DNA from: an uncultured Methanobacteriaceae archaeon | Lineage (GTDB): Archaea > Methanobacteriota > Methanobacteria > Methanobacteriales > Methanobacteriaceae | Length of the DNA: 58,327 bases | Reading direction: 5' to 3' | Assembly (NCBI GenBank): GCA_902797085.1 | Contig: CADBRM010000057.1 | Coordinates: 1 to 58,327 of the forward strand | Part shown: positions 1 to 58,327 of the stretch, one piece after another | How the letters are laid out: the number at the start of each line of letters is the position of its first letter | Numbering within the stretch: the stretch's first letter is position 1 | The notes under the pieces: generated by a model | The model's input: the letters and a program-made list of their open reading frames with translations, nothing else | Databases searched by the model: none | Told to the model about the DNA's origin: nothing | Translations under genes and position numbers: made by a program

Positions 1-1
1 A

Positions 2-94
2 TTCGAACCTCACAGATTACCTGCTGATGAAATGGAATACACAAGTCTTCCAGGTGTACTTGAAAAACTCGAAGACAGATTCGAAGAAATGTAA
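2..94 (+). CDS. C-terminal fragment of an unidentified protein
   Basis: An open frame enters from the left edge and ends at a TAA at 92-94, giving about 30 residues that finish in an acidic helix (LEKLEDRFEEM). It is in frame from base 2 and has the acidic, AT-rich codon use of the other genes here. The fragment is too short for me to name a family. It is convergent with the alcohol dehydrogenase gene, and a hairpin lies between them. Confidence 0.6.
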   Translation, partial: FEPHRLPADEMEYTSLPGVLEKLEDRFEEM

Positions 95-184
95 ATATCC
101 CAAGATATTTACCCCCTTAATCCCCTTTAATAAGAACTACTATTTCTATAAAAAAAGCTAAAAATCAAAAAAAAGAGTGTAATC

Positions 185-209
185 TTCTATTAAACCAATA
201 TTAATAGAA
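185..209. terminator. Hairpin between convergent genes, possible terminator
   Basis: A perfect 9-bp inverted repeat, TTCTATTAA (185-193) and TTAATAGAA (201-209), encloses a 7-nt loop and is followed by an A-rich run on the plus strand. It sits between the fragment ending at 94 and the minus-strand alcohol dehydrogenase ending at 257. Archaeal termination depends mainly on T-runs, so the hairpin role is inferred. Confidence 0.4.
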
Positions 210-256
210 AAAATAATTATATGACAAAAAAATAAATAGATTGATTATCCTGTTAA

Positions 257-1321
257 TTAATCATCAAAGATTACTGCAGGTTTAATTAAGTCTTTTGGCT
301 TATCCCTCATAATAATCATGGCATCTTCAATATTTTCAAATTTATCATATTTATGAGTGATTAATTTACTTGAATCAAACCGGCCATACTGAACAAGTTT
401 AACTAACTGTTCCATTCTTGCTCTTCCACCGGGACATACTCCTCCACGAATGGTTTTATCAGCCAATCCGGCACCCCATCCTATGGCTGAAATAGGTATT
501 GATTCAACACCATCATAATGAAGTACATTTCCTATTGTTCCACCTACTTTCAGTACTTCCAATGCTTCAGAAAGCGTGTTTGAATTTCCTCCGGCAACCA
601 CTACTTTGTCTACTCCCTGATTATCAGTTAAATCCATAATTTGTTCTACAGTATTTCCATTATGATAATCAACAATTTCAGAAGCACCATATTCTTTTGC
701 AACCTTTACTGCTGCAGGTCTGCTTCCCACTGCAAGAATTCTTGATGCTCCCATGAAATGAGCTCCGGCAACTCCCATTAGTCCAACAGGTCCTATACCA
801 AAGACTGCAACTTCATCACCAGGTTTAATGTCTGCCAATTCAGCCCCATAAAAACCGGTAGTCATCATGTCCGAAATCATTACTGCTTGTTCTAAACTAA
901 CTTCATCAGGTAAATGAGCCAAGTTTGCATCCGCATCATTCACATTGAAATACTCTGCAAACACACCGTCTTTGAATGTGATAAAACTCATCCCAGTTCC
1001 CATACCATAACAATGCTGTCCAAATCCTCTTTGTGAATTAACAGCTTTATAGTCAGGAGTTATTGCCGGAACTATTACACGGTCTCCAGGTTTGAAGTCT
1101 TTGACCAATTCTCCAACTTCTTCAACAACACCTGTTGATTCATGACCCACTATACGGTTTGGAGCATCAGACATATATGCATGTCCCCATACTATATGTA
1201 CATCTGAAGTACATGGTGCTAATGCTATAGGTCTTACTATTGCATCGTATGGTCCACATTTAGGTTTTTCTTTTTCCACCCAACCCATTTCATCTTGGGC
1301 AATTCTTGCTAATCCTTTCAT
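257..1321 (-). CDS. NADP-dependent zinc alcohol dehydrogenase (secondary alcohol dehydrogenase type)
   Basis: The protein is 354 residues, the family length, and follows the Clostridium beijerinckii/Thermoanaerobacter secondary alcohol dehydrogenase pattern throughout. Catalytic zinc ligands are C37, H60 and D151 with E61 beside the histidine. The Rossmann motif GIGPVG is at about 175-180, and GSRP at 199-202 is the known NADP(H)-selecting segment. The structural-zinc cysteine cluster of liver-type enzymes is absent, as usual in this subfamily. It would interconvert short alcohols with aldehydes or ketones in the cytoplasm; in a methanogen this could let ethanol or 2-propanol supply reductant. 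ATG 1321 follows a GGAGAGAT ribosome site. It appears monocistronic. Confidence 0.9.
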   Translation of the reverse strand: MKGLARIAQDEMGWVEKEKPKCGPYDAIVRPIALAPCTSDVHIVWGHAYMSDAPNRIVGHESTGVVEEVGELVKDFKPGDRVIVPAITPDYKAVNSQRGFGQHCYGMGTGMSFITFKDGVFAEYFNVNDADANLAHLPDEVSLEQAVMISDMMTTGFYGAELADIKPGDEVAVFGIGPVGLMGVAGAHFMGASRILAVGSRPAAVKVAKEYGASEIVDYHNGNTVEQIMDLTDNQGVDKVVVAGGNSNTLSEALEVLKVGGTIGNVLHYDGVESIPISAIGWGAGLADKTIRGGVCPGGRARMEQLVKLVQYGRFDSSKLITHKYDKFENIEDAMIIMRDKPKDLIKPAVIFDD

Positions 1322-1449
1322 ATCAGTATCTCTCCTAAGAGTTTTTTTGTTTAAAACAATTTACCCTTAGTTAATATATCATACAAACAGATATATATAA
1401 TTTATCATGATTAATCATTATAATTAAAAAGTTGAAAAAAAAAATAAAT

Positions 1450-2928
1450 CTATTGGAAATCCAACAGATTTGATAAATGTGTTGAGGATATGCTTCCAAT
1501 AACCTGATTTTTCTCATTTATTACAGGTAACCCAGATATACGATGTTCTTCCATCTTACGTGCAACATCATCAATGGAATCATCTTCATAACAAGTTAAA
1601 ACATCCCTTGTCATTATATCTTCTATATTATCTGTATTTTTAGCAATAGCCTTGGATAAATCCCATGCCGTAATAATACCAATTATTTCATTTTTGGAAT
1701 TAACTATAGGCACATGTGTTTTATTCTTAGTTAACATTAACTCCGCAGCCTTTTTAATGTCCTGATTTTCTTGTAACGTAACTACATTGGTACTCATCAC
1801 GTCTTTAACCGTTGCTTTAGATAAAAAGTTACTAATGATATAGTTCATCTGTCCGTTTTCAATCAAGAAGGCATCATGACCATATTCTGAATTCAATCTG
1901 GAGTAAACTACATCAACATTATTTGCTCTTAATGCTAAAACTATTTCCTCCATGTGTTCATGTGTATATAACCAATCAGAAGTTATAGACATGATCAGCA
2001 TCCTTGATTTAATTGGTTTTAGACCATCCTCTAATGAATTATTCTTCCTTATATCAAAGTAATCCAAAGCCTTTGTTAAATATAAATAACTGTTGGCATC
2101 AAATTTTTTAGTAAAAGTGAATCCTTGATGTTCAAGATAACTTTCCACTTGGAATTCATTACTGAAATCATAACTGAATGAATTTTTATCCTGTAGCCTA
2201 CGACCGAATTTTTCATACATTGATTCATTACTTAAATAAGTAATATGGCCAATCATTCTAGCTACTGATAATCCCTGTTCAGGTTTTTTTTCTTTATCGT
2301 AATATTCCCCATTGTTCCAGTTTGGATCTTCAATAACGGACCTTCTTTCAACAGCATTAAATGCTATTTGTTGTGGTGTGGAAAATGCTCCGGATGCTAT
2401 CATAATAGCGTTTCGTATCATTTCGGGATATGAAATGGTCCATTGTAGTACCTGCATTCCACCCATTGAACCACCAATAACTGCATATAATTGCGGAATT
2501 TCAAGATAATCTATAAGTTTTTTTTCTGTATTTACCATATCCTGAATGGTGATGATTGGAAACTTCAAACCATATTCTTTTCCTGTTTCCGGATTAATAC
2601 TTGCTGGTCCTGTAGTTCCTTTGCAACTTCCCAATACATTTGAACAAATAACATAATATTTGTTTGTATCAAGTGGTTTTCCAGGTCCTACTATAATATT
2701 CCACCAACCTGGCTTTTTAGCCCCTTCATGCCATCCTGCTGCATGAGCATCCCCTGTCAAAGCGTGACATATTAAAATTGCATTACTTTTCTGGTCATTT
2801 AATGTTCCATATGTTTCATAAGCGATTGTTGGTTTTTTTATTACGTTTCCTGTTTCTAATACCAAATCTTCGTCTAAAGTTATGTACTTCGTTTCTACAA
2901 TCCCAATTGATTTACCAGGTGACAACAC
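1450..2928 (-). CDS. metX: Homoserine O-acetyltransferase with C-terminal CBS pair
   Basis: This alpha/beta-hydrolase acetylates homoserine with acetyl-CoA, the activation step before direct sulfhydrylation to homocysteine. The nucleophile motif GGSMGG places Ser154, with Asp318 (SDW) and His351 (YGHDAF) completing the triad. Residues 372-492 form two CBS motifs ([12 protein letters not shown] and [12 protein letters not shown]), a fusion known in methanogens that probably senses an adenosyl ligand. The start is GTG at 2928, four bases after GGGGGT. The partner metY lies immediately upstream on the same strand, separated by 150 bp. An inverted repeat related to those before metY overlaps the 5' leader, suggesting joint control. 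Confidence 0.92.
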
Positions 2929-2939
2929 ATTTACCCCCT

Positions 2940-2951
2940 TAACAGTCGTTA
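2940..2951. promoter_or_regulatory. TAAC-N4-GTTA palindrome in the metX leader
   Basis: TAACAGTCGTTA is an inverted repeat (TAAC/GTTA with 4-bp centre) 12 bp upstream of the metX GTG start. An AAATATATA TATA-like element lies roughly 30 bp further upstream on the minus strand, so the palindrome falls near the expected transcription start, a position typical of archaeal repressors. It matches the two metY upstream copies at nearly all positions except the centre. Confidence 0.45.
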
Positions 2952-3078
2952 ATTATTAAAAAGATATATATTTTTTTATACATTTAATATTTGTTATAAA
3001 TACGAAATTAGAAATTAATTAAAATTGAATTATGTTAATAAAAATAGAGAAAAATGGAGGTTATATAATAGAAGATAA

Positions 3079-4512
3079 TTATTCTATTTTATCCAATGCT
3101 TGATCAACATCAGCTAATATATCTTCTAAATCTTCAATTCCAACTGCAAATCTAATTAAGTCAGGTGTTACACCAGTTGCTCTTTGCTGTTCTTCTGTAA
3201 GCTGTGAGTGAGTAGTTGAAGCAGGATGTATAATTAATGATTTTGCATCCCCTATGTTTGCAAGGAGTGATAATAATTCTGTGTTATTAATAAAGTCTAT
3301 TGCTCCTTGATAACCTGCCTTAAGACCAAATGATACTATTCCACCATAACCTTTTTCAGCATATTTTTTAGCAATTTCATGGTTTGGACTGCTTTCAAGA
3401 CCTGAGTAAGTTACCCATGCTACTTTTGGATGTGCTTCCAAATGTTTTGCCACTGCCAATGCATTTTCTGCGTGTTTTTCTATTCTTAAACTTAAAGTTT
3501 CTAATCCCTGTAACAATAGGAAAGAACCAAATGGACTTGGTACTGCTCCGGTATCTCTTCCTAAAACTGCTCTGATTCTTGTGGTGAATGCTGCCGGACC
3601 TAATGCTTCATAGAATTTTAATCCGTTATAAGTTTCATCCGGTTCGGTTAATCCAGGGAATTTACCATTATCCCAGTTGAAATCTCCTTTTTCTATGATT
3701 ACTCCACCAATTGTTGTTCCGTGTCCACCAATGTATTTTGTTGCACTACTTGCAATGATGTCTGCACCATGGTCAAATGGTCTTACAGATCCGATTCCAA
3801 CAGTGTTATCTGCAATTAACGGAATTCCATGATTGTGTGCAATTTCAGATATTACATCAAAATCAGGAATATCCAATTTAGGGTTTCCTATGGATTCAAC
3901 ATATATTGCTCTTGTACGGTCATCTATAGCAGCTTCAAATTCTTCAGGTGATTGTGAATCGACAAATTTAACTGTTCTTCCAAGATTTTTTAATGTGTTT
4001 TCAAACAATTCAAATGTTCCACCGTAAAGGTTATCAGCTGATACGATATTATCTCCAACTTCAGATAAGTTTATTATAGTGTAAAAGATAGCGGCCATTC
4101 CTGATGAAGTTGCATATGCTGATGCTCCCCCTTCAATAGCTGCAATTCTTTGTTCAAATGCTGCTGTTGTTGGATTTGTAAGTCTTGTGTAAATGTTACC
4201 CGGTTCTGTTAAAGCAAATCTGTTTGCTGCTTGATCAGTATCTTTAAATACGTAAGATGTTGTTTGATAGATAGGTACTGCTCTAGAACCTGATTCATCT
4301 GTTTCTTCCTGACCTGCATGTAATCCTAATGTTGCTATATTTCTTTTATTTTTTACTTCGTATGCCACGTTATCACTTCCTTCATTTTCATTATCTTTTT
4401 TAATTATATCTTTTTCAAATTTATATGATGTTCTTTGTTCTTCTTCAAATTTAAGTTTATTTGTAATTTGTCTAATTTTCTCTAAAAATGATGCTTGGTT
4501 TACAAAACTCAT
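3079..4512 (-). CDS. metY: O-acetylhomoserine sulfhydrylase (PLP enzyme)
   Basis: A cytoplasmic Cys/Met-metabolism PLP enzyme that joins sulfide to O-acetylhomoserine to give homocysteine. The PLP lysine is K259 in SSATKY, and the family signature region (ADNTVGIGSVRPFDHGAD) precedes it. Homology to the family begins at NIATLGLHAGQ (about residue 58), so the first ~50 residues are an unusual charged extension. Two starts have ribosome sites: ATG 4512 (GGAAGTGAG) and an internal GTG at 4368 (GGAAGTGAT, V49), which would give a normal-length enzyme. I keep the longer frame but regard the GTG as at least as likely. It pairs with metX downstream. Confidence 0.9.
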   Translation of the reverse strand: MSFVNQASFLEKIRQITNKLKFEEEQRTSYKFEKDIIKKDNENEGSDNVAYEVKNKRNIATLGLHAGQEETDESGSRAVPIYQTTSYVFKDTDQAANRFALTEPGNIYTRLTNPTTAAFEQRIAAIEGGASAYATSSGMAAIFYTIINLSEVGDNIVSADNLYGGTFELFENTLKNLGRTVKFVDSQSPEEFEAAIDDRTRAIYVESIGNPKLDIPDFDVISEIAHNHGIPLIADNTVGIGSVRPFDHGADIIASSATKYIGGHGTTIGGVIIEKGDFNWDNGKFPGLTEPDETYNGLKFYEALGPAAFTTRIRAVLGRDTGAVPSPFGSFLLLQGLETLSLRIEKHAENALAVAKHLEAHPKVAWVTYSGLESSPNHEIAKKYAEKGYGGIVSFGLKAGYQGAIDFINNTELLSLLANIGDAKSLIIHPASTTHSQLTEEQQRATGVTPDLIRFAVGIEDLEDILADVDQALDKIE

Positions 4513-4588
4513 AACTCACTTCCATCTCATTTATTTTTTCCGTAATTTAATAATGTTATTTTAGAATAATTTAAGTAAAATAATAAGT

Positions 4589-4603
4589 TAACAATTGTTA
4601 TAT
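4589..4603. promoter_or_regulatory. metY upstream palindrome, copy 1
   Basis: TAACAATTGTTATAT contains the perfect 12-bp palindrome TAACAATTGTTA (4589-4600) about 75 bp upstream of the metY ATG, next to an ATATATAA TATA-like stretch. Copy 2 at 4766-4780 matches 14 of 15 positions. The stretch 4513-4872 holds no gene; these two operator-like sites and poly-A/T promoter sequence are what I see in it. Confidence 0.5.
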
Positions 4604-4765
4604 ATCAATAAAAAATATATTTGCATTACTTCATAACTGAGTTAATTTTTATTAAAAAATAATACAAAAACATTGTTTTAGGGAATTTATATAACAAAAT
4701 CTAGAACAATTGCTAAATTATTATCGATTAATATTAATTCAAATCTAAATATATCTCTAAGGATA

Positions 4766-4780
4766 TAACAATAGTTATAT
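4766..4780. promoter_or_regulatory. metY upstream palindrome, copy 2
   Basis: TAACAATAGTTATAT lies within the inverted repeat ATATAAC-AATA-GTTATAT (4763-4780). It repeats copy 1 with one change, 177 bp further from metY. It lies about 90 bp beyond the end of the helicase gene, so it is positioned in the metY upstream region and not in a coding sequence. Confidence 0.45.
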
Positions 4781-4872
4781 TTATTATAATATATAAATGT
4801 TTTCAATCATTCAAATAAAAATTCAAATAAAGTTAAAATAAATAAATTATTTTGAAAATGATAAAAATTTAT

Positions 4873-6738
4873 CTAATATATGTCTTCCAGGTATATCCTA
4901 TTCATTAGGGGAATTTCATTCACCAAATCCCTTATATTATCTGCACTAACCAACATAGAATAATTTCCAATTAATATCAATTTTCTTCTTGAACGGGTTA
5001 TTGAAACATTTAACTGATTCTCATCTGCAATAAATTTCTTCTGAAACTTGGTTAAAGATTGATTCATACTTTTACAAAAACTGACTATAATTACATCTTT
5101 TTCTCTTCCCTGGAATCTATAAATTGTATCGCATTCAACATGAATATCTTCCTCCAAAAATAATTTATTCAGATACAACTTTTGTTTTTTGTAGGGAGTT
5201 ATAACACCTATCTCATCTTCAGAAATCTTATTCCTGATTAAGGACTTGACAATCGATAAAATAATTTTTGATTCATGTTTATTACAACATCCACCGGATA
5301 CGGAAGATTCATTAAATCCCATATTTGACGTGTCAATAAATGTTAATGCATCATCGTTAATCAAAGGAGAACCGCCCTTTATTAAGGAAATTTTCTGCTT
5401 TTTAACATTATCTCCGGTTAATAGTTTACCACCATAATACAATTTGCTAGCCACATCACTAATTTCCTGATTCATCCTATATTGAATATTAAGAAAGGTA
5501 TAATTATCAGGATATTTATCAATTAAAAAATTAAATACGGATTTATTCAATGTGTAAGAAGCATTATCATTTTGTATAGGCTGTAACTGTTTATCATCAC
5601 CTATTAAAATAAATTTATCAGTTTTCATTAGGGGAATTAATGCTAAATATACGGGTACCTGACTAGCTTCATCCATAATGACATAATCAAATTCCATATC
5701 CCTTGTAAGAAAACTTGATGATGAAAGTACTGTGGATGCGATAATATTAACATTCTTAAGTATATCATTTTGTATATTACTTTTAATATTTTCAATCTCA
5801 GCAGATATTTCAAGTATTGCTTCTTTATTCTTAGAGTTGATAGTATTGTTTATATGATTATTTAATGTAATTTCATTTTCCTCAATTGAAAATAAGTGTT
5901 TTAATATCTTATTGATTATACCTACACCGGAAGACTTTTCAACAACATTACTTTGAATAATTTCAGAGGGATTTTTTAAATTTTCAATAATACTTTCTTT
6001 TTCAAGTATAACTTCATACAGGGGATGTTTTTTAATCTGTTCTTCCAACGTGTATTTACTTGCCAGATCAGATACCTTACTTTTTTGTCCCAATCTAAGA
6101 ATATCCCTTTCATCAATTGTATCCAAACGTTCTATAATATTGTCCAAAGCTATATGAGTATGTGTTGTAATTAATATCCTTTTTTTCCTTTTATGCAACT
6201 GTTTAATTATTTCAATTATTGTATGTGTTTTTCCAGTACCTGGTGGACCTTTGATTATATGGAATTTGTCTGCTTGTAAAGATCTTTCTACCGCTATCGA
6301 CTGATTTTTGTTTAATTTATCAATCAAATAGTAATTATCTGAAAATGTTGGATTAAAATTTTCAAACAATACTCTCAAAGTATCTTTATTTGATTCGTTT
6401 ACCTTGTCATGTAGTATATTATCCAATGTTTCCTGCAATTTATGGATAATAATATCCTTTTGTATATTCTGTATGGATACTGTTTGTTTAACTTTAAACT
6501 TAGCTTTTTTAGATAACTGTATCCGAATATTCTTTAGATTAATGTCTATTATTTGTGCAGGTACTCTATCAATTTCTACAGGCATATTCTTTACCAAGTT
6601 AGAAGGATATTTAAGAGAAATATCAAGAACATTACCATCAATCCTTGTTACCTGCCCATAAATTGAAGGATTATCTTTTTTTTCTTTTTCCACCAATTCT
6701 TTGAATTCAATTATAAAATCTTGATTAGTATCTATCAT
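4873..6738 (-). CDS. SF1 helicase of the DNA2/NAM7/IGHMBP2 type
   Basis: The 621-residue protein has a small beta-rich N-terminal region (about 25-95) followed by an SF1B helicase core. Walker A is GPPGTGKT at 164-171, motif II is DEAS in YVIMDEASQVP, QYRM is motif IV-like, and the C-terminal motifs IYRFQGREKDVIIVSF (V) and SITRSRRKLILIG (VI) are intact. It should unwind or remodel nucleic acid using ATP; the exact substrate is not evident. No ribosome site precedes ATG 6738, but TTTATAAA at 6757-6764 lies about 22 bp upstream, so the transcript is probably leaderless. It is not tightly linked to its neighbours. Confidence 0.88.
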   Translation of the reverse strand: MIDTNQDFIIEFKELVEKEKKDNPSIYGQVTRIDGNVLDISLKYPSNLVKNMPVEIDRVPAQIIDINLKNIRIQLSKKAKFKVKQTVSIQNIQKDIIIHKLQETLDNILHDKVNESNKDTLRVLFENFNPTFSDNYYLIDKLNKNQSIAVERSLQADKFHIIKGPPGTGKTHTIIEIIKQLHKRKKRILITTHTHIALDNIIERLDTIDERDILRLGQKSKVSDLASKYTLEEQIKKHPLYEVILEKESIIENLKNPSEIIQSNVVEKSSGVGIINKILKHLFSIEENEITLNNHINNTINSKNKEAILEISAEIENIKSNIQNDILKNVNIIASTVLSSSSFLTRDMEFDYVIMDEASQVPVYLALIPLMKTDKFILIGDDKQLQPIQNDNASYTLNKSVFNFLIDKYPDNYTFLNIQYRMNQEISDVASKLYYGGKLLTGDNVKKQKISLIKGGSPLINDDALTFIDTSNMGFNESSVSGGCCNKHESKIILSIVKSLIRNKISEDEIGVITPYKKQKLYLNKLFLEEDIHVECDTIYRFQGREKDVIIVSFCKSMNQSLTKFQKKFIADENQLNVSITRSRRKLILIGNYSMLVSADNIRDLVNEIPLMNRIYLEDIY

Positions 6739-6817
6739 AACGTATTTGTATTACTATTTATAAAAAAAGTATTAAATAATTTTCTAAAAAATGAATAGAA
6801 TAAATGTTAAAACTTGA

Positions 6818-6934
6818 AAAAGATAAATGTGGATATATCCTACAAAAACCACATTTTATCTTTTATAGGATATAATTAGTATTCAAATTCCTTTATTCGA
6901 AAGGAAAAAAATAAATTCAACTAACTTAAGTTAG
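6818..6934. repeat. Three adjacent inverted repeats upstream of the helicase gene
   Basis: The gene-free stretch 6739-7137 contains three separate palindromic elements: a long stem (arms 6818-6832 and 6849-6864, one bulged base, AAGATAAATGTGG paired with CCACATTTTATCTT); a 7-bp hairpin TTCCTTT (6888-6894) and AAAGGAA (6900-6906); and the perfect 14-bp palindrome CTAACTTAAGTTAG (6921-6934). They lie between the 3' end of the ABC permease and the start of the helicase. They could be terminators or operators; the rest of the stretch is featureless A/T. Confidence 0.5.
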
Positions 6935-7137
6935 ACCATTTATTATTGGATAAAATATTAAATCATAAAATGTATCTTTATAAATTTAACATAATATCTT
7001 GGTGTTTAATTTAACATTAAACAAATAATATTTTATTCTAAGTATATAATAAATTTATTTAGTATTATTTTTGATTTAAATGATATAATGCAATATGCTT
7101 CAAAAAAAATAAAAAAATAAATTACAACGTGATTTAA

Positions 7138-9396
7138 TTAATCACGTGCCTTTTTAAGTGATTCTACCATATCAATATCCCTTATTTTTCTAGAAAATAA
7201 TAAATTAACAAATATTGATAAACCAATTACAATGACAAACACTATCAATATCACACGTATCGAATAATGTATCGGATAATAGAAACTACTTCCAGAATAA
7301 TCCATCAATAAACGCAACACATAATATCCAATCGGAATTCCTATAATAAAACCAATTACTGAAAGAATCAAATTCTGTGATAAGAATAATCTTCGTATAT
7401 TCCTGGTTTTAAATCCGACTACTTTTAATGTTGCTAAATCCCGTTCAGCCTCTGTAAATGCAAGAACACCTAAACTATATAACATGACAATTGATAATAC
7501 AGTTGCAAACAATAACAATACACCAATCATGATATTTGCAGATTCAGTTAAGTTATCCCATGTGTTTTGCAAATCGCCAAAATTATTTACACTACTTACA
7601 CCATCAACCCTACTGTTAATATCCCTGTTTGTTAAGATCATGTTTGGAGTAAAATTATAACCTAACTCCTCCAATTTATTAGGTCTTATGGTAATTCCCT
7701 GCGTTGCAGGATCAGCATAGATTTCATCAATTTTTGAAGATGTCCAATTGTCATCACCATATAAATGCCATTCAATTGTATCTCCTTTTTTAACCCCTAA
7801 TATTTCAGATGTTTTTTCAGTTAAACTAACACCATCTTCAGGCAAATCAATAGGATTCATGTTTTTATCAGTTGGAGTAATCAAATCCGACTTGTTATAA
7901 GATAGTAAAGAGCTTGTCTGAGAAATTCCATTAGCCTTTATTTCAATTTGTTGATTCATAAACTGAGTTCCATCATACTTCTTGGTTATATCATCAATTT
8001 GTGCTGAAGTTACATTATCTTCTAAAATAACCTGATTGTCATAATGATTGATACCTCCATATTGCCATGATTTCAAATCATCCATTCCCTCATCCATACC
8101 AAAGGCAGTAATAAGCAATAGGGTACAGCCGATAATACTAACTATTGTAACTAAGGAACGAACCTTATTTCGTTTAATATCACGATAATTCCATCTTCCG
8201 TTAAAGCCCATCTTATTCCAAAGTTTGGACTTTTCAAACAATCCCTGTCCTGAAAATTTTGGTGCCTTAGGCATCAACGTGGAAGCTGGCGATTCTTTTG
8301 AAATGTTTTTTGTAGCCAAATATGTGAAAAATGTCGACAATACAATCATGATTAAAGATATGTATACAAATTTAATGTCAAATCCACCTTTCCATGAGGG
8401 AAGTGTATAAAAAGCACTCATTGATGGGAAAAACAATGATGGAATAGTCAATTCCCCAATTATTAACCCCAGCACACAACCAACAACCGTTAAATAAAAA
8501 CCATAAGATACGTAATGCAGAGTTAAAGTTCTATCAGAAAATCCTAATGCTTTCAATGTTCCAATTTGTGTTCTCTGGTTGTTAACTATCCTTGTCATAG
8601 TAGTCAGCAAAGTTAATAATGCTACTGCCACAAAGATTATTGGCAATAAATTACCAATCATGTTATGTTGATCCAACTCCTGCTGGAACTGATTTACACT
8701 AGTATGATCATCAAAAGGTAAGTATGTGCTGTAATTAATCTTTTCATCCAATTTTGACTGATAATCCATATCATCCGTTTTGATTAATATCGTATTATAA
8801 GGCACATCATCCACTATGAAAGCTTTATATGATAAATATCCAAAACCATGCATTTTAAAGTCAGGAAGTAAACTATCACCCTGCGAATAAACATATTCTG
8901 GAGAATAACCTAATCCCCTGATAGTTTTTTCGATACTTGTACCATTAAATTTAAGTTTTATATTATCTCCAACTTTCAAGTTATTTGCTTCTGCAAATCG
9001 TTTATCCAACCATATGCCCTTTTCATCATTTATATCGAATTCATTTCCATCCATCGGATAATATTTTGCTATGGTGTTGTTTTCTACGAAGTGTAAATCA
9101 ACACTCGGATCATCCACGATATCCGCCGTTGTCGGTAATACCAATTGTCTTTCCATATCATCAGTAGTGTCAATGTCCATTATCTTTTGAATTGTCTGAT
9201 TATTTATTTCATTGGGATATAACCATACATCAGCCATATTTGTATCTTCATAAAATGAATCAACAGATTGCTGTACTCCAGCCACTTCTGCACCAACACC
9301 TGCAAAAACAAGTAATGTTAAGAAAGACATCAGAAATATTGCGATGAATTGCATTTTATGTTCCTTCATGTCACGTAACATCTTTTTAAATAACAT
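7138..9396 (-). CDS. ABC transporter permease, double FtsX domain
   Basis: A 752-residue integral membrane protein with an N-terminal helix (about 15-36), a large extracellular domain, three helices near 245-370 (first FtsX unit), a cytoplasmic segment, a further helix near 415, a second extracellular domain and three terminal helices (second FtsX unit, about 635-740). This duplicated layout is typical of archaeal and Gram-positive FtsX exporters of the MacB/LolCE superfamily, where ATP hydrolysis drives an extracellular domain motion. ATG 9396 follows GGTGAT. The gene is 4 bp after the ATPase gene, so the two are one operon. The substrate (peptide, lipid or drug) cannot be read from sequence. 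Confidence 0.88.
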   Translation of the reverse strand: MLFKKMLRDMKEHKMQFIAIFLMSFLTLLVFAGVGAEVAGVQQSVDSFYEDTNMADVWLYPNEINNQTIQKIMDIDTTDDMERQLVLPTTADIVDDPSVDLHFVENNTIAKYYPMDGNEFDINDEKGIWLDKRFAEANNLKVGDNIKLKFNGTSIEKTIRGLGYSPEYVYSQGDSLLPDFKMHGFGYLSYKAFIVDDVPYNTILIKTDDMDYQSKLDEKINYSTYLPFDDHTSVNQFQQELDQHNMIGNLLPIIFVAVALLTLLTTMTRIVNNQRTQIGTLKALGFSDRTLTLHYVSYGFYLTVVGCVLGLIIGELTIPSLFFPSMSAFYTLPSWKGGFDIKFVYISLIMIVLSTFFTYLATKNISKESPASTLMPKAPKFSGQGLFEKSKLWNKMGFNGRWNYRDIKRNKVRSLVTIVSIIGCTLLLITAFGMDEGMDDLKSWQYGGINHYDNQVILEDNVTSAQIDDITKKYDGTQFMNQQIEIKANGISQTSSLLSYNKSDLITPTDKNMNPIDLPEDGVSLTEKTSEILGVKKGDTIEWHLYGDDNWTSSKIDEIYADPATQGITIRPNKLEELGYNFTPNMILTNRDINSRVDGVSSVNNFGDLQNTWDNLTESANIMIGVLLLFATVLSIVMLYSLGVLAFTEAERDLATLKVVGFKTRNIRRLFLSQNLILSVIGFIIGIPIGYYVLRLLMDYSGSSFYYPIHYSIRVILIVFVIVIGLSIFVNLLFSRKIRDIDMVESLKKARD

Positions 9397-9400
9397 AAAA

Positions 9401-10105
9401 TCACCATTCTATTTCATCAATATTTTTAGGATTATCATTTATTACCATATCATCTATACGACCATTTTTAAGATATATGACTTTGTTTGCAAGTTTTGAT
9501 AGTTCTATATTATGTGTTACTATAATTACTGTAGTATTTTCTTGTTTAGATAAATTTAATAATATTTTAATAATATTATATCCTGTTTCTGAATCAAGTG
9601 CTCCAGTCGGTTCATCACACAATAGCATTGAAGGTTGTTTAGCCAATGCCCTTGCTATTGATACTCTTTGCTGTTCTCCACCAGATAATTCGGCAGGAAA
9701 ATTATCTGCATGTGATAATAAATCCACCTGTTCCAGATAAGACAATCCGCCAATTTTAGTTTCAACTATATCATTGATTAATTCTATATTTTCCAACGCT
9801 GTCAGATTAGGTATTAAATTATAAAATTGGAAGATAAAACCTATCTCTTCAGCCCTATACTTTGTCAATTCGTTATCATTAAATTGTGAAATTATTTTAT
9901 TATTCACTATTATTTCACCATCAGTTACCTTATCCAAACCTCCCAAAAGATTTAATAATGTTGATTTACCAGATCCTGACGGTCCTAAAATAACAACAAA
10001 TTCGCCCCTCTCTATCATAAAATTCAGTGAATCTGCTGCTTTAAGTATGTTTTCTCCTGTCACATATTCCTTTGTGACATTCTTAAATTTAATTAATTGT
10101 GACAA
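9401..10105 (-). CDS. ABC transporter ATP-binding protein, LolD/MacB type
   Basis: The 234-residue ATPase has Walker [10 protein letters not shown] near residue 41, Q-loop [15 protein letters not shown], signature LSGGEQQR, Walker [17 protein letters not shown] and the H-loop THN. The DEPTGALDS Walker B extension is characteristic of ATPases that pair with FtsX-like permeases. The start is TTG at 10105, eight bases after GGAGGT; no in-frame ATG fits better. It is transcribed first, with the FtsX permease 4 bp behind it. It would energise that permease at the inner face of the membrane. Confidence 0.92.
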
Positions 10106-10286
10106 TTCTCTTACCTCCTATAACTTTTATAAAAAAAATATGATAACTCCCTATATAATTATTAATTTATTTTAAGATATATCACTTTTTGTAAGACAAT
10201 AAGAATTATGTTAAACCAAAAAACATTTATTAAAAAATTATACTATAAAAAAACATAACTATAATAAGAAATCAAAGGTGAATAAA

Positions 10287-10547
10287 ATGGATGAAAACCA
10301 AGAAATTATCAATTTAACCAAAGAAAATGATTACCTAAAAAAAGAGCTTGAAGAACAGAAATACCATTACAAACAATTATCCACAGAAGTAGGACAACTC
10401 ATTTTCAATAATGAAGACTTGGAGGAAGAAAACAGAAAATTAAAACAAAAAATAGAAAACTTAAAAGAAGAAATAGATGAATTAAAAAAATTTAAAGAAG
10501 AAGTAGAATCTTCAACAAGTTGGAAGGTTAAATCAATTTTTAAATAA
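10287..10547 (+). CDS. Small coiled-coil protein
   Basis: From ATG 10287 (AAAGGTGA five bases upstream) the protein has 86 residues. Nearly all of it is a heptad-patterned, Glu/Lys/Asn-rich helix (about 5-75), ending in SSTSWKVKSIFK, a short basic tail reminiscent of the tails that follow coiled coils in some cell-surface glycosyltransferases. A GTG nine bases earlier is part of the ribosome site and is not a likely start. No transmembrane segment or known domain is visible. It is convergent with the nitroreductase gene and the two coding ends overlap by 8 bp. Function unknown. Confidence 0.75.
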   Translation: MDENQEIINLTKENDYLKKELEEQKYHYKQLSTEVGQLIFNNEDLEEENRKLKQKIENLKEEIDELKKFKEEVESSTSWKVKSIFK

Positions 10548-11097
10548 GTTCATCAAGATAAACCACATAATCTTCCTTGATGTGCTTTTCAGTAGGTTTA
10601 TAATCATCTTCAGGATAACCCAAGACAACATGACCTACTCCAACATAATTTTCAGATAAATTCCAAACTTTCAATAATTCTTTTCCCTGTAAAGAATCAA
10701 ACTCCTCTTTAGCTCTGTGAATCCAACAAGACCCTATACCCATACTACTAGCAGCATTTAATATATTACCAATAACTAATGAAGCATCTTCCACATGAGT
10801 ATGAATTGTTTTATCAGCCAATACTATGATAAGAGTAGATGCACCATAAAATGGATCAAAATCTTCAGGTAAATTTTTTAATACTTCCTTAGGATAAAAA
10901 GATTTATTCCATTCAGAAAATCTTTCGATAATAGCTTTTCTTTGAAGAACAAGAATTTTTGGAGATTGAGCATTCATACCTGAAGGAGCATTAACTGCTG
11001 CATCCAATATTACTTCCAAATCTTCTTTAGAAACTCTTTTATCATTAAATTTTTTTACACTACGTCTTGTCTTTAAAACTTCAATTGTTGATTGCAT
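10540..11097 (-). CDS. Nitroreductase-family flavoprotein
   Basis: The 185-residue protein opens with the family motif VLKTRRSVKKF, which binds the FMN phosphate, and contains APSGMNAQ (a variant of the APS-N-Q flavin-binding segment) plus the late GIGSCWI helix and VGHVVLGYP strand of the NfsA/FRP fold. It should be an FMN-dependent NAD(P)H oxidoreductase of unknown natural substrate. ATG 11097 follows GAGGTTTTAAT. A second, shorter nitroreductase is encoded at 49440-49943, so the organism has at least two. Confidence 0.85.
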   Translation of the reverse strand: MQSTIEVLKTRRSVKKFNDKRVSKEDLEVILDAAVNAPSGMNAQSPKILVLQRKAIIERFSEWNKSFYPKEVLKNLPEDFDPFYGASTLIIVLADKTIHTHVEDASLVIGNILNAASSMGIGSCWIHRAKEEFDSLQGKELLKVWNLSENYVGVGHVVLGYPEDDYKPTEKHIKEDYVVYLDELI

Positions 11098-11162
11098 ATT
11101 AAAACCTCTAGTATATATCTAATTATTATATCTATCAACAAAAAAATAAATTATTTTCGATT

Positions 11163-12317
11163 TTAAATAATATATTTATTTAACCTTTTAATTGCATCAT
11201 ATTTCTCTTTATCACTGAGTTTTGCCTGATGAAGAGATTCTTTAATGGTTTCAATCGAATGGTCATAAACCTCCTTATCCACAGGATATGGAAAACCATC
11301 CTTTCCCCCATGAGCAAAACTATATTTAACCGGATCTTCCCAACTGGCCTCTTCACCATAGATTAAGTCACTAATTAATGCCAAAGCCCTTATTTTTTTA
11401 GGACCAATTCCTTTCAAGGATATTAGCTCCCTATAATCTTCCGGTTGTAACTCATAAGCATTCTTAAGAACTTCAAACTCCCTGTCACTTAAATCCATAT
11501 CCAACACTTCATGATGTCTTGGCATTGTAAAAGATTTTTGATTAAAAAAACCTGTAGGATCACTATTTTCATTATTAAAATCAAAAAAATCAGACAATAA
11601 TGTTTGTTTAGGATCTTTTCTTCTGAAGTAGGTTCTTAAATGATCAGGATTATCATTAATCAAGTCAACACTAATCTTCTGTACCTCTTTACTTTCTGAA
11701 GAAGCCATATTCAATGTTTCATCCTGCTTTTGATCACATTCAATAGCAGTATGTGGATCCAATAAGAAATTATCCAAATCAGTACTCATCCAATGATAAC
11801 GTCGAGCATATTTATTGGAAAGATTCATCCCCTGCTGTATAACAGCCCAATTACCTTTTTCCGTTAAAAAGAAATTATGTTGATACAAAGTATAATTATC
11901 CTGTATACATGAATTATCAATCTTTGCAGATAACTTTGAAGATTGAACTAGAACATCCCTGGCATTTTCCGATATATTAAAAGTATCTGCCAATTCGTTG
12001 ATTTGAGCAGGTGTTTTTAAAGAATTACGGCCTTTACCACCCAATACTGCAATACCGTGTTCCTGTGGATTCAGGCTTGCACGCAAAGCTCCACATGTAG
12101 TTGTTGTAGTTCCGGAAGAATGCCAATCAAAACCTATTATACAGGAAAAACCCTGAAACCAATATGGATTTGAAATCCTATTTAAAAACTCTTCATGACC
12201 ATATTCCTCCAGGATGACTTCAGTTAAAGCCCCTGATAACTTCACCATTCTTTTCCATAACCAGGGAGGTGTATGATCAGTATGTAATGGAAGGTTAGTA
12301 ATTCCTTTTCTTTGCAT
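11163..12317 (-). CDS. DUF763 family protein
   Basis: The conserved family start (MQRKGITNLPLHTDHTPPWLW) is encoded from ATG 12317, giving 384 residues. In-frame starts at 12377 (ATG) and 12383 (TTG) would add about 20 poorly conserved residues. No ribosome site precedes 12317, but a TTTAAATA element lies 22-29 bp upstream, suiting a leaderless transcript. A helix-hairpin-helix-like LKGIGPKKIRALALI (about residue 320) suggests nucleic acid contact. DUF763 occurs in many archaea and some bacteria with unknown biochemical role; nuclease-like functions have been suggested but I cannot verify them. Confidence 0.85.
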   Translation of the reverse strand: MQRKGITNLPLHTDHTPPWLWKRMVKLSGALTEVILEEYGHEEFLNRISNPYWFQGFSCIIGFDWHSSGTTTTTCGALRASLNPQEHGIAVLGGKGRNSLKTPAQINELADTFNISENARDVLVQSSKLSAKIDNSCIQDNYTLYQHNFFLTEKGNWAVIQQGMNLSNKYARRYHWMSTDLDNFLLDPHTAIECDQKQDETLNMASSESKEVQKISVDLINDNPDHLRTYFRRKDPKQTLLSDFFDFNNENSDPTGFFNQKSFTMPRHHEVLDMDLSDREFEVLKNAYELQPEDYRELISLKGIGPKKIRALALISDLIYGEEASWEDPVKYSFAHGGKDGFPYPVDKEVYDHSIETIKESLHQAKLSDKEKYDAIKRLNKYII

Positions 12318-12458
12318 GAATATATTATATAAAATATGATTATTTAAATTAATGGGGAATTGAGAACTAATATCCATAGACAAAAGAATATATATTAAAA
12401 AACATAGTATATAATATACTATTATTTAAAATAATCTAACTATAATAGGAGTGGAAAA

Positions 12459-13076
12459 GTGGATTCTAAAATAATATTAGCAATATTCATAGTAGCATTG
12501 ATTGGTATTGTGGCTGCAACATATCAAAATGAAACTAATGATGTAATTGACACTTTATCTAATGTAGCTACTGAAGACAGTGGTGTAACTACTGATGTTG
12601 AAACCCCTACGGGAGATTCAATAAGCATTAATGATAACTCAGGAGTAATTGATGAAAGCACTGTGAAACTTGATACAAGCACATCTTCAGTTACAACACA
12701 AAAACAGTCCACCAACTCAAAGCCAAGAACAAATACGGCAAGTTCCGGTTCAAATAAAATTAGTTCAGGCCAATCTACTACAACCACCAACAACACAACC
12801 ACCAACAACAATAAGCCTACAAATAACCCGCTTGTAAACAAAATTTCACAATCAACCGCAGTTAATACAGGCCGAGCCCAGTTACCTGCCGAATACAAAG
12901 ATGCAACATATTCAATTACAGAAACTTCCATAGACAATAACCCATATTACTACGTAAACTTTTATAAAAATGGTGAAATGGTGGCTTATTATGAAATAAA
13001 TGCAAATTCAGGAAGAGTTAGCGGTGGAGCAATAGTTAATGAAACTCCAACACCAAGTAATTCTACTAATGAATAA
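12459..13076 (+). CDS. Membrane-anchored surface protein with Asn/Thr/Ser-rich stalk and PepSY-like domain
   Basis: The start is GTG at 12459 following AGGAGTGG. Residues 4-21 form one hydrophobic helix (IILAIFIVALIGIVAATY), an N-terminal anchor or uncleaved signal. Residues 25-130 are a low-complexity Ser/Thr/Asn stalk, including runs of TTTTNNTTTNNN type. The last ~65 residues (YKDATYSITETSID..YYYVNFYKNGEMVAYYEINANSGRV) look like a single PepSY-like beta-alpha-beta unit. It should face outside the cell. A hairpin plus T-run closes the gene at 13080. It shares its anchor-plus-stalk design with the protein at 20986. Confidence 0.75.
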   Translation: MDSKIILAIFIVALIGIVAATYQNETNDVIDTLSNVATEDSGVTTDVETPTGDSISINDNSGVIDESTVKLDTSTSSVTTQKQSTNSKPRTNTASSGSNKISSGQSTTTTNNTTTNNNKPTNNPLVNKISQSTAVNTGRAQLPAEYKDATYSITETSIDNNPYYYVNFYKNGEMVAYYEINANSGRVSGGAIVNETPTPSNSTNE

Positions 13077-13079
13077 TTT

Positions 13080-13098
13080 CTGAGAAAAAATCTCAGAA
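13080..13098 (+). terminator. Hairpin plus T-run after the surface protein gene
   Basis: TCTGAGA-AAAAA-TCTCAGA forms a 7-bp perfect stem immediately after the stop, and a further TCTC and a run of ten T residues follow. This is a clear transcription terminator candidate. Confidence 0.7.
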
Positions 13099-13395
13099 AA
13101 AATCTCTTTTTTTTTTAAAAAAAAAATCTTACGATTTATCAATTTAAGTTACCAATAAAAAAAAACTTTTTCCATAATCAATCATTTCAATATATTCATC
13201 GAAACAAAGATTATACTTAAGTCAATCTTAATAAAATTTAAACTTCAATAAAAAGTATATATCAAATGATTTTCTCAAATAAAATCTAAACTCTAATCCT
13301 ATCACAAAACGAACAAAATATCATCTATAAATTTAAGTTAATCAAACTACATATAATATAGATATATAATTTACAATAAAGGAAGACAGATAATT
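13099..13395. other. Gene-free stretch with the antiporter promoter
   Basis: No open frame with a plausible start is seen. The 3' part holds a TATA-like TATATAAT around 13363-13370 and AAAGGAAG just before ATG 13396. The short phrase AATTTAAGTTA occurs twice (near 13142 and 13329). Otherwise it is A/T-rich sequence. Confidence 0.4.
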
Positions 13396-15363
13396 ATGGA
13401 TTTATTATTATTGCAAAGTATTTCAATTATTTTAATTACTGCTGTAGTAATCCTATTAATATTTAATAAACTTAAACTCCCGTCCATGATTGGTCTATTT
13501 TTAACAGGTATTATTTTAGGACATACTGTTATTTCCACTGAAATAATCACGGAAATTGCTGAATTGGGAGTAATCTTCCTATTATTTATCATAGGATTAG
13601 AATTTTCAATAGAAAAATTTTCAGCGATAAAACACTATGCGGTAATTGGTGGTATATTACAAGTTGTCATTACTACTCTTCTTGTTACAATAATCACATT
13701 CCTAGGAAAAATGCCTCTGAATGAAGCAATATTTTTAGGATTCCTGATATGTTTCAGCAGTACTGCAATAGTAATGAAATTAATACAAAAACAGCAACTT
13801 ACACATACTATTCAGGGTAGGGTAACATTAGGTATACTCATTTTCCAGGACATAGCAGTAATCATTGTATTATTACTGACACCACTACTAGGTGGTCAAA
13901 ACATAGATATAAGCACATTACCAACCACAATAATCAAACTAGTTTCATTATCTGTCATACTGGTTGCTGGTGCTTTATGGATTATTCCAAAAGCATTCCA
14001 TGAAGCTGCACGTACAAAAAATCGTGATTTATACATGCTGTTAGTCTTATTTGTATGTTTAGGAACTACTTTTGCAACTTCATATCTGGGAATATCCCCG
14101 GAATTAGGTGCATTTATTGCAGGATTAATCATTTCCCATACCGAATACAGTCATCAGACTCTTGGATACATCCAACCCTTCCAAGACGTTTTCATGAGCA
14201 TTTTCCTAATATCCATTGGTTTAATGATTAATATTGAATATTTCTTATACAATATCCTATTAATAATCCTACTGGCGGCTTTAGTATTATTAATAAAATT
14301 TTTAGCTACATTTATCACAGGAAGAATATTGAAATTACCAGTTAGAACAATAATATCAATATCTATTCTTCTAAGCCAGATAGGAGAATTTTCTTTTGTA
14401 TTGGCAGGTGAAGGGATAAAATATGGTTTATTAACTTCAGAAATGTTTACAACATTCCTGGCAGTAAGTATTATTACCATGTCAGCAACACCATTCTTAC
14501 AAAAAACTACACCGAAGATTATTGAACTCTTCAAAAGAATTCCTCGCTTCCAGGTAGATGAAGAATTAGCAAATATTAAACATGAAGAGCATTATGAAGA
14601 AGAACTGGAGGATCATGTAATAATTGTTGGTTTTGGAGTAAACGGTAAAAATATGGCAAGAGCCTGTGAACATTATGAGATTCCATATATAATTGTAGAT
14701 TTGAACCCGTTAATAGTTGAAAAAGAAAAATCATTGGGTATACCTATAATTTATGGAAATTCCACAAACGAAAGCGTATTAAAAAAATTAAAAATCACAT
14801 CAGCAAAATGTATTGTAATTGCAACAAACTCATACGAATCTACCCATAAAACTGTTGATACAGCACGTAGATTAAATCCTGACATCCACATCATAGTAAG
14901 AACAAGATACGTGAAAAATGTTGATGAACTATATGAATTAGGAGCAGATGAAGTTATTCCAGAAGAATTTGAAACCAGTATATTAATGTTCAGCAAAGTA
15001 ATGGACCACTATAACAAAGATGTTGATGAAATACTAGACACCATCGACACATTAAGATCAGACCACTATGATACATTCAGATGTGTATCACCGGAAGAAA
15101 TAACCGCAACACTGAATGAAAGAATAACTAACCTGAATGTGGAATCAATTTATGTTACAGAAAGAAAACAACTGGATGATTATGATTTCTATGATTATGA
15201 TTTAACTGTAACATCAATTATTCGTAACAACAAGACAATAGTAGGATTTAGTCCTAATGCACAATTAGAAGTAGATGATTTAATCTTATTTACAGGTGAC
15301 CCTGAGAATATTGAAAATTTCATTAAAAATGTTTATGGTGAAAAAAATGAGATTTTAGGATAA
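13396..15363 (+). CDS. Kef/CPA2-type cation:proton antiporter with RCK domains
   Basis: The 655-residue protein has about 12 transmembrane helices in residues 1-380 (Na/H exchanger fold, CPA2), then a TrkA-N/RCK domain opening with DHVIIVGFGVNGKNMA near residue 408, whose GxGxxG binds NAD(H) or nucleotide, and a TrkA-C ligand domain from about 565 to the end. It should exchange K+ or Na+ for H+ at the membrane under nucleotide control. Start ATG 13396 has a weak upstream GGAAG. The gene converges with the acetyltransferase at 15367, leaving only 3 bp between stops. Confidence 0.9.
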   Translation: MDLLLLQSISIILITAVVILLIFNKLKLPSMIGLFLTGIILGHTVISTEIITEIAELGVIFLLFIIGLEFSIEKFSAIKHYAVIGGILQVVITTLLVTIITFLGKMPLNEAIFLGFLICFSSTAIVMKLIQKQQLTHTIQGRVTLGILIFQDIAVIIVLLLTPLLGGQNIDISTLPTTIIKLVSLSVILVAGALWIIPKAFHEAARTKNRDLYMLLVLFVCLGTTFATSYLGISPELGAFIAGLIISHTEYSHQTLGYIQPFQDVFMSIFLISIGLMINIEYFLYNILLIILLAALVLLIKFLATFITGRILKLPVRTIISISILLSQIGEFSFVLAGEGIKYGLLTSEMFTTFLAVSIITMSATPFLQKTTPKIIELFKRIPRFQVDEELANIKHEEHYEEELEDHVIIVGFGVNGKNMARACEHYEIPYIIVDLNPLIVEKEKSLGIPIIYGNSTNESVLKKLKITSAKCIVIATNSYESTHKTVDTARRLNPDIHIIVRTRYVKNVDELYELGADEVIPEEFETSILMFSKVMDHYNKDVDEILDTIDTLRSDHYDTFRCVSPEEITATLNERITNLNVESIYVTERKQLDDYDFYDYDLTVTSIIRNNKTIVGFSPNAQLEVDDLILFTGDPENIENFIKNVYGEKNEILG

Positions 15364-15366
15364 TCT

Positions 15367-15981
15367 CTATAACTCTAAATGATTATCCCTTTTTTCTTTC
15401 TTTTTTGGAGGAAACTTATTATCGAACTCTTCTAAAGCATCTTCATCTACTTTAAAACATTCACTTACCAAATAACGACCTTCAATATCATTAATTTCTT
15501 CTTCATCAAATACCTTTACCATGAAAAATGGTGAAATTTCATCTTTTTTTGAATCTTCAAATCGTATGTCATATTTACTTGCACTTTCAAAACCGAAACG
15601 GGAATAAAGAGTTTCATCCCCAACAACAAATACATATGGAATTCCCATATTCTTAGCTAGTTCCAGAGTATATTCCACCAATTTTGTTGCATAACCTTTT
15701 CTTTGATAATCCGGATGAACGGACAATGGACCTAATGTAACAGCATCAGATAATTTTTTATTATCCCCGCAAATTGAACAGTTTGAATAACATATCTGTG
15801 CAATAATTTTTCCATCTTCCTCGATAATATAATCCAAATTAGGTATGAATGTTTTATGATGGCGCATATTATGTATTATAAAATGTTCATAACATCCAGG
15901 ACGATAAACATTCCAAAATGCTTCCCTTACTAAAAATTCAACTTCTTTATAGTCTGTTCTTTTTTCCAACCTAACTTCCAT
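15367..15981 (-). CDS. GNAT family N-acetyltransferase
   Basis: The 204-residue protein carries the GNAT acetyl-CoA loop V-x-P-x-Y-Q-R-K-G-Y-A (LSVHPDYQRKGYAT, about residues 90-104), preceded by LGPLSV. The segment LYSRFGFE is the late GNAT helix-strand motif. It resembles the YhbS-like predicted N-acetyltransferases. The substrate is unknown. ATG 15981 follows AAGGAGAT. The tail is strongly charged (PPKKKEKRDN). It lies 33 bp downstream of the two unknown tandem genes and may be co-transcribed with them. Confidence 0.85.
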   Translation of the reverse strand: MEVRLEKRTDYKEVEFLVREAFWNVYRPGCYEHFIIHNMRHHKTFIPNLDYIIEEDGKIIAQICYSNCSICGDNKKLSDAVTLGPLSVHPDYQRKGYATKLVEYTLELAKNMGIPYVFVVGDETLYSRFGFESASKYDIRFEDSKKDEISPFFMVKVFDEEEINDIEGRYLVSECFKVDEDALEEFDNKFPPKKKEKRDNHLEL

Positions 15982-16014
15982 ATTTTAATCTCCTTTAATT
16001 ACTATGTGACACAG

Positions 16015-16653
16015 TTATTTACCTTTATATAAATTTTCATCGGAAACAATTTTAATCAAATCATGTACATGTTCATCATATGGAATCCTGAAACCTACAG
16101 CACCCGGACCCGTGGTTTTAATGTTATTTAGCGTATAATCATCATCCTTTCTACCATTATTAATTATATACCATATGTAAGATTCGTTTATAAGGAATAA
16201 TTGACCTTCACCAAACTCATGATCAGTCAAATAACCATCACCAGGATCATAAACTATATCCGCTTTCTTTATTAATTTTTTTAAGAATTTATTTGGTCTG
16301 GATGCATTGTCAAATATTCTTTCAATTTCACTCATTGCATCATCTTTAACCTTACGTTTCTGATTCAATTCTTTCTGTAATTCCTCTTGTTCTAGTTTTT
16401 GTTTCTCCAAGGTTTCTGAAATCTTTAACAATTTTTCAACTTGAGGTACGTCTTCTTCAGTACACATCCATCCATGGGGATTTCCCTCTATGTTTAAGAT
16501 ATTCCTAAAATCAATAGGTTTAAACTTTCTAAAATAATCTTTAATCAGTTCCTTCTCATCATCAGTGATTTCCTTGTTCAAAGCATAAAGATTTCCATAT
16601 TCTTCATGATCTATACATTTCAGAACTAATTTTAAAGAATCATTAGATTCCAC
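16015..16653 (-). CDS. Unknown protein, tandem paralogue B
   Basis: I take the start as GTG 16653: it follows GGTGG, and it aligns with the start of its paralogue (VESNDSLKL against MAEDTPLKL). It overlaps the paralogue's stop by 11 bp, implying translational coupling. The 212-residue protein has an N-terminal domain with a GxLYALNKEI motif, a conserved NPHGWMC segment, a Glu/Lys-rich coiled coil (about 75-115), and a C-terminal domain with IVYDPGDG, LFLINESYIWYIINNGR and PYDEHVHDLIKIVS. I do not recognise the family. The HGWMC motif and the terminal DEHxHDLI motif are the best candidates for functional sites. Confidence 0.75.
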   Translation of the reverse strand: MESNDSLKLVLKCIDHEEYGNLYALNKEITDDEKELIKDYFRKFKPIDFRNILNIEGNPHGWMCTEEDVPQVEKLLKISETLEKQKLEQEELQKELNQKRKVKDDAMSEIERIFDNASRPNKFLKKLIKKADIVYDPGDGYLTDHEFGEGQLFLINESYIWYIINNGRKDDDYTLNNIKTTGPGAVGFRIPYDEHVHDLIKIVSDENLYKGK

Positions 16654-17329
16654 ATGAACCACCATTGCCACCTATTTCCGGTTCTTTATAGGTATCACCA
16701 GAGTATTCGTTTTCTTCAGATACTATTTTAATTAAATCATGTATATGTTCATCATAGGGCACTTTAAATCCTATTGCCCCACCGGCCTCTTCAATTTCTA
16801 TATTATTCATATTCCAATTGTTTTCTTCACGACCATTGTTCATGATGTACCAGATACTGTTTTTCATAATTATGAATAGATGTCCCCCACCATAATAACT
16901 ATTATCTCTAAAACTATTTGTAGGATCGTAAACTATTTGAGCAGCTTTAATAAGATTGGATAACTTTTGTTTTGGCCTGGCTGCTGAAAAGAAAACATCT
17001 TCCAAATCCAGTTGAGCCTGTTCTTTCTTTCCCCTATTTTTATCAAACTCTTCCCTCTGCCTTTGTCTATCTTCATCAATTTTATCCAATGTTTCAGTTA
17101 TTCCCAATGCTTCTTCAACTTTAGGAGCATTTTCCCTAGTACACATCCATCCATGAGGATCTCCTGAAATTTTCATAACATCTTCAAAAGTTGCCGGAGT
17201 AAATTTTTGCATAAAAGGTTTAACTTTTTCAAAATCTTCTTCGGATATTTCCTTATTTAAAGCATATAACATACCGCATTCAGGTGCATGACATTTTTCT
17301 ATTAATTTTAATGGTGTATCTTCAGCCAT
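16643..17329 (-). CDS. Unknown protein, tandem paralogue A
   Basis: A 228-residue protein collinear with the gene that follows: MLYALNKEI, DPHGWMCTREN, a charged coiled coil (about 85-115), IVYDPTNS, LFIIMKNSIWYIMNNGRE and PYDEHIHDLIKIVSEEN are all shared, so the two arose by tandem duplication. It has an extra Gly/Cys tail (GGNGGSCGI). ATG 17329 follows GTGAGGAG. No membrane segment or signal is present, so it is probably cytoplasmic. Function unknown; the conserved D/N-PHGWMC cysteine and the histidines near the end could bind metal, but that is a guess. Confidence 0.78.
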   Translation of the reverse strand: MAEDTPLKLIEKCHAPECGMLYALNKEISEEDFEKVKPFMQKFTPATFEDVMKISGDPHGWMCTRENAPKVEEALGITETLDKIDEDRQRQREEFDKNRGKKEQAQLDLEDVFFSAARPKQKLSNLIKAAQIVYDPTNSFRDNSYYGGGHLFIIMKNSIWYIMNNGREENNWNMNNIEIEEAGGAIGFKVPYDEHIHDLIKIVSEENEYSGDTYKEPEIGGNGGSCGI

Positions 17330-17608
17330 AGTTTCTCCTCACATAAATCTATTTTGTAGATTATAATATATTCTAAACAATATTAATATGTTTTCCACCA
17401 AAACAAGTAATCCCCTTACTAAAAAAAAAGGATAATATAAAAAGGAGCATATCAACCTAATATGTTAATATCCCCTTCAATATCCTTGAAAAAAAGTTTT
17501 GGAAGTAAATTAATCTTTGTTTAAGTGTTCATTGAGTTATATAACTACTTTTATTCTTTACATAATGTTTATTACAATAATCATTTTAAATTATTGTTCA
17601 CATAAATT

Positions 17609-18019
17609 ATGTTAGATATTATGACAACATTTAATTCAATAGAAGACGCAAGAGAATTTTTTAAAGACGATAAATTTGCTACAAACACAGGGGTAAAATT
17701 AATTGAACTGACCAAGGACAGCTGTGTTTGTAGTCTAGAACTAACTAATGACCATCGAAATGCCTATGGCGGTGTAATGGGAGGAGTAATATTTACCTTA
17801 GCTGATTTTTCATTTGCAGTATTATCCAACCATATACATAGACCTACAGTTGGTCAGCAAGTCAATATTCTTTACATAAACGCTTCAAAAGGAGACAAAT
17901 TAATCGCTAAAGGAACATGTAGAAAAGATGGCAGAACGGTCTCCATCATTAATGTTGACGTTAGCGATGATCAGGGTAGAGATATTGCACAGTTTACTGG
18001 TACAGGTTTTAAATTATAA
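17609..18019 (+). CDS. Hotdog-fold thioesterase, PaaI type
   Basis: The 136-residue protein has the PaaI/hotdog signature NAYGGVMGGVIFTLADFSFA (about 49-68), with the central helix and the following VGQQVNILYINASKGDKLIAKG strands. It probably hydrolyses an acyl-CoA. No ribosome site precedes ATG 17609 (or the alternative ATG 17621), while ATTTTAAATT lies about 25 bp upstream, so the transcript may be leaderless. The 279-bp divergent region to the neighbouring minus-strand gene holds promoters and no convincing gene. Confidence 0.85.
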   Translation: MLDIMTTFNSIEDAREFFKDDKFATNTGVKLIELTKDSCVCSLELTNDHRNAYGGVMGGVIFTLADFSFAVLSNHIHRPTVGQQVNILYINASKGDKLIAKGTCRKDGRTVSIINVDVSDDQGRDIAQFTGTGFKL

Positions 18020-18063
18020 CCTTACCCTAATCAAAACTATTTTTATTATCTAATTGCCTATTT

Positions 18064-19434
18064 TTAAGAATTATATTTGATAAGTCTTTTTATATACAAA
18101 TCAGCCCAGATCATTGTGATGTTATTCATTATTAACTCACCAAAAATTATTCCAAACCATGCCCCATATTCACCCCAACCAAATACTACTGCAAAAAGTA
18201 TTGCAAAAGTCAAAGTAAACCCTATTTCCCGTAAGACCGTCTGAAACATTGCTGTTATTCCACGACCCGTACCCTGGAACACGTAAGTAGATGTTGCACC
18301 CACAGCCATTGTTGGATAGAACAATACTATACATGACAAAAATGCCACAAGTTGTGGAGCTAACCTAATACTGGTACCTGCATAAGCAAACAGATAGACA
18401 ATTTCATTTGCAAAGAAATATGTTATTATCATTGCAATCAGACTAAAGACAATCGATATTTTCATGGAGTACCTGTGAGCTATCTGAATATTTTCATAAC
18501 GTTTAGCACCATAATTTACCCCAATTACGGATATTAATGCTGTGGCAACTGCCAAAACCGGAGTAGTTCCTATAGTTACAATACGCCATCCGGTAGAGTA
18601 TACCGCCACTGCATCGGTTGATGCAACATAAGTCAACAACAAAGAAAATAACGCTGCAAATACTGCATTATTTATTAGTTCCAAACTTGCAGGCAAACCT
18701 ACCTTCAGAATATCATAATAGATATCCTTACTAAAAGAATATTTTGATAAAAAAGGCTTCAAATATGTGTCTTTTTTAATATAAAACCAATATAGTAACA
18801 GGACATTAACAAAAAATAGGGACAACAATGTTGCAATAGCAGCACCCTCCACCCCTAATTTTAAAACATAAATAAATATTGGATCCAATACTATATTTAG
18901 AATAGATGATATCAGCATGGCATACATCGTTCTGTTTGCATCACCTTCAGCCCGTAACATCCCATAAACTGAATTAGAAAAAATTACCAATATTGAACCC
19001 AGCACTATTATTTTTCCATAAACCATGGCAAAATTTATAGTATTTCCAACACCCATTGCTATCAATATAGATTTCAAGGATATGTATAAAATTATTGTTG
19101 TCAATAAAGATGTTACAATAGTAATTATTATGCTATGTGCTGAAGCATTATCCGCCAATTCTTTATCCTTTTTACCTATATATTTTGATAGTGCAGATGA
19201 GGAACCGGCACCCAATCCATTTCCAATACCTATAAGTACCATGAAAATTGGAGTAACAAATCCTATTCCGGCCAATGCATCAGCACCTAAAGCAGAAACC
19301 CACATTGCATCAACAACATTATAAATACTGGTTATGAGCATGGATATTATTAATGGAATGGACATTCTCCATAAAGCTTTCTTAGGATTTCCAAGTATTG
19401 ATTCAATTCCTTTCGTGTTATTTGATTCTTGAAT
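18064..19434 (-). CDS. MATE family multidrug/cation antiporter, apparent ATT start
   Basis: Twelve hydrophobic segments make this a MATE exporter, driven by Na+ or H+. The first ATG (19365) would begin at MSIPLIISML, cutting off the standard N-terminal segment. The open frame continues 23 codons upstream and encodes KGIESILGNPKKALWR, a textbook MATE N-terminus (normally G-E-x-x-L-G-D-P-x-x-x-L-x-x). That frame begins at an ATT (19434) four bases after GGTGA, where an ATG would be expected; no other standard start exists there. Length would be 456 residues, normal for the family. If ATT is not used, the gene makes a truncated 433-residue protein from 19365. Confidence 0.82.
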   Translation of the reverse strand: MQESNNTKGIESILGNPKKALWRMSIPLIISMLITSIYNVVDAMWVSALGADALAGIGFVTPIFMVLIGIGNGLGAGSSSALSKYIGKKDKELADNASAHSIIITIVTSLLTTIILYISLKSILIAMGVGNTINFAMVYGKIIVLGSILVIFSNSVYGMLRAEGDANRTMYAMLISSILNIVLDPIFIYVLKLGVEGAAIATLLSLFFVNVLLLYWFYIKKDTYLKPFLSKYSFSKDIYYDILKVGLPASLELINNAVFAALFSLLLTYVASTDAVAVYSTGWRIVTIGTTPVLAVATALISVIGVNYGAKRYENIQIAHRYSMKISIVFSLIAMIITYFFANEIVYLFAYAGTSIRLAPQLVAFLSCIVLFYPTMAVGATSTYVFQGTGRGITAMFQTVLREIGFTLTFAILFAVVFGWGEYGAWFGIIFGELIMNNITMIWADLYIKRLIKYNS

Positions 19435-19585
19435 AATTTCACCTATTCTTCACTTCTATTATTATATTTAATAAAAATTAAATTAATAACTTATTCTCAA
19501 AAAAAGATAATAATTCATCAAATACATATTATACTTTTAGGTATACCAAAACTTTATATGTATTGTTAAACATAGAAAACATTAG

Positions 19586-19603
19586 ACATAAAATAATTTA
19601 TGT
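19586..19603. promoter_or_regulatory. Inverted repeat upstream of a micro-protein gene
   Basis: ACATAAA (19586-19592) and TTTATGT (19597-19603) form a perfect 7-bp inverted repeat. Nearby are TTGTTAAA (19563-19570), its complement TTTAACAA at about 19610 and another TTTGTTAAA near 19649, plus GGTATACC near 19541. This region, upstream of the ORF at 19673, looks like an operator-containing promoter. Confidence 0.35.
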
Positions 19604-19672
19604 TTATTTTTTAACAAATAATGAAGATGTATTGATATTTTCAATAATTTGTTAAAGATGGAAGGTTAACAC

Positions 19673-19771
19673 ATGGATAATGGTACAAAAGATGCTATAA
19701 AATTATTTGTAGAATTAATAATAATATTTACAGTATTATATTATATACCTATCCTTCTAACTGGAGGATAA
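19673..19771 (+). CDS. 32-residue single-helix membrane micro-protein
   Basis: ATG 19673 is preceded by GGAAGG seven bases earlier, and the frame runs 32 codons to TAA 19769-19771. The product has a short polar N-terminus (MDNGTKDAIK), one hydrophobic helix (LFVELIIIFTVLYYIPILL) and a TGG end. The ribosome site, a full-length transmembrane helix and an organised upstream region support a real gene, although it is very short. It lies between the MATE gene and a sugar-type acetyltransferase. Function unknown. The remaining 148 bp to the next gene show nothing definite. Confidence 0.5.
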   Translation: MDNGTKDAIKLFVELIIIFTVLYYIPILLTGG

Positions 19772-19919
19772 TTCAATTCCACCTCCGAAATCAAAAATAA
19801 TTAATTAAAAGATATTTTTGAATTAATATAATATAAAATCAAAAAAAAATATTTAACAAAAAAAAGTTTATGGAAGACTTTTCTTCCTTTTTAAACTTAC
19901 CCGATTAAAAAAAAAATAC

Positions 19920-20489
19920 TTATTCTAAATCATTTTCTATTGTTTTAATAACTATTGCAGGAACACCCACTGCCAAAGAATTGTCCGGAATATCCCTGTT
20001 AACAACAGCTCCTGCACCAATAACAACATTATTACCAATAGTTACTCCTGGAAGAACAGTTACATTGCCTCCAATCCAAACATCATTACCTATTTTTACA
20101 GGATCAGTAACAGCTAACTTTTGTCGTCTGCCCATAGGAGATATAGGATGTCCTACAGTAGTAATTATTGTATTTGGACCAATCATGACATCATTACCGA
20201 TATGCACTTTATTAACATCAAGAATAGTTACATTATAATTTGCTAAAAAATTAGATCCTATAAAGATATTTTTTCCGTTATCACAATTAAAATTCTTTTC
20301 TATTGAAACATTATCTCCAACTTCACCCAACATCCTCTTTAATTGTGAATATCTCTTTTCATAATCAGTTGGATCAATATTATTATATATTTCACATTGA
20401 ATCACAGCATTTTCTTTAACTGAAATCACTTCCTTATCTGCAAAACAATAATCCAATCCCTTTTTTAATTTTTCAATTTCAGACATCAT
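19920..20489 (-). CDS. Maltose/galactoside O-acetyltransferase-like hexapeptide enzyme
   Basis: The 189-residue protein has the N-terminal helical Maltose acetyltransferase segment (about 1-50), then left-handed beta-helix hexapeptide repeats (IGNDVMIGPNTIIT, IGNDVWIGGNVTVLPGVTIGNNVVIGAGAVV). The loop GHPISPMGRRQ provides the catalytic histidine of the LacA/Maa/NodL group. It should transfer acetyl from acetyl-CoA to a sugar hydroxyl in the cytoplasm, as a trimer. Two adjacent ATGs (20489 and 20486) follow a weak GGATAA. It lies 36 bp after the regulator gene on the same strand and could share its transcript. Confidence 0.88.
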   Translation of the reverse strand: MMSEIEKLKKGLDYCFADKEVISVKENAVIQCEIYNNIDPTDYEKRYSQLKRMLGEVGDNVSIEKNFNCDNGKNIFIGSNFLANYNVTILDVNKVHIGNDVMIGPNTIITTVGHPISPMGRRQKLAVTDPVKIGNDVWIGGNVTVLPGVTIGNNVVIGAGAVVNRDIPDNSLAVGVPAIVIKTIENDLE

Positions 20490-20525
20490 AATTATCCGGA
20501 AAAAATAGTTTTTAGCATGAGGATA

Positions 20526-20822
20526 TCATGCTACAATTGCTCGATTAGCTTCTGTGCTTCTAAGTAATTCCATGAACTCATCATAGTGTTCACTCATCAA
20601 GTCAGATAAGAAATATAATTTTCCATATTTCTCTCCGTAAGACTCAATAAGATTTACTTCCTTAAGTTTGGTAATATGATGTTTTACTGTCCGGTAGTTT
20701 AAGTTTAACTCTTTTGATAACTGATTAATATTATAAGGTTTTTCCTTAATCTTTTGTATAATCTTGATTCTATTCTCAGAACCTTTTGTTCCTAATAAAA
20801 CCCATTGAATAATTTTTTTCAT
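20526..20822 (-). CDS. ArsR-like winged-helix transcriptional regulator
   Basis: The 98-residue protein is a compact winged helix: KIIQKIKEKPYNINQLSKELNLNYRTVKHHITKLKEVNLIESYGEKYGKLY covers helix-turn-helix plus wing (about residues 20-72). No metal-binding cysteine motif is seen, so it is not a classical metal sensor. It belongs to the common archaeal ArsR/HTH_20 group. The region upstream contains a 14-bp tandem repeat and the divergent surface-protein gene at 20986, either of which might be its target. Start ATG 20822 lacks a strong ribosome site. Confidence 0.8.
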   Translation of the reverse strand: MKKIIQWVLLGTKGSENRIKIIQKIKEKPYNINQLSKELNLNYRTVKHHITKLKEVNLIESYGEKYGKLYFLSDLMSEHYDEFMELLRSTEANRAIVA

Positions 20823-20900
20823 ATTATCAAGTCCAAATATTTATTGAGTGTATTTAGTATTATAATATATCCTTTATATATACTTTGTTAATATTCTTTA

Positions 20901-20928
20901 TCTTGAAAAAATATTCTTGAAAAAATAT
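20901..20928. repeat. 14-bp tandem direct repeat in a divergent promoter
   Basis: TCTTGAAAAAATAT occurs twice head to tail (20901-20914 and 20915-20928) between the ArsR-like gene and the plus-strand surface-protein gene. It immediately precedes a TATA-like ATATTTATATTAA. The spacing of 14 bp and position suggest an operator pair or a recent slip duplication. Confidence 0.45.
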
Positions 20929-20985
20929 TTATATTAATTTATAGAAAAATGATTTTTGATAATAAAAAAAGAAAGGGGTGAAAAT

Positions 20986-21234
20986 ATGAAACAGCGTGAT
21001 TTAATAATTATTATAGCAGCCATTATCCTTGTTGGATTATTAATTATTTCCGGAATGTCAAATTTCAATATCAGCATACCTAATGACGATTCATCAGGCT
21101 CCAATATTACAACCACCCATCAACAAAGCAACTACAACTATCCACAAAATGATGTTAATGACAATTCCAATGATAATCCCACAACATCAGATAATAATAT
21201 CGAAGAACCAAACATACAAACCAATAGTTCTTAA
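20986..21234 (+). CDS. Small membrane-anchored Asn/Ser-rich surface protein
   Basis: ATG 20986 follows GGGGTGA with good spacing; an in-frame TTG at 20956 is upstream of that site and unlikely. The 82-residue product has a hydrophobic helix (LIIIIAAIILVGLLIISGM, about residues 5-24) and then a polar Asn/Asp/Ser/Thr-rich tail with no fold. This suggests a protein anchored in the membrane with a disordered external tail. It resembles the N-terminal half of the protein at 12459. Divergent from the ArsR-like regulator. Confidence 0.7.
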   Translation: MKQRDLIIIIAAIILVGLLIISGMSNFNISIPNDDSSGSNITTTHQQSNYNYPQNDVNDNSNDNPTTSDNNIEEPNIQTNSS

Positions 21235-21376
21235 TATATGATATTATAATTATAAAACCTATTTTCACTATTTTTTTTGCAATAAACTACTTTAGTCAAT
21301 CAAACAACGGCTAATCACCCTATAAACATTTTCTGGAAATAATAGTTTACCTGTTTTCACAGACCAGATATTTTGT

Positions 21377-22204
21377 TTACTCCGGTTTCAGTTTACCATA
21401 AAAGAATGAAGCCGTTGCTCCCCCATCCATTAAAAAGTCAGAACCCGTTATAAAAGCGCCTTTTTCATTCATTAATAATTCTGCAACATTTGCAACCTCA
21501 TCTGCAGTTCCCGGTCTTCTGGCAGGACAATTTGCAAACATGTTCTTATAGAAATCCCCTCTTGGACCCTTGAACTCATCAAGTGCTAAGGGAGTAACTA
21601 TTATCCCAGGGGAAATTGAATTAATTCTTGCTTTCTTTTCACCCCATTTGCATGCCTCATACATTACACGTTTAACGTTACATCTTTTTGCTAATTGATA
21701 AGCATGCAAGGTATCTTCAATGTTTTCTGGTTGTAATACTTCCAAATCAAGTAACTCTTCAGTAGGTGTTGTAGCCAATTGTTCATCAATTTTTGCTCCC
21801 AACTGTTTCATTCTATGACCAGACTGTGAAGAAATTGTTACGGCAGTTCCCCCTTCTTTAATAACTTTTCCCACTTCTTCAAGAAGTACTGCAGTACCAT
21901 ATAAATCAACCTTAAGAATTACTTCTATCGGTGCTTGTGAAGGTGAAACTCCTGCCGCATTAATAAAGTTAGATATCTCTCCATACTTTTGTGCCTCTTT
22001 AATAAGATTTTTAATTGATTCCCTATCAGAAATATCACATTCAACTACTTCAACATCAAATCCGGCTTCAATCATAATTTTAGCAATTGTATTTGCGTTT
22101 TCAATATTTTTATCACCGATTACGATTTTTTTTCCGTATCCCACTCTTCTTGCTATAGCCATTCCTATCTGACCTGCACCTGTTAATAATAATACATCAG
22201 TCAT
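21377..22204 (-). CDS. Short-chain dehydrogenase/reductase
   Basis: The 275-residue protein has the SDR cofactor motif TGAGQIG at 8-14, an acidic residue after strand 2 (IGDKN) suggesting NAD(H), the catalytic serines in VTISSQSG and the YxxxK pair in HAYQLAKRC. The C-terminal GSDFLMDGGATASF is the usual SDR end. An insertion between the serine and the tyrosine (about 35 residues) is longer than normal. Substrate unknown. ATG 22204 follows GGAGA. It is divergent from an aldo/keto reductase across 81 bp, so the two redox genes probably share a regulatory region. Confidence 0.88.
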   Translation of the reverse strand: MTDVLLLTGAGQIGMAIARRVGYGKKIVIGDKNIENANTIAKIMIEAGFDVEVVECDISDRESIKNLIKEAQKYGEISNFINAAGVSPSQAPIEVILKVDLYGTAVLLEEVGKVIKEGGTAVTISSQSGHRMKQLGAKIDEQLATTPTEELLDLEVLQPENIEDTLHAYQLAKRCNVKRVMYEACKWGEKKARINSISPGIIVTPLALDEFKGPRGDFYKNMFANCPARRPGTADEVANVAELLMNEKGAFITGSDFLMDGGATASFFYGKLKPE

Positions 22205-22285
22205 AACTTATCTCCATTTATTATATATACATTATTTATACATAGAAATAATATATATAATTTTAATAAATGTGGAGAAATATTT

Positions 22286-23260
22286 ATGAATAAACGTGCA
22301 ATAGGTAATTTAAAAGTATCAGAAATAGGATTAGGTTGTATGGGATATTCCCATGGTTATGGACCAACACCAGAAGATAATACATCAATAAAATTAATTC
22401 AGAAAGCATATGATTATGGTTGTACTTTCTTTGATACCGCAGAGGCATATGGTCAAGGACACAATGAATCATTAGTTGGAGAAGCAATAAAAGAATTTAG
22501 AGAAAATATTACCCTTGCAACAAAATATCTGATACCTGAACTACCGAACGATAAAAAAGAAGCGGAAAAAGTTATTCGAAAACATCTATACGATTCAATG
22601 GAAAGATTACAGACAGATTATATTGATTTATACTATGAACATAGACGAAGCAACATCCCAATTGAATGGACATCAGAAATAATGGGAAAATTCATCGATG
22701 AAGGATTAATTAAAGGATGGGGAATGTCACAGGTTAATGCAGATACTATAAAAAAAGCACAAGAAACCACACCAATTACTGCCATACAAAGTGAATATTC
22801 AATTATGGAACGCATGTTCGAAAAGGAAGTAATTCCATTATGTGAAAAATTAAACATCGGATTTGTACCTTTTTCACCATTAGCCAGTGGTTTTTTATCA
22901 GGAGTTTATAAAAAACCATCAGAATACATTGGAGATGATGTAAGACGTGTAATTACCAGATACAAAGAGACTAATCAAAAACAGAATCAGCCGATATTAG
23001 ATGTGGTAAAAGAATTTTCTGAAAGAAAGAACTGTTCCATGGCACAAATATCTTTAGCGTGGATTCTGGCAAGGAATGAACATATCGTTCCCATACCAGG
23101 AAGTAAAAAATATGATATCATGATAGAAAACTTTGATGCATGTACAATTAAACTAACAAAAAAAGAATATGAGGAATTTAATGAAAAATTAAACCCCCTT
23201 AAAATATATGGAAATCGTACTGGTGAAGATATTGCAAAGTTAAAATACTTAGACAAATAA
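22286..23260 (+). CDS. Aldo/keto reductase
   Basis: The 324-residue (beta/alpha)8 protein has the AKR signatures: D-T-A-E-A-Y-G (residues ~50-56, catalytic Asp and Tyr), ATKY (catalytic Lys), the substrate strand YIDLYYEHR where His follows, and IPGSKKYD for NADPH binding. It resembles the YhdN/AKR13 group of general aldehyde or ketone reductases. ATG 22286 follows GGAGA. It probably acts in the cytoplasm, and shares a promoter region with the divergent SDR. Confidence 0.88.
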   Translation: MNKRAIGNLKVSEIGLGCMGYSHGYGPTPEDNTSIKLIQKAYDYGCTFFDTAEAYGQGHNESLVGEAIKEFRENITLATKYLIPELPNDKKEAEKVIRKHLYDSMERLQTDYIDLYYEHRRSNIPIEWTSEIMGKFIDEGLIKGWGMSQVNADTIKKAQETTPITAIQSEYSIMERMFEKEVIPLCEKLNIGFVPFSPLASGFLSGVYKKPSEYIGDDVRRVITRYKETNQKQNQPILDVVKEFSERKNCSMAQISLAWILARNEHIVPIPGSKKYDIMIENFDACTIKLTKKEYEEFNEKLNPLKIYGNRTGEDIAKLKYLDK

Positions 23261-23344
23261 TCAATAGATTCTTTTTTTCCGATTAAACAGGTAACCAATT
23301 ACCTGCCACAATTATTTTTAATAATAATATTTTTTTCCGGGACA

Positions 23345-23872
23345 TTAATGGCATTCACAACCTCTTGCTCCACAAAAATGATGATCTTTTTGCATTAATC
23401 TCCTTGAATTTTTCATCAATAAGGTATTCTGACTTCTTTTTTGGGCGGATGCTAAAATATTTCTCATTATATCCTGATTTTCTGTCCATTTATGTATTGA
23501 TGCATAGCCTGTTTTTACATTATCTTCCAATCTATGAGGATAAGTTTCTAAAATAAATTTGTTCAGAATATAATCGTTCCTGTTAGGTAAACATATTCCA
23601 ACCAAGGCTGCTTTCTTTTTTAGCCCTGCATAAATATCCCAATCAACATGTTTTCGTTTATATGTTTTTGGACCAGTTAATACAACAACAATTGACGATT
23701 TAGAAATTCCACTATTTTCAATAAATCTTTCTATATACTCCTCCCCTGATTCTTCATCTACACGAGTTATTTTTGGAGAAACAATATTCAGCAATTCTCC
23801 AAAAAGTTCTATGTATTTATCAGCATATTCCCTGTCTTCATGATGATAAGCTAAATAAGTATTGTATTTCAT
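23345..23872 (-). CDS. TIR-like (MTH538/DUF1863, ThsB-related) protein
   Basis: The 175-residue protein begins YNTYLAYHHEDREYADKYIELFG, the flavodoxin-like opening of the TIR-like family, continues with SGISKSSIVVVLTGPKTYKRKHVDWDIYAGL (strand plus conserved W-D) and LVGICLP, and ends in a Cys/His-rich tail (HHFCGARGCECH). Members include the ThsB sensors of the Thoeris anti-phage system, but no ThsA-like partner is encoded nearby. It may therefore be a solitary signalling protein, or sense something through the cysteines. No ribosome site is visible, so it may be leaderless. Confidence 0.78.
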   Translation of the reverse strand: MKYNTYLAYHHEDREYADKYIELFGELLNIVSPKITRVDEESGEEYIERFIENSGISKSSIVVVLTGPKTYKRKHVDWDIYAGLKKKAALVGICLPNRNDYILNKFILETYPHRLEDNVKTGYASIHKWTENQDIMRNILASAQKRSQNTLLMKNSRRLMQKDHHFCGARGCECH

Positions 23873-23972
23873 AATTATAATTATTATAAATTATATATAA
23901 AAAAATATACGCTAATATATTATTTTTTAAAATTATTCCCAAAATAAATAATTTAAAGGAGAAGAATAAAAA

Positions 23973-24659
23973 ATGAAAATTTCATCCTGGATTGATTTTA
24001 ATTGTCCCTATTGCTATATAGGTATGACAAGACTTACCAACGCCATCAACGAACTAAAATTAGATGATGTTAAATTAGGCATACATTCATTTGAATTAGA
24101 TCCAAATGCTCCATATAAAGCTGAATCAACAACTTTGGAACGTTTTGCCAATAAGTACAACATGAGCAAAGAAGATGCACAAAAAGAAATAGATAAAATT
24201 ACAAAATGGGCTAATGATGAGGGCATAAATATGAAATATGACACTGCTAAGTTTACAAACAGTAGAGATGCCCATAGATTAATAAAATTGGCAATTCAAA
24301 ATAATGATCAAAACATTATCAATAAATTAAGTTCACTGTTTTATGAAGCTTATTTCACAACGAATTTAGAATTAGCTGACAAAGATGTTTTAGTTGAATT
24401 AGCAGTTGAAGCAGGTTTAGATAAAGAAGAAGTTATGAAAGTGTTGAATAGCGATATGTTTAATAAAGAAGTAGAATTGGATGAACGTGTTGCTATGGAA
24501 ACAGGAATTCAAGGTGTTCCATATTATATATTTAATAACAAGTATGCTGTACCCGGTGCTCTTCCAACTTCAGAATTCATTAATGTCCTTAAAAAAATTA
24601 AATTTGAAGAAGATTTCGCTCGAGAATATGAACGAAAACAAGCTAATTCAAAAAATTAA
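23973..24659 (+). CDS. DsbA-family (FrnE-like) thiol oxidoreductase
   Basis: The 228-residue protein has a thioredoxin-fold CPYC active site at 11-14 near the N-terminus, a helical insertion, and the cis-Pro strand GIQGVPYYIFNNKYAVPGALP (about 185-205), typical of cytoplasmic FrnE/2-hydroxychromene-carboxylate-isomerase-like DsbA relatives. No signal peptide is present, so it works in the cytoplasm, perhaps in polyketide-like or redox chemistry. ATG 23973 follows AAAGGAG. It is convergent with an HxlR regulator whose gene ends 4 bp away; such regulators often control redox genes. Confidence 0.88.
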   Translation: MKISSWIDFNCPYCYIGMTRLTNAINELKLDDVKLGIHSFELDPNAPYKAESTTLERFANKYNMSKEDAQKEIDKITKWANDEGINMKYDTAKFTNSRDAHRLIKLAIQNNDQNIINKLSSLFYEAYFTTNLELADKDVLVELAVEAGLDKEEVMKVLNSDMFNKEVELDERVAMETGIQGVPYYIFNNKYAVPGALPTSEFINVLKKIKFEEDFAREYERKQANSKN

Positions 24660-24663
24660 AGGA

Positions 24664-25050
24664 TTATTTTATTAACAATGATCTTTTATATTTCTCTTTT
24701 ATATCTCTTTTATTTTCATCATTTAATTTACTAAAACTCAATTCATCCAAGGAATATAATACCATTGCATATATAATTTTATTTAAGTTTTTACCTTTTT
24801 CCGTTAGATAATATTCTGTACTGCTTCTTTGATGTTCAATAACTTTTTTATATATTAATCCCTGTGATTCCATAAACTTTAAAGTTTTTGAAAGAACATG
24901 ATTACTTAAATCCGGATTATTATTTTTAAAATCATAGAAATGTGTACTTCCATTAAATAAATCAATTATTAATGCAACAACCCATTTCCTATTAAATAAA
25001 TTTAATGTATCATATACTGGACAAATGTTGCCCCTATCTTTAACATGCAT
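24664..25050 (-). CDS. HxlR-family winged-helix regulator
   Basis: The 128-residue protein shows the HxlR pattern: N-terminal cysteine (C10 in NICPVYDT), RKWVVALIIDLFNGSTHFYDFKN and LSKTLKFMESQGLIYKKV for the helix-turn-helix, then YYLTEKGKNL for the wing. HxlR proteins with that cysteine often respond to oxidants or electrophiles. ATG 25050 follows GGGGAG. A 19-bp perfect palindrome lies 63-81 bp upstream, a plausible autoregulatory site. It probably acts on itself and on nearby redox genes. Confidence 0.87.
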   Translation of the reverse strand: MHVKDRGNICPVYDTLNLFNRKWVVALIIDLFNGSTHFYDFKNNNPDLSNHVLSKTLKFMESQGLIYKKVIEHQRSSTEYYLTEKGKNLNKIIYAMVLYSLDELSFSKLNDENKRDIKEKYKRSLLIK

Positions 25051-25112
25051 TTATACTCCCCATTCATTTTTATTTAATCAGTTATTTTAAAAATACCAAT
25101 ATTTTAGTAATT

Positions 25113-25131
25113 AAATGATTATTAATCATTT
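25113..25131. promoter_or_regulatory. 19-bp perfect palindrome upstream of the HxlR gene
   Basis: AAATGATTA-T-TAATCATTT has 9-bp perfect arms around one base. It lies upstream of the HxlR-type gene (start 25050), at a distance suited to an operator or activator site. HxlR proteins are dimers that bind inverted repeats. Confidence 0.5.
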
Positions 25132-25667
25132 TATTATTACCTAAGTTATTTATAGGCCTTAATTTCATATAATAAATCAGGAGGTTGATATTTTAAATGT
25201 AACTATGGTGTTAAAAGGTAAAGACACATAATCTATAAGAATTTGTATAATTAGTAAAGTTTGAAAAAATAGCATTATAAAAAATAATTTAATCTCACAA
25301 GATACCTATAATAGAATAATATACAAAATTACCTATAAATCCATAAATGTTCTCGGTACTAAATAGTGAAACAATAAATATATTTATAAAACGATAATAA
25401 AATTTACCAAATATAAGATTAATTCCTTAACCCAACCGATAATATCTCTCTTTTTTATTTTTTCTTATCAGAGATAATTTATTCATCTAAATATATAATA
25501 ATTTAGTCATCTGTAAGTGACTGAAATATTTTTATAAATCACACAAATAAATTTAATAGTGAGTTATCACACCCCAAAAATTTTTATTCAATAGTTAATA
25601 AATTTAGATTATTACTTCAAATTCAATTTACGTTTTTGATTTTTTATTATAAAGTTCCGTTGTAATT
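25132..25667. other. Gene-free stretch with stem-loops
   Basis: No supported gene is present. A GGAGGTTGAT ribosome-like site (about 25180-25189) leads only to ATG-TAA, a start-stop. Inverted repeats include TATCTCT/AGAGATA (25443-25449, 25470-25476) around a T-rich loop, and a bulged stem near 25502-25532 (GTCA/TGAC core). Together with the two hairpins at 25668-25730, this may be a decayed gene, untranslated RNA or both. Confidence 0.4.
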
Positions 25668-25699
25668 TTACTTCGTTAAACTGTACTATAACGAAGTAA
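25668..25699. other. 11-bp stem-loop, possible structured RNA
   Basis: TTACTTCGTTA (25668-25678) and TAACGAAGTAA (25689-25699) are perfect 11-bp arms around a 10-nt loop. It is the strongest hairpin in this non-coding region and is followed within 9 bp by a second one. It is 219 bp upstream of the lone GNAT gene. Confidence 0.5.
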
Positions 25700-25707
25700 C
25701 TAAAAAG

Positions 25708-25730
25708 TATTGGTTTTACAACAACCAATA
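25708..25730. other. 8-bp stem-loop next to the previous hairpin
   Basis: TATTGGTT (25708-25715) and AACCAATA (25723-25730) pair perfectly around TTACAAC. The two hairpins in tandem suggest an RNA structure or a transcription terminator pair. The rest of the stretch to 25917 is A/T-rich, with TTAAAAAAA runs. Confidence 0.45.
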
Positions 25731-25917
25731 ACACATATTTGAAATACTAAATCAAATTAATTTAATAAAAATTATTTTTAAATAGATTTAAATACTTAAA
25801 AATATTACATAATTCTAAGGAGATTACAATAATTAATAATTTTAAAAAAAAAATTAATATTTATTTAACTTCTTTTGAAAAAATAATCATTATTAAACAA
25901 TATACCAGGGTGATGAT

Positions 25918-26445
25918 ATGGTAAACATTAGAAAAGCAACTCCTGATGATATAGAAAGCGTAATTTCTCTTTTCAAAGAATTAATTGATGAAATTAAAAA
26001 TCACGAGTATACACCCGAATGGGAATATGGAATCTATCCTACTGATGATGATATTATTAAACCAATTGAATCTGGAGAATTATATGTAGGTGAAATTGAA
26101 TCAGAGATTGTATCCACTATTGTTATCGATCATAAACCTAATGAAGGTTATAATAACATTAAATGGAATATAAACACCACTGATGAAAATATATTCTATG
26201 TACACCTAGTTGCAGTAAAACAATCATACTGCAATAAAGGAATTGCAAAAGAAATGTTGAATTATGTTTTTGATAAAGCAAAAAAACAATCCATCAAAAG
26301 CATCAGACTAAACGTTGTAAAGAATAATTTACCTGCTGAAAATCTATATAAAAAATTATCCTTCGAATATATCGATTCAATAGAAATATTTATCAAGAAT
26401 CGTGGCTTAAAGTTTTTTAAAGTTTTTGAAAAAATAATCAGGTAA
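25918..26445 (+). CDS. GNAT family N-acetyltransferase
   Basis: The 175-residue protein has a GNAT N-terminus (MVNIRKATPDDIESVISLFKEL), the acetyl-CoA loop VAVKQSYCNKGIAKEML (about 100-116) and the late motif NLPAENLYKKLSFEYI. Its start is well defined: GGGTGAT sits just before ATG 25918. The C-terminus is basic. The substrate is unknown; it is similar in layout to RimI/RimL-like enzymes. It stands alone between two long non-coding stretches, which hints at recent acquisition or loss of its neighbours. Confidence 0.87.
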   Translation: MVNIRKATPDDIESVISLFKELIDEIKNHEYTPEWEYGIYPTDDDIIKPIESGELYVGEIESEIVSTIVIDHKPNEGYNNIKWNINTTDENIFYVHLVAVKQSYCNKGIAKEMLNYVFDKAKKQSIKSIRLNVVKNNLPAENLYKKLSFEYIDSIEIFIKNRGLKFFKVFEKIIR

Positions 26446-27161
26446 TCCACTCATTAATTTTTTTACCTTTAAACTATTTTTCCAATCAGTTAATTGATTA
26501 TTCTATTAATTAAATATCACTAAAATGATAAAAATATATCAATACATGTATATGTATTATTTAAGAAACACACATTTTAGCAAGTCTAATAAAATATTTA
26601 AGATGCAGTCATTTCTATCAATAGTAAAAAAAGTAACACACAAATTATTGTAATAGATATTATGTATTATGACATATAAAATAATACAAAAATAGATTTT
26701 TTTTAGAAAGAAAAAGATTATGGATTTTTACGAAATCGTATTATACCCGATTTCAATTTTTTGATATATACTTAATATAACCTCAGAATTAACTTTATAT
26801 CATCTTAACCAAAATGTTACATTAAAATGAAATAATTAATTCAGTAATTATATCGTACAACTTAAAATACGAAATACAAAAGTTTTTTTGTCTCCATTTC
26901 TCTTTTTCATTTGAGAATAAATATACTCTTATGTTTTTTTTATTCTCGTATAATATTTATTTATTAATACTATATAAATTTTAAGATAAGTCATTATCAA
27001 TGTAACACATTAATTATTTACAAAAACGCTCAAAATAGCATAACCCCCATTTAATCTTTAATATTTTTCCGGAAACATACAATAAAAAAAAATATATAAC
27101 TTAATTAATTCTTTCAAACAATATAATAATATAAAAAAAATATACAAATGGATGCTGTCTC
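26446..27161. other. Gene-free stretch
   Basis: No supported gene in 716 bp. An inverted repeat GAGAATAAA/TTTATTCTC (26913-26921, 26939-26947) with a T-rich loop is the clearest structure. A 14-codon frame at 26720-26764 (MDFYEIVLYPISIF) begins like a nitroreductase but stops at once. The 3' end carries the promoter of the gene at 27162. Confidence 0.4.
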
Positions 27162-28847
27162 ATGATAAAGGTAGAAAATTTAACAAAAATTTACAAACTT
27201 AAAGATAATAATATGATTAAAGCATTAGACAATATTTCATTCGAAATAAATGATAGTGAAATATTTGGAATAATGGGAATTAGTGGTTCAGGAAAATCCA
27301 CATTAATGCGTATTTTTAGAGGAGTAGAACCTTTCGATGAAGGAAAAATTGTTATCGATGACATGGAAATTACTCCAGAAACTTATGATGACTATAAAAA
27401 TGAACTAAAAAACAAAACAGCAATTCACCTTCAAAGATCCTTTGGTTTATGGTCAAAAACAGCAGTTGAAAATGTTATTCATAAATTATACGGAATAAAA
27501 ACCGGTGATGAAACAACTGCCGACATTACTAATGTTAAAGATGAATACATGGATGAAGCATTAGATATACTTGAAACGGTAGGATTAAAAGAGAAAGCAA
27601 ATCATTTTGCTCCCGTTCTTAGTGGTGGTGAAAAACAAAGATTGGTTCTTGCCAGACAATTAGCTAAAAAACCGGAAATATTATTATTAGACGAACCAGC
27701 AACAATGAGTAGTCCTAAGAAAAGAAAAGAAGTATTAGATACCATAAAAAGAATCCATGATAAATATGGAACAACAATTCTTCTTGTATCACACCAACCT
27801 GAAATACAAGAGTACATGGCTGATAGAATAATGTTAATGTTCAATGGTAAGATAATAGAAGTTGGTAATCCTAAAGAGGTTATTAACAACTTCCTAAAAG
27901 ATGAAGAACCAGTTTATCCTATTGCAGAAATGGAAAGAAATAAGCCCATCATTAAAGTTAAGAACTTAATGAAAGATTTCTATTTATACAAGGGAGGACA
28001 TGTATTAACTATTGAAGACATTAACTTTGAAGTCAATAAAGGAGAAATACTATCCATCATAGGTCCAACAGGTTCCGGGAAAACCGAAATTTTAAGAATG
28101 CTTGCAGGATTTGAGCAACCGGATGAAGGTAATATTGAAATATTAAATGAAGACAAATGGATTAAAATGAATGAATATGGGGAAGAGAGGATGCACTTTA
28201 GAAAAAATATGGGATTTATGCATCAGGAATTTGCACTTACTCCCCATACCCCAATTATAGAACAGTTAAGCTATAAAATATCACCAAAAACAGATGACAC
28301 TTATGAATATGCATTAAAGAAAGCTGAAGAAATTGACTTAAGTAAAGAGGCATTGGATTTAATATACCAATTAACCGATTTATCCAAAAATGAGGCAATA
28401 ATTAAATTAGAAAGATTGAACTTAAGTCCGGAAGTTTTAGATTTACTATTCCCAAGCATAAAAATGGATGAAGTAATAAAGTACTCAAAACCAGTATTTG
28501 AAGCTTTAGATTTACCACTGCCATTATTATCAAGACAATTCATAGAATTATCAGGAGGACAAAAAGTAAGAGTAGCTATGGCAACAGTTCTAGCATCAAA
28601 TCCAGAAATATTAATTTTAGATGAACCGTTCGGTGATTTAGATCCTGTAACTTTAAGACAAGTTGCAAATTCACTCAAAAAAATTAATGAACAATTCGGC
28701 ACCACAATAATACTAGTTAGCCACACCATGGAATTTGTTAAGGAAGTATCTACCAGAAGTATATTAATCAATAAAGGAAAACTTATAGAAGAAGGAGATC
28801 CTGAGAAAGTAACCTGTGACTTTTTAGAAATGGAAAACGAGGAGTAA
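27162..28847 (+). CDS. atwA: Methyl-coenzyme M reductase activation component A2 (tandem ABC ATPase)
   Basis: The 561-residue soluble protein contains two ABC ATPase domains. Domain 1 has Walker A GISGSGKST (near 40), signature LSGGEKQR and Walker B LLLDEPATMSSP; domain 2 has GPTGSGKTE (near 304), LSGGQKVR and LILDEPFGDLDP. No membrane partner is encoded. This layout and sequence match AtwA (component A2), which supplies ATP-dependent reductive activation of methyl-coenzyme M reductase in methanogens. An insertion of about 65 residues rich in Leu/Lys (PKTDDTYEYALKKAEEIDLS onward) precedes the second signature, as in other AtwA proteins. It is followed after 6 bp by a universal stress protein. 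Confidence 0.88.
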   Translation: MIKVENLTKIYKLKDNNMIKALDNISFEINDSEIFGIMGISGSGKSTLMRIFRGVEPFDEGKIVIDDMEITPETYDDYKNELKNKTAIHLQRSFGLWSKTAVENVIHKLYGIKTGDETTADITNVKDEYMDEALDILETVGLKEKANHFAPVLSGGEKQRLVLARQLAKKPEILLLDEPATMSSPKKRKEVLDTIKRIHDKYGTTILLVSHQPEIQEYMADRIMLMFNGKIIEVGNPKEVINNFLKDEEPVYPIAEMERNKPIIKVKNLMKDFYLYKGGHVLTIEDINFEVNKGEILSIIGPTGSGKTEILRMLAGFEQPDEGNIEILNEDKWIKMNEYGEERMHFRKNMGFMHQEFALTPHTPIIEQLSYKISPKTDDTYEYALKKAEEIDLSKEALDLIYQLTDLSKNEAIIKLERLNLSPEVLDLLFPSIKMDEVIKYSKPVFEALDLPLPLLSRQFIELSGGQKVRVAMATVLASNPEILILDEPFGDLDPVTLRQVANSLKKINEQFGTTIILVSHTMEFVKEVSTRSILINKGKLIEEGDPEKVTCDFLEMENEE

Positions 28848-28853
28848 AAAAAA

Positions 28854-29249
28854 ATGTTTGAAAAAATATTAGTACCGACCGATGGATCAGAACTTGCTAC
28901 AAAAGCAGGTTTTCAAGCAGTACAATTAGCTAAAAAAACCAATGGAAAAGTTATTGTAACACATATAATTGACCAGAGCTTAACAGAGCCATACGATGAA
29001 TTAGAAAGTAAAGGACAGGAATATATAAAAACCATCATTGACAATGCTATGGAAAATGAGGTAAACTGTGAAAGTATGATAATATATGGCAGTCCAAAAT
29101 ATGACATTGTTACATTGACTAGAAAAAGTGAAGCAGACTGCATTATGATTGGAACTCATGGAAAAACAGGTTTGACCAGTACACTGCTCGGTAGTTTTGC
29201 ACAGAATGTTATAAAAACCATCAAACTTCCGATAATCCTAATTAAGTAA
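28854..29249 (+). CDS. Universal stress protein (ATP-binding UspA type)
   Basis: The 131-residue protein has the Usp opening KILVPTDGSELATKAG and ends with the ATP-binding motif G-x2-G-x9-G-S (GTHGKTGLTSTLLGS, about 105-119) followed by NVIKTIKLPIILIK. It therefore belongs to the nucleotide-binding Usp class. GGAG precedes ATG 28854. Its tight linkage to atwA suggests it helps tune methanogenesis enzymes to energy state; this is inference. Its stop overlaps the end of the convergent cbiZ gene by 12 bp. Confidence 0.9.
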   Translation: MFEKILVPTDGSELATKAGFQAVQLAKKTNGKVIVTHIIDQSLTEPYDELESKGQEYIKTIIDNAMENEVNCESMIIYGSPKYDIVTLTRKSEADCIMIGTHGKTGLTSTLLGSFAQNVIKTIKLPIILIK

Positions 29250-30308
29250 AAAATGATTAACAGATTTAATTAACAAATCTAATATATCATTTACATTTTC
29301 TATTTTTTCATCATTAATGTCTGAACTTAAATAGGCTTCAAAAAGTAACTTTACTATTTTTTCTATATCTTTAATTTCCAATAATCCCACTTGAACTTCA
29401 TCAATTAAATCTACAATGCTGCTAACAAATGCAACATTATTCAAATCATTATTAAAATGATAAAATTTAGATGCATAATCTAATTTTTCATCAGAACTTT
29501 CTTTAAAAAAATCATAAAAGCTTATGTTAAAACGAGAAAGCCTACTTAATACAGTACTTTGAAATTCAAATGACATGAAAGTCTGCAGATACAATGCTTC
29601 AAAAGTTGCTTCCCTAACTGTTTTTGCAATTAATTCACCCAATTTGGAATGTTTTCCAGCATTTTCAATGTGATTATCACTATCTTTATTCGAAATTATA
29701 CATAATCCGTCAGTACCTGTACCTGATGCAATATTGGTCGAATATTGACTTTCAACTTTTAAATCCTGAAGAACTGTTGATTTAGCTTCAGTAGCAGTTA
29801 TGCCAGCAGTTACTAAACCCCCATCGTTTAAATTAGAATTAATGATTACGATAACATTTATAGTACCAAAATGAGTGAAGTAATGATTATTATATTCATA
29901 AAATGAAGCTTTATCTCCTGCTTTAACTCCATTTTTATCGGCTCCGGCAGTTACAATAGAAGTAACTTCCAATTGTTCATATTTTTTTGAAGAAATAGCA
30001 TAATTGTCCATACAAGCAGAAGTCATCAAACCAGTTGTTTCTTCAGGTATCAAACCCAAATCAATAAATTTATTCCTTTGAAAACCAACAAAATCACCAT
30101 TAGACAAATCATCATAATCATTGCCTGAAATTGACTGATTCACTATGTTAGACATATTATGACATATTCCTCCATTTAACCATGAAGAAATAATAACATT
30201 ATTATTTTTTTTCAACTTAACTATCAGGGCATCATCTTTTTTAATTAAATCAAAAAAATCATTTTGTAATATATCTTCAGAAAAAATATTGTTCATTAAA
30301 GACACCAT
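29238..30308 (-). CDS. cbiZ: Adenosylcobinamide amidohydrolase
   Basis: The 356-residue protein matches CbiZ: GLIPEETTGLMTSACMDNYA, VTAGADKNGVKAGD, the NDGGLVTAGITATEAKSTVLQDL block and SGTGTDGLCIIS. CbiZ removes the aminopropanol group from (adenosyl)cobinamide to give cobyric acid, letting archaea salvage incomplete corrinoids. ATG 30308 lacks a ribosome site; ATG 30296 has GGTG upstream (spacing 8) and may be the true start. Residues after about 240 form an extra C-terminal helical domain. It fits with the cobalt transporter cbiMNQO at the end of the window. Confidence 0.88.
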   Translation of the reverse strand: MVSLMNNIFSEDILQNDFFDLIKKDDALIVKLKKNNNVIISSWLNGGICHNMSNIVNQSISGNDYDDLSNGDFVGFQRNKFIDLGLIPEETTGLMTSACMDNYAISSKKYEQLEVTSIVTAGADKNGVKAGDKASFYEYNNHYFTHFGTINVIVIINSNLNDGGLVTAGITATEAKSTVLQDLKVESQYSTNIASGTGTDGLCIISNKDSDNHIENAGKHSKLGELIAKTVREATFEALYLQTFMSFEFQSTVLSRLSRFNISFYDFFKESSDEKLDYASKFYHFNNDLNNVAFVSSIVDLIDEVQVGLLEIKDIEKIVKLLFEAYLSSDINDEKIENVNDILDLLIKSVNHFLLN

Positions 30309-30322
30309 AACTGTTCAAAAAG

Positions 30323-30394
30323 TAGTCCTTAGCGGAGTCGAACCGCTGTCACAAGATCCAGAGTCTCGTAGGATTGCCACTACCCTAAAGGACT
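30323..30394 (-). tRNA. tRNA-Gln (anticodon CUG)
   Basis: On the minus strand, acceptor arms AGTCCTT and AAGGACT flank a D-arm (GGGTAGTGGCAATCC), an anticodon stem CGAGA/TCTTG with loop CTCTGGA (anticodon CUG) and a T-arm CGGTTCGACTCCG. The discriminator is A and CCA is not encoded. A T-run follows immediately. The glutamine identity rests on the CUG anticodon and the similarity to archaeal tRNA-Gln. Confidence 0.9.
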
Positions 30395-30670
30395 ATATTA
30401 GAAAAAAAAATAACTACTATAATATATCTAAAATAACATATTTAAACTTTTTCAATTTTAAAAAAAAAATTCAAAAATAATATTTATCATCACAATATTA
30501 GAACCAAATCCTTTAAAAATAATTTAAAATTAAGGAATTATGAAATGAATATTAAATAAAATTAATTTTTTGATGTAAATTTCTATAATAAGTCTAAAAA
30601 TCATTGAAAACTATAAATAATAGAAAAACATAAAATAAATAACAATTATCAAAAATAAAAGAAAAAGTGA

Positions 30671-31213
<543 letters not shown>

Positions 31214-31233
31214 CCATTAAAGAGTTGTTAAAA

Positions 31234-32403
31234 ATGGGATTTATTAGAGACAGCATCCATGGTGATTTACATTTAACAGATTTTGAACTAAAAATTATAG
31301 ATACTGTTGAAATGCAAAGACTCAGACGGATAAAACAATTAGGATTCACAAACTTAGTATATCCTGGTGCTAATCACACAAGATTTGAACATTCAATAGG
31401 TACCCTTTTTTTAGCAAATAAAGTTGGAACCACATTAGAATTAGATAAGGAAGTAATTGAACTTCTTAGAGTCTGCGGATTGTTACATGATATAGGACAC
31501 TCCCCATTTTCACATGTATCAGAAAGAGCATTGAAACATAAACATGAAACAGTCACTAAAAAAATTATTAGTGACTCCAGCATTACAGATATAGTGGAAG
31601 AACAATTTGATGTAAAACTAATTACAAGCATCATTGATGGAAAGACGAAATATGGAAAAATCATTTCTGGAGATTTAGACGTTGATAGAATGGATTACTT
31701 AGCCAGAGATTCATATTATACTGGTGTAGCATACGGAATAATAGATACTGAAAGATTAATTTATAGTTTAAAATATGATGAAGATAATCTAGTACTATCC
31801 CCTAAAGGAGTACAGGCAGCAGAATCAACATTACTTGCCCGATATTTCATGTATCCTACAGTATACCAACATCATACAACTAGAATAGTCAACAGTATGT
31901 TTAGAGTATCTTTATCCAGATTATTAGAAGATAAAATAATTTCAGAAGATGAATTAAGATATTTGGATGATGGTGACTTAATTAATATCACAAGGAATAC
32001 TCCCGGCTTACCTGAACAAACTATGAAAAACTTGGATACACGACATTTGTATAAAAAAACAGATACTATCAACCTTGCACAATTTGAAGAACCATCCAAA
32101 ATTGTAGGAATGGACAAAAAATATTTAATTAAAGCTGAAGAAGAAATTGCAGAAAAACTGAATCTAAATCCTGAAGAAGTAATAATTGATATGCCTGAAG
32201 AACTATCCTTTAAAAAAATGAATGTTTTAGTTGAATCATATGATGGTTTAAAACCATTAACAGAAGTGTCAACCATTATCGATTCATTGAAAAAAGCACA
32301 ATATAACTATGCAGATCTTGCTTTATTTATGTCACCAGAAAATAAAGAAATTGCAATTGAGAAAAATATAAAATTAGAAGATTACCTAACTTTACCCCTC
32401 TAA
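31234..32403 (+). CDS. HD-domain phosphohydrolase (dNTPase-like)
   Basis: From ATG 31234 (a TTG at 31225 is less likely) the protein has 389 residues. The HD core is clear: HTRFEHSIGT supplies the first His, LLHDIGHSPFSH the HD pair, and LDVDRMDYLARDS the distal Asp. This resembles the SAMHD1/dGTPase-like and archaeal HD phosphohydrolases that act on nucleotides. No regulatory SAM domain is present. It is the last gene of the NMNAT operon, and the GTTAAC array begins 19 bp after its stop. Confidence 0.9.
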   Translation: MGFIRDSIHGDLHLTDFELKIIDTVEMQRLRRIKQLGFTNLVYPGANHTRFEHSIGTLFLANKVGTTLELDKEVIELLRVCGLLHDIGHSPFSHVSERALKHKHETVTKKIISDSSITDIVEEQFDVKLITSIIDGKTKYGKIISGDLDVDRMDYLARDSYYTGVAYGIIDTERLIYSLKYDEDNLVLSPKGVQAAESTLLARYFMYPTVYQHHTTRIVNSMFRVSLSRLLEDKIISEDELRYLDDGDLINITRNTPGLPEQTMKNLDTRHLYKKTDTINLAQFEEPSKIVGMDKKYLIKAEEEIAEKLNLNPEEVIIDMPEELSFKKMNVLVESYDGLKPLTEVSTIIDSLKKAQYNYADLALFMSPENKEIAIEKNIKLEDYLTLPL

Positions 32404-32421
32404 AACAAGTTTTTAACTATT

Positions 32422-33115
32422 GTTAACAAATTGTTAACATGATGTTAACCTACTTTTTTTCTATTAATGTTTATAACAAGAGCATATCATGATAAATAAT
32501 ATACTCACCACAAAAAAACAAATGTTAACAAAAAGTTAACAAAGCAAAAGATATTGTCACTAAAAAAATACTTGTTTTCGGATAATTTTTTTAGAACACA
32601 TAATTCTGTTACCAGAAGATTATAAAAGTTAACATGACAATTGAAAAAAGTTAACAAAAGTTAACTTCCCAAAATATTTCCAGTGATTATATAACGAATG
32701 GATAATTCTTAAAAAAAATACGATAACTTTTTTTCATAATCAATGTTAACAAAATGTTAACATAAAATTTATTTATGAAAACAATTAATCAATAAAAAAA
32801 AAAGTGATCCATTATATCTGAAAACAATTTGTTAACATAACCGAAAAAAAGTTAACATTTTAAAACAACAGAAAAACATTTTAAAACAAAGTTTATATAA
32901 GAATTATTACAAAATTAATATTAATGACATATGTTAACAAATGTTAACAAAAATAAAAATAACTAGAAAGTAAGTACAGATGAATTCATAAACACGGATA
33001 CTTTTTAACTTTCAGTATATTTAAAAAAAAAATAATAATGTTAACAAGATGTTAACATGAAAAAAAATGTTAACAATCCTTAAGAAAAAGTTAACATGAA
33101 AAGAGATTTGTTAAC
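32422..33115. repeat. Array of 19 GTTAAC palindromes
   Basis: The gene-free stretch 32404-33136 contains 19 GTTAAC hexamers (first bases at 32422, 32433, 32444, 32524, 32535, 32628, 32650, 32660, 32745, 32756, 32831, 32851, 32933, 32943, 33040, 33051, 33069, 33090, 33110). Twelve are the octamer TGTTAACA and 17 are followed by A. Within clusters the spacing is 10-11 or 18-22 bp; cluster starts recur at about 103 bp (86-117). A 15-bp direct repeat AACATTTTAAAACAA also occurs at 32854 and 32875, 21 bp apart. By eye I find only about seven GTTAAC in the other 57.6 kb. The array lies upstream of the coiled-coil gene, whose product may bind it. Confidence 0.85.
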
Positions 33116-33136
33116 AATAGTAATAGGGTGTATTAT

Positions 33137-34030
33137 ATGACTTCTGGTCAAGCTACTGCAAGATTAAAAAATATTGAAGAATGGCATAAATTTAAAGAGA
33201 ATGCCGAAAGTAAAGGAATAAAAATTGGTGAAGCATTAGAAAATATCCTAGTTGCATACAACAATAATTCTTTAGTAGATCTTGAAGAATTTGAAAATAT
33301 CAGAACAGAATATTATGACTGTACAAAAAAATTAAATTCATCAGAAAAAGAAGTGGCTGATATACAAGAAAAATATAATAATTTAGAAAAAAACATTAAC
33401 GAATTAAATAATATAATTTCCGAATTAAATAATGAAAATAATTTATTAAAAGATAATAATAAAAAATTAGAAAATAAATTAAAAGAGCAAGAAGAAATTG
33501 TTAAAAATATTACGAATGAGAATACCAATTTGAAAATCGAAAGTTCTGATAAAAAAAGCATTAATGATCAACTCCAAGACAGTCTTAAAAAGATAAGTTT
33601 ATTGGAAAAAGAAAATGATAACCTAAATACACAAAACAAAGAACTTGAAGAGGTTAATCATAAGTTAACTGAGGACAACATTCGTCTAAAAGGAATTTCA
33701 GACATTCCTGAAAAAGAGAAGAAATTGCTACAACAACAATATGATAATTTAGAAGAATTATACAGTAATTTAAAAAGTGATAATTCAGTATTAAATGAAT
33801 CATTAAAAACATTAACTGATGAACTTAAACAACAACAAAAGGACACTCGTACAGCAAGAAGTGATTACAAACATATTGTTGAAAATTTAAATAAACTTCA
33901 CGAAGAATTTAATGACATTCAAAATGAAAATAAACAATACAATGTAATGTTTGCTGAAATAAAAAAAATGTCAATCATGGAAAGAATATTAGGTAAATAT
34001 CCCGACAATATTAAAGAGTTAAAACCATGA
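33137..34030 (+). CDS. Ribbon-helix-helix-like N-terminus with long coiled coil; probable binder of the GTTAAC array
   Basis: ATG 33137 follows GGGTG at ideal spacing; an in-frame GTG (33128) is inside that site. The 297-residue protein has an N-terminal ~45 residues (TARLKNIEEWHKFKENAESKG then IKIGEALENILVAYN) that fit a beta-strand plus two helices, the ribbon-helix-helix layout. Residues about 50-270 are Asn/Glu/Lys/Leu heptads, an uninterrupted coiled coil; the end has a hydrophobic MSIMERILGKYP helix. RHH plus coiled coil recalls ParR/KfrA-like and nucleoid proteins. Its own promoter lies in the array, so autoregulation is likely. DNA binding is inferred, not shown. Confidence 0.72.
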   Translation: MTSGQATARLKNIEEWHKFKENAESKGIKIGEALENILVAYNNNSLVDLEEFENIRTEYYDCTKKLNSSEKEVADIQEKYNNLEKNINELNNIISELNNENNLLKDNNKKLENKLKEQEEIVKNITNENTNLKIESSDKKSINDQLQDSLKKISLLEKENDNLNTQNKELEEVNHKLTEDNIRLKGISDIPEKEKKLLQQQYDNLEELYSNLKSDNSVLNESLKTLTDELKQQQKDTRTARSDYKHIVENLNKLHEEFNDIQNENKQYNVMFAEIKKMSIMERILGKYPDNIKELKP

Positions 34031-34058
34031 AAAAAAAATAAAGGGGCTTAGATTCCAA

Positions 34059-35552
34059 TTATTCTCTTGGATGATAATTTGGACTTTCGTTAGTAATTGT
34101 TATATCATGAGGGTGACTTTCAGACATACCGTTTGGAGTAATATGTACCAACTCTGCTTTTTCATGCATTTCTTTAATTGATGCAGCTCCAACATAACCC
34201 ATAGATGATTTTAATCCACCCATAAGTTGATATACAATTTGACTTGCTTCTCCTTTATAAGGAACTACTCCTTCAATTCCTTCCGGAACTAATTTTGTTG
34301 AATTCATATTGCTGCTTGAACCTTGGAAGTATCTGTCTTTTCCGGCTCCAACTCCACCAGTCATTGCACCTAATGAACCCATACCCCTGTATTGTTTATA
34401 TTTACGACCATTTCTTATAGTCATTTCACCAGGAGATTCTGTAGTTCCTGCAAGTAAACTACCTATCATTACAACATTTGCACCAACTGCTAATGCTTTT
34501 GCAATATCACCGGAATATCTTAAACCACCATCAGCAATTACTGGTACATCATAATCCATTGCAACATCAGCAACACTTGATACTGCACTAAGTTGAGGTA
34601 CTCCCACACCAGCAACAATACGTGTAGTACAAATTGATCCAGGACCAATACCTACTTTAATTCCGTTTATTTCTGCTTTCAATATGTCTTCAGCTGCTTT
34701 AGCAGTTGCAATATTACCTAAAAGAATATCTGATTCAACATTCTTATTCATTTCTCGAACTGATTCTATAATATCAGTTTTATGACCATGTGCACTGTCA
34801 ATGGCGATTATATCTGCTCCTGCATCACTAAGTGCCATTGCCCTATCCATATCAAATGGTCCACAAGCAGCTGCCACCAAATATCTGCCTTTGTCATCTC
34901 TTACTGCATTAGGGAATTTTTTTCTTTCAAGAATATCTTTCATTGTTACTATTCCAACTAATTCATTATTTTCAGAGACAACAGGTAAACGTTCTACCTT
35001 ATTTTCATATGCCAAATCTAAAGCAGTATCAGTATCGGTTCCTTCAGAAATTGTAACAACATTGTGTGTCATTGCATCTACAACCTTACGATTCATATGC
35101 TTACCACGTAAAGGCTTGATATCTCTTCTACTGATGATACCTACAACAATATTGTCCTCATTTACTACAGGTAACCCGCTAACACCTTCAATATCCATTA
35201 TCTCCTGTGCATCAGCTATAGTTTCATTAGGAGAAATGGTTATTACTTCTTTTACTGTCAATTCATTTGCAAATTTAACTTTTTTAACTTCTTTAACCTC
35301 TTGTTCAATAGTTAAATTCCTGTGAATAACACCCAAACCACCTTGTCTAGCCAAGGATATTGCCATATCGGATTCGGTAACTGTATCCATGGCAGAACTA
35401 ATAACAGGTATGTTTAAATCATAATTAGTTGATACTTTTGTATTCAATGTAACATCTTTAGGTTCAATACTGGATAAACCTGGTTTTATAAGAAAATCAT
35501 CGAATGTATAAGTATCTTCCGCTTTTGTCAATTTATCTGTAAATTTACTCAT
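34059..35552 (-). CDS. guaB: Inosine-5'-monophosphate dehydrogenase
   Basis: The 497-residue protein has the full IMPDH layout: TIM barrel split by a CBS pair (about 95-210), the catalytic Cys308 in [17 protein letters not shown], the flap segment ([16 protein letters not shown]) and the C-terminal [10 protein letters not shown]-type region ([30 protein letters not shown]). It oxidises IMP to XMP with NAD+, the committed step of GMP synthesis. AAGGGGC precedes ATG 35552. Convergent with the coiled-coil gene by 28 bp. Confidence 0.95.
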
Positions 35553-35637
35553 ATTTTGCCCCTTTTTAAAATGTCTAAAAATTTAATAAAATTAATTAAA
35601 AATTTTATATTAGTAATATTTTTATATTATATTCTAA

Positions 35638-36342
<705 letters not shown>

Positions 36343-36384
36343 TAAAACCAGCCCAAATAAAATAAAAAAATAGTTTAATGAAAA

Positions 36385-36534
36385 TTAAAATACTTTTAAT
36401 TCTCTTAATAATCGATCTCTTTCTTTTTTAAGACTATCAATCTTATCTTTATTTTCATCTTTGTTTTCTTTTTCAAGCATGATAATTGTATTTGTTATTG
36501 CTTCTAAATTAAACTCTAAAGGACTTATAACCAT
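36385..36534 (-). CDS. 49-residue coiled-coil micro-protein
   Basis: ATG 36534 follows GGGGGA six bases away, and the frame runs 49 codons to TAA at 36385. The product opens MVISPLEFNLEAIT and the rest is a charged helix (LEKENKDENKDKIDSLKKERDRLLREL). It lies 13 bp after pheS and 42 bp before mfnB, all on the minus strand, so it is in the operon. A strong ribosome site and tight linkage support it. Function unknown; the helix could dimerise. Confidence 0.65.
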   Translation of the reverse strand: MVISPLEFNLEAITNTIIMLEKENKDENKDKIDSLKKERDRLLRELKVF

Positions 36535-36547
36535 AAAAATTCCCCCA

Positions 36548-38101
36548 TTAGAATGATTTTATGTTTTTAGTAACTGGAAGATTACGTAACCATCCGATAT
36601 CACTTTGATATAACATACGTATATCCTCCACATTACAGCGCATCATTGCAAGTCTTTCAATTCCCAAACCAAATGCGGCTACTTGCGTATTAATACCCAA
36701 AGGTTCTAATACCTCTGGTCTAAACATACCTGATCCACCCAATTCCATCCAGCTTTTCTTTTCTGGAACATATATCTCAGATTCAACTGATAAGTATGTG
36801 TATGGGAAGTAAGCTGGTCTGAATCTGACTTTGAATCCGAGTTTTTTATAAAATTCTTTTAGAATTCCTAACAGATTTTTGAAACTCATATCATCTCCAG
36901 CTACAATTCCCTCCACTTGATGGAATTCTGGTAAATGTTTATAATCCAGAGTTTCTCTTCTGAATACCCTTCCTACTGAAAACATTTTTAAAGGTGGCTC
37001 ATGTTCTGATAAGTATCTGACAGACAATCCTGTTGTGTGTGTTCTTAGTACCATCTGTTTAGCTACTTCAACATCCCACTTATATTGCCATCCTTTACTT
37101 CCTGTATTACCCCCAGTTTCGTGTTCTGCTTTAGTTTTTTCAACCAATTCATCACTTGGTAAATCTGCAAGAGGAGGATTGTTTACATAGAATGTATCCT
37201 GCATTTCCCTAGCGGCATGGTCCTGTGGTTGGAACAACATATCAAAGTTCCAAAAAGCGGATTCGAGAATTGTACCTTTTGCTTCATCAAAACCCAAGTC
37301 AATAAAAATACTTCTTATTTCTTCTATAGTTTGTTGAAGAGGATGAACTTTTCCTGGAAATGTATTTGGTGCAGAAGCATTAATATCATAACCACGATAG
37401 TGTAGATTCTTCCAAGACCCTGTTTTAAGTTGTTCATGAGTTAATTGTGTTGCTTCTTCCTGAATCGTAATTCCCTTATTTATGATTTCCTGACCCAAAT
37501 CGTTGATTTTGAATTTGAAATTTTGAAGAGTTTTTATTTCAAACAGTTCTCTACGTTTTTTAAAGTCATTCATTACCTGACTGAATTCTTTAGGTATGTT
37601 TTCTTCAGTTATCTGTTTTTTATCATGGATATATTTTAAAAATCTTAATTCAGGTAAATTTTCTAAATCAAGATTTTTTCCTTCATCTGTAAGAGACAAT
37701 TTACCCTTATCCATTTTTGCCCATCTATGACGCATTAAAACTCCTATGGAAAAGTTCATTTGTTGTTTGGTTACATCGGCCCTTTCCATAATTTCATCAA
37801 GAGATGCTTCATCCTTACCTTCCTGATAAAATTCTTTTAATGCTTTTATTATCCTATGTTCAGGCAATCCTTTTATTGCATATTCATTACCTTCTTCAGA
37901 CAGACTAATGTTATCAGTTGATGTCTTGTCTACTGTGATAATATCTTTACTGGATAACATTCCTGCCGCACTAGTTACTGCTTTTAAAGGCATGTCTTCA
38001 TTTTCTGCTATTTCTTCGGGGGTCAAATCCGTATCCTTTGACAATTCTTTTAATAATTTTTTTTCATAAATGTGCAATTCATTTATCATTTTATCTAACA
38101 T
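36548..38101 (-). CDS. pheS: Phenylalanyl-tRNA synthetase, alpha subunit
   Basis: From ATG 38101 (a TTG one codon earlier is not needed) the archaeal-type PheS has 517 residues: an N-terminal winged-helix region (about 1-220) followed by the class II catalytic core with motif 2 (VGRVFRRETLDYKHLPEFHQVEG) and motif 3 (GLGIERLAMM). It charges tRNA-Phe together with PheT, which is not in this window. GGAGGATGAG precedes the start. The stop of the CitG-like gene lies 16 bp upstream. Confidence 0.94.
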   Translation of the reverse strand: MLDKMINELHIYEKKLLKELSKDTDLTPEEIAENEDMPLKAVTSAAGMLSSKDIITVDKTSTDNISLSEEGNEYAIKGLPEHRIIKALKEFYQEGKDEASLDEIMERADVTKQQMNFSIGVLMRHRWAKMDKGKLSLTDEGKNLDLENLPELRFLKYIHDKKQITEENIPKEFSQVMNDFKKRRELFEIKTLQNFKFKINDLGQEIINKGITIQEEATQLTHEQLKTGSWKNLHYRGYDINASAPNTFPGKVHPLQQTIEEIRSIFIDLGFDEAKGTILESAFWNFDMLFQPQDHAAREMQDTFYVNNPPLADLPSDELVEKTKAEHETGGNTGSKGWQYKWDVEVAKQMVLRTHTTGLSVRYLSEHEPPLKMFSVGRVFRRETLDYKHLPEFHQVEGIVAGDDMSFKNLLGILKEFYKKLGFKVRFRPAYFPYTYLSVESEIYVPEKKSWMELGGSGMFRPEVLEPLGINTQVAAFGLGIERLAMMRCNVEDIRMLYQSDIGWLRNLPVTKNIKSF

Positions 38102-38117
38102 CAATTCTCATCCTCCT

Positions 38118-39050
38118 CTAATAAATTCCGGTTGTAGAGTATTTATCAACTAAACCAACAAATAATGATGCTGCTGTAAAGTCAGCTGTTGTTCCAGGAT
38201 TATACTTTTTACTTCGCAAATATGTATCAAATTTTTCTAATTCTTTATATCTTTCTTTCGATGCAATTTCCGTGTCCTTTAATATTTTTTTAGCCCTATT
38301 TGAAACCATATTAGCGATTTTTTCACCATATTTTCTGTTAATCAATGTATCCGGAACGTTTGATAATATTGTTAAAAATATTTCTAGAGTTACATCGTTT
38401 CGTGAAAACTCATTTTCATATTTAGTAAATGTTGAAAAACCGTATTCGGATATGATAGGTAATCCTGTAACCAGTTCTTCAGAAATTTTATCATATTTTG
38501 ATGACATCTCCAGTAAATCATACATATTAACATTATTTTTTGTAATTTCATTAATAGTGTTATTATTATTTACATCATATTTTTGTGCCTTATCCTCAAT
38601 ACCGCCAGCATTTGCCAAGACTATTGCCTTTGTTAAAGCCACCGCATCTTCAGATCGGGTGTTTTTCATTATTATATCAACCATTTTAGGTAAATGATAT
38701 ATATTCTCCTGATCTATTAAAGCACCACAACCTGCAGATATTGGAATCAATAACATACTAATTCCCAAGTTCGTATTAGTGTTTACAAGATTTTTTGTAG
38801 TAGTAACAGAACGTAAAATAGCATCACCGATTTGTAATTTATTTAATAGATTAGGATAATATTTAGATGCATTGAATGCAACTATTTCTAAGCTTTCTCT
38901 TAGGACAGATCCGCTAATTAAAAAATCTTCGAATGTCATATCATCAAAATCTTGTGTTCTATGAACATTTCCAGGTTTTGGATATGCACTTACCTCTAAT
39001 AATGTTGCTATTTCCCCTAATTGTGCAATATTACGAGAATTTAGTTTCAT
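38118..39050 (-). CDS. Triphosphoribosyl-dephospho-CoA synthase (CitG)-like protein
   Basis: I place the start at ATG 39050 because GGAGGAT is nine bases before it; an ATG at 39068 would put that site inside the gene. The 310-residue protein has the family signature EVSAYPKPGNVHRTQDFDDMTFEDFL near the N-terminus and ANAGGIEDKA. In bacteria CitG makes the citrate lyase prosthetic group precursor; citrate lyase is absent from most methanogens, so the archaeal role is unknown. It ends 16 bp before pheS and starts about 135 bp after hemB. Confidence 0.85.
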   Translation of the reverse strand: MKLNSRNIAQLGEIATLLEVSAYPKPGNVHRTQDFDDMTFEDFLISGSVLRESLEIVAFNASKYYPNLLNKLQIGDAILRSVTTTKNLVNTNTNLGISMLLIPISAGCGALIDQENIYHLPKMVDIIMKNTRSEDAVALTKAIVLANAGGIEDKAQKYDVNNNNTINEITKNNVNMYDLLEMSSKYDKISEELVTGLPIISEYGFSTFTKYENEFSRNDVTLEIFLTILSNVPDTLINRKYGEKIANMVSNRAKKILKDTEIASKERYKELEKFDTYLRSKKYNPGTTADFTAASLFVGLVDKYSTTGIY

Positions 39051-39185
39051 TAATTCAATATCCTCCATATGATTATAATAATTTAAATTAATAATAAAAG
39101 TAAAGTTATTATTTATTATAGTTAAAGATTTGTAATTAATAAATTATTAAGTTAATGTAAAAATAGTAAAAAAAAGAGAGGAAAA

Positions 39186-40151
39186 TTATTCTATACCCAA
39201 CAATTGAGGTACAAAATAACTGATAATCATATCAGCACCAGCTCTTTTAATGCTTAACAAGGTTTCATCAAGCAATTCCTCTGTAATATAACCTTTTTCA
39301 ATACCTGCAGTAATCATAGAATATTCTCCACTGACCTGATAGGCAATAGTGGGCATTTTAAATTGTTGTTTAACCTCACGTAAAACATCCAAATATGCTA
39401 AAGCAGGTTTAACTATAATTGCATCAGTTCCTTCCTGAACATCCAGACTAACTTCCCTGATAGCTTCATTAAAGTTTGCAGGATCCATTTGATATGATTT
39501 TCTATCTCCGAAACTAGGTGTTGAATCAGCCGCATCCCTAAATGGTGCATAATAAGTGGATGCATATTTTGCGGCATATGAAAATATAGGAGTATTTATA
39601 TAATCATTTAAATCCAGACCTTCACGAATAGCCCTTACTCTTCCATCCATCATATCACTAGGTGCAATGACATCCACCCCCGCATCTGCATAACTTACTG
39701 CAATTTTTGAAAGATATTCTAATGTTTCATCATTCTGCACATACTGATTCTTAATTATACCACAATGCCCATGATTGGTATATTCACACATACAAACATC
39801 CCCCAATACAACCAGTTCTGTTTGTTCTTTCAAACCACGTATGGTCTCCTGAATAATACCCTTAGGATCATATGCACTGCTTGCAACCTCATCCTTTTTA
39901 TCCGGAATTCCAAAAAGGATTACTGAAGTTAATCCACTATCTTCCAGTATACCAGCAAATTCAATTGCATCATTAACAGAATATCTGTATTGACCAGGCA
40001 TTGTACTTATTTCTTCTGGTTCACCATCTTTTGCAGACTCTTTGATATAGACAGGATATATTAAATCCTCAATACCGACATTTGTTTCTCTAAACATTGC
40101 CCTTATTCTTTCATCAGTCCGCATTCTTCTCATTCTAACATTTGGAAACAT
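39186..40151 (-). CDS. hemB: Porphobilinogen synthase (delta-aminolevulinate dehydratase)
   Basis: Start ATG 40151 has GGTGAT immediately upstream and removes an overlap with speB that longer starts (40178) would create; length is then 321 residues. Cys/His metal ligands are seen in LGDVCMCEYTNHGHCG, and the active-site lysines sit in YAAKYAS-type and DAIIVKPALAYLD segments. It joins two 5-aminolevulinates into porphobilinogen, feeding corrinoid, F430 and sirohaem synthesis. The speB stop is 11 bp upstream of this start. Confidence 0.94.
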   Translation of the reverse strand: MFPNVRMRRMRTDERIRAMFRETNVGIEDLIYPVYIKESAKDGEPEEISTMPGQYRYSVNDAIEFAGILEDSGLTSVILFGIPDKKDEVASSAYDPKGIIQETIRGLKEQTELVVLGDVCMCEYTNHGHCGIIKNQYVQNDETLEYLSKIAVSYADAGVDVIAPSDMMDGRVRAIREGLDLNDYINTPIFSYAAKYASTYYAPFRDAADSTPSFGDRKSYQMDPANFNEAIREVSLDVQEGTDAIIVKPALAYLDVLREVKQQFKMPTIAYQVSGEYSMITAGIEKGYITEELLDETLLSIKRAGADMIISYFVPQLLGIE

Positions 40152-40162
40152 AATATCACCAA

Positions 40163-41050
40163 TTAATTTTTTAAACATAAATAATCATAAATTACTTGAG
40201 CCGCATTTATACTGGTCGAATCACCAATTGTGTCTGAGGATACTTCAACCACATCTAAACCTATAGTATCCTTTTTTGATAGTACCCCCATTATATCTTC
40301 CAAATCAAAAGGAGTTATTCCACAGGGAGATGGAGTTCCAACAGATGGAGCATATGCAGGATCCAATACATCAATATCCACTGTGATATAAATCGGTGTT
40401 TTAATTTCTTCTAAACGTTTTAAGATTTTATCCTTATGTTCTTTAATATCATAGTTAGTAAAATATGTAATATTATCCTGTTTTTTAACATAATCAAATT
40501 CTTCATATTCTGCTGATCTTATACCCAATTGAATAATTTCCTTTGGTTCCAATTCATGAATTCTTCTTAATACTGTTGCATGGGAATATTTCTCGCCGAG
40601 ATATTCATCCCTCATATCAAAATGAGCATCAAGATGTACAACAGTCAGATTATGGAAATATTCCTCATCATAATCATATATTGCTTGTAGAACCCCGTTA
40701 GTAATAGTGTGTTCTCCGCCAATGACAATCGGTTTTAAGCCCATAGCCAACACAGAAAGAACCGTATCCCTTATCATCATATTAGTGTTTTCGTAATTGC
40801 CATTTGTTACATTAATATCACCAATATCATAATTGTCTACGGTTAATGAAGTATCAAATCTCAAATTATAAGATTCAAAATTATAGGAAGCTTCTCTAAC
40901 TGCTTTTGGACCATATCTTGAACCGGATTTATAACTTGTTGTACTGTCAAAAGGTACACCCATAATAGCATAACCAGAATCAAAAGTATCTTCTTCAGGC
41001 ATTTGACTAGAAAAAGCAAATTTCATCATATTTTCTGCATAAAAAAACAT
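40163..41050 (-). CDS. speB: Agmatinase (ureohydrolase)
   Basis: The 295-residue enzyme has the binuclear manganese motifs GGEHT, DAHFDMRD and DIDVLDPAYAPSVGTPSPCG. It hydrolyses agmatine to putrescine and urea, a step of archaeal polyamine synthesis. The first ATG is 41050 with GTGA upstream; ATGs at residues 8-9 are alternatives. It is transcribed towards hemB and is probably co-transcribed with it. Confidence 0.92.
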   Translation of the reverse strand: MFFYAENMMKFAFSSQMPEEDTFDSGYAIMGVPFDSTTSYKSGSRYGPKAVREASYNFESYNLRFDTSLTVDNYDIGDINVTNGNYENTNMMIRDTVLSVLAMGLKPIVIGGEHTITNGVLQAIYDYDEEYFHNLTVVHLDAHFDMRDEYLGEKYSHATVLRRIHELEPKEIIQLGIRSAEYEEFDYVKKQDNITYFTNYDIKEHKDKILKRLEEIKTPIYITVDIDVLDPAYAPSVGTPSPCGITPFDLEDIMGVLSKKDTIGLDVVEVSSDTIGDSTSINAAQVIYDYLCLKN

Positions 41051-41188
41051 TTAATATTCACTCAATTAATTGATTATTTCTAATAATAACTAAGTATTAT
41101 TCATTAATTATAATATTGTTTTTAATTGAATTTAAATTTGTAGAAAATTATATGAAAAACCAATTAAAAAAAATAGGAAAATAGGAGG

Positions 41189-42781
41189 TTAAAAGTCAAA
41201 TAAGGTGGTTTGTTTATATTTTTTGCCTTTAAATTCTTTTTTGTTTTTAGAAGTGTTATCCTCTTTGTTCGATTTTTCTTTAACTTCTTTATCTTTAGTC
41301 TTAACAGTTTTTTTCTCTGTAGACTTTTTATTTTCAGATTTACTTATTTTTAAGTCAGATTCAACTTTTGCAGTTACGGATTTTTTATCTGTTTTCTCGA
41401 CTTCATTTTCAGATACATCATCCTGTTCAACCACAGCATTATATTTAACTTTATCTTCAACTTTTTCTTTAGATAATTTTTCTTTTTCCTTTTTCTGTTT
41501 TTGAATTTCCTTTTCTTCGAGTTCCTGTTTCTTTTTAAGTTCTTTCAAACGTTTTTTCTCAATGGAAGCAGGAATTTTTCTTGAACGGAACAACTTGACT
41601 TCTTCATCATCCAATTTAAAGTATTCTTTTAAATCATATGCCCTTTCGTTATCCTCAAAAAGTACCTCATAAAAAGGAATTTGTTTTTCCAATTCTTTAG
41701 GGGAAGTATGTAGTCTTTCCCTCATTTTTTGTGTTACTGCTTCAACAAGATTTTTTCTTTTTCTGCCTTTTGAAAGTTTAGCAAAAACTGTTGATCCCGT
41801 ATAACGACCAAATTTCTTATAGGTTTGCTTTTTACTTGCAGCAACACCTCTTCCCATGAATAAAAAAGCATATTTCCAGTAGACATAATTTTGTGTTCTG
41901 AATGCTCTTCCTAAATTTAAATCTGCCAATGCAATCATTTCATATGCCTTAGCAATTTCGTCTACTCTTTCATATTCTTTGGGTATATTTTCTGCAATGA
42001 ACTCTATTAATAATGATGGCTGTACATCAACCCTCATTGCTTCGATAACATGTTCCGGATTTTTACTCTTCAATACTGTACGTACCGTATCAAATATATT
42101 CTGTTCACCATCTTTCTGTGATATTACAGAAATACTGTCCATAGTAATATTTTTACTTTCGTCAACAATAGCTTCCAAACTAGTTATAGCAGAACGTAAA
42201 TCACCATTACTCTGTTTACTTAAAGTTTTCAATGCTTCCGGATCATAAGTAATACCTTCAGCAGCACAAATTCTTTTTAATTGAGCATTAATAGTATTGG
42301 AATGTACTTTAGTGAATTTAATTGCTTGACACTTACTTTTTATAGAAGTTAATCTTTTGCTGTAAGGATCATTGGCCATCATAATTAACGGCTGTTTTGA
42401 ATTCTTTATAGTTTCATTGATAGCCCTTACACCACCAGAATCATCACGACCATTAATTCCATCCACTTCATCCATTATCAACAATTTATAACCGGACTGA
42501 AAAAGACTTCTTGTTTGAGATGCTTCACCAATACTTCTTTTCAATATATCATAAGATCGTTTATCACTAGCATTTACTTCTATTGTTTCAGAAAAATATT
42601 CCTTTCCAATTAAATGAGCCATTGTTGTTTTACCAACACCAGGTGGTCCCATCAACAATAATGGTTTTTGAGGGATACCTTTAGACCAATTAGTAGCCCA
42701 TACTTCTATTTCTGCCTTAATTTTGGCATTTCCAAGTACGTCACCCAAACTTTTAGGTGAATATTTTTCTACCCATTTCAA
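41189..42781 (-). CDS. rfcL: Replication factor C large subunit
   Basis: The 530-residue clamp loader subunit has Walker A GPPGVGKTT and Walker B LLIMDEVDGI in an AAA+ domain, the helical lid, a collar domain, and then a long Lys/Glu/Ser/Thr-rich tail (about 405-515) of low complexity. The final eight residues, KQTTLFDF, form a PCNA-interacting (PIP) box (Q-x-x-L-F-x-F). It loads PCNA with RfcS; it lies 12 bp after rfcS, so both are co-transcribed. AGGTTG precedes ATG 42781. Confidence 0.95.
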   Translation of the reverse strand: MKWVEKYSPKSLGDVLGNAKIKAEIEVWATNWSKGIPQKPLLLMGPPGVGKTTMAHLIGKEYFSETIEVNASDKRSYDILKRSIGEASQTRSLFQSGYKLLIMDEVDGINGRDDSGGVRAINETIKNSKQPLIMMANDPYSKRLTSIKSKCQAIKFTKVHSNTINAQLKRICAAEGITYDPEALKTLSKQSNGDLRSAITSLEAIVDESKNITMDSISVISQKDGEQNIFDTVRTVLKSKNPEHVIEAMRVDVQPSLLIEFIAENIPKEYERVDEIAKAYEMIALADLNLGRAFRTQNYVYWKYAFLFMGRGVAASKKQTYKKFGRYTGSTVFAKLSKGRKRKNLVEAVTQKMRERLHTSPKELEKQIPFYEVLFEDNERAYDLKEYFKLDDEEVKLFRSRKIPASIEKKRLKELKKKQELEEKEIQKQKKEKEKLSKEKVEDKVKYNAVVEQDDVSENEVEKTDKKSVTAKVESDLKISKSENKKSTEKKTVKTKDKEVKEKSNKEDNTSKNKKEFKGKKYKQTTLFDF

Positions 42782-42793
42782 TTTAATGCAACC

Positions 42794-43750
42794 TTATCTA
42801 ACTAATAAAAATTTACTTATTAAAGCTTCTAACTGGAGACGTGGATTTGCTCCTTCCCTTATACGATAATCCGTTTCACTCATATATTCCATAATTTTTA
42901 CAAAGTTTTCCTCATCAATCAAACCTTCCCTAGACATTTCAGTTACTTCCTGATACAATTGAGTAATTAAATCATCTCCGCTAATTCCATCAACCAACAT
43001 GATATCACGAAGCATATCTCTTGCTCCAACAAAATCTTTATCTAATGCTTTATTGATGATTTTTCTAACATCCTTCGGTTTTGCTCTACTGATAACCTCA
43101 AAAACGGCTTCTTCAGTGATTTTTTTATCTTCAGTAGTGGATGCCTGTAAAATATTTATAGAGCGTCTCATATCACCTTGAGTGAAATAAACAATATTTT
43201 CTAATGCTGTTAATTCCGCTTCAATACCTTCCTGCTCAGCAATATACTTTAATCTGTTGATTATATCAATTGCCTTGATTGGTGCAAAACGGAAAATGGC
43301 ACATCTTGACTGAATAGGATCAATTATTTTAGATGAATAATTACATGATAAAATAAATGAAGAAGTTTTTGTATACATCTCCATTTCACGACGTAATGCT
43401 TGTTGAGCATCCTTAGTCATATTATCCACTTCATCCAAGAAAATTATCCTAAATGGAGAACCAACAGCTTTTAATTTACAGAAACTTTTAATTTCATTTC
43501 TAACCGTATCAATACCTCTGGCATCTGATGCATTTAACTCCAAAAAGTTTTGCTGCCAATATTCACCCAGTAAACTTTTAGCCAATGCTAATGCACAAGT
43601 AGTTTTCCCTACTCCTGCAGAACCAGTGAACATAATGTTAGGCATTGAATTTTCATCAACATAACGTTTTAATCTTGTTACAATCTGTTCTTGACCAACC
43701 ACTTCGTCCAAAGTTTTTGGTCTGTATTTTTCTACCCATGGCGTATTCAT
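42794..43750 (-). CDS. rfcS: Replication factor C small subunit
   Basis: ATG 43750 (AAAGGTGG seven bases upstream) gives 318 residues; the ATG at 43774 would add eight residues and overlap this site. The AAA+ core has Walker [10 protein letters not shown], Walker [11 protein letters not shown] and the arginine-finger SRC motif ([11 protein letters not shown]). The small subunit forms the RFC pentamer core with RfcL. Four genes (SHOCT protein, 29-residue protein, rfcS, rfcL) run on one strand with short gaps. Confidence 0.95.
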
Positions 43751-43788
43751 TCTTTTTCCACCTTTAAAAGACATTTTTCATAATTTCT

Positions 43789-43878
43789 TTATACTAACAT
43801 ATAAACCAATAATACTACAAGTATTGTCAATACCATTACAAAACCTAAAATGACACCAACAATATTGAATTTATTCAT
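43789..43878 (-). CDS. 29-residue single-helix membrane micro-protein
   Basis: Minus-strand ATG 43878 follows GTGA, and the frame ends at TAA 43789. The product is a polar N-terminus (MNKFNIVG) and one hydrophobic helix (VILGFVMVLTILVVLLVYML). It lies 12 bp after the SHOCT protein and 38 bp before rfcS, on the same strand. Length is just that of a transmembrane span. I support it as a likely gene, less surely because it is so short. Confidence 0.5.
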   Translation of the reverse strand: MNKFNIVGVILGFVMVLTILVVLLVYMLV

Positions 43879-43890
43879 AATTTCACGCTA

Positions 43891-45435
43891 CTATATATCC
43901 AATAACTGTTTTTTCTTTTGATTAAATTCTTCTTCAGTTATAATGCCCTCTTTAAACAATTCATGATATCTTCTGATTTGGTCAACAGGATCAACAGCAG
44001 GCATACCCGTAGCAATTTGTTCTGAAAAAAGTTCATTACTTGAAGATATTTCATTTTGTGCTGAAGCTATATTTTCAGATAACTGTTCCTTCATTTTTGA
44101 AATTTCATCTGAAACCACATTCTCTTGTGAGACCACATTGTTTTTAACTGTTTCTTGAGTTGAATCTTGAGATTCATCGGTTGCTGATTCTTCAACTTCA
44201 TTTACAGGTTTATTCTCTTGGACTATTGTATCTTCTTTAGCTGATTCTTCAATAGTCTCATCCAATTCTTCTTCAACTTCCTCATCATCATCCGGTTCGA
44301 CAACAATTCCCACATCGTCAGATATTTCTTGGTCATCTGATTGATTGTCTTCATAAACCATTTTATCTTCATCTATTGGTTCACCATCATCTGGTTCCAC
44401 TAATGGTTCATCATCATCAAATTCAACTATTGGTTCTTCAATGGTTGCATCAATATCATTTTTTTGAGAAATTTCTTCAATAGCTTCTTCTAGCTCTTCA
44501 TCATCTTCATTTGATCCTTCAATTTCTTCAAGAACTTCGGCAATATTTTCCTCTTTAGGTTCATCCTCTACTTCATCGATTTCAACCACATTATCTGCAG
44601 AATCTTCAGTTGATTCTTCAACAGTATCTGCATTGTCTTCAACAACATCTTCAGAATCACCAGCAGCAATTTCTTCTGATTCAGCTAGGACTTCAAAGTC
44701 ATCATCAGAGTTATCCTCGATTTGTGATAAAATTTCTTCTAAATCTTCTGCAGATTCCTCTGAAGTATCCTCTTTTTCAATAACTTTTTTGACATTCTGC
44801 TTGAATCTTCTTTCAACAATACTGCTTTGATCCAATTCTTTTTCTAGTTCATCAATCTCATCTTCAACTGATTTTTCAGAAGAAATGTTATCTTTTACCT
44901 TTCCTGATTTGCTGAATAAACTTGCAAATCTACCTTTTTTTACTTTAGATGATTTTTCTTCTGTTTCTTTTTCAATTTCATCAATTTCATCAAGTTCTTC
45001 TTCGACATTGCCAACTTCTTCTTCGATTATCTGATTGTCTACGTTGAGAGATTCATCGTTATCAAGGAAAGCATTTTTAGAAGATAATTTCTGTTCCTTT
45101 TCTAAATTTTTAATATTCAAAATTGTTTTATAAAAGGATTCCAATTCCTCATCATTGTCATCCACACCGGCAAGAATATATCTTTTATGTGATATTCCAA
45201 TAGTTAATTTAGGTTCACGAATAAAATTCCCCTTATCATAACTTAAAAGAGATATTGCTGATATTGATTCTATTATAGGATGTTTATTTTGATAAGAATC
45301 CAAGATTAACTTATATGATTCAATTCTTGCGGATGACTTTCCATAACCATCCACTTTTACAATTCCCACACCTTCTCCTTTCTCAACAAAAGGAATTATT
45401 TTAGGATCAATTTCTATTCTATTAAATAAAGACAT
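43891..45435 (-). CDS. Acidic protein with PH-like N-terminus and C-terminal SHOCT domain
   Basis: The 514-residue protein begins with a ~110-residue beta-rich domain (VEKGEGVGIVKVDGYGK, LTIGISHKRYIL, ELESFYKTIL), PH-like in pattern, then has a basic patch (VKKGRFASLFSKSGKVK) and about 280 residues of Glu/Asp-rich low complexity. The last ~30 residues (DPVDQIRRYHELFKEGIITEEEFNQKKKQLL) are a clear SHOCT helix pair. SHOCT domains often sit at the ends of oligomeric, membrane-associated or PH-like proteins. AGGTGT precedes ATG 45435. It is upstream of the micro-protein and rfcS, and 9 bp after RNase Z. Confidence 0.8.
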   Translation of the reverse strand: MSLFNRIEIDPKIIPFVEKGEGVGIVKVDGYGKSSARIESYKLILDSYQNKHPIIESISAISLLSYDKGNFIREPKLTIGISHKRYILAGVDDNDEELESFYKTILNIKNLEKEQKLSSKNAFLDNDESLNVDNQIIEEEVGNVEEELDEIDEIEKETEEKSSKVKKGRFASLFSKSGKVKDNISSEKSVEDEIDELEKELDQSSIVERRFKQNVKKVIEKEDTSEESAEDLEEILSQIEDNSDDDFEVLAESEEIAAGDSEDVVEDNADTVEESTEDSADNVVEIDEVEDEPKEENIAEVLEEIEGSNEDDEELEEAIEEISQKNDIDATIEEPIVEFDDDEPLVEPDDGEPIDEDKMVYEDNQSDDQEISDDVGIVVEPDDDEEVEEELDETIEESAKEDTIVQENKPVNEVEESATDESQDSTQETVKNNVVSQENVVSDEISKMKEQLSENIASAQNEISSSNELFSEQIATGMPAVDPVDQIRRYHELFKEGIITEEEFNQKKKQLLDI

Positions 45436-45444
45436 AATTACACC

Positions 45445-46389
45445 TTATTCTTCGTCATTATTTTTAATTATTTTAACTGGCTTATTATTTTCTACTATCA
45501 CTGTCATCATATCTTCAGCATATACTGTGTTATTAAATATTTCTCTAGCTTCACTTTCTAATGCTTCAGAAGTCGTATATCTATTTGACAAATGGGTTAA
45601 TATTAATTGATTAACATTAGCCTCTTTAGCTATTAATGCTGCATCTTCAGCTATTGTATGTCCATTTTCCATTGCTTTATCCTTATATTCCTTAGCAAAA
45701 GTTGCTTCATGAATTAAAACATTTACTTCTTTTGCAAAATAAATCATTTTTTCCTGAGGTACTGTGTCTCCACTATATACTAACTTTACACCTTTTCTTG
45801 GAGGACCAAGAACTTGTTCCGGAAAAATTTCTTTTCCATCAACCGTTACCGAATTACCTGCTTGTAATTTTCCGAACAACGGACCGGGAGGTACTCCCAA
45901 TTCTATAGCTTTTGGCCTTAAAAATTTAGGTTGCTTGATTTCTTCTATTTTGTAAGCATAATTAGTTATTGTATGCTTCATCTTCATTGCTTTAATTAAA
46001 AAATTATTTTGCTGATATATAACTACGTCATCATCCATAATTTCATGTACTATTATTTCATAGGAAATAGTAAAGTAACCTAATTTTTTTATATGTTCTA
46101 TTAAGTTTGTTATTCCTGGAGGACCATAAATATTTAATTGTCTTGTTCGTCCACGAAAAGCCAAAGACTGAATAATTCCAGGTAATCCCAAAATATGATC
46201 CCCATGCAAATGGGTTATGTATATATCATCTATTTTCATAGGACTAACTTGAGCATTCATTATTTGTTTTTGAGTACCTTCCCCACAATCAAAAAGAACT
46301 GTCCTATCATAGATCTTCATTACAATTGAAGCATGATTTCTAGTTTTAGTGGGAATCGCGGATGCTGTACCCAAAAAAGTCAATTCTAT
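45445..46389 (-). CDS. rnz: Ribonuclease Z, apparent ATA/ATT start
   Basis: This metallo-beta-lactamase-fold enzyme trims tRNA 3' ends. The zinc motif is THLHGDHILGL (about 59-65), later metal ligands are in YSGDTVPQ and LILTHLSNRY. Family proteins start MEVTFLGTSSAIPT; here the corresponding codons read ATA-GAA-TTG-ACT, so ATA 46389 (or ATT 46392) occupies the start position, nine or six bases after a strong GGAGGT. TTG 46383 is possible but is 15 bases from the site and would omit the first strand. About 314 residues. It lies 9 bp before the SHOCT protein gene on the same strand. Confidence 0.9.
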   Translation of the reverse strand: MELTFLGTASAIPTKTRNHASIVMKIYDRTVLFDCGEGTQKQIMNAQVSPMKIDDIYITHLHGDHILGLPGIIQSLAFRGRTRQLNIYGPPGITNLIEHIKKLGYFTISYEIIVHEIMDDDVVIYQQNNFLIKAMKMKHTITNYAYKIEEIKQPKFLRPKAIELGVPPGPLFGKLQAGNSVTVDGKEIFPEQVLGPPRKGVKLVYSGDTVPQEKMIYFAKEVNVLIHEATFAKEYKDKAMENGHTIAEDAALIAKEANVNQLILTHLSNRYTTSEALESEAREIFNNTVYAEDMMTVIVENNKPVKIIKNNDEE

Positions 46390-46682
46390 AATAATTATAC
46401 CTCCATATAATGATTTAATAATAAATAAGTTTACATTAAATTACTATATATTTATATCTATACTTCCTAATTTTAATAATTTAAACTTTATTAATATATC
46501 GTTGAATTTTTGAAGTTAATTATCAACCCTTATTAATTGATTTTTTAATCTTTAAAAAGATATTTTATTTAAAAAAATCTTTATCAAGCTTTAAAATATA
46601 AACTAAATACTTATCCATTTATTTTTATTATTTAACAAAGAATTATTAAATATGAAAAACAAAAGTAGAAAATAAAATCTCT
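46390..46682. other. Divergent promoter region between RNase Z and nadC
   Basis: About 290 bp without a gene. It holds A/T-rich promoter sequence for both directions. A seven-codon frame ATG 46652 to TAA 46675 (MKNKSRK) precedes nadC by 7 bp, with no ribosome site. I do not regard it as a gene. Confidence 0.4.
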
Positions 46683-47540
46683 ATGGACAGTGTATTTATG
46701 ACAATTTTTAGTGATAAAAGAATTATTGACAACCTTTATGATGATATTGGATTTGAGGATATTACAACTAATAGTTTAGTTCCAGAAAATAAATGGGCAC
46801 AAGCTGAAATTCTCTGTAAAGAGAATGGTATTCTGGCCGGAATGGACGTGGCCCATTACATTATCAATGAGTTTGGATTAAACATTTCAAGTACTTTTCT
46901 TGATGGGGAAGAGATACATAAGGGTGATGTTATCTTGGAATTTGAAGGAAAAGCCAAAGATATTCTAATGGTTGAACGAACTATTCTAAACTATATGATG
47001 CACCTTAGTGGTATTGCCACATTAGTTAAAAATACGTGTGAAAAAGTACATGAAATTAATCCTAACGTTCGGGTTGCATGTACCAGAAAAACTACGCCAG
47101 GTTTGCAAAAGTTAGAGAAAAAAGCTGTAGAAATTGGTGGAGGGGATACCCACAGGTTCAAGTTAGATGATTGTGTTCTAATCAAGGATAATCATATCCA
47201 GGTTGTTGGAGGAGTCATCGAAGCAATCGAATTAGCTAAAGAAAACGTGAGTTTCACCAAAAAAATTGAGATTGAAGTTGAATCTGAAGAAGATGCTGTT
47301 CGTGCAAGTATGTTTGGTGCAGATATTGTTATGTTAGACAATATGAAACCTGATGAAATTGAAAATGTCCTAGATACACTTAAAAAACGTAGATTAAGAG
47401 AAAATGTGATTATAGAAGTTAGTGGTGGTATCACTCCTGAAACTATTTGTGATTATGCCAAGTTAGATGTAGATGTAATATCCAGTGGTTTCATCACAAA
47501 CAGTACCAAGTCATTAGATCTTAGTTTGAATATTTTATAA
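46683..47540 (+). CDS. nadC: Nicotinate-nucleotide pyrophosphorylase (quinolinate phosphoribosyltransferase)
   Basis: The 285-residue protein carries the family blocks: LMVERTILNYMMHLSGIAT, VRVACTRKTTPGLQKLEKKAVEIGGGDTHRFKLDDCVLIKDNHI (Arg/His/Lys active-site residues) and IEVSGGITPETICDYAKLDVDVISSG. It converts quinolinate and PRPP to nicotinate mononucleotide. Starts at ATG 46683 or ATG 46698 are both possible; neither has a clear ribosome site. NadA and NadB partners are outside the window. Confidence 0.94.
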   Translation: MDSVFMTIFSDKRIIDNLYDDIGFEDITTNSLVPENKWAQAEILCKENGILAGMDVAHYIINEFGLNISSTFLDGEEIHKGDVILEFEGKAKDILMVERTILNYMMHLSGIATLVKNTCEKVHEINPNVRVACTRKTTPGLQKLEKKAVEIGGGDTHRFKLDDCVLIKDNHIQVVGGVIEAIELAKENVSFTKKIEIEVESEEDAVRASMFGADIVMLDNMKPDEIENVLDTLKKRRLRENVIIEVSGGITPETICDYAKLDVDVISSGFITNSTKSLDLSLNIL

Positions 47541-47833
47541 CCTCCACAATTCCTTTTTCTTAAAAACTTTTTCTTCTTAGATGTCTTGTTTTTAACAAAT
47601 AACAGTCATTCAACATACATTAAGTCCATTATTTTTTCAAAAGATTATTGTTAAAATTAAGTAAATTAAAACTACAATACATCAAATATAATATTAAAAG
47701 TATAACCTATATCATAATTAATCATAAAATCCATAATATTAACATTACCTTTATTAACTAAAAAACATATAAATAATAACAACAAGTTGATAATATTAAT
47801 AATTATTAAAATTTAAGATAAAAACGTGATATT

Positions 47834-48307
47834 ATGGCAGATTATGAAGAAATTGATGAAATGACTGAAGAAATCAGTGAAACAGAAGTTGAAAATTTAG
47901 AAAATGAAGAAATTCTTGATGAAACTGAAGAGTACTTAGATGAAGACGAAGAAAAATTGCCATTTGCTAAAGCAGAAGTTGTACGTCTAATGAAACAACA
48001 TTTAGATGATGATAAAATGATAAGAGAACGGGTTAAAGTTGAAATGAACAAGTTCTTAGGAGACGTATTGGCAAATGTTTGTAAACAATTAAATGATTAC
48101 CCATATTCTACCGTAGAATACGAAATGCTAAAAGAATCAACATATCCATACACAAACATTGAAAGAATCAATGAAGAAAAAATCAGAATCTTAAAACACT
48201 TAGATGCAATTAAAGCAGACTGTGATGCATTAAGCATGGATGTTAAAGCAACACTTAAAATTAATGACAAACCAAACCAAGAAGAAGATGAAGACGATTT
48301 ATTCTAA
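47834..48307 (+). CDS. Histone-fold-like protein with acidic N- and C-terminal tails
   Basis: The 157-residue protein has a 40-residue N-terminus that is almost all Glu/Asp/Thr, a middle region ([22 protein letters not shown] onward, about 42-100) whose LPFA-x-x-x-V/I-R opening and helix lengths resemble an archaeal histone fold, a further helical pair, and a DEEDEDDLF-type acidic tail. The histone call is from pattern only; canonical LPFAPVxRII histones are about 67 residues and lack such tails. GTGAT precedes ATG 47834. The 293 bp upstream (47541-47833) hold its promoter (AAACATATAAAT) and no gene. Confidence 0.6.
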
Positions 48308-48408
48308 TAAGAATAATCTCTCCCCATAACTATTTTCACCTCCCCAGTTACATTTTTTTTAATACCATTACTTACAAATAATTTAATAAAAAAAGTATTG
48401 GTAATTTT

Positions 48409-49338
48409 ATGAAAACGAATATTAAGAACATGCCTATCTCCATAGGTGGAGCCATTCTTGGAATAACCGCAATGGGAAATTTAATACATGATTTTTTACC
48501 GTACAGCCGAGAGTTATGTGGTACGATAGCAACACTACTTATCATCTTAGTGATAATTAAACTGATTAACTATCCTGAAATATTTAAAGAAGACTTAAAA
48601 AATCCCGTATTGGCAAGCATCATAGCAACGTTATCCATGGCAATGATGCTGCTTGCAAATTTTATTTATCCTTATGTGGGTTACAACATATCAATAACCT
48701 TATGGATAATTGCAATCCTAATTCATTTATTCTTTGTAATTAATTACATTGTGCGATTTGTTTACAAATTTGATTTGACCGACTATACTGCAGGTTCTTT
48801 TGTAGTATTTGCAGGCATACAAATGATTGCAATTAGTGCTCCCGTTTTTAATCAAGAATTCATAGGAACTATAGCATTTTGGTTCAGTTTTATTTGTGTA
48901 ATCTTTGTTTTTCTGACGGTAACATACAGATATTTAAAAATACATGTTTCTGAACCAACACAACCGGTTATTGGAGTTTACGCAGCACCATTCAGTTTAT
49001 GTGCTGTTGGTTACTTATCTTCTGTAAGCCCTAACAACTTTTACTTAGTTGTATCATTATACTTAATTACAAAAATTTTATATGTTATGGTTCTTGCAAA
49101 ATTTATTCAATATTGGAAATATCCATTTTACCCAACATATGCAGCTTACACATTCCCTATTGTAATAAATGCAGTAACAACATTACAAACAATGAAATAC
49201 TTCTCAACTATAGGAATAAAATTAGGGTTTATGCAATATGAATTAATCATTGAAATAATTATAGCAATTCTACTAGTGTCATATGTATTGGCACATTATT
49301 TAATTAACATATTCGAAATTCCAAGAGTCAAAGAATGA
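48409..49338 (+). CDS. TDT/SLAC1-family membrane transporter
   Basis: The 309-residue protein has about ten transmembrane helices arranged as five pairs, starting NMPISIGGAILGITAMGNLIH, a hallmark opening of the TehA/SLAC1/TDT family. These proteins are anion channels or exporters (tellurite resistance, C4-dicarboxylate or sulfite export). The substrate cannot be assigned. GGTAATTTT precedes ATG 48409 only weakly. It is 101 bp after the histone-like gene on the same strand. Confidence 0.87.
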   Translation: MKTNIKNMPISIGGAILGITAMGNLIHDFLPYSRELCGTIATLLIILVIIKLINYPEIFKEDLKNPVLASIIATLSMAMMLLANFIYPYVGYNISITLWIIAILIHLFFVINYIVRFVYKFDLTDYTAGSFVVFAGIQMIAISAPVFNQEFIGTIAFWFSFICVIFVFLTVTYRYLKIHVSEPTQPVIGVYAAPFSLCAVGYLSSVSPNNFYLVVSLYLITKILYVMVLAKFIQYWKYPFYPTYAAYTFPIVINAVTTLQTMKYFSTIGIKLGFMQYELIIEIIIAILLVSYVLAHYLINIFEIPRVKE

Positions 49339-49439
49339 TTAGAACATAATCATTCCACTATTTTTTTAGTAATTTAAACGTGAAAAAATCCAAATAAGCT
49401 TTAAGACAGTTAAAAATAAAAAAAGAAGTAAAAAAAAAT

Positions 49440-49943
49440 TTAGATGTATTCAACCAATTCATCAAGGCTTTTCCTATCAGTACCTCTCGGTTCCGCATTA
49501 GGATAACCCAAAGGAGTTAACAATACAGGCACTTGTTCCTCTGACAATCCCAACATTTCAGACAGAGGCTCTTTATTAAATGCTGCAATGTAACATGTTC
49601 CTAATCCCAACTCTGTAGCTTCTAATATAATATGATCCATAACGATAGTTGCATCAATTTCTGCAATATTTTTTCCATCCCATCGAACCCATGCTTTTTC
49701 AGGCTCTGCAACAATTGCAATAATATATGGAGCTTCAGTAAACCAATCCCATTTACCTATTGTTTTAAGTTCTTCAATATGCTTTTTGGTATCAATGACA
49801 TAAATTTTAAAAGCTTGAGCATTAACTCCTGTAGGAGCAATCTGAGCTGCCCTTAATACTTTTTGTAACTTATCGTCCTCAACTTCCTTATCCAAATATC
49901 CTCTTACACTATATCTTTTTTCCATTACATCCAATACTGTCAT
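49440..49943 (-). CDS. Nitroreductase-family flavoprotein (short form)
   Basis: The 167-residue protein has the MEKRYSVRGYLDKEV opening (FMN phosphate contact), QIAPTGVNAQAFKIYV and LGLGTCYIAAFNKEPL, ending LLTPLGYPNAEP. It is a compact member of the FMN nitroreductase family; the substrate is unknown. Its ATG overlaps the zpr1 stop by one base (TAATG), implying translational coupling to the ZPR1 gene. It is the last gene of a run that starts upstream at tldD or earlier. Confidence 0.88.
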   Translation of the reverse strand: MTVLDVMEKRYSVRGYLDKEVEDDKLQKVLRAAQIAPTGVNAQAFKIYVIDTKKHIEELKTIGKWDWFTEAPYIIAIVAEPEKAWVRWDGKNIAEIDATIVMDHIILEATELGLGTCYIAAFNKEPLSEMLGLSEEQVPVLLTPLGYPNAEPRGTDRKSLDELVEYI

Positions 49944-50554
49944 TATTCCATCTCACTTTGATCTATTGTAGTAAAACCTGTTTGTAATTTATCCGCTTCT
50001 TCCTGTGTCAATAATTCTTTTTCAGCATCATCATCATCAATAACACTATTTCCAAAAGGATCTTCAAGTATTAATGTTGTAGATAACTCACCCATTTTAA
50101 TTCTTGCCAGATAATCTATTATGTTCAAAGCATTTTCCCTTACATCCGGAGTTATTTCATCACCTTCAAGTTTTATAGCACGCACTACTGCACTTTCAAA
50201 CCTATTTAAAATACCTTCTACATTAGAAACATAACCCTGAGATTTTGGTCCCGGTTCTACTTTTAATCCCAAGTCCGGAATTGTTACGGTAGCAGTTTGT
50301 GATTTTGCAACCCTAGAGTTAAGCTTAGAACTGTCAATTTTTAGAGTAAATCTCACAGGATCATTTTGTTCTAAGGAGATACTGTCCGAGGATTGATATC
50401 CACAATTTTTACATAAAACTGCTGTTTCTAAGATATCACCAAAATACGGAATATTGTCAGTTCTGTTACTAACTTCTAATGTTTTTTCTCCACCACATAC
50501 AGGACAATCAGAATACATTATTTCATTATTAAAAGTTATATTATCGTTACTCAT
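49943..50554 (-). CDS. ZPR1 zinc-finger domain protein
   Basis: The 203-residue archaeal ZPR1 has one zinc finger, CPVC at 17-20 and CKNC at 48-51, followed by the conserved RFTLKIDSSKLNSRVAKSQTATVTIPDLGLKVEPGP block and a helical end. Eukaryotic ZPR1 (two fingers) is a folding chaperone for translation factor eEF1A; the archaeal role may be similar, which is inference. ATG 50554 is preceded by a weak AATATGA. It overlaps the nitroreductase start and lies 35 bp after the 2-phosphoglycerate kinase gene. Confidence 0.92.
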   Translation of the reverse strand: MSNDNITFNNEIMYSDCPVCGGEKTLEVSNRTDNIPYFGDILETAVLCKNCGYQSSDSISLEQNDPVRFTLKIDSSKLNSRVAKSQTATVTIPDLGLKVEPGPKSQGYVSNVEGILNRFESAVVRAIKLEGDEITPDVRENALNIIDYLARIKMGELSTTLILEDPFGNSVIDDDDAEKELLTQEEADKLQTGFTTIDQSEME

Positions 50555-50589
50555 ATTATCAGTTAATTAATTTGCTATGTAAATTTTTG

Positions 50590-51543
50590 TTATTTTATGA
50601 TTAAATTTTTATCTATTAACAAATTGTTCTCATCAAGTTCACAAATAATATTTGCTAAACTTTCCTTATCAGAGGCAGATATATGATGACTGTGAACATT
50701 ATTTGAAAGTTCATATAACTTAGCCAAAGATTCTTTCTGTTTAGAATGATCAATATTCTTTATCAAATCATGACTATCCTCATCATCATCTTCATCAATT
50801 ATACTGGTCAACGGTTTCTTAAACTCAGGAATATAATAAGATATATCTATGATCCTTCCACCATGTTTATTAATAATTTCCCGTTCCAAATCAATTTCAT
50901 CGATACCATGTTTAACAAAAACTTCTTCTGAAATCTCATTAATTTTTTGTAAAATTTTTTTCAAGGTTTTTTCTTTAGAACTGTTGTTGATTACAGGAAT
51001 AGACAATGCATTAGCTTTACGTATTAAATGATCGTTTATTATACGATTCTCTCTGAAATAATCTAATTGTGCTCCACCTCGTTTAATAGCAATAGCTCGA
51101 GAAATAAAACGTTCCTGGTGTGCTTCTTTATCTGCCGTTAATATGAAGAAATAAACATTAGCATCATTTTCGAATTGCTTGATATTTATTAAACCAGGAA
51201 CCAAATGCACTCCTTCAATTACTATAGATTCTTTATCCTTGACAGACCTATTAATAACTTTTTCTATAGCTGGGATTACAAAGGAAGCATGTTCTTCAAA
51301 TCCTGCTTCAATAAGCTTTTCTTCACTTTCATAATTATGAGAATCCCTTAATGTTGTATAAGCATCATATGAAGATTTATGTAAAGCGGGAGCATAATCA
51401 GACCCAATAATCCCCCTTACAATTGCTCTAATAAAATCAGTTTCTATTAAATATTTGATATTCAATTTGTTAGAAATTTCTGAAGCTATTGTTGATTTAC
51501 CAATTCCGGAAGCGGAACCAATTAAAATTACATATGGTTTCAT
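50590..51543 (-). CDS. 2-Phosphoglycerate kinase
   Basis: The 317-residue protein has a P-loop GSASGIGKST at 9-18 and the family blocks LKSSYDAYTTLRD-like (HKSSYDAYTTLRDSH) and IEGVHLVPG. It phosphorylates 2-phosphoglycerate to 2,3-diphosphoglycerate, the first step to cyclic 2,3-diphosphoglycerate, a compatible solute and phosphate store of Methanobacteriales. This family points strongly to the order. The cyclase is not in the window. The last ~70 residues form a charged extension. GGTGGTG precedes ATG 51543. Confidence 0.88.
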   Translation of the reverse strand: MKPYVILIGSASGIGKSTIASEISNKLNIKYLIETDFIRAIVRGIIGSDYAPALHKSSYDAYTTLRDSHNYESEEKLIEAGFEEHASFVIPAIEKVINRSVKDKESIVIEGVHLVPGLINIKQFENDANVYFFILTADKEAHQERFISRAIAIKRGGAQLDYFRENRIINDHLIRKANALSIPVINNSSKEKTLKKILQKINEISEEVFVKHGIDEIDLEREIINKHGGRIIDISYYIPEFKKPLTSIIDEDDDEDSHDLIKNIDHSKQKESLAKLYELSNNVHSHHISASDKESLANIICELDENNLLIDKNLIIK

Positions 51544-51611
51544 AACACCACCATAAAAAAAAATTAATTAAAAAAAAAAGTCAAAAAAGTTTATTAGAAA
51601 AATAAACTAAT

Positions 51612-52241
51612 TTATAAAATTTCCACATCTACTTTTTTACCTTTAATTTTTGGAAGAGTAATGGTTAATTCATTATCTTCAAAGGATGCTTTAACTTCTT
51701 TGATATCTATTTCAACAGGAAGAGGAATTATGTTTTTAGTTTTTCCAGAACATCTTTCTTTTCTTAAAACTTTTACTTCTTCATCATCTCCAATGCAATC
51801 TGGGAAATCTATTTCGATTTCTACAGAATCTGTGGACATTTTAACTGAAATATCATCTTTTGATGCACGAGGTGCATCTACTTTAATGATTAAATTGTCT
51901 TCGTATTCCAGTAAATCTACTGCCGGTTTGTTTGCTTTATATTCTTCCAACGTTTTGTTCCATTCTGATTGTCTTGATTTTAATGTTGATACAACATCAT
52001 TAAACATTTTTTCAGCAATATTTTTGGTTTCTTCCATTGTTTCTTTTCCATAGACTTTGTAATCGAAGTCTTCTTTTTCTTCTTTTTCATCTTCCTCTTC
52101 GATTTTTTCTTCAGTTTTTTCTTCAGTTTTTTCTGATTCTTCTTCATCAATAGTAGTTTCAGTTGTTTCTTCTGTTTCTTCTGTTACATCAAACTCTTCT
52201 TCTTTTTTGTCGTCTTTTGAATCTACGTAAACATTTTTCAT
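51612..52241 (-). CDS. Hsp20/alpha-crystallin-domain protein with acidic N-terminus
   Basis: Start ATG 52241 follows AGGAATGAT; an ATG at 52250 is inside that site. The 209-residue protein has ~60 Glu/Asp/Thr residues, a charged helical linker, and a C-terminal alpha-crystallin domain (LLEYEDNLIIKVDAPRASKDDISVKM to VEVEIL; about 110-209) with the ASFEDNELTITLPK strand. Small heat-shock proteins are ATP-independent holdases. The IxI-type C-terminal motif is not clear (VDVEIL). It is about 130 bp downstream of the NOG1 gene. Confidence 0.85.
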   Translation of the reverse strand: MKNVYVDSKDDKKEEEFDVTEETEETTETTIDEEESEKTEEKTEEKIEEEDEKEEKEDFDYKVYGKETMEETKNIAEKMFNDVVSTLKSRQSEWNKTLEEYKANKPAVDLLEYEDNLIIKVDAPRASKDDISVKMSTDSVEIEIDFPDCIGDDEEVKVLRKERCSGKTKNIIPLPVEIDIKEVKASFEDNELTITLPKIKGKKVDVEIL

Positions 52242-52371
52242 TGATATCATTCCTATAAAAACTTGTCTATTTACAATATAATTAAATTATATAATTAATG
52301 ATATATTAATTAATTATTTAAATATTTCTAGAATTAGGTATGGTTAAAAAGGGAGTTGAGAAAAGAAAAAA

Positions 52372-53415
52372 TTAATTTTTTCTATGTCTTCTTCTTAAAT
52401 TATATTCTGTGAATTCATCTTCTTGTGCAAATTCTTTACCCATTTCTTGTATTAACTGCTTTATTTCATCAATTTTACTCAAATCATTAATACTGGTTTC
52501 AAAGATAGGATCATCAATCTTTTCTGAATATTCTTCAATCATACTCTTGTCTGTTAATAAATCTGTTTTGTTAAATAAACAAATCATAGGAGTTTCGAAT
52601 ACTTTCTTTATTTCAGAATATAACAAGAACTGATTTTCCATTAAAAATCCCGAAGTCTCTGAAGGATCAAAAATATAAATGATAATATTACCCAAATGCT
52701 CTAAGGCCGCAATAGCGTTTAATTCAATTTCATTCATATCATTAATTGAACGATCCAGCAATCCGGGTGTATCAATTATCTGATACTGCCTATATAACAT
52801 TTCATAATTTCCAATTTGTAAACCTTGAGTTGTAAATGGGTAATTAGCAACTTTTGGACTTGCATCGGTAATATTATTCAATAATGTGGATTTACCCACA
52901 TTAGGAAAACCTGCAATAACTACCCGTATAGCATTGAAATTAATATTAGGCATGTGTTTAAGTTCTCTTTTTGCAAAGTCCAAGAAATCCAATTCTTTTT
53001 CAATACGCTTAACTACAGAAACTATCCTACCATATGCTTCTTTTCTTATAGGTATTGCACTTAATGAATCTGATTTTCTAATTTTACTGGTATACTGTGA
53101 TTCAATTTGTTTTAATACACCCAAAGCCCAAAATACAGCCCCCAAGGAATGTTTATATTGATCTACTCCAACCACAATATCAATATAATCCTGATAAAAC
53201 TCAGGTAATTCTTCAATTATAGGCGTTTCAGTAACGATCCTGTTAAATGTACTGTTAATCACTTCACAAGCTGTTTGTACCCTTACTTCTTCTATTCTCA
53301 TACCTTTGACACGAGGATGTAATTTAGAACTTCTTACTTTTGATGCAGCTTTACTAGCTCTGTTAAATGCTTTATCAATAATCTCATCCGGTGTTGGTAT
53401 ATTCGGTAATTTCAT
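52372..53415 (-). CDS. NOG1-like GTPase
   Basis: The 347-residue protein has an N-terminal helical NOG1 domain (about 1-155) and a G domain: G1 GFPNVGKST (near 172), G3 DTPGLLD, G4 NKTD. NOG1 GTPases act in large ribosomal subunit assembly; the archaeal form lacks the yeast C-terminal extension. It has a basic end (NLRRRHRKN). ATG 53415 lies 4 bp after the AMMECR1 stop, so the genes are co-transcribed. Confidence 0.9.
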
Positions 53416-53418
53416 TAA

Positions 53419-53997
53419 TTAACCCCCTTCTTCTTCAAATATTTGTGCCTGAAAACTGTATATCTTAGTTTTTTCTTCCTTCCAAGCATCTTTATGTAAC
53501 CCTGCCTTATAACATAAATTTTCCAGATAATCTTTAATATCCCAATTCCATTCAAGAGGTACTTGAGGTAAAAGCAATCCACGATGATGAGAATTCTCTA
53601 TTATTAAACCATCACGTCCTATTTCCAATAATGAGAAATAATCCTCATAAGAATTTATTTCCACCAGTTCAGGTTTTGTCAATACACTGATTTCAATCTT
53701 GGTTAAATCGAATTCTTCCTTTGAAATCGGATTGAAACGTGGATCTTCAAATGCTGCTGCTATAGAAACATCAAGTACTCCTTCGATTAATTGCATATAC
53801 GGTTCCGGATAACCTATACAACCTCTTAATTTACCATTATATGAAAGAGTAACAAAAACACCCAATTTTTCATTAAATATTTCTGGCAATTCCATATCCG
53901 GAGAATAATCTTCCCCAACTATATAAGAATTAATATTTTCCCTAGCAATATTAATTAGCAATTGTCCTTCTTCTTTAGTTAATCTAGTTTGTGACAT
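53419..53997 (-). CDS. AMMECR1-domain protein
   Basis: The 192-residue protein matches the AMMECR1 family: GVFVTLSYNGKLRGCIGYPEP (LRGCIG is the family hallmark) and LGRDGLIIENSHHRGLLLPQVP-like sequence at about 125-150. The cytoplasmic function is unknown, although the fold suggests a catalytic cysteine near the hallmark. It lies 4 bp after tldD and 4 bp before the NOG1-like GTPase, a tight three-gene unit. Confidence 0.92.
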   Translation of the reverse strand: MSQTRLTKEEGQLLINIARENINSYIVGEDYSPDMELPEIFNEKLGVFVTLSYNGKLRGCIGYPEPYMQLIEGVLDVSIAAAFEDPRFNPISKEEFDLTKIEISVLTKPELVEINSYEDYFSLLEIGRDGLIIENSHHRGLLLPQVPLEWNWDIKDYLENLCYKAGLHKDAWKEEKTKIYSFQAQIFEEEGG

Positions 53998-54000
53998 AAA

Positions 54001-55380
54001 TTACTGTACTCCACCAACAGTTGCTTTGCTAACTCGGATATGTGGTCCTCCATCCCCAACAGGTACTGTTTGACCATCTTTACCACAAAACCCTACACTT
54101 AAATTGAAATCAGAACCTACTCCAGTAACGTTATTTAGAATATCTAATGTTGTACCGGATAATGAAACATCCCTCAGATGTGTTCCCAATTCACCATTTT
54201 CTATATTATATGCTTCAACAGCATTAAACTGGAAAATGCCCTTACCGGTATCCACCTGTCCTCCACGTGATCCTTTTAAATATATTCCATTAGGAATATC
54301 TTCCAACAATTCATCAAATGTTGAATCACCCGGTTTAATGTATGTGTTACTCATACGTACCAAAGGTTTATTGCTTACTGAAGACCTAGCATTACCACTA
54401 GATTCACCTTCACCCACCTTACTAGCTGTTTCACGGGAACTAAGTACGGATTTGAATATGCCGTTTTCCACCAATGTGGTTTTTTCTGCTTTGGTTCCTT
54501 CAACATCATACGGATAATATCCAAATCCGGTTTCTATAGATGCATCATCAATAACTGTAATCAATTCTGAACCAATTTTTTGTCCGAGTCTACCTTTCAA
54601 TATTGAATCGTTTTGTAATATAATATCAGCTTCAGAAGCATGACCTAATGCTTCATGTATAAATACTCCAGCCAATTCAGGATCAAGAATTACAGGAAAA
54701 TCTCCAGAAGGCGGCGTTTTAGCACTCAGTAAACTTATGGCTTTCTGAGATATGCCTGTTGCAAACTCTTCCAAATCAGCATCCTGAACAACCTCAAAAC
54801 CATTAACTCCACCCAAACTTTTATGCCCAATTTGCATAACTTCACCATTGGATGCTACAGAATTCATTGAAAGAACTGTCCTATTGTTATCACTTAAAAT
54901 ATTTGTTCCTTCTGAACTAATGATTAAATCAGATGACTGTGATTCTGATAAGGAGATATTAGTACTTTGTATTTGGTCCAACTGAGCAATTTTATGAAGC
55001 TCTTTCATAGTTTCTATTTTATCTTCGATAGCAATATCTTCAATTTTAATTTTTGCCTTTGACTTGACAATGTCCTCTTCAGGATTTGTCTGACTTAACT
55101 TGACATCACTACACAACTGATTTGCAATGATTGTTGCATTTTCTGCTACTTGCTCTACTTTATCGATATCACTGGTAAATGCAGATCCCCATGCACCATT
55201 CTGTAAAACTCTTATACCTATCGCATAATTAATCCCTGTGTCGACATTATCTATCTTGCCATCCTTTAAGACAATAGCATTGCTTACCGAATTTCGAACT
55301 CTGATATCAGCATATTCCACTTTAGTTTCTAATTTATTTATGATTCGTCTAAAGTAATCAACATCTATTCCACTTGGCAT
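54001..55380 (-). CDS. tldD: TldD metalloprotease subunit
   Basis: The 459-residue protein contains the zinc protease motif HEALGHASEAD (H-E-x3-H, around residue 245) and the PmbA/TldD C-terminal Gly-rich blocks (GSRGGQVDTGKGIFQFNAVEAY; VGFCGKDGQTVPVGDGGPHIRVS). TldD is the active subunit of the TldD/TldE (PmbA) protease that processes modified peptides and toxins. PmbA is not next to it here, which is unusual. A ribosome site (GGGAGGAAAAA) precedes ATG 55380. Confidence 0.94.
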   Translation of the reverse strand: MPSGIDVDYFRRIINKLETKVEYADIRVRNSVSNAIVLKDGKIDNVDTGINYAIGIRVLQNGAWGSAFTSDIDKVEQVAENATIIANQLCSDVKLSQTNPEEDIVKSKAKIKIEDIAIEDKIETMKELHKIAQLDQIQSTNISLSESQSSDLIISSEGTNILSDNNRTVLSMNSVASNGEVMQIGHKSLGGVNGFEVVQDADLEEFATGISQKAISLLSAKTPPSGDFPVILDPELAGVFIHEALGHASEADIILQNDSILKGRLGQKIGSELITVIDDASIETGFGYYPYDVEGTKAEKTTLVENGIFKSVLSSRETASKVGEGESSGNARSSVSNKPLVRMSNTYIKPGDSTFDELLEDIPNGIYLKGSRGGQVDTGKGIFQFNAVEAYNIENGELGTHLRDVSLSGTTLDILNNVTGVGSDFNLSVGFCGKDGQTVPVGDGGPHIRVSKATVGGVQ

Positions 55381-55551
55381 GTTTTTTTCCTCCCATATTT
55401 TTTTTGTTGAAAATTGTTAATAATTAATATAATTAAAATTAGTACCTAAAATAAATTATTTTATATGTAATATGTTATGTAAAACCTAGTAATTAATCTT
55501 TTAGTAATGTAATAAAAAAATAATAAAAAGTAATAAAAAGAGTGGTGTAAA

Positions 55552-55572
55552 ATAAATTATTAAATAATTTAT
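55552..55572 (-). terminator. Inverted repeat and T-run after cbiO
   Basis: ATAAATTATT-A-AATAATTTAT is a perfect 21-bp palindrome about 30 bp after the cbiO stop on the minus strand. Beyond it the minus strand is rich in T-runs. It probably ends the cobalt transport operon. The rest of 55381-55600 shows no gene. Confidence 0.45.
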
Positions 55573-55600
55573 AAAAAAAAGAGAGCATGTTATGAATAAA

Positions 55601-56443
55601 TCATAACTTTTTAACTAATGTGTTGTAAGCATCACCTACAGTTAAAGGATACCCCTCTCCTTCAAAAGTAATGTTATCTTCTTCATCAAGCATTTCAAAA
55701 ATTTGACCTACCCAAGGTAATCTTAAGTCAGCTTGTTCAATAACTTCATCATCACTGAAAACTTCGCGACAAGATCCTTGTTTAAGAATTTTACCTTTAC
55801 GTAACACATTGATATTGTCAGAATAGATAGGAACTAAATCAACATCATGTGTTGAAACAATAATTGTCATCCCATCTGCATTCAAATCATATAATAATTG
55901 CATAATTGCAGAAGCACCATTAGGATCTAAACCACTAGTAGGTTCATCTAAGACCATTACTTTAGGTCTCATTGCCAAAATACCTGCTATAGCCACACGT
56001 TTTTTCTGACCCCCACTTAAATGATGAGGTGCTTTATGAGAATATTCAGACATTCCAACAACTTTTAATGCTTCTTCAACTCGACGTTTTACTTCATCTT
56101 CATCAAGACCCATATTCATTGGACCAAAAGCAACATCTTCAAATACGGTAGGTGCAAATAACTGATCATCAGGATTCTGGAATACTACACCAACTTTAGT
56201 TCTAGCTTCCAATAAACTTTTCTTGTCATATTCCAATTTTTTTCCTTCTATAACTATTTCACCAGATGTAGGTTCAATGATACCATTAAAATGTAAGAAA
56301 AAAGTACTTTTTCCAGCACCATTAGGTCCTAATATAGAAATCATCTGTCCTTCTTCAACTTTAAAATCTATACCCTTAATAGCTTGAGTTCCATCAGGAT
56401 AATTATAATGCAAATCATTTACTTCTAAAATTGTCTGTACCAT
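55601..56443 (-). CDS. cbiO: Cobalt ECF transporter ATPase
   Basis: The 280-residue ABC ATPase has Walker A GPNGAGKST, Q-loop FQNPDDQLFAPTV (the DDQLF of ECF ATPases), signature LSGGQKKR and Walker B VMVLDEPTSGLDP. It energises the CbiMNQ cobalt importer for corrinoid synthesis. It is the last gene of cbiMNQO, 25 bp after cbiQ. A short GGAG-type site precedes ATG 56443 (AAAGGAGATAAG). Confidence 0.95.
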   Translation of the reverse strand: MVQTILEVNDLHYNYPDGTQAIKGIDFKVEEGQMISILGPNGAGKSTFFLHFNGIIEPTSGEIVIEGKKLEYDKKSLLEARTKVGVVFQNPDDQLFAPTVFEDVAFGPMNMGLDEDEVKRRVEEALKVVGMSEYSHKAPHHLSGGQKKRVAIAGILAMRPKVMVLDEPTSGLDPNGASAIMQLLYDLNADGMTIIVSTHDVDLVPIYSDNINVLRKGKILKQGSCREVFSDDEVIEQADLRLPWVGQIFEMLDEEDNITFEGEGYPLTVGDAYNTLVKKL

Positions 56444-56468
56444 ACCTTATCTCCTTTTATTAGTTATA

Positions 56469-57275
56469 TCAAATAGGATATAAATTTGTTGTTCCACATA
56501 GATATATTGCAGCCACTATGATAATTACAAATAAAATAATTAATATCCAATCCTTCATGGACATATCTTTTACAGAATCTCCATCACGAATCATATTCAA
56601 TTGTCCATTATAACCTCTGGAAGCTAATGCTTTATAAGATATTTCACCTTGTTCCCATGTTCTTATAAACACCATTCCAGCCAGAGATGCAAGACAATTC
56701 ATCCAACTCATATAATTATGATAACCTAACCTAGTTTTTTGAGAATTATACATTGTTGCAGTTACATCTAAAAATAAGAAGATGTATCTGTACATCAAAA
56801 TTGCTAAATCGGTTATAATGGATGGTACATGTAAATCGTGGAAAACTGCAAAAATTCTATTCATAGGAGTAGTAAGAATTAAAAATCCCAAAGCAGCAAC
56901 ACCACCTAAAACTCTAGCAAATACTAGTGCTGCCTGATTTATACCTCCTTTTGTTAATCCAATTCCTAAGAAGCCCAAACTCCAAATTTGTTCTCCAGTT
57001 CCTAAAAATGCTAAGAAAACCCCCGATAATACTGCAAACCCTATAGGAATTGCCATAAATGTTATATAAAATCTTAATGGAATCTTAGCAACATACAATA
57101 TTAAAAAAGAACATAACAGAAATATTAACAATGGAACAAGGGGTGAACCAGTGATTAAGTTTAAGATTATCGCTAATAATGCAAAAATTACTTTAGAATA
57201 AATATTACTTTCTGTAAGTTCATTATTCATTGTATAATGATCTAAAGTATCTTCAAAAATTGACATATCCACCAC
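56469..57275 (-). CDS. cbiQ: Cobalt ECF transporter T component
   Basis: The 268-residue protein has about six transmembrane helices and the coupling-helix motif SYKALASRGYNG (an A-R-G signature that contacts CbiO). Its N-terminus is DMSIFEDTLDHYTMNN. It forms the membrane T component. GTGGTGGAT-type sequence (GAGTGGTGG) precedes ATG 57275. It lies 49 bp after cbiN on the minus strand. Confidence 0.93.
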   Translation of the reverse strand: MVDMSIFEDTLDHYTMNNELTESNIYSKVIFALLAIILNLITGSPLVPLLIFLLCSFLILYVAKIPLRFYITFMAIPIGFAVLSGVFLAFLGTGEQIWSLGFLGIGLTKGGINQAALVFARVLGGVAALGFLILTTPMNRIFAVFHDLHVPSIITDLAILMYRYIFLFLDVTATMYNSQKTRLGYHNYMSWMNCLASLAGMVFIRTWEQGEISYKALASRGYNGQLNMIRDGDSVKDMSMKDWILIILFVIIIVAAIYLCGTTNLYPI

Positions 57276-57324
57276 TCAATAAAAGAAAATAAAAAAAATA
57301 ATTATGTTATAATATTAAACATAA

Positions 57325-57627
57325 TTATTCATTTTTTCTTGCTTTGTTACCACCGTGCCAGTAACCAAAGATGTATCCAATGATTATAGCACCAATTGCA
57401 GCTTGAAGAGCAAATAATAAACTTTCTATTTCCCCACTAGGTGGTTCCCAAATAGATGTGAACCATTCATAATCATAATCTGGGTTATTTTCTACAATAG
57501 CGTCTCCACCAGCGTCGTCACTACCTCCAAAATAACCATCTTCTTCACCATGACCATTATAAATAACTAATGGAGCAATAATTAATATAGCTACAAGTGC
57601 TAATAATATAATATTTTTCATATCCAT
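57325..57627 (-). CDS. cbiN: Cobalt transport protein CbiN
   Basis: ATG 57627 follows GGAG nine bases upstream and sits one base after the cbiM stop, so the true gene is 100 residues; an ATG at 57654 lies inside cbiM. It has two transmembrane helices (IILLALVAILIIAPLVIY and LLFALQAAIGAIIIGYIFGYW) around an extracytoplasmic acidic loop, the CbiN topology. It helps CbiM take up cobalt. Confidence 0.93.
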   Translation of the reverse strand: MDMKNIILLALVAILIIAPLVIYNGHGEEDGYFGGSDDAGGDAIVENNPDYDYEWFTSIWEPPSGEIESLLFALQAAIGAIIIGYIFGYWHGGNKARKNE

Positions 57628-57628
57628 T

Positions 57629-58303
57629 TTAATTAGCTCCTGCTTCTTGTTCACTAATTACACCTAATCTAACAAGGATATCTGGTCTTGAACTTTCGAT
57701 GTAATTATATATGACTGTTGTTAATAAACCTTCTGCAATTGCTAAAGGTATTTGAGTAATTGCAAAAATACCGAAGAATGTAGCAAAGGTAGCTCCAATG
57801 TCAGCACCTGGGAATGCTAAAGCTAATTCTACAGAAGTTGTAATATAAGTCATTAAATCTGCAACAAATGCTGTAAAGAACATTGATATTGGTGCAGATA
57901 TGTTTGCTTTTCTAAGTGCTTTCCAAACTACGAAACCACATACAGGACCAACAATACCCATTGAGAAAATGTTAGCTCCAAGTGTTGTTAATCCTCCGTG
58001 TGCTAATAAGATAGCTTGGAATAATAATACTATTACAGATAATACTGCAGTTACTGCTGGACCAAAGAATACTGTACCTAAACCATTACCACATGGATGT
58101 GAACAACTTCCACTTACAGATGGCATTTTTAATGATGATAAAATAAACATAAATGCTCCTGAAAGTGCAAGTAATGGTAAAGCATCATCACTTTCTTCAG
58201 TAGCTTTCTTAATTTGCATGATACCATAAATTACAACTACTGCAGAAATAATGAACCAAATAGCACACCACATTGGTGGCAAGTAACCTTCCATTATGTG
58301 CAT
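57629..58303 (-). CDS. cbiM: Cobalt transport protein CbiM (substrate-capture component)
   Basis: The 224-residue membrane protein starts MHIMEGYLP; the N-terminal His2 and Met region are the metal ligands of the CbiM/NikM family, and the loop SGSCSHPCGNGLGT is a conserved metal-binding segment. About six or seven helices follow. Start ATG 58303 has GGAGG nine bases upstream. It is the first gene of cbiMNQO, but its promoter lies at the right edge. Confidence 0.95.
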   Translation of the reverse strand: MHIMEGYLPPMWCAIWFIISAVVVIYGIMQIKKATEESDDALPLLALSGAFMFILSSLKMPSVSGSCSHPCGNGLGTVFFGPAVTAVLSVIVLLFQAILLAHGGLTTLGANIFSMGIVGPVCGFVVWKALRKANISAPISMFFTAFVADLMTYITTSVELALAFPGADIGATFATFFGIFAITQIPLAIAEGLLTTVIYNYIESSRPDILVRLGVISEQEAGAN

Positions 58304-58327
58304 GTTTTATTTTCCTCCATATCATAA

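Follow-up and report, generated by a model that had tools for sequence, protein, structure and literature searches.

A dense GTTAAC array and the RHH-like coiled-coil gene beside it as a candidate motor-less centromere module in Methanosphaera

The window, a stretch of 58,327 nucleotides from an uncultured Methanobacteriaceae archaeon of the genus Methanosphaera (assembly GCA_902797085.1, contig CADBRM010000057.1), contains a single intergenic region of 20% GC (32404-33127), flanked on one side by an HD-domain gene (31225-32403) and on the other by a plus-strand gene for a 297-residue protein (33137-34030). The other neighbour of the latter gene is IMPDH. Nineteen copies of the palindrome GTTAAC occupy 694 bp of this region (32422-33115), each confirmed at its position. 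From the end of the last copy to the start codon of the downstream gene is 21 bp, a point absent from the initial annotation. The counts given there for the array itself were reproduced on recounting: 19 sites in 694 bp, 12 of them in the form TGTTAACA, and an A after 17 of the 19. Its figure of about seven GTTAAC outside the array was slightly low, as the window holds eight. The region had also been called gene-free, in agreement with the lack of any open reading frame of 80 residues or longer between 32404 and 33127, and no structured RNA or tRNA was found within the array.

The array is far denser than its composition predicts. A first-order Markov model built on the array's own composition gave a mean of 0.38 GTTAAC and no more than four in 1000 simulations, consistent with the earlier estimate of well under one. 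The genome as a whole (a draft, 86.8% complete) contains 465 copies in 1.774 Mb, so that the array is ∼100-fold enriched. Close pairs (gap of 20 bp or less) number 15 genome-wide, of which 12 lie in the array and three are isolated; the array is the single dense one in this genome, which answers the question of uniqueness raised at the outset. These counts, together with the helical phasing described below, rule out chance or low complexity. Avoidance of an HpaI-like restriction site was dropped as an explanation, since avoidance would not cluster GTTAAC. A CRISPR array was likewise rejected: the sites are 6 bp long and lie at irregular multiples of the helical turn, whereas CRISPR repeats measure some 24-47 bp and have regular spacers, and no cas-like genes were seen among the neighbours. 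The initial annotation had likewise judged the repeats too short for CRISPR. A search of open-licence literature returned nothing relevant for GTTAAC in archaea, or for Methanosphaera combined with ribbon-helix-helix (RHH) or centromere.

Within the array, the sites form doublets and triplets with steps of one or two helical turns, separated by 75-97 bp, an organization that had gone unremarked. From 5' to 3', these are a triplet at 32422, 32433 and 32444 with 11-bp steps (32422-32449); a doublet at 32524 and 32535, 11 bp apart (32524-32540); a triplet at 32628, 32650 and 32660 with steps of 22 and 10 bp (32628-32665); a doublet at 32745 and 32756, 11 bp apart (32745-32761); a pair at 32831 and 32851, 20 bp apart (32831-32856); a doublet at 32933 and 32943, 10 bp apart (32933-32948); a doublet at 33040 and 33051, 11 bp apart (33040-33056); and, directly 5' of the gene, three sites at 33069, 33090 and 33110 with steps of 21 and 20 bp (33069-33115). 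These last three likely overlap the promoter of the 297-residue protein's gene, whose position is inferred. Most steps between neighbouring sites measure 10, 11, 18 or 20-22 bp. When pair distances below 60 bp were pooled over the seven species that carry this array, they fell only at 10-11, 18, 20-22, 29-32, 39-43, 50-52 and 59 bp, with none at 12-17, 23-28, 33-38 or 44-49 bp. The best period is 10.35-10.45 bp, and compared with random placement the phasing has p ∼0.0015 in the window, p ≤0.003 in four other species, and p of 0.015 and 0.18 in the remaining two. Because the spacing matches helical turns, the GTTAAC sites mainly share one side of the DNA. Aligning the seven regions shows spacers that are only 53-55% identical, whereas the four sites of the doublets at 32933/32943 and 33040/33051 are intact in all six orthologues. 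The clusters are centred ∼90-125 bp apart, a spacing that might accommodate archaeal histone particles between clusters occupied by protein.

The gene next to the array starts at an ATG (33137), with a GTG at 33128 also possible, and encodes an RHH-like domain, a long coiled coil and a conserved C-terminal tail. Its product matches no specific Pfam family and has only generic, weak coiled-coil matches. The predicted anatomy comprises an extended segment (residues 1-12), two helices (13-25 and 30-42), a coiled coil (49-276; 33281-33964) with a break near 133-139, and the short tail. In the best register of the coiled coil, 58% of a/d positions are hydrophobic versus 17% of the others. The tail (residues 268-297; 33938-34027), which includes MSIMERILGKYPDNIKEL and is common to the paralogues, follows the motif MS..(D/E)R(I/L)..(Y/L)P..(I/V)KEL and is moderately amphipathic (hydrophobic moment 0.48-0.71). 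The N-terminal domain (residues 1-48; 33137-33280) is predicted to bind DNA and varies with the array motif. A PDB profile search with the first 60 residues gave NikR as the best match (E 0.0085) and ParG as a weaker one (E 0.47), and many of the Foldseek matches to the N-terminus were RHH proteins (CopG, NikR, NikA, AmrZ, MatP, CdbA), all at E >3. The Pfam search did not recognise an RHH domain in the protein, and the monomer models contain no beta strand. On these individually weak matches, the N-terminus is likely an RHH domain rather than a helix-turn-helix (HTH).

A profile of the conserved tail places the protein in a family that is represented in 18 of 20 Methanosphaera genomes, usually by two to six copies each, and by sporadic relatives in neighbouring genera. 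The same profile found no member in two of the 20 genomes and only a weak match in a third; the absence from two indicates that the function is not essential genus-wide. A search of the genome contigs with the window protein itself returned orthologues of its own head type only, here called type A. These occur in seven species, every time with 15-19 upstream GTTAAC and every time between the HD gene and IMPDH, so that the conservation beside the same gene that the initial annotation had proposed checking is present.

The other head types are accompanied by other arrays. Type B has no GTTAAC and 12-16 upstream GTRYAC, many in 11-bp pairs. Type E has 22-26 upstream GTAATATT with weak phasing (p 0.07 and 0.03), type F eight GTAAAACA, and type H nine GTTACC. 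Type G has 21-27 CTTACC, or 39 and 33 sites when the variants CATACC, GTTACC and ATTACC are included. Steps of ∼8-12 bp recur in the arrays of GTRYAC, GTAAAACA, GTTACC and CTTACC, and a matrix of motif counts against type over 39 loci shows no crossover. No dense array was found upstream of types C and D: type C is preceded by degenerate A-rich repeats (AAATCA/AAACA at 7, 14 and 21 bp, weak) and type D by none. These copies, which have no dense array, show that the activity of the family does not always depend on one. Throughout the genus, type C (L096, L092, L098 and other loci) keeps its place next to a 2-oxoacid oxidoreductase-like gene block, and the region upstream of it is long and AT-rich.

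Similarity between motifs is predicted better by similarity of the N-termini than by that of the tails (r=0.92 and 0.73, respectively); restricted to comparisons between subfamilies, the correlations are 0.46 for the N-terminus and 0.11 for the tail. Types A and B illustrate this, with similarities of 0.70 in the tail, 0.26 in the N-terminus and 0.11 in the motif. Among the evidence that each protein uses its N-terminus to bind its own upstream array, this co-variation of N-terminus and motif is the strongest. For the window, this sequence evidence strongly suggests that the 297-residue protein binds the GTTAAC array through its N-terminus, and it points to the array as the cognate site for the gene that immediately follows it, and probably as its operator too. 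In a neighbouring genus, a family member (L022, G018:C27, ∼700-1020) is preceded by several GGTAT/ATACC, two of them 11 bp apart, which suggests that the gene-plus-array layout extends beyond Methanosphaera.

Comparison of loci indicates that gene and array behave as one unit. Twelve Methanosphaera genomes have no type A gene at the HD-IMPDH junction; they have no array there either, and a different short open reading frame follows the HD gene. Absence of the array from the orthologous locus had initially been named as an argument against its significance; such absence does occur, but only in species without the gene there, which supports a gene-plus-array unit instead. In genome G113, a type H module (array and gene) lies directly after tRNA-Gln, in a neighbourhood of an ABC gene, a USP gene, a coiled-coil gene and the tRNA; in the matching neighbourhood of the window, tRNA-Gln is followed by an adenylyltransferase gene, the HD gene and then type A. 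This neighbourhood has therefore received different modules at least twice. The type H module (L067, G113:C1, 3714-5188) comes right after tRNA-Gln(CTG), and in the window tRNA-Gln(CTG) lies 2 kb before the array; this tRNA may be an integration point. Type B occupies a separate locus, where gene order agrees among the three genomes that were compared. A degenerate copy of a family gene, interrupted by several stop codons and accompanied by traces of CTTACC-type repeats (L087, G123:C1, ∼392610-393120), is likely the chromosomal relic of a module like that of plasmid pNP174. A viral origin was dropped after a scan of IMG/VR revealed no relatives.

The family is also present on a plasmid. The genome of Methanosphaera sp. 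ISO3-F5 (G118) consists of contigs of 2,506,044 and 174,118 bp (PMC11008217). The smaller, pNP174, is a complete circular plasmid with one type G unit, whose gene (118870-119844) is annotated as hypothetical and whose array has 39 iterons over ∼1.2 kb, mostly 11 bp apart. This megaplasmid also encodes its own MCM and primase subunit PriS, together with a histone, several HEPN/nucleotidyltransferase pairs and BREX-type genes (L134-L137). A search of pNP174 for ParA-type (CbiA), tubulin and MreB-like genes found none, the ISO3-F5 matches being chromosomal only. If pNP174 is actively kept, the type G unit is the best centromere candidate, with no dedicated motor found on the plasmid. Elsewhere, a Soj/ParA-type ATPase gene (L138, G000:C1:13000-22891, 4858-6005) is followed by one for a 118-residue protein starting MADNALGRGLDALIKK, which we take to resemble the N-terminus of bacterial ParB. 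Similar ParA-type matches occur in G123, G118 and G110; in these three closed genomes, ∼18-21 kb separate the ATPase and the best orc1/cdc6 match. This ATPase near orc1/cdc6 is a possible motor or partner of the modules.

The reading that we favour, and consider reasonably probable, is that array and gene form a cis-acting module, a centromere-like array with its own RHH/coiled-coil binder, which acts as a motor-less centromere or anchor and probably regulates itself. RHH-like N-terminal dimers would very probably bind each GTTAAC palindrome, and the one- and two-turn spacing would place the bound dimers on one face, where they could stack into a higher-order complex. The coiled coils would then bridge neighbouring dimers and sister arrays, while the conserved tail might dock the complex to a common partner, be it the membrane, the nucleoid or a host factor. 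As a motor-less centromere or anchor, such a complex would position or segregate its replicon; judged from sequence, a role of the pair in DNA segregation is probable. The complex would also cover the promoter and repress the gene, as suggested by the last site ending so close to the start codon. The initial annotation had described a dense protein-binding array and offered four roles: a centromere-like partition site, a nucleoid-organising locus, a replication-origin element or a cooperative operator. Its description of the kind of element stands; a centromere-like or positional role with a probable operator is favoured, and a main origin is disfavoured.

The short distance between array and start codon would also suit a pure autoregulatory operator, with adjustment of its own transcription as the protein's only reason to bind there, and the sites of KfrA and SegB likewise overlap or adjoin their own promoters. 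However, 19 sites in 694 bp, and 39 in ∼1.2 kb on pNP174, are far above what autoregulation needs, and the long coiled coil, along with a tail that is conserved among proteins with differing N-termini, suggests a second task; as a full account, the operator is unlikely. Next in our ranking, and also unlikely, is a chromosome-organising landmark comparable to MatP or CdbA, in which array and protein loop or condense a domain with no part in segregation. The appearance of both proteins among the weak Foldseek matches agrees with this, as does the settlement of types A (after HD) and H (after tRNA-Gln) in the same neighbourhood. The one dense array of this genome nevertheless differs from the dispersed sites of MatP-like factors, and the plasmid copy fits partition better, even if both functions may overlap.

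The module could instead be a mobile or relic plasmid partition cassette that resides passively on the chromosome, as the family member with stop codons in G123 and the different module loci in different clades might indicate. This is improbable: in seven species, type A has stayed in a single place, its reading frames intact and several of its sites invariant amid diverged spacers, a pattern that indicates continued selection. Least probable is a replication origin or a set of plasmid-type Rep iterons. Origins typically contain iteron-like arrays rich in A and T, but the adjacent protein does not resemble an initiator, the MCM and PriS genes of pNP174 are located elsewhere on that plasmid, and the distance to the best orc1/cdc6 match is ∼470 kb for the type A module of ISO3-F5 and ∼320 and ∼290 kb for the type B modules of G123 and G110, respectively. 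With these distances of ∼290-470 kb in closed genomes, the main chromosomal origin was rejected.

The centromere-like module would matter because the segregation and positioning of DNA in methanogens of the Methanobacteriales are largely unknown. In a gut archaeal genus, it provides a candidate centromere that is compact and portable and comes with its own binder, and its centromere function is testable on a small plasmid. The natural swaps of specificity amount to a built-in experiment from which a protein-DNA code can be read. More tentatively, Methanosphaera may use a set of interchangeable motor-less modules, each a single gene with a helically phased array of its own, in which the RHH-like end is swapped and one tail receptor is kept, sorting chromosomes and plasmids free of cross-talk; we regard this broader scheme as plausible but doubtful.

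Comparison with known partition systems helps to place the module. ParR is not known to have a long coiled coil. In type II ParR/parC systems, an RHH protein binds direct repeats (11 bp in R1, 10 bp in pB171) and the ParR-parC pair sets specificity (PMC9426499). Helically spaced iterons are present in the window array, but ParR/parC needs an adjacent ParM actin, and no ParM-like gene was found beside the array gene, its neighbours being the HD gene and IMPDH. In archaeal SegAB, a chromosome partition system, the RHH protein SegB works with the SegA ATPase and has palindromic sites upstream of its own operon, its 13-bp motif occurring many times, scattered on the chromosome (PMC12284271). The window module shares the archaeal setting, the RHH-like protein and the upstream palindromes, but it differs in lacking an adjacent SegA: no ParA-type segA gene was found directly before the array gene, where the HD-domain gene lies instead. 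MatP combines an RHH domain and a coiled coil on palindromes, but its matS sites are single and dispersed in the Ter domain, and it is not known to have an array at its own gene; its likeness to the window protein is the weak Foldseek match to the N-terminus. Classical parS sites cluster at the origin, unlike the chromosomal place of this array. With neither the actin of ParR nor the SegA of SegAB, the module is classed as working like the motor-less single-protein systems, not as a member of one.

Three such systems come closest. The Firmicutes proteins pSK1 Par and RocS, which segregate a low-copy plasmid and a chromosome, respectively, have a DNA-binding N-terminus, a long coiled coil and a conserved C-terminal stretch, with no motor (PMC11500499). 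The DNA-binding-type N-terminus, coiled coil and cis array of the window module resemble this layout. The two are bacterial, however, with DUF536 and a MinD-like amphipathic helix, whereas the present family is archaeal and RHH-like, with a tail motif of its own and many swapped specificities. DUF536 is absent among the best 25 of the window protein's 35 Pfam matches. KfrA of IncP/IncU plasmids has a DNA-binding N-terminus and an α-helical tail of ∼300 residues, binds repeats at its own promoter and aids plasmid maintenance (PMC7783346). The tail of the window protein is likewise predicted to be helical, and the array may overlap the gene's promoter, but KfrA is an HTH protein with five 9-bp repeats that works with KfrC and the IncC/KorB segrosome, while the window protein looks RHH on weak matches. 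StbA of R388 binds two sets of five 9-bp repeats (stbDRs) at its own promoter with 2-bp spacing, an 11-bp period, and stabilises the plasmid with no need for the StbB ATPase (PMC3098194); it is a different protein, encoded with stbB/stbC in an operon tied to conjugation. By analogy, pSK1 Par/RocS, KfrA and R388 StbA are, on our best reading, the nearest working analogues of the module.
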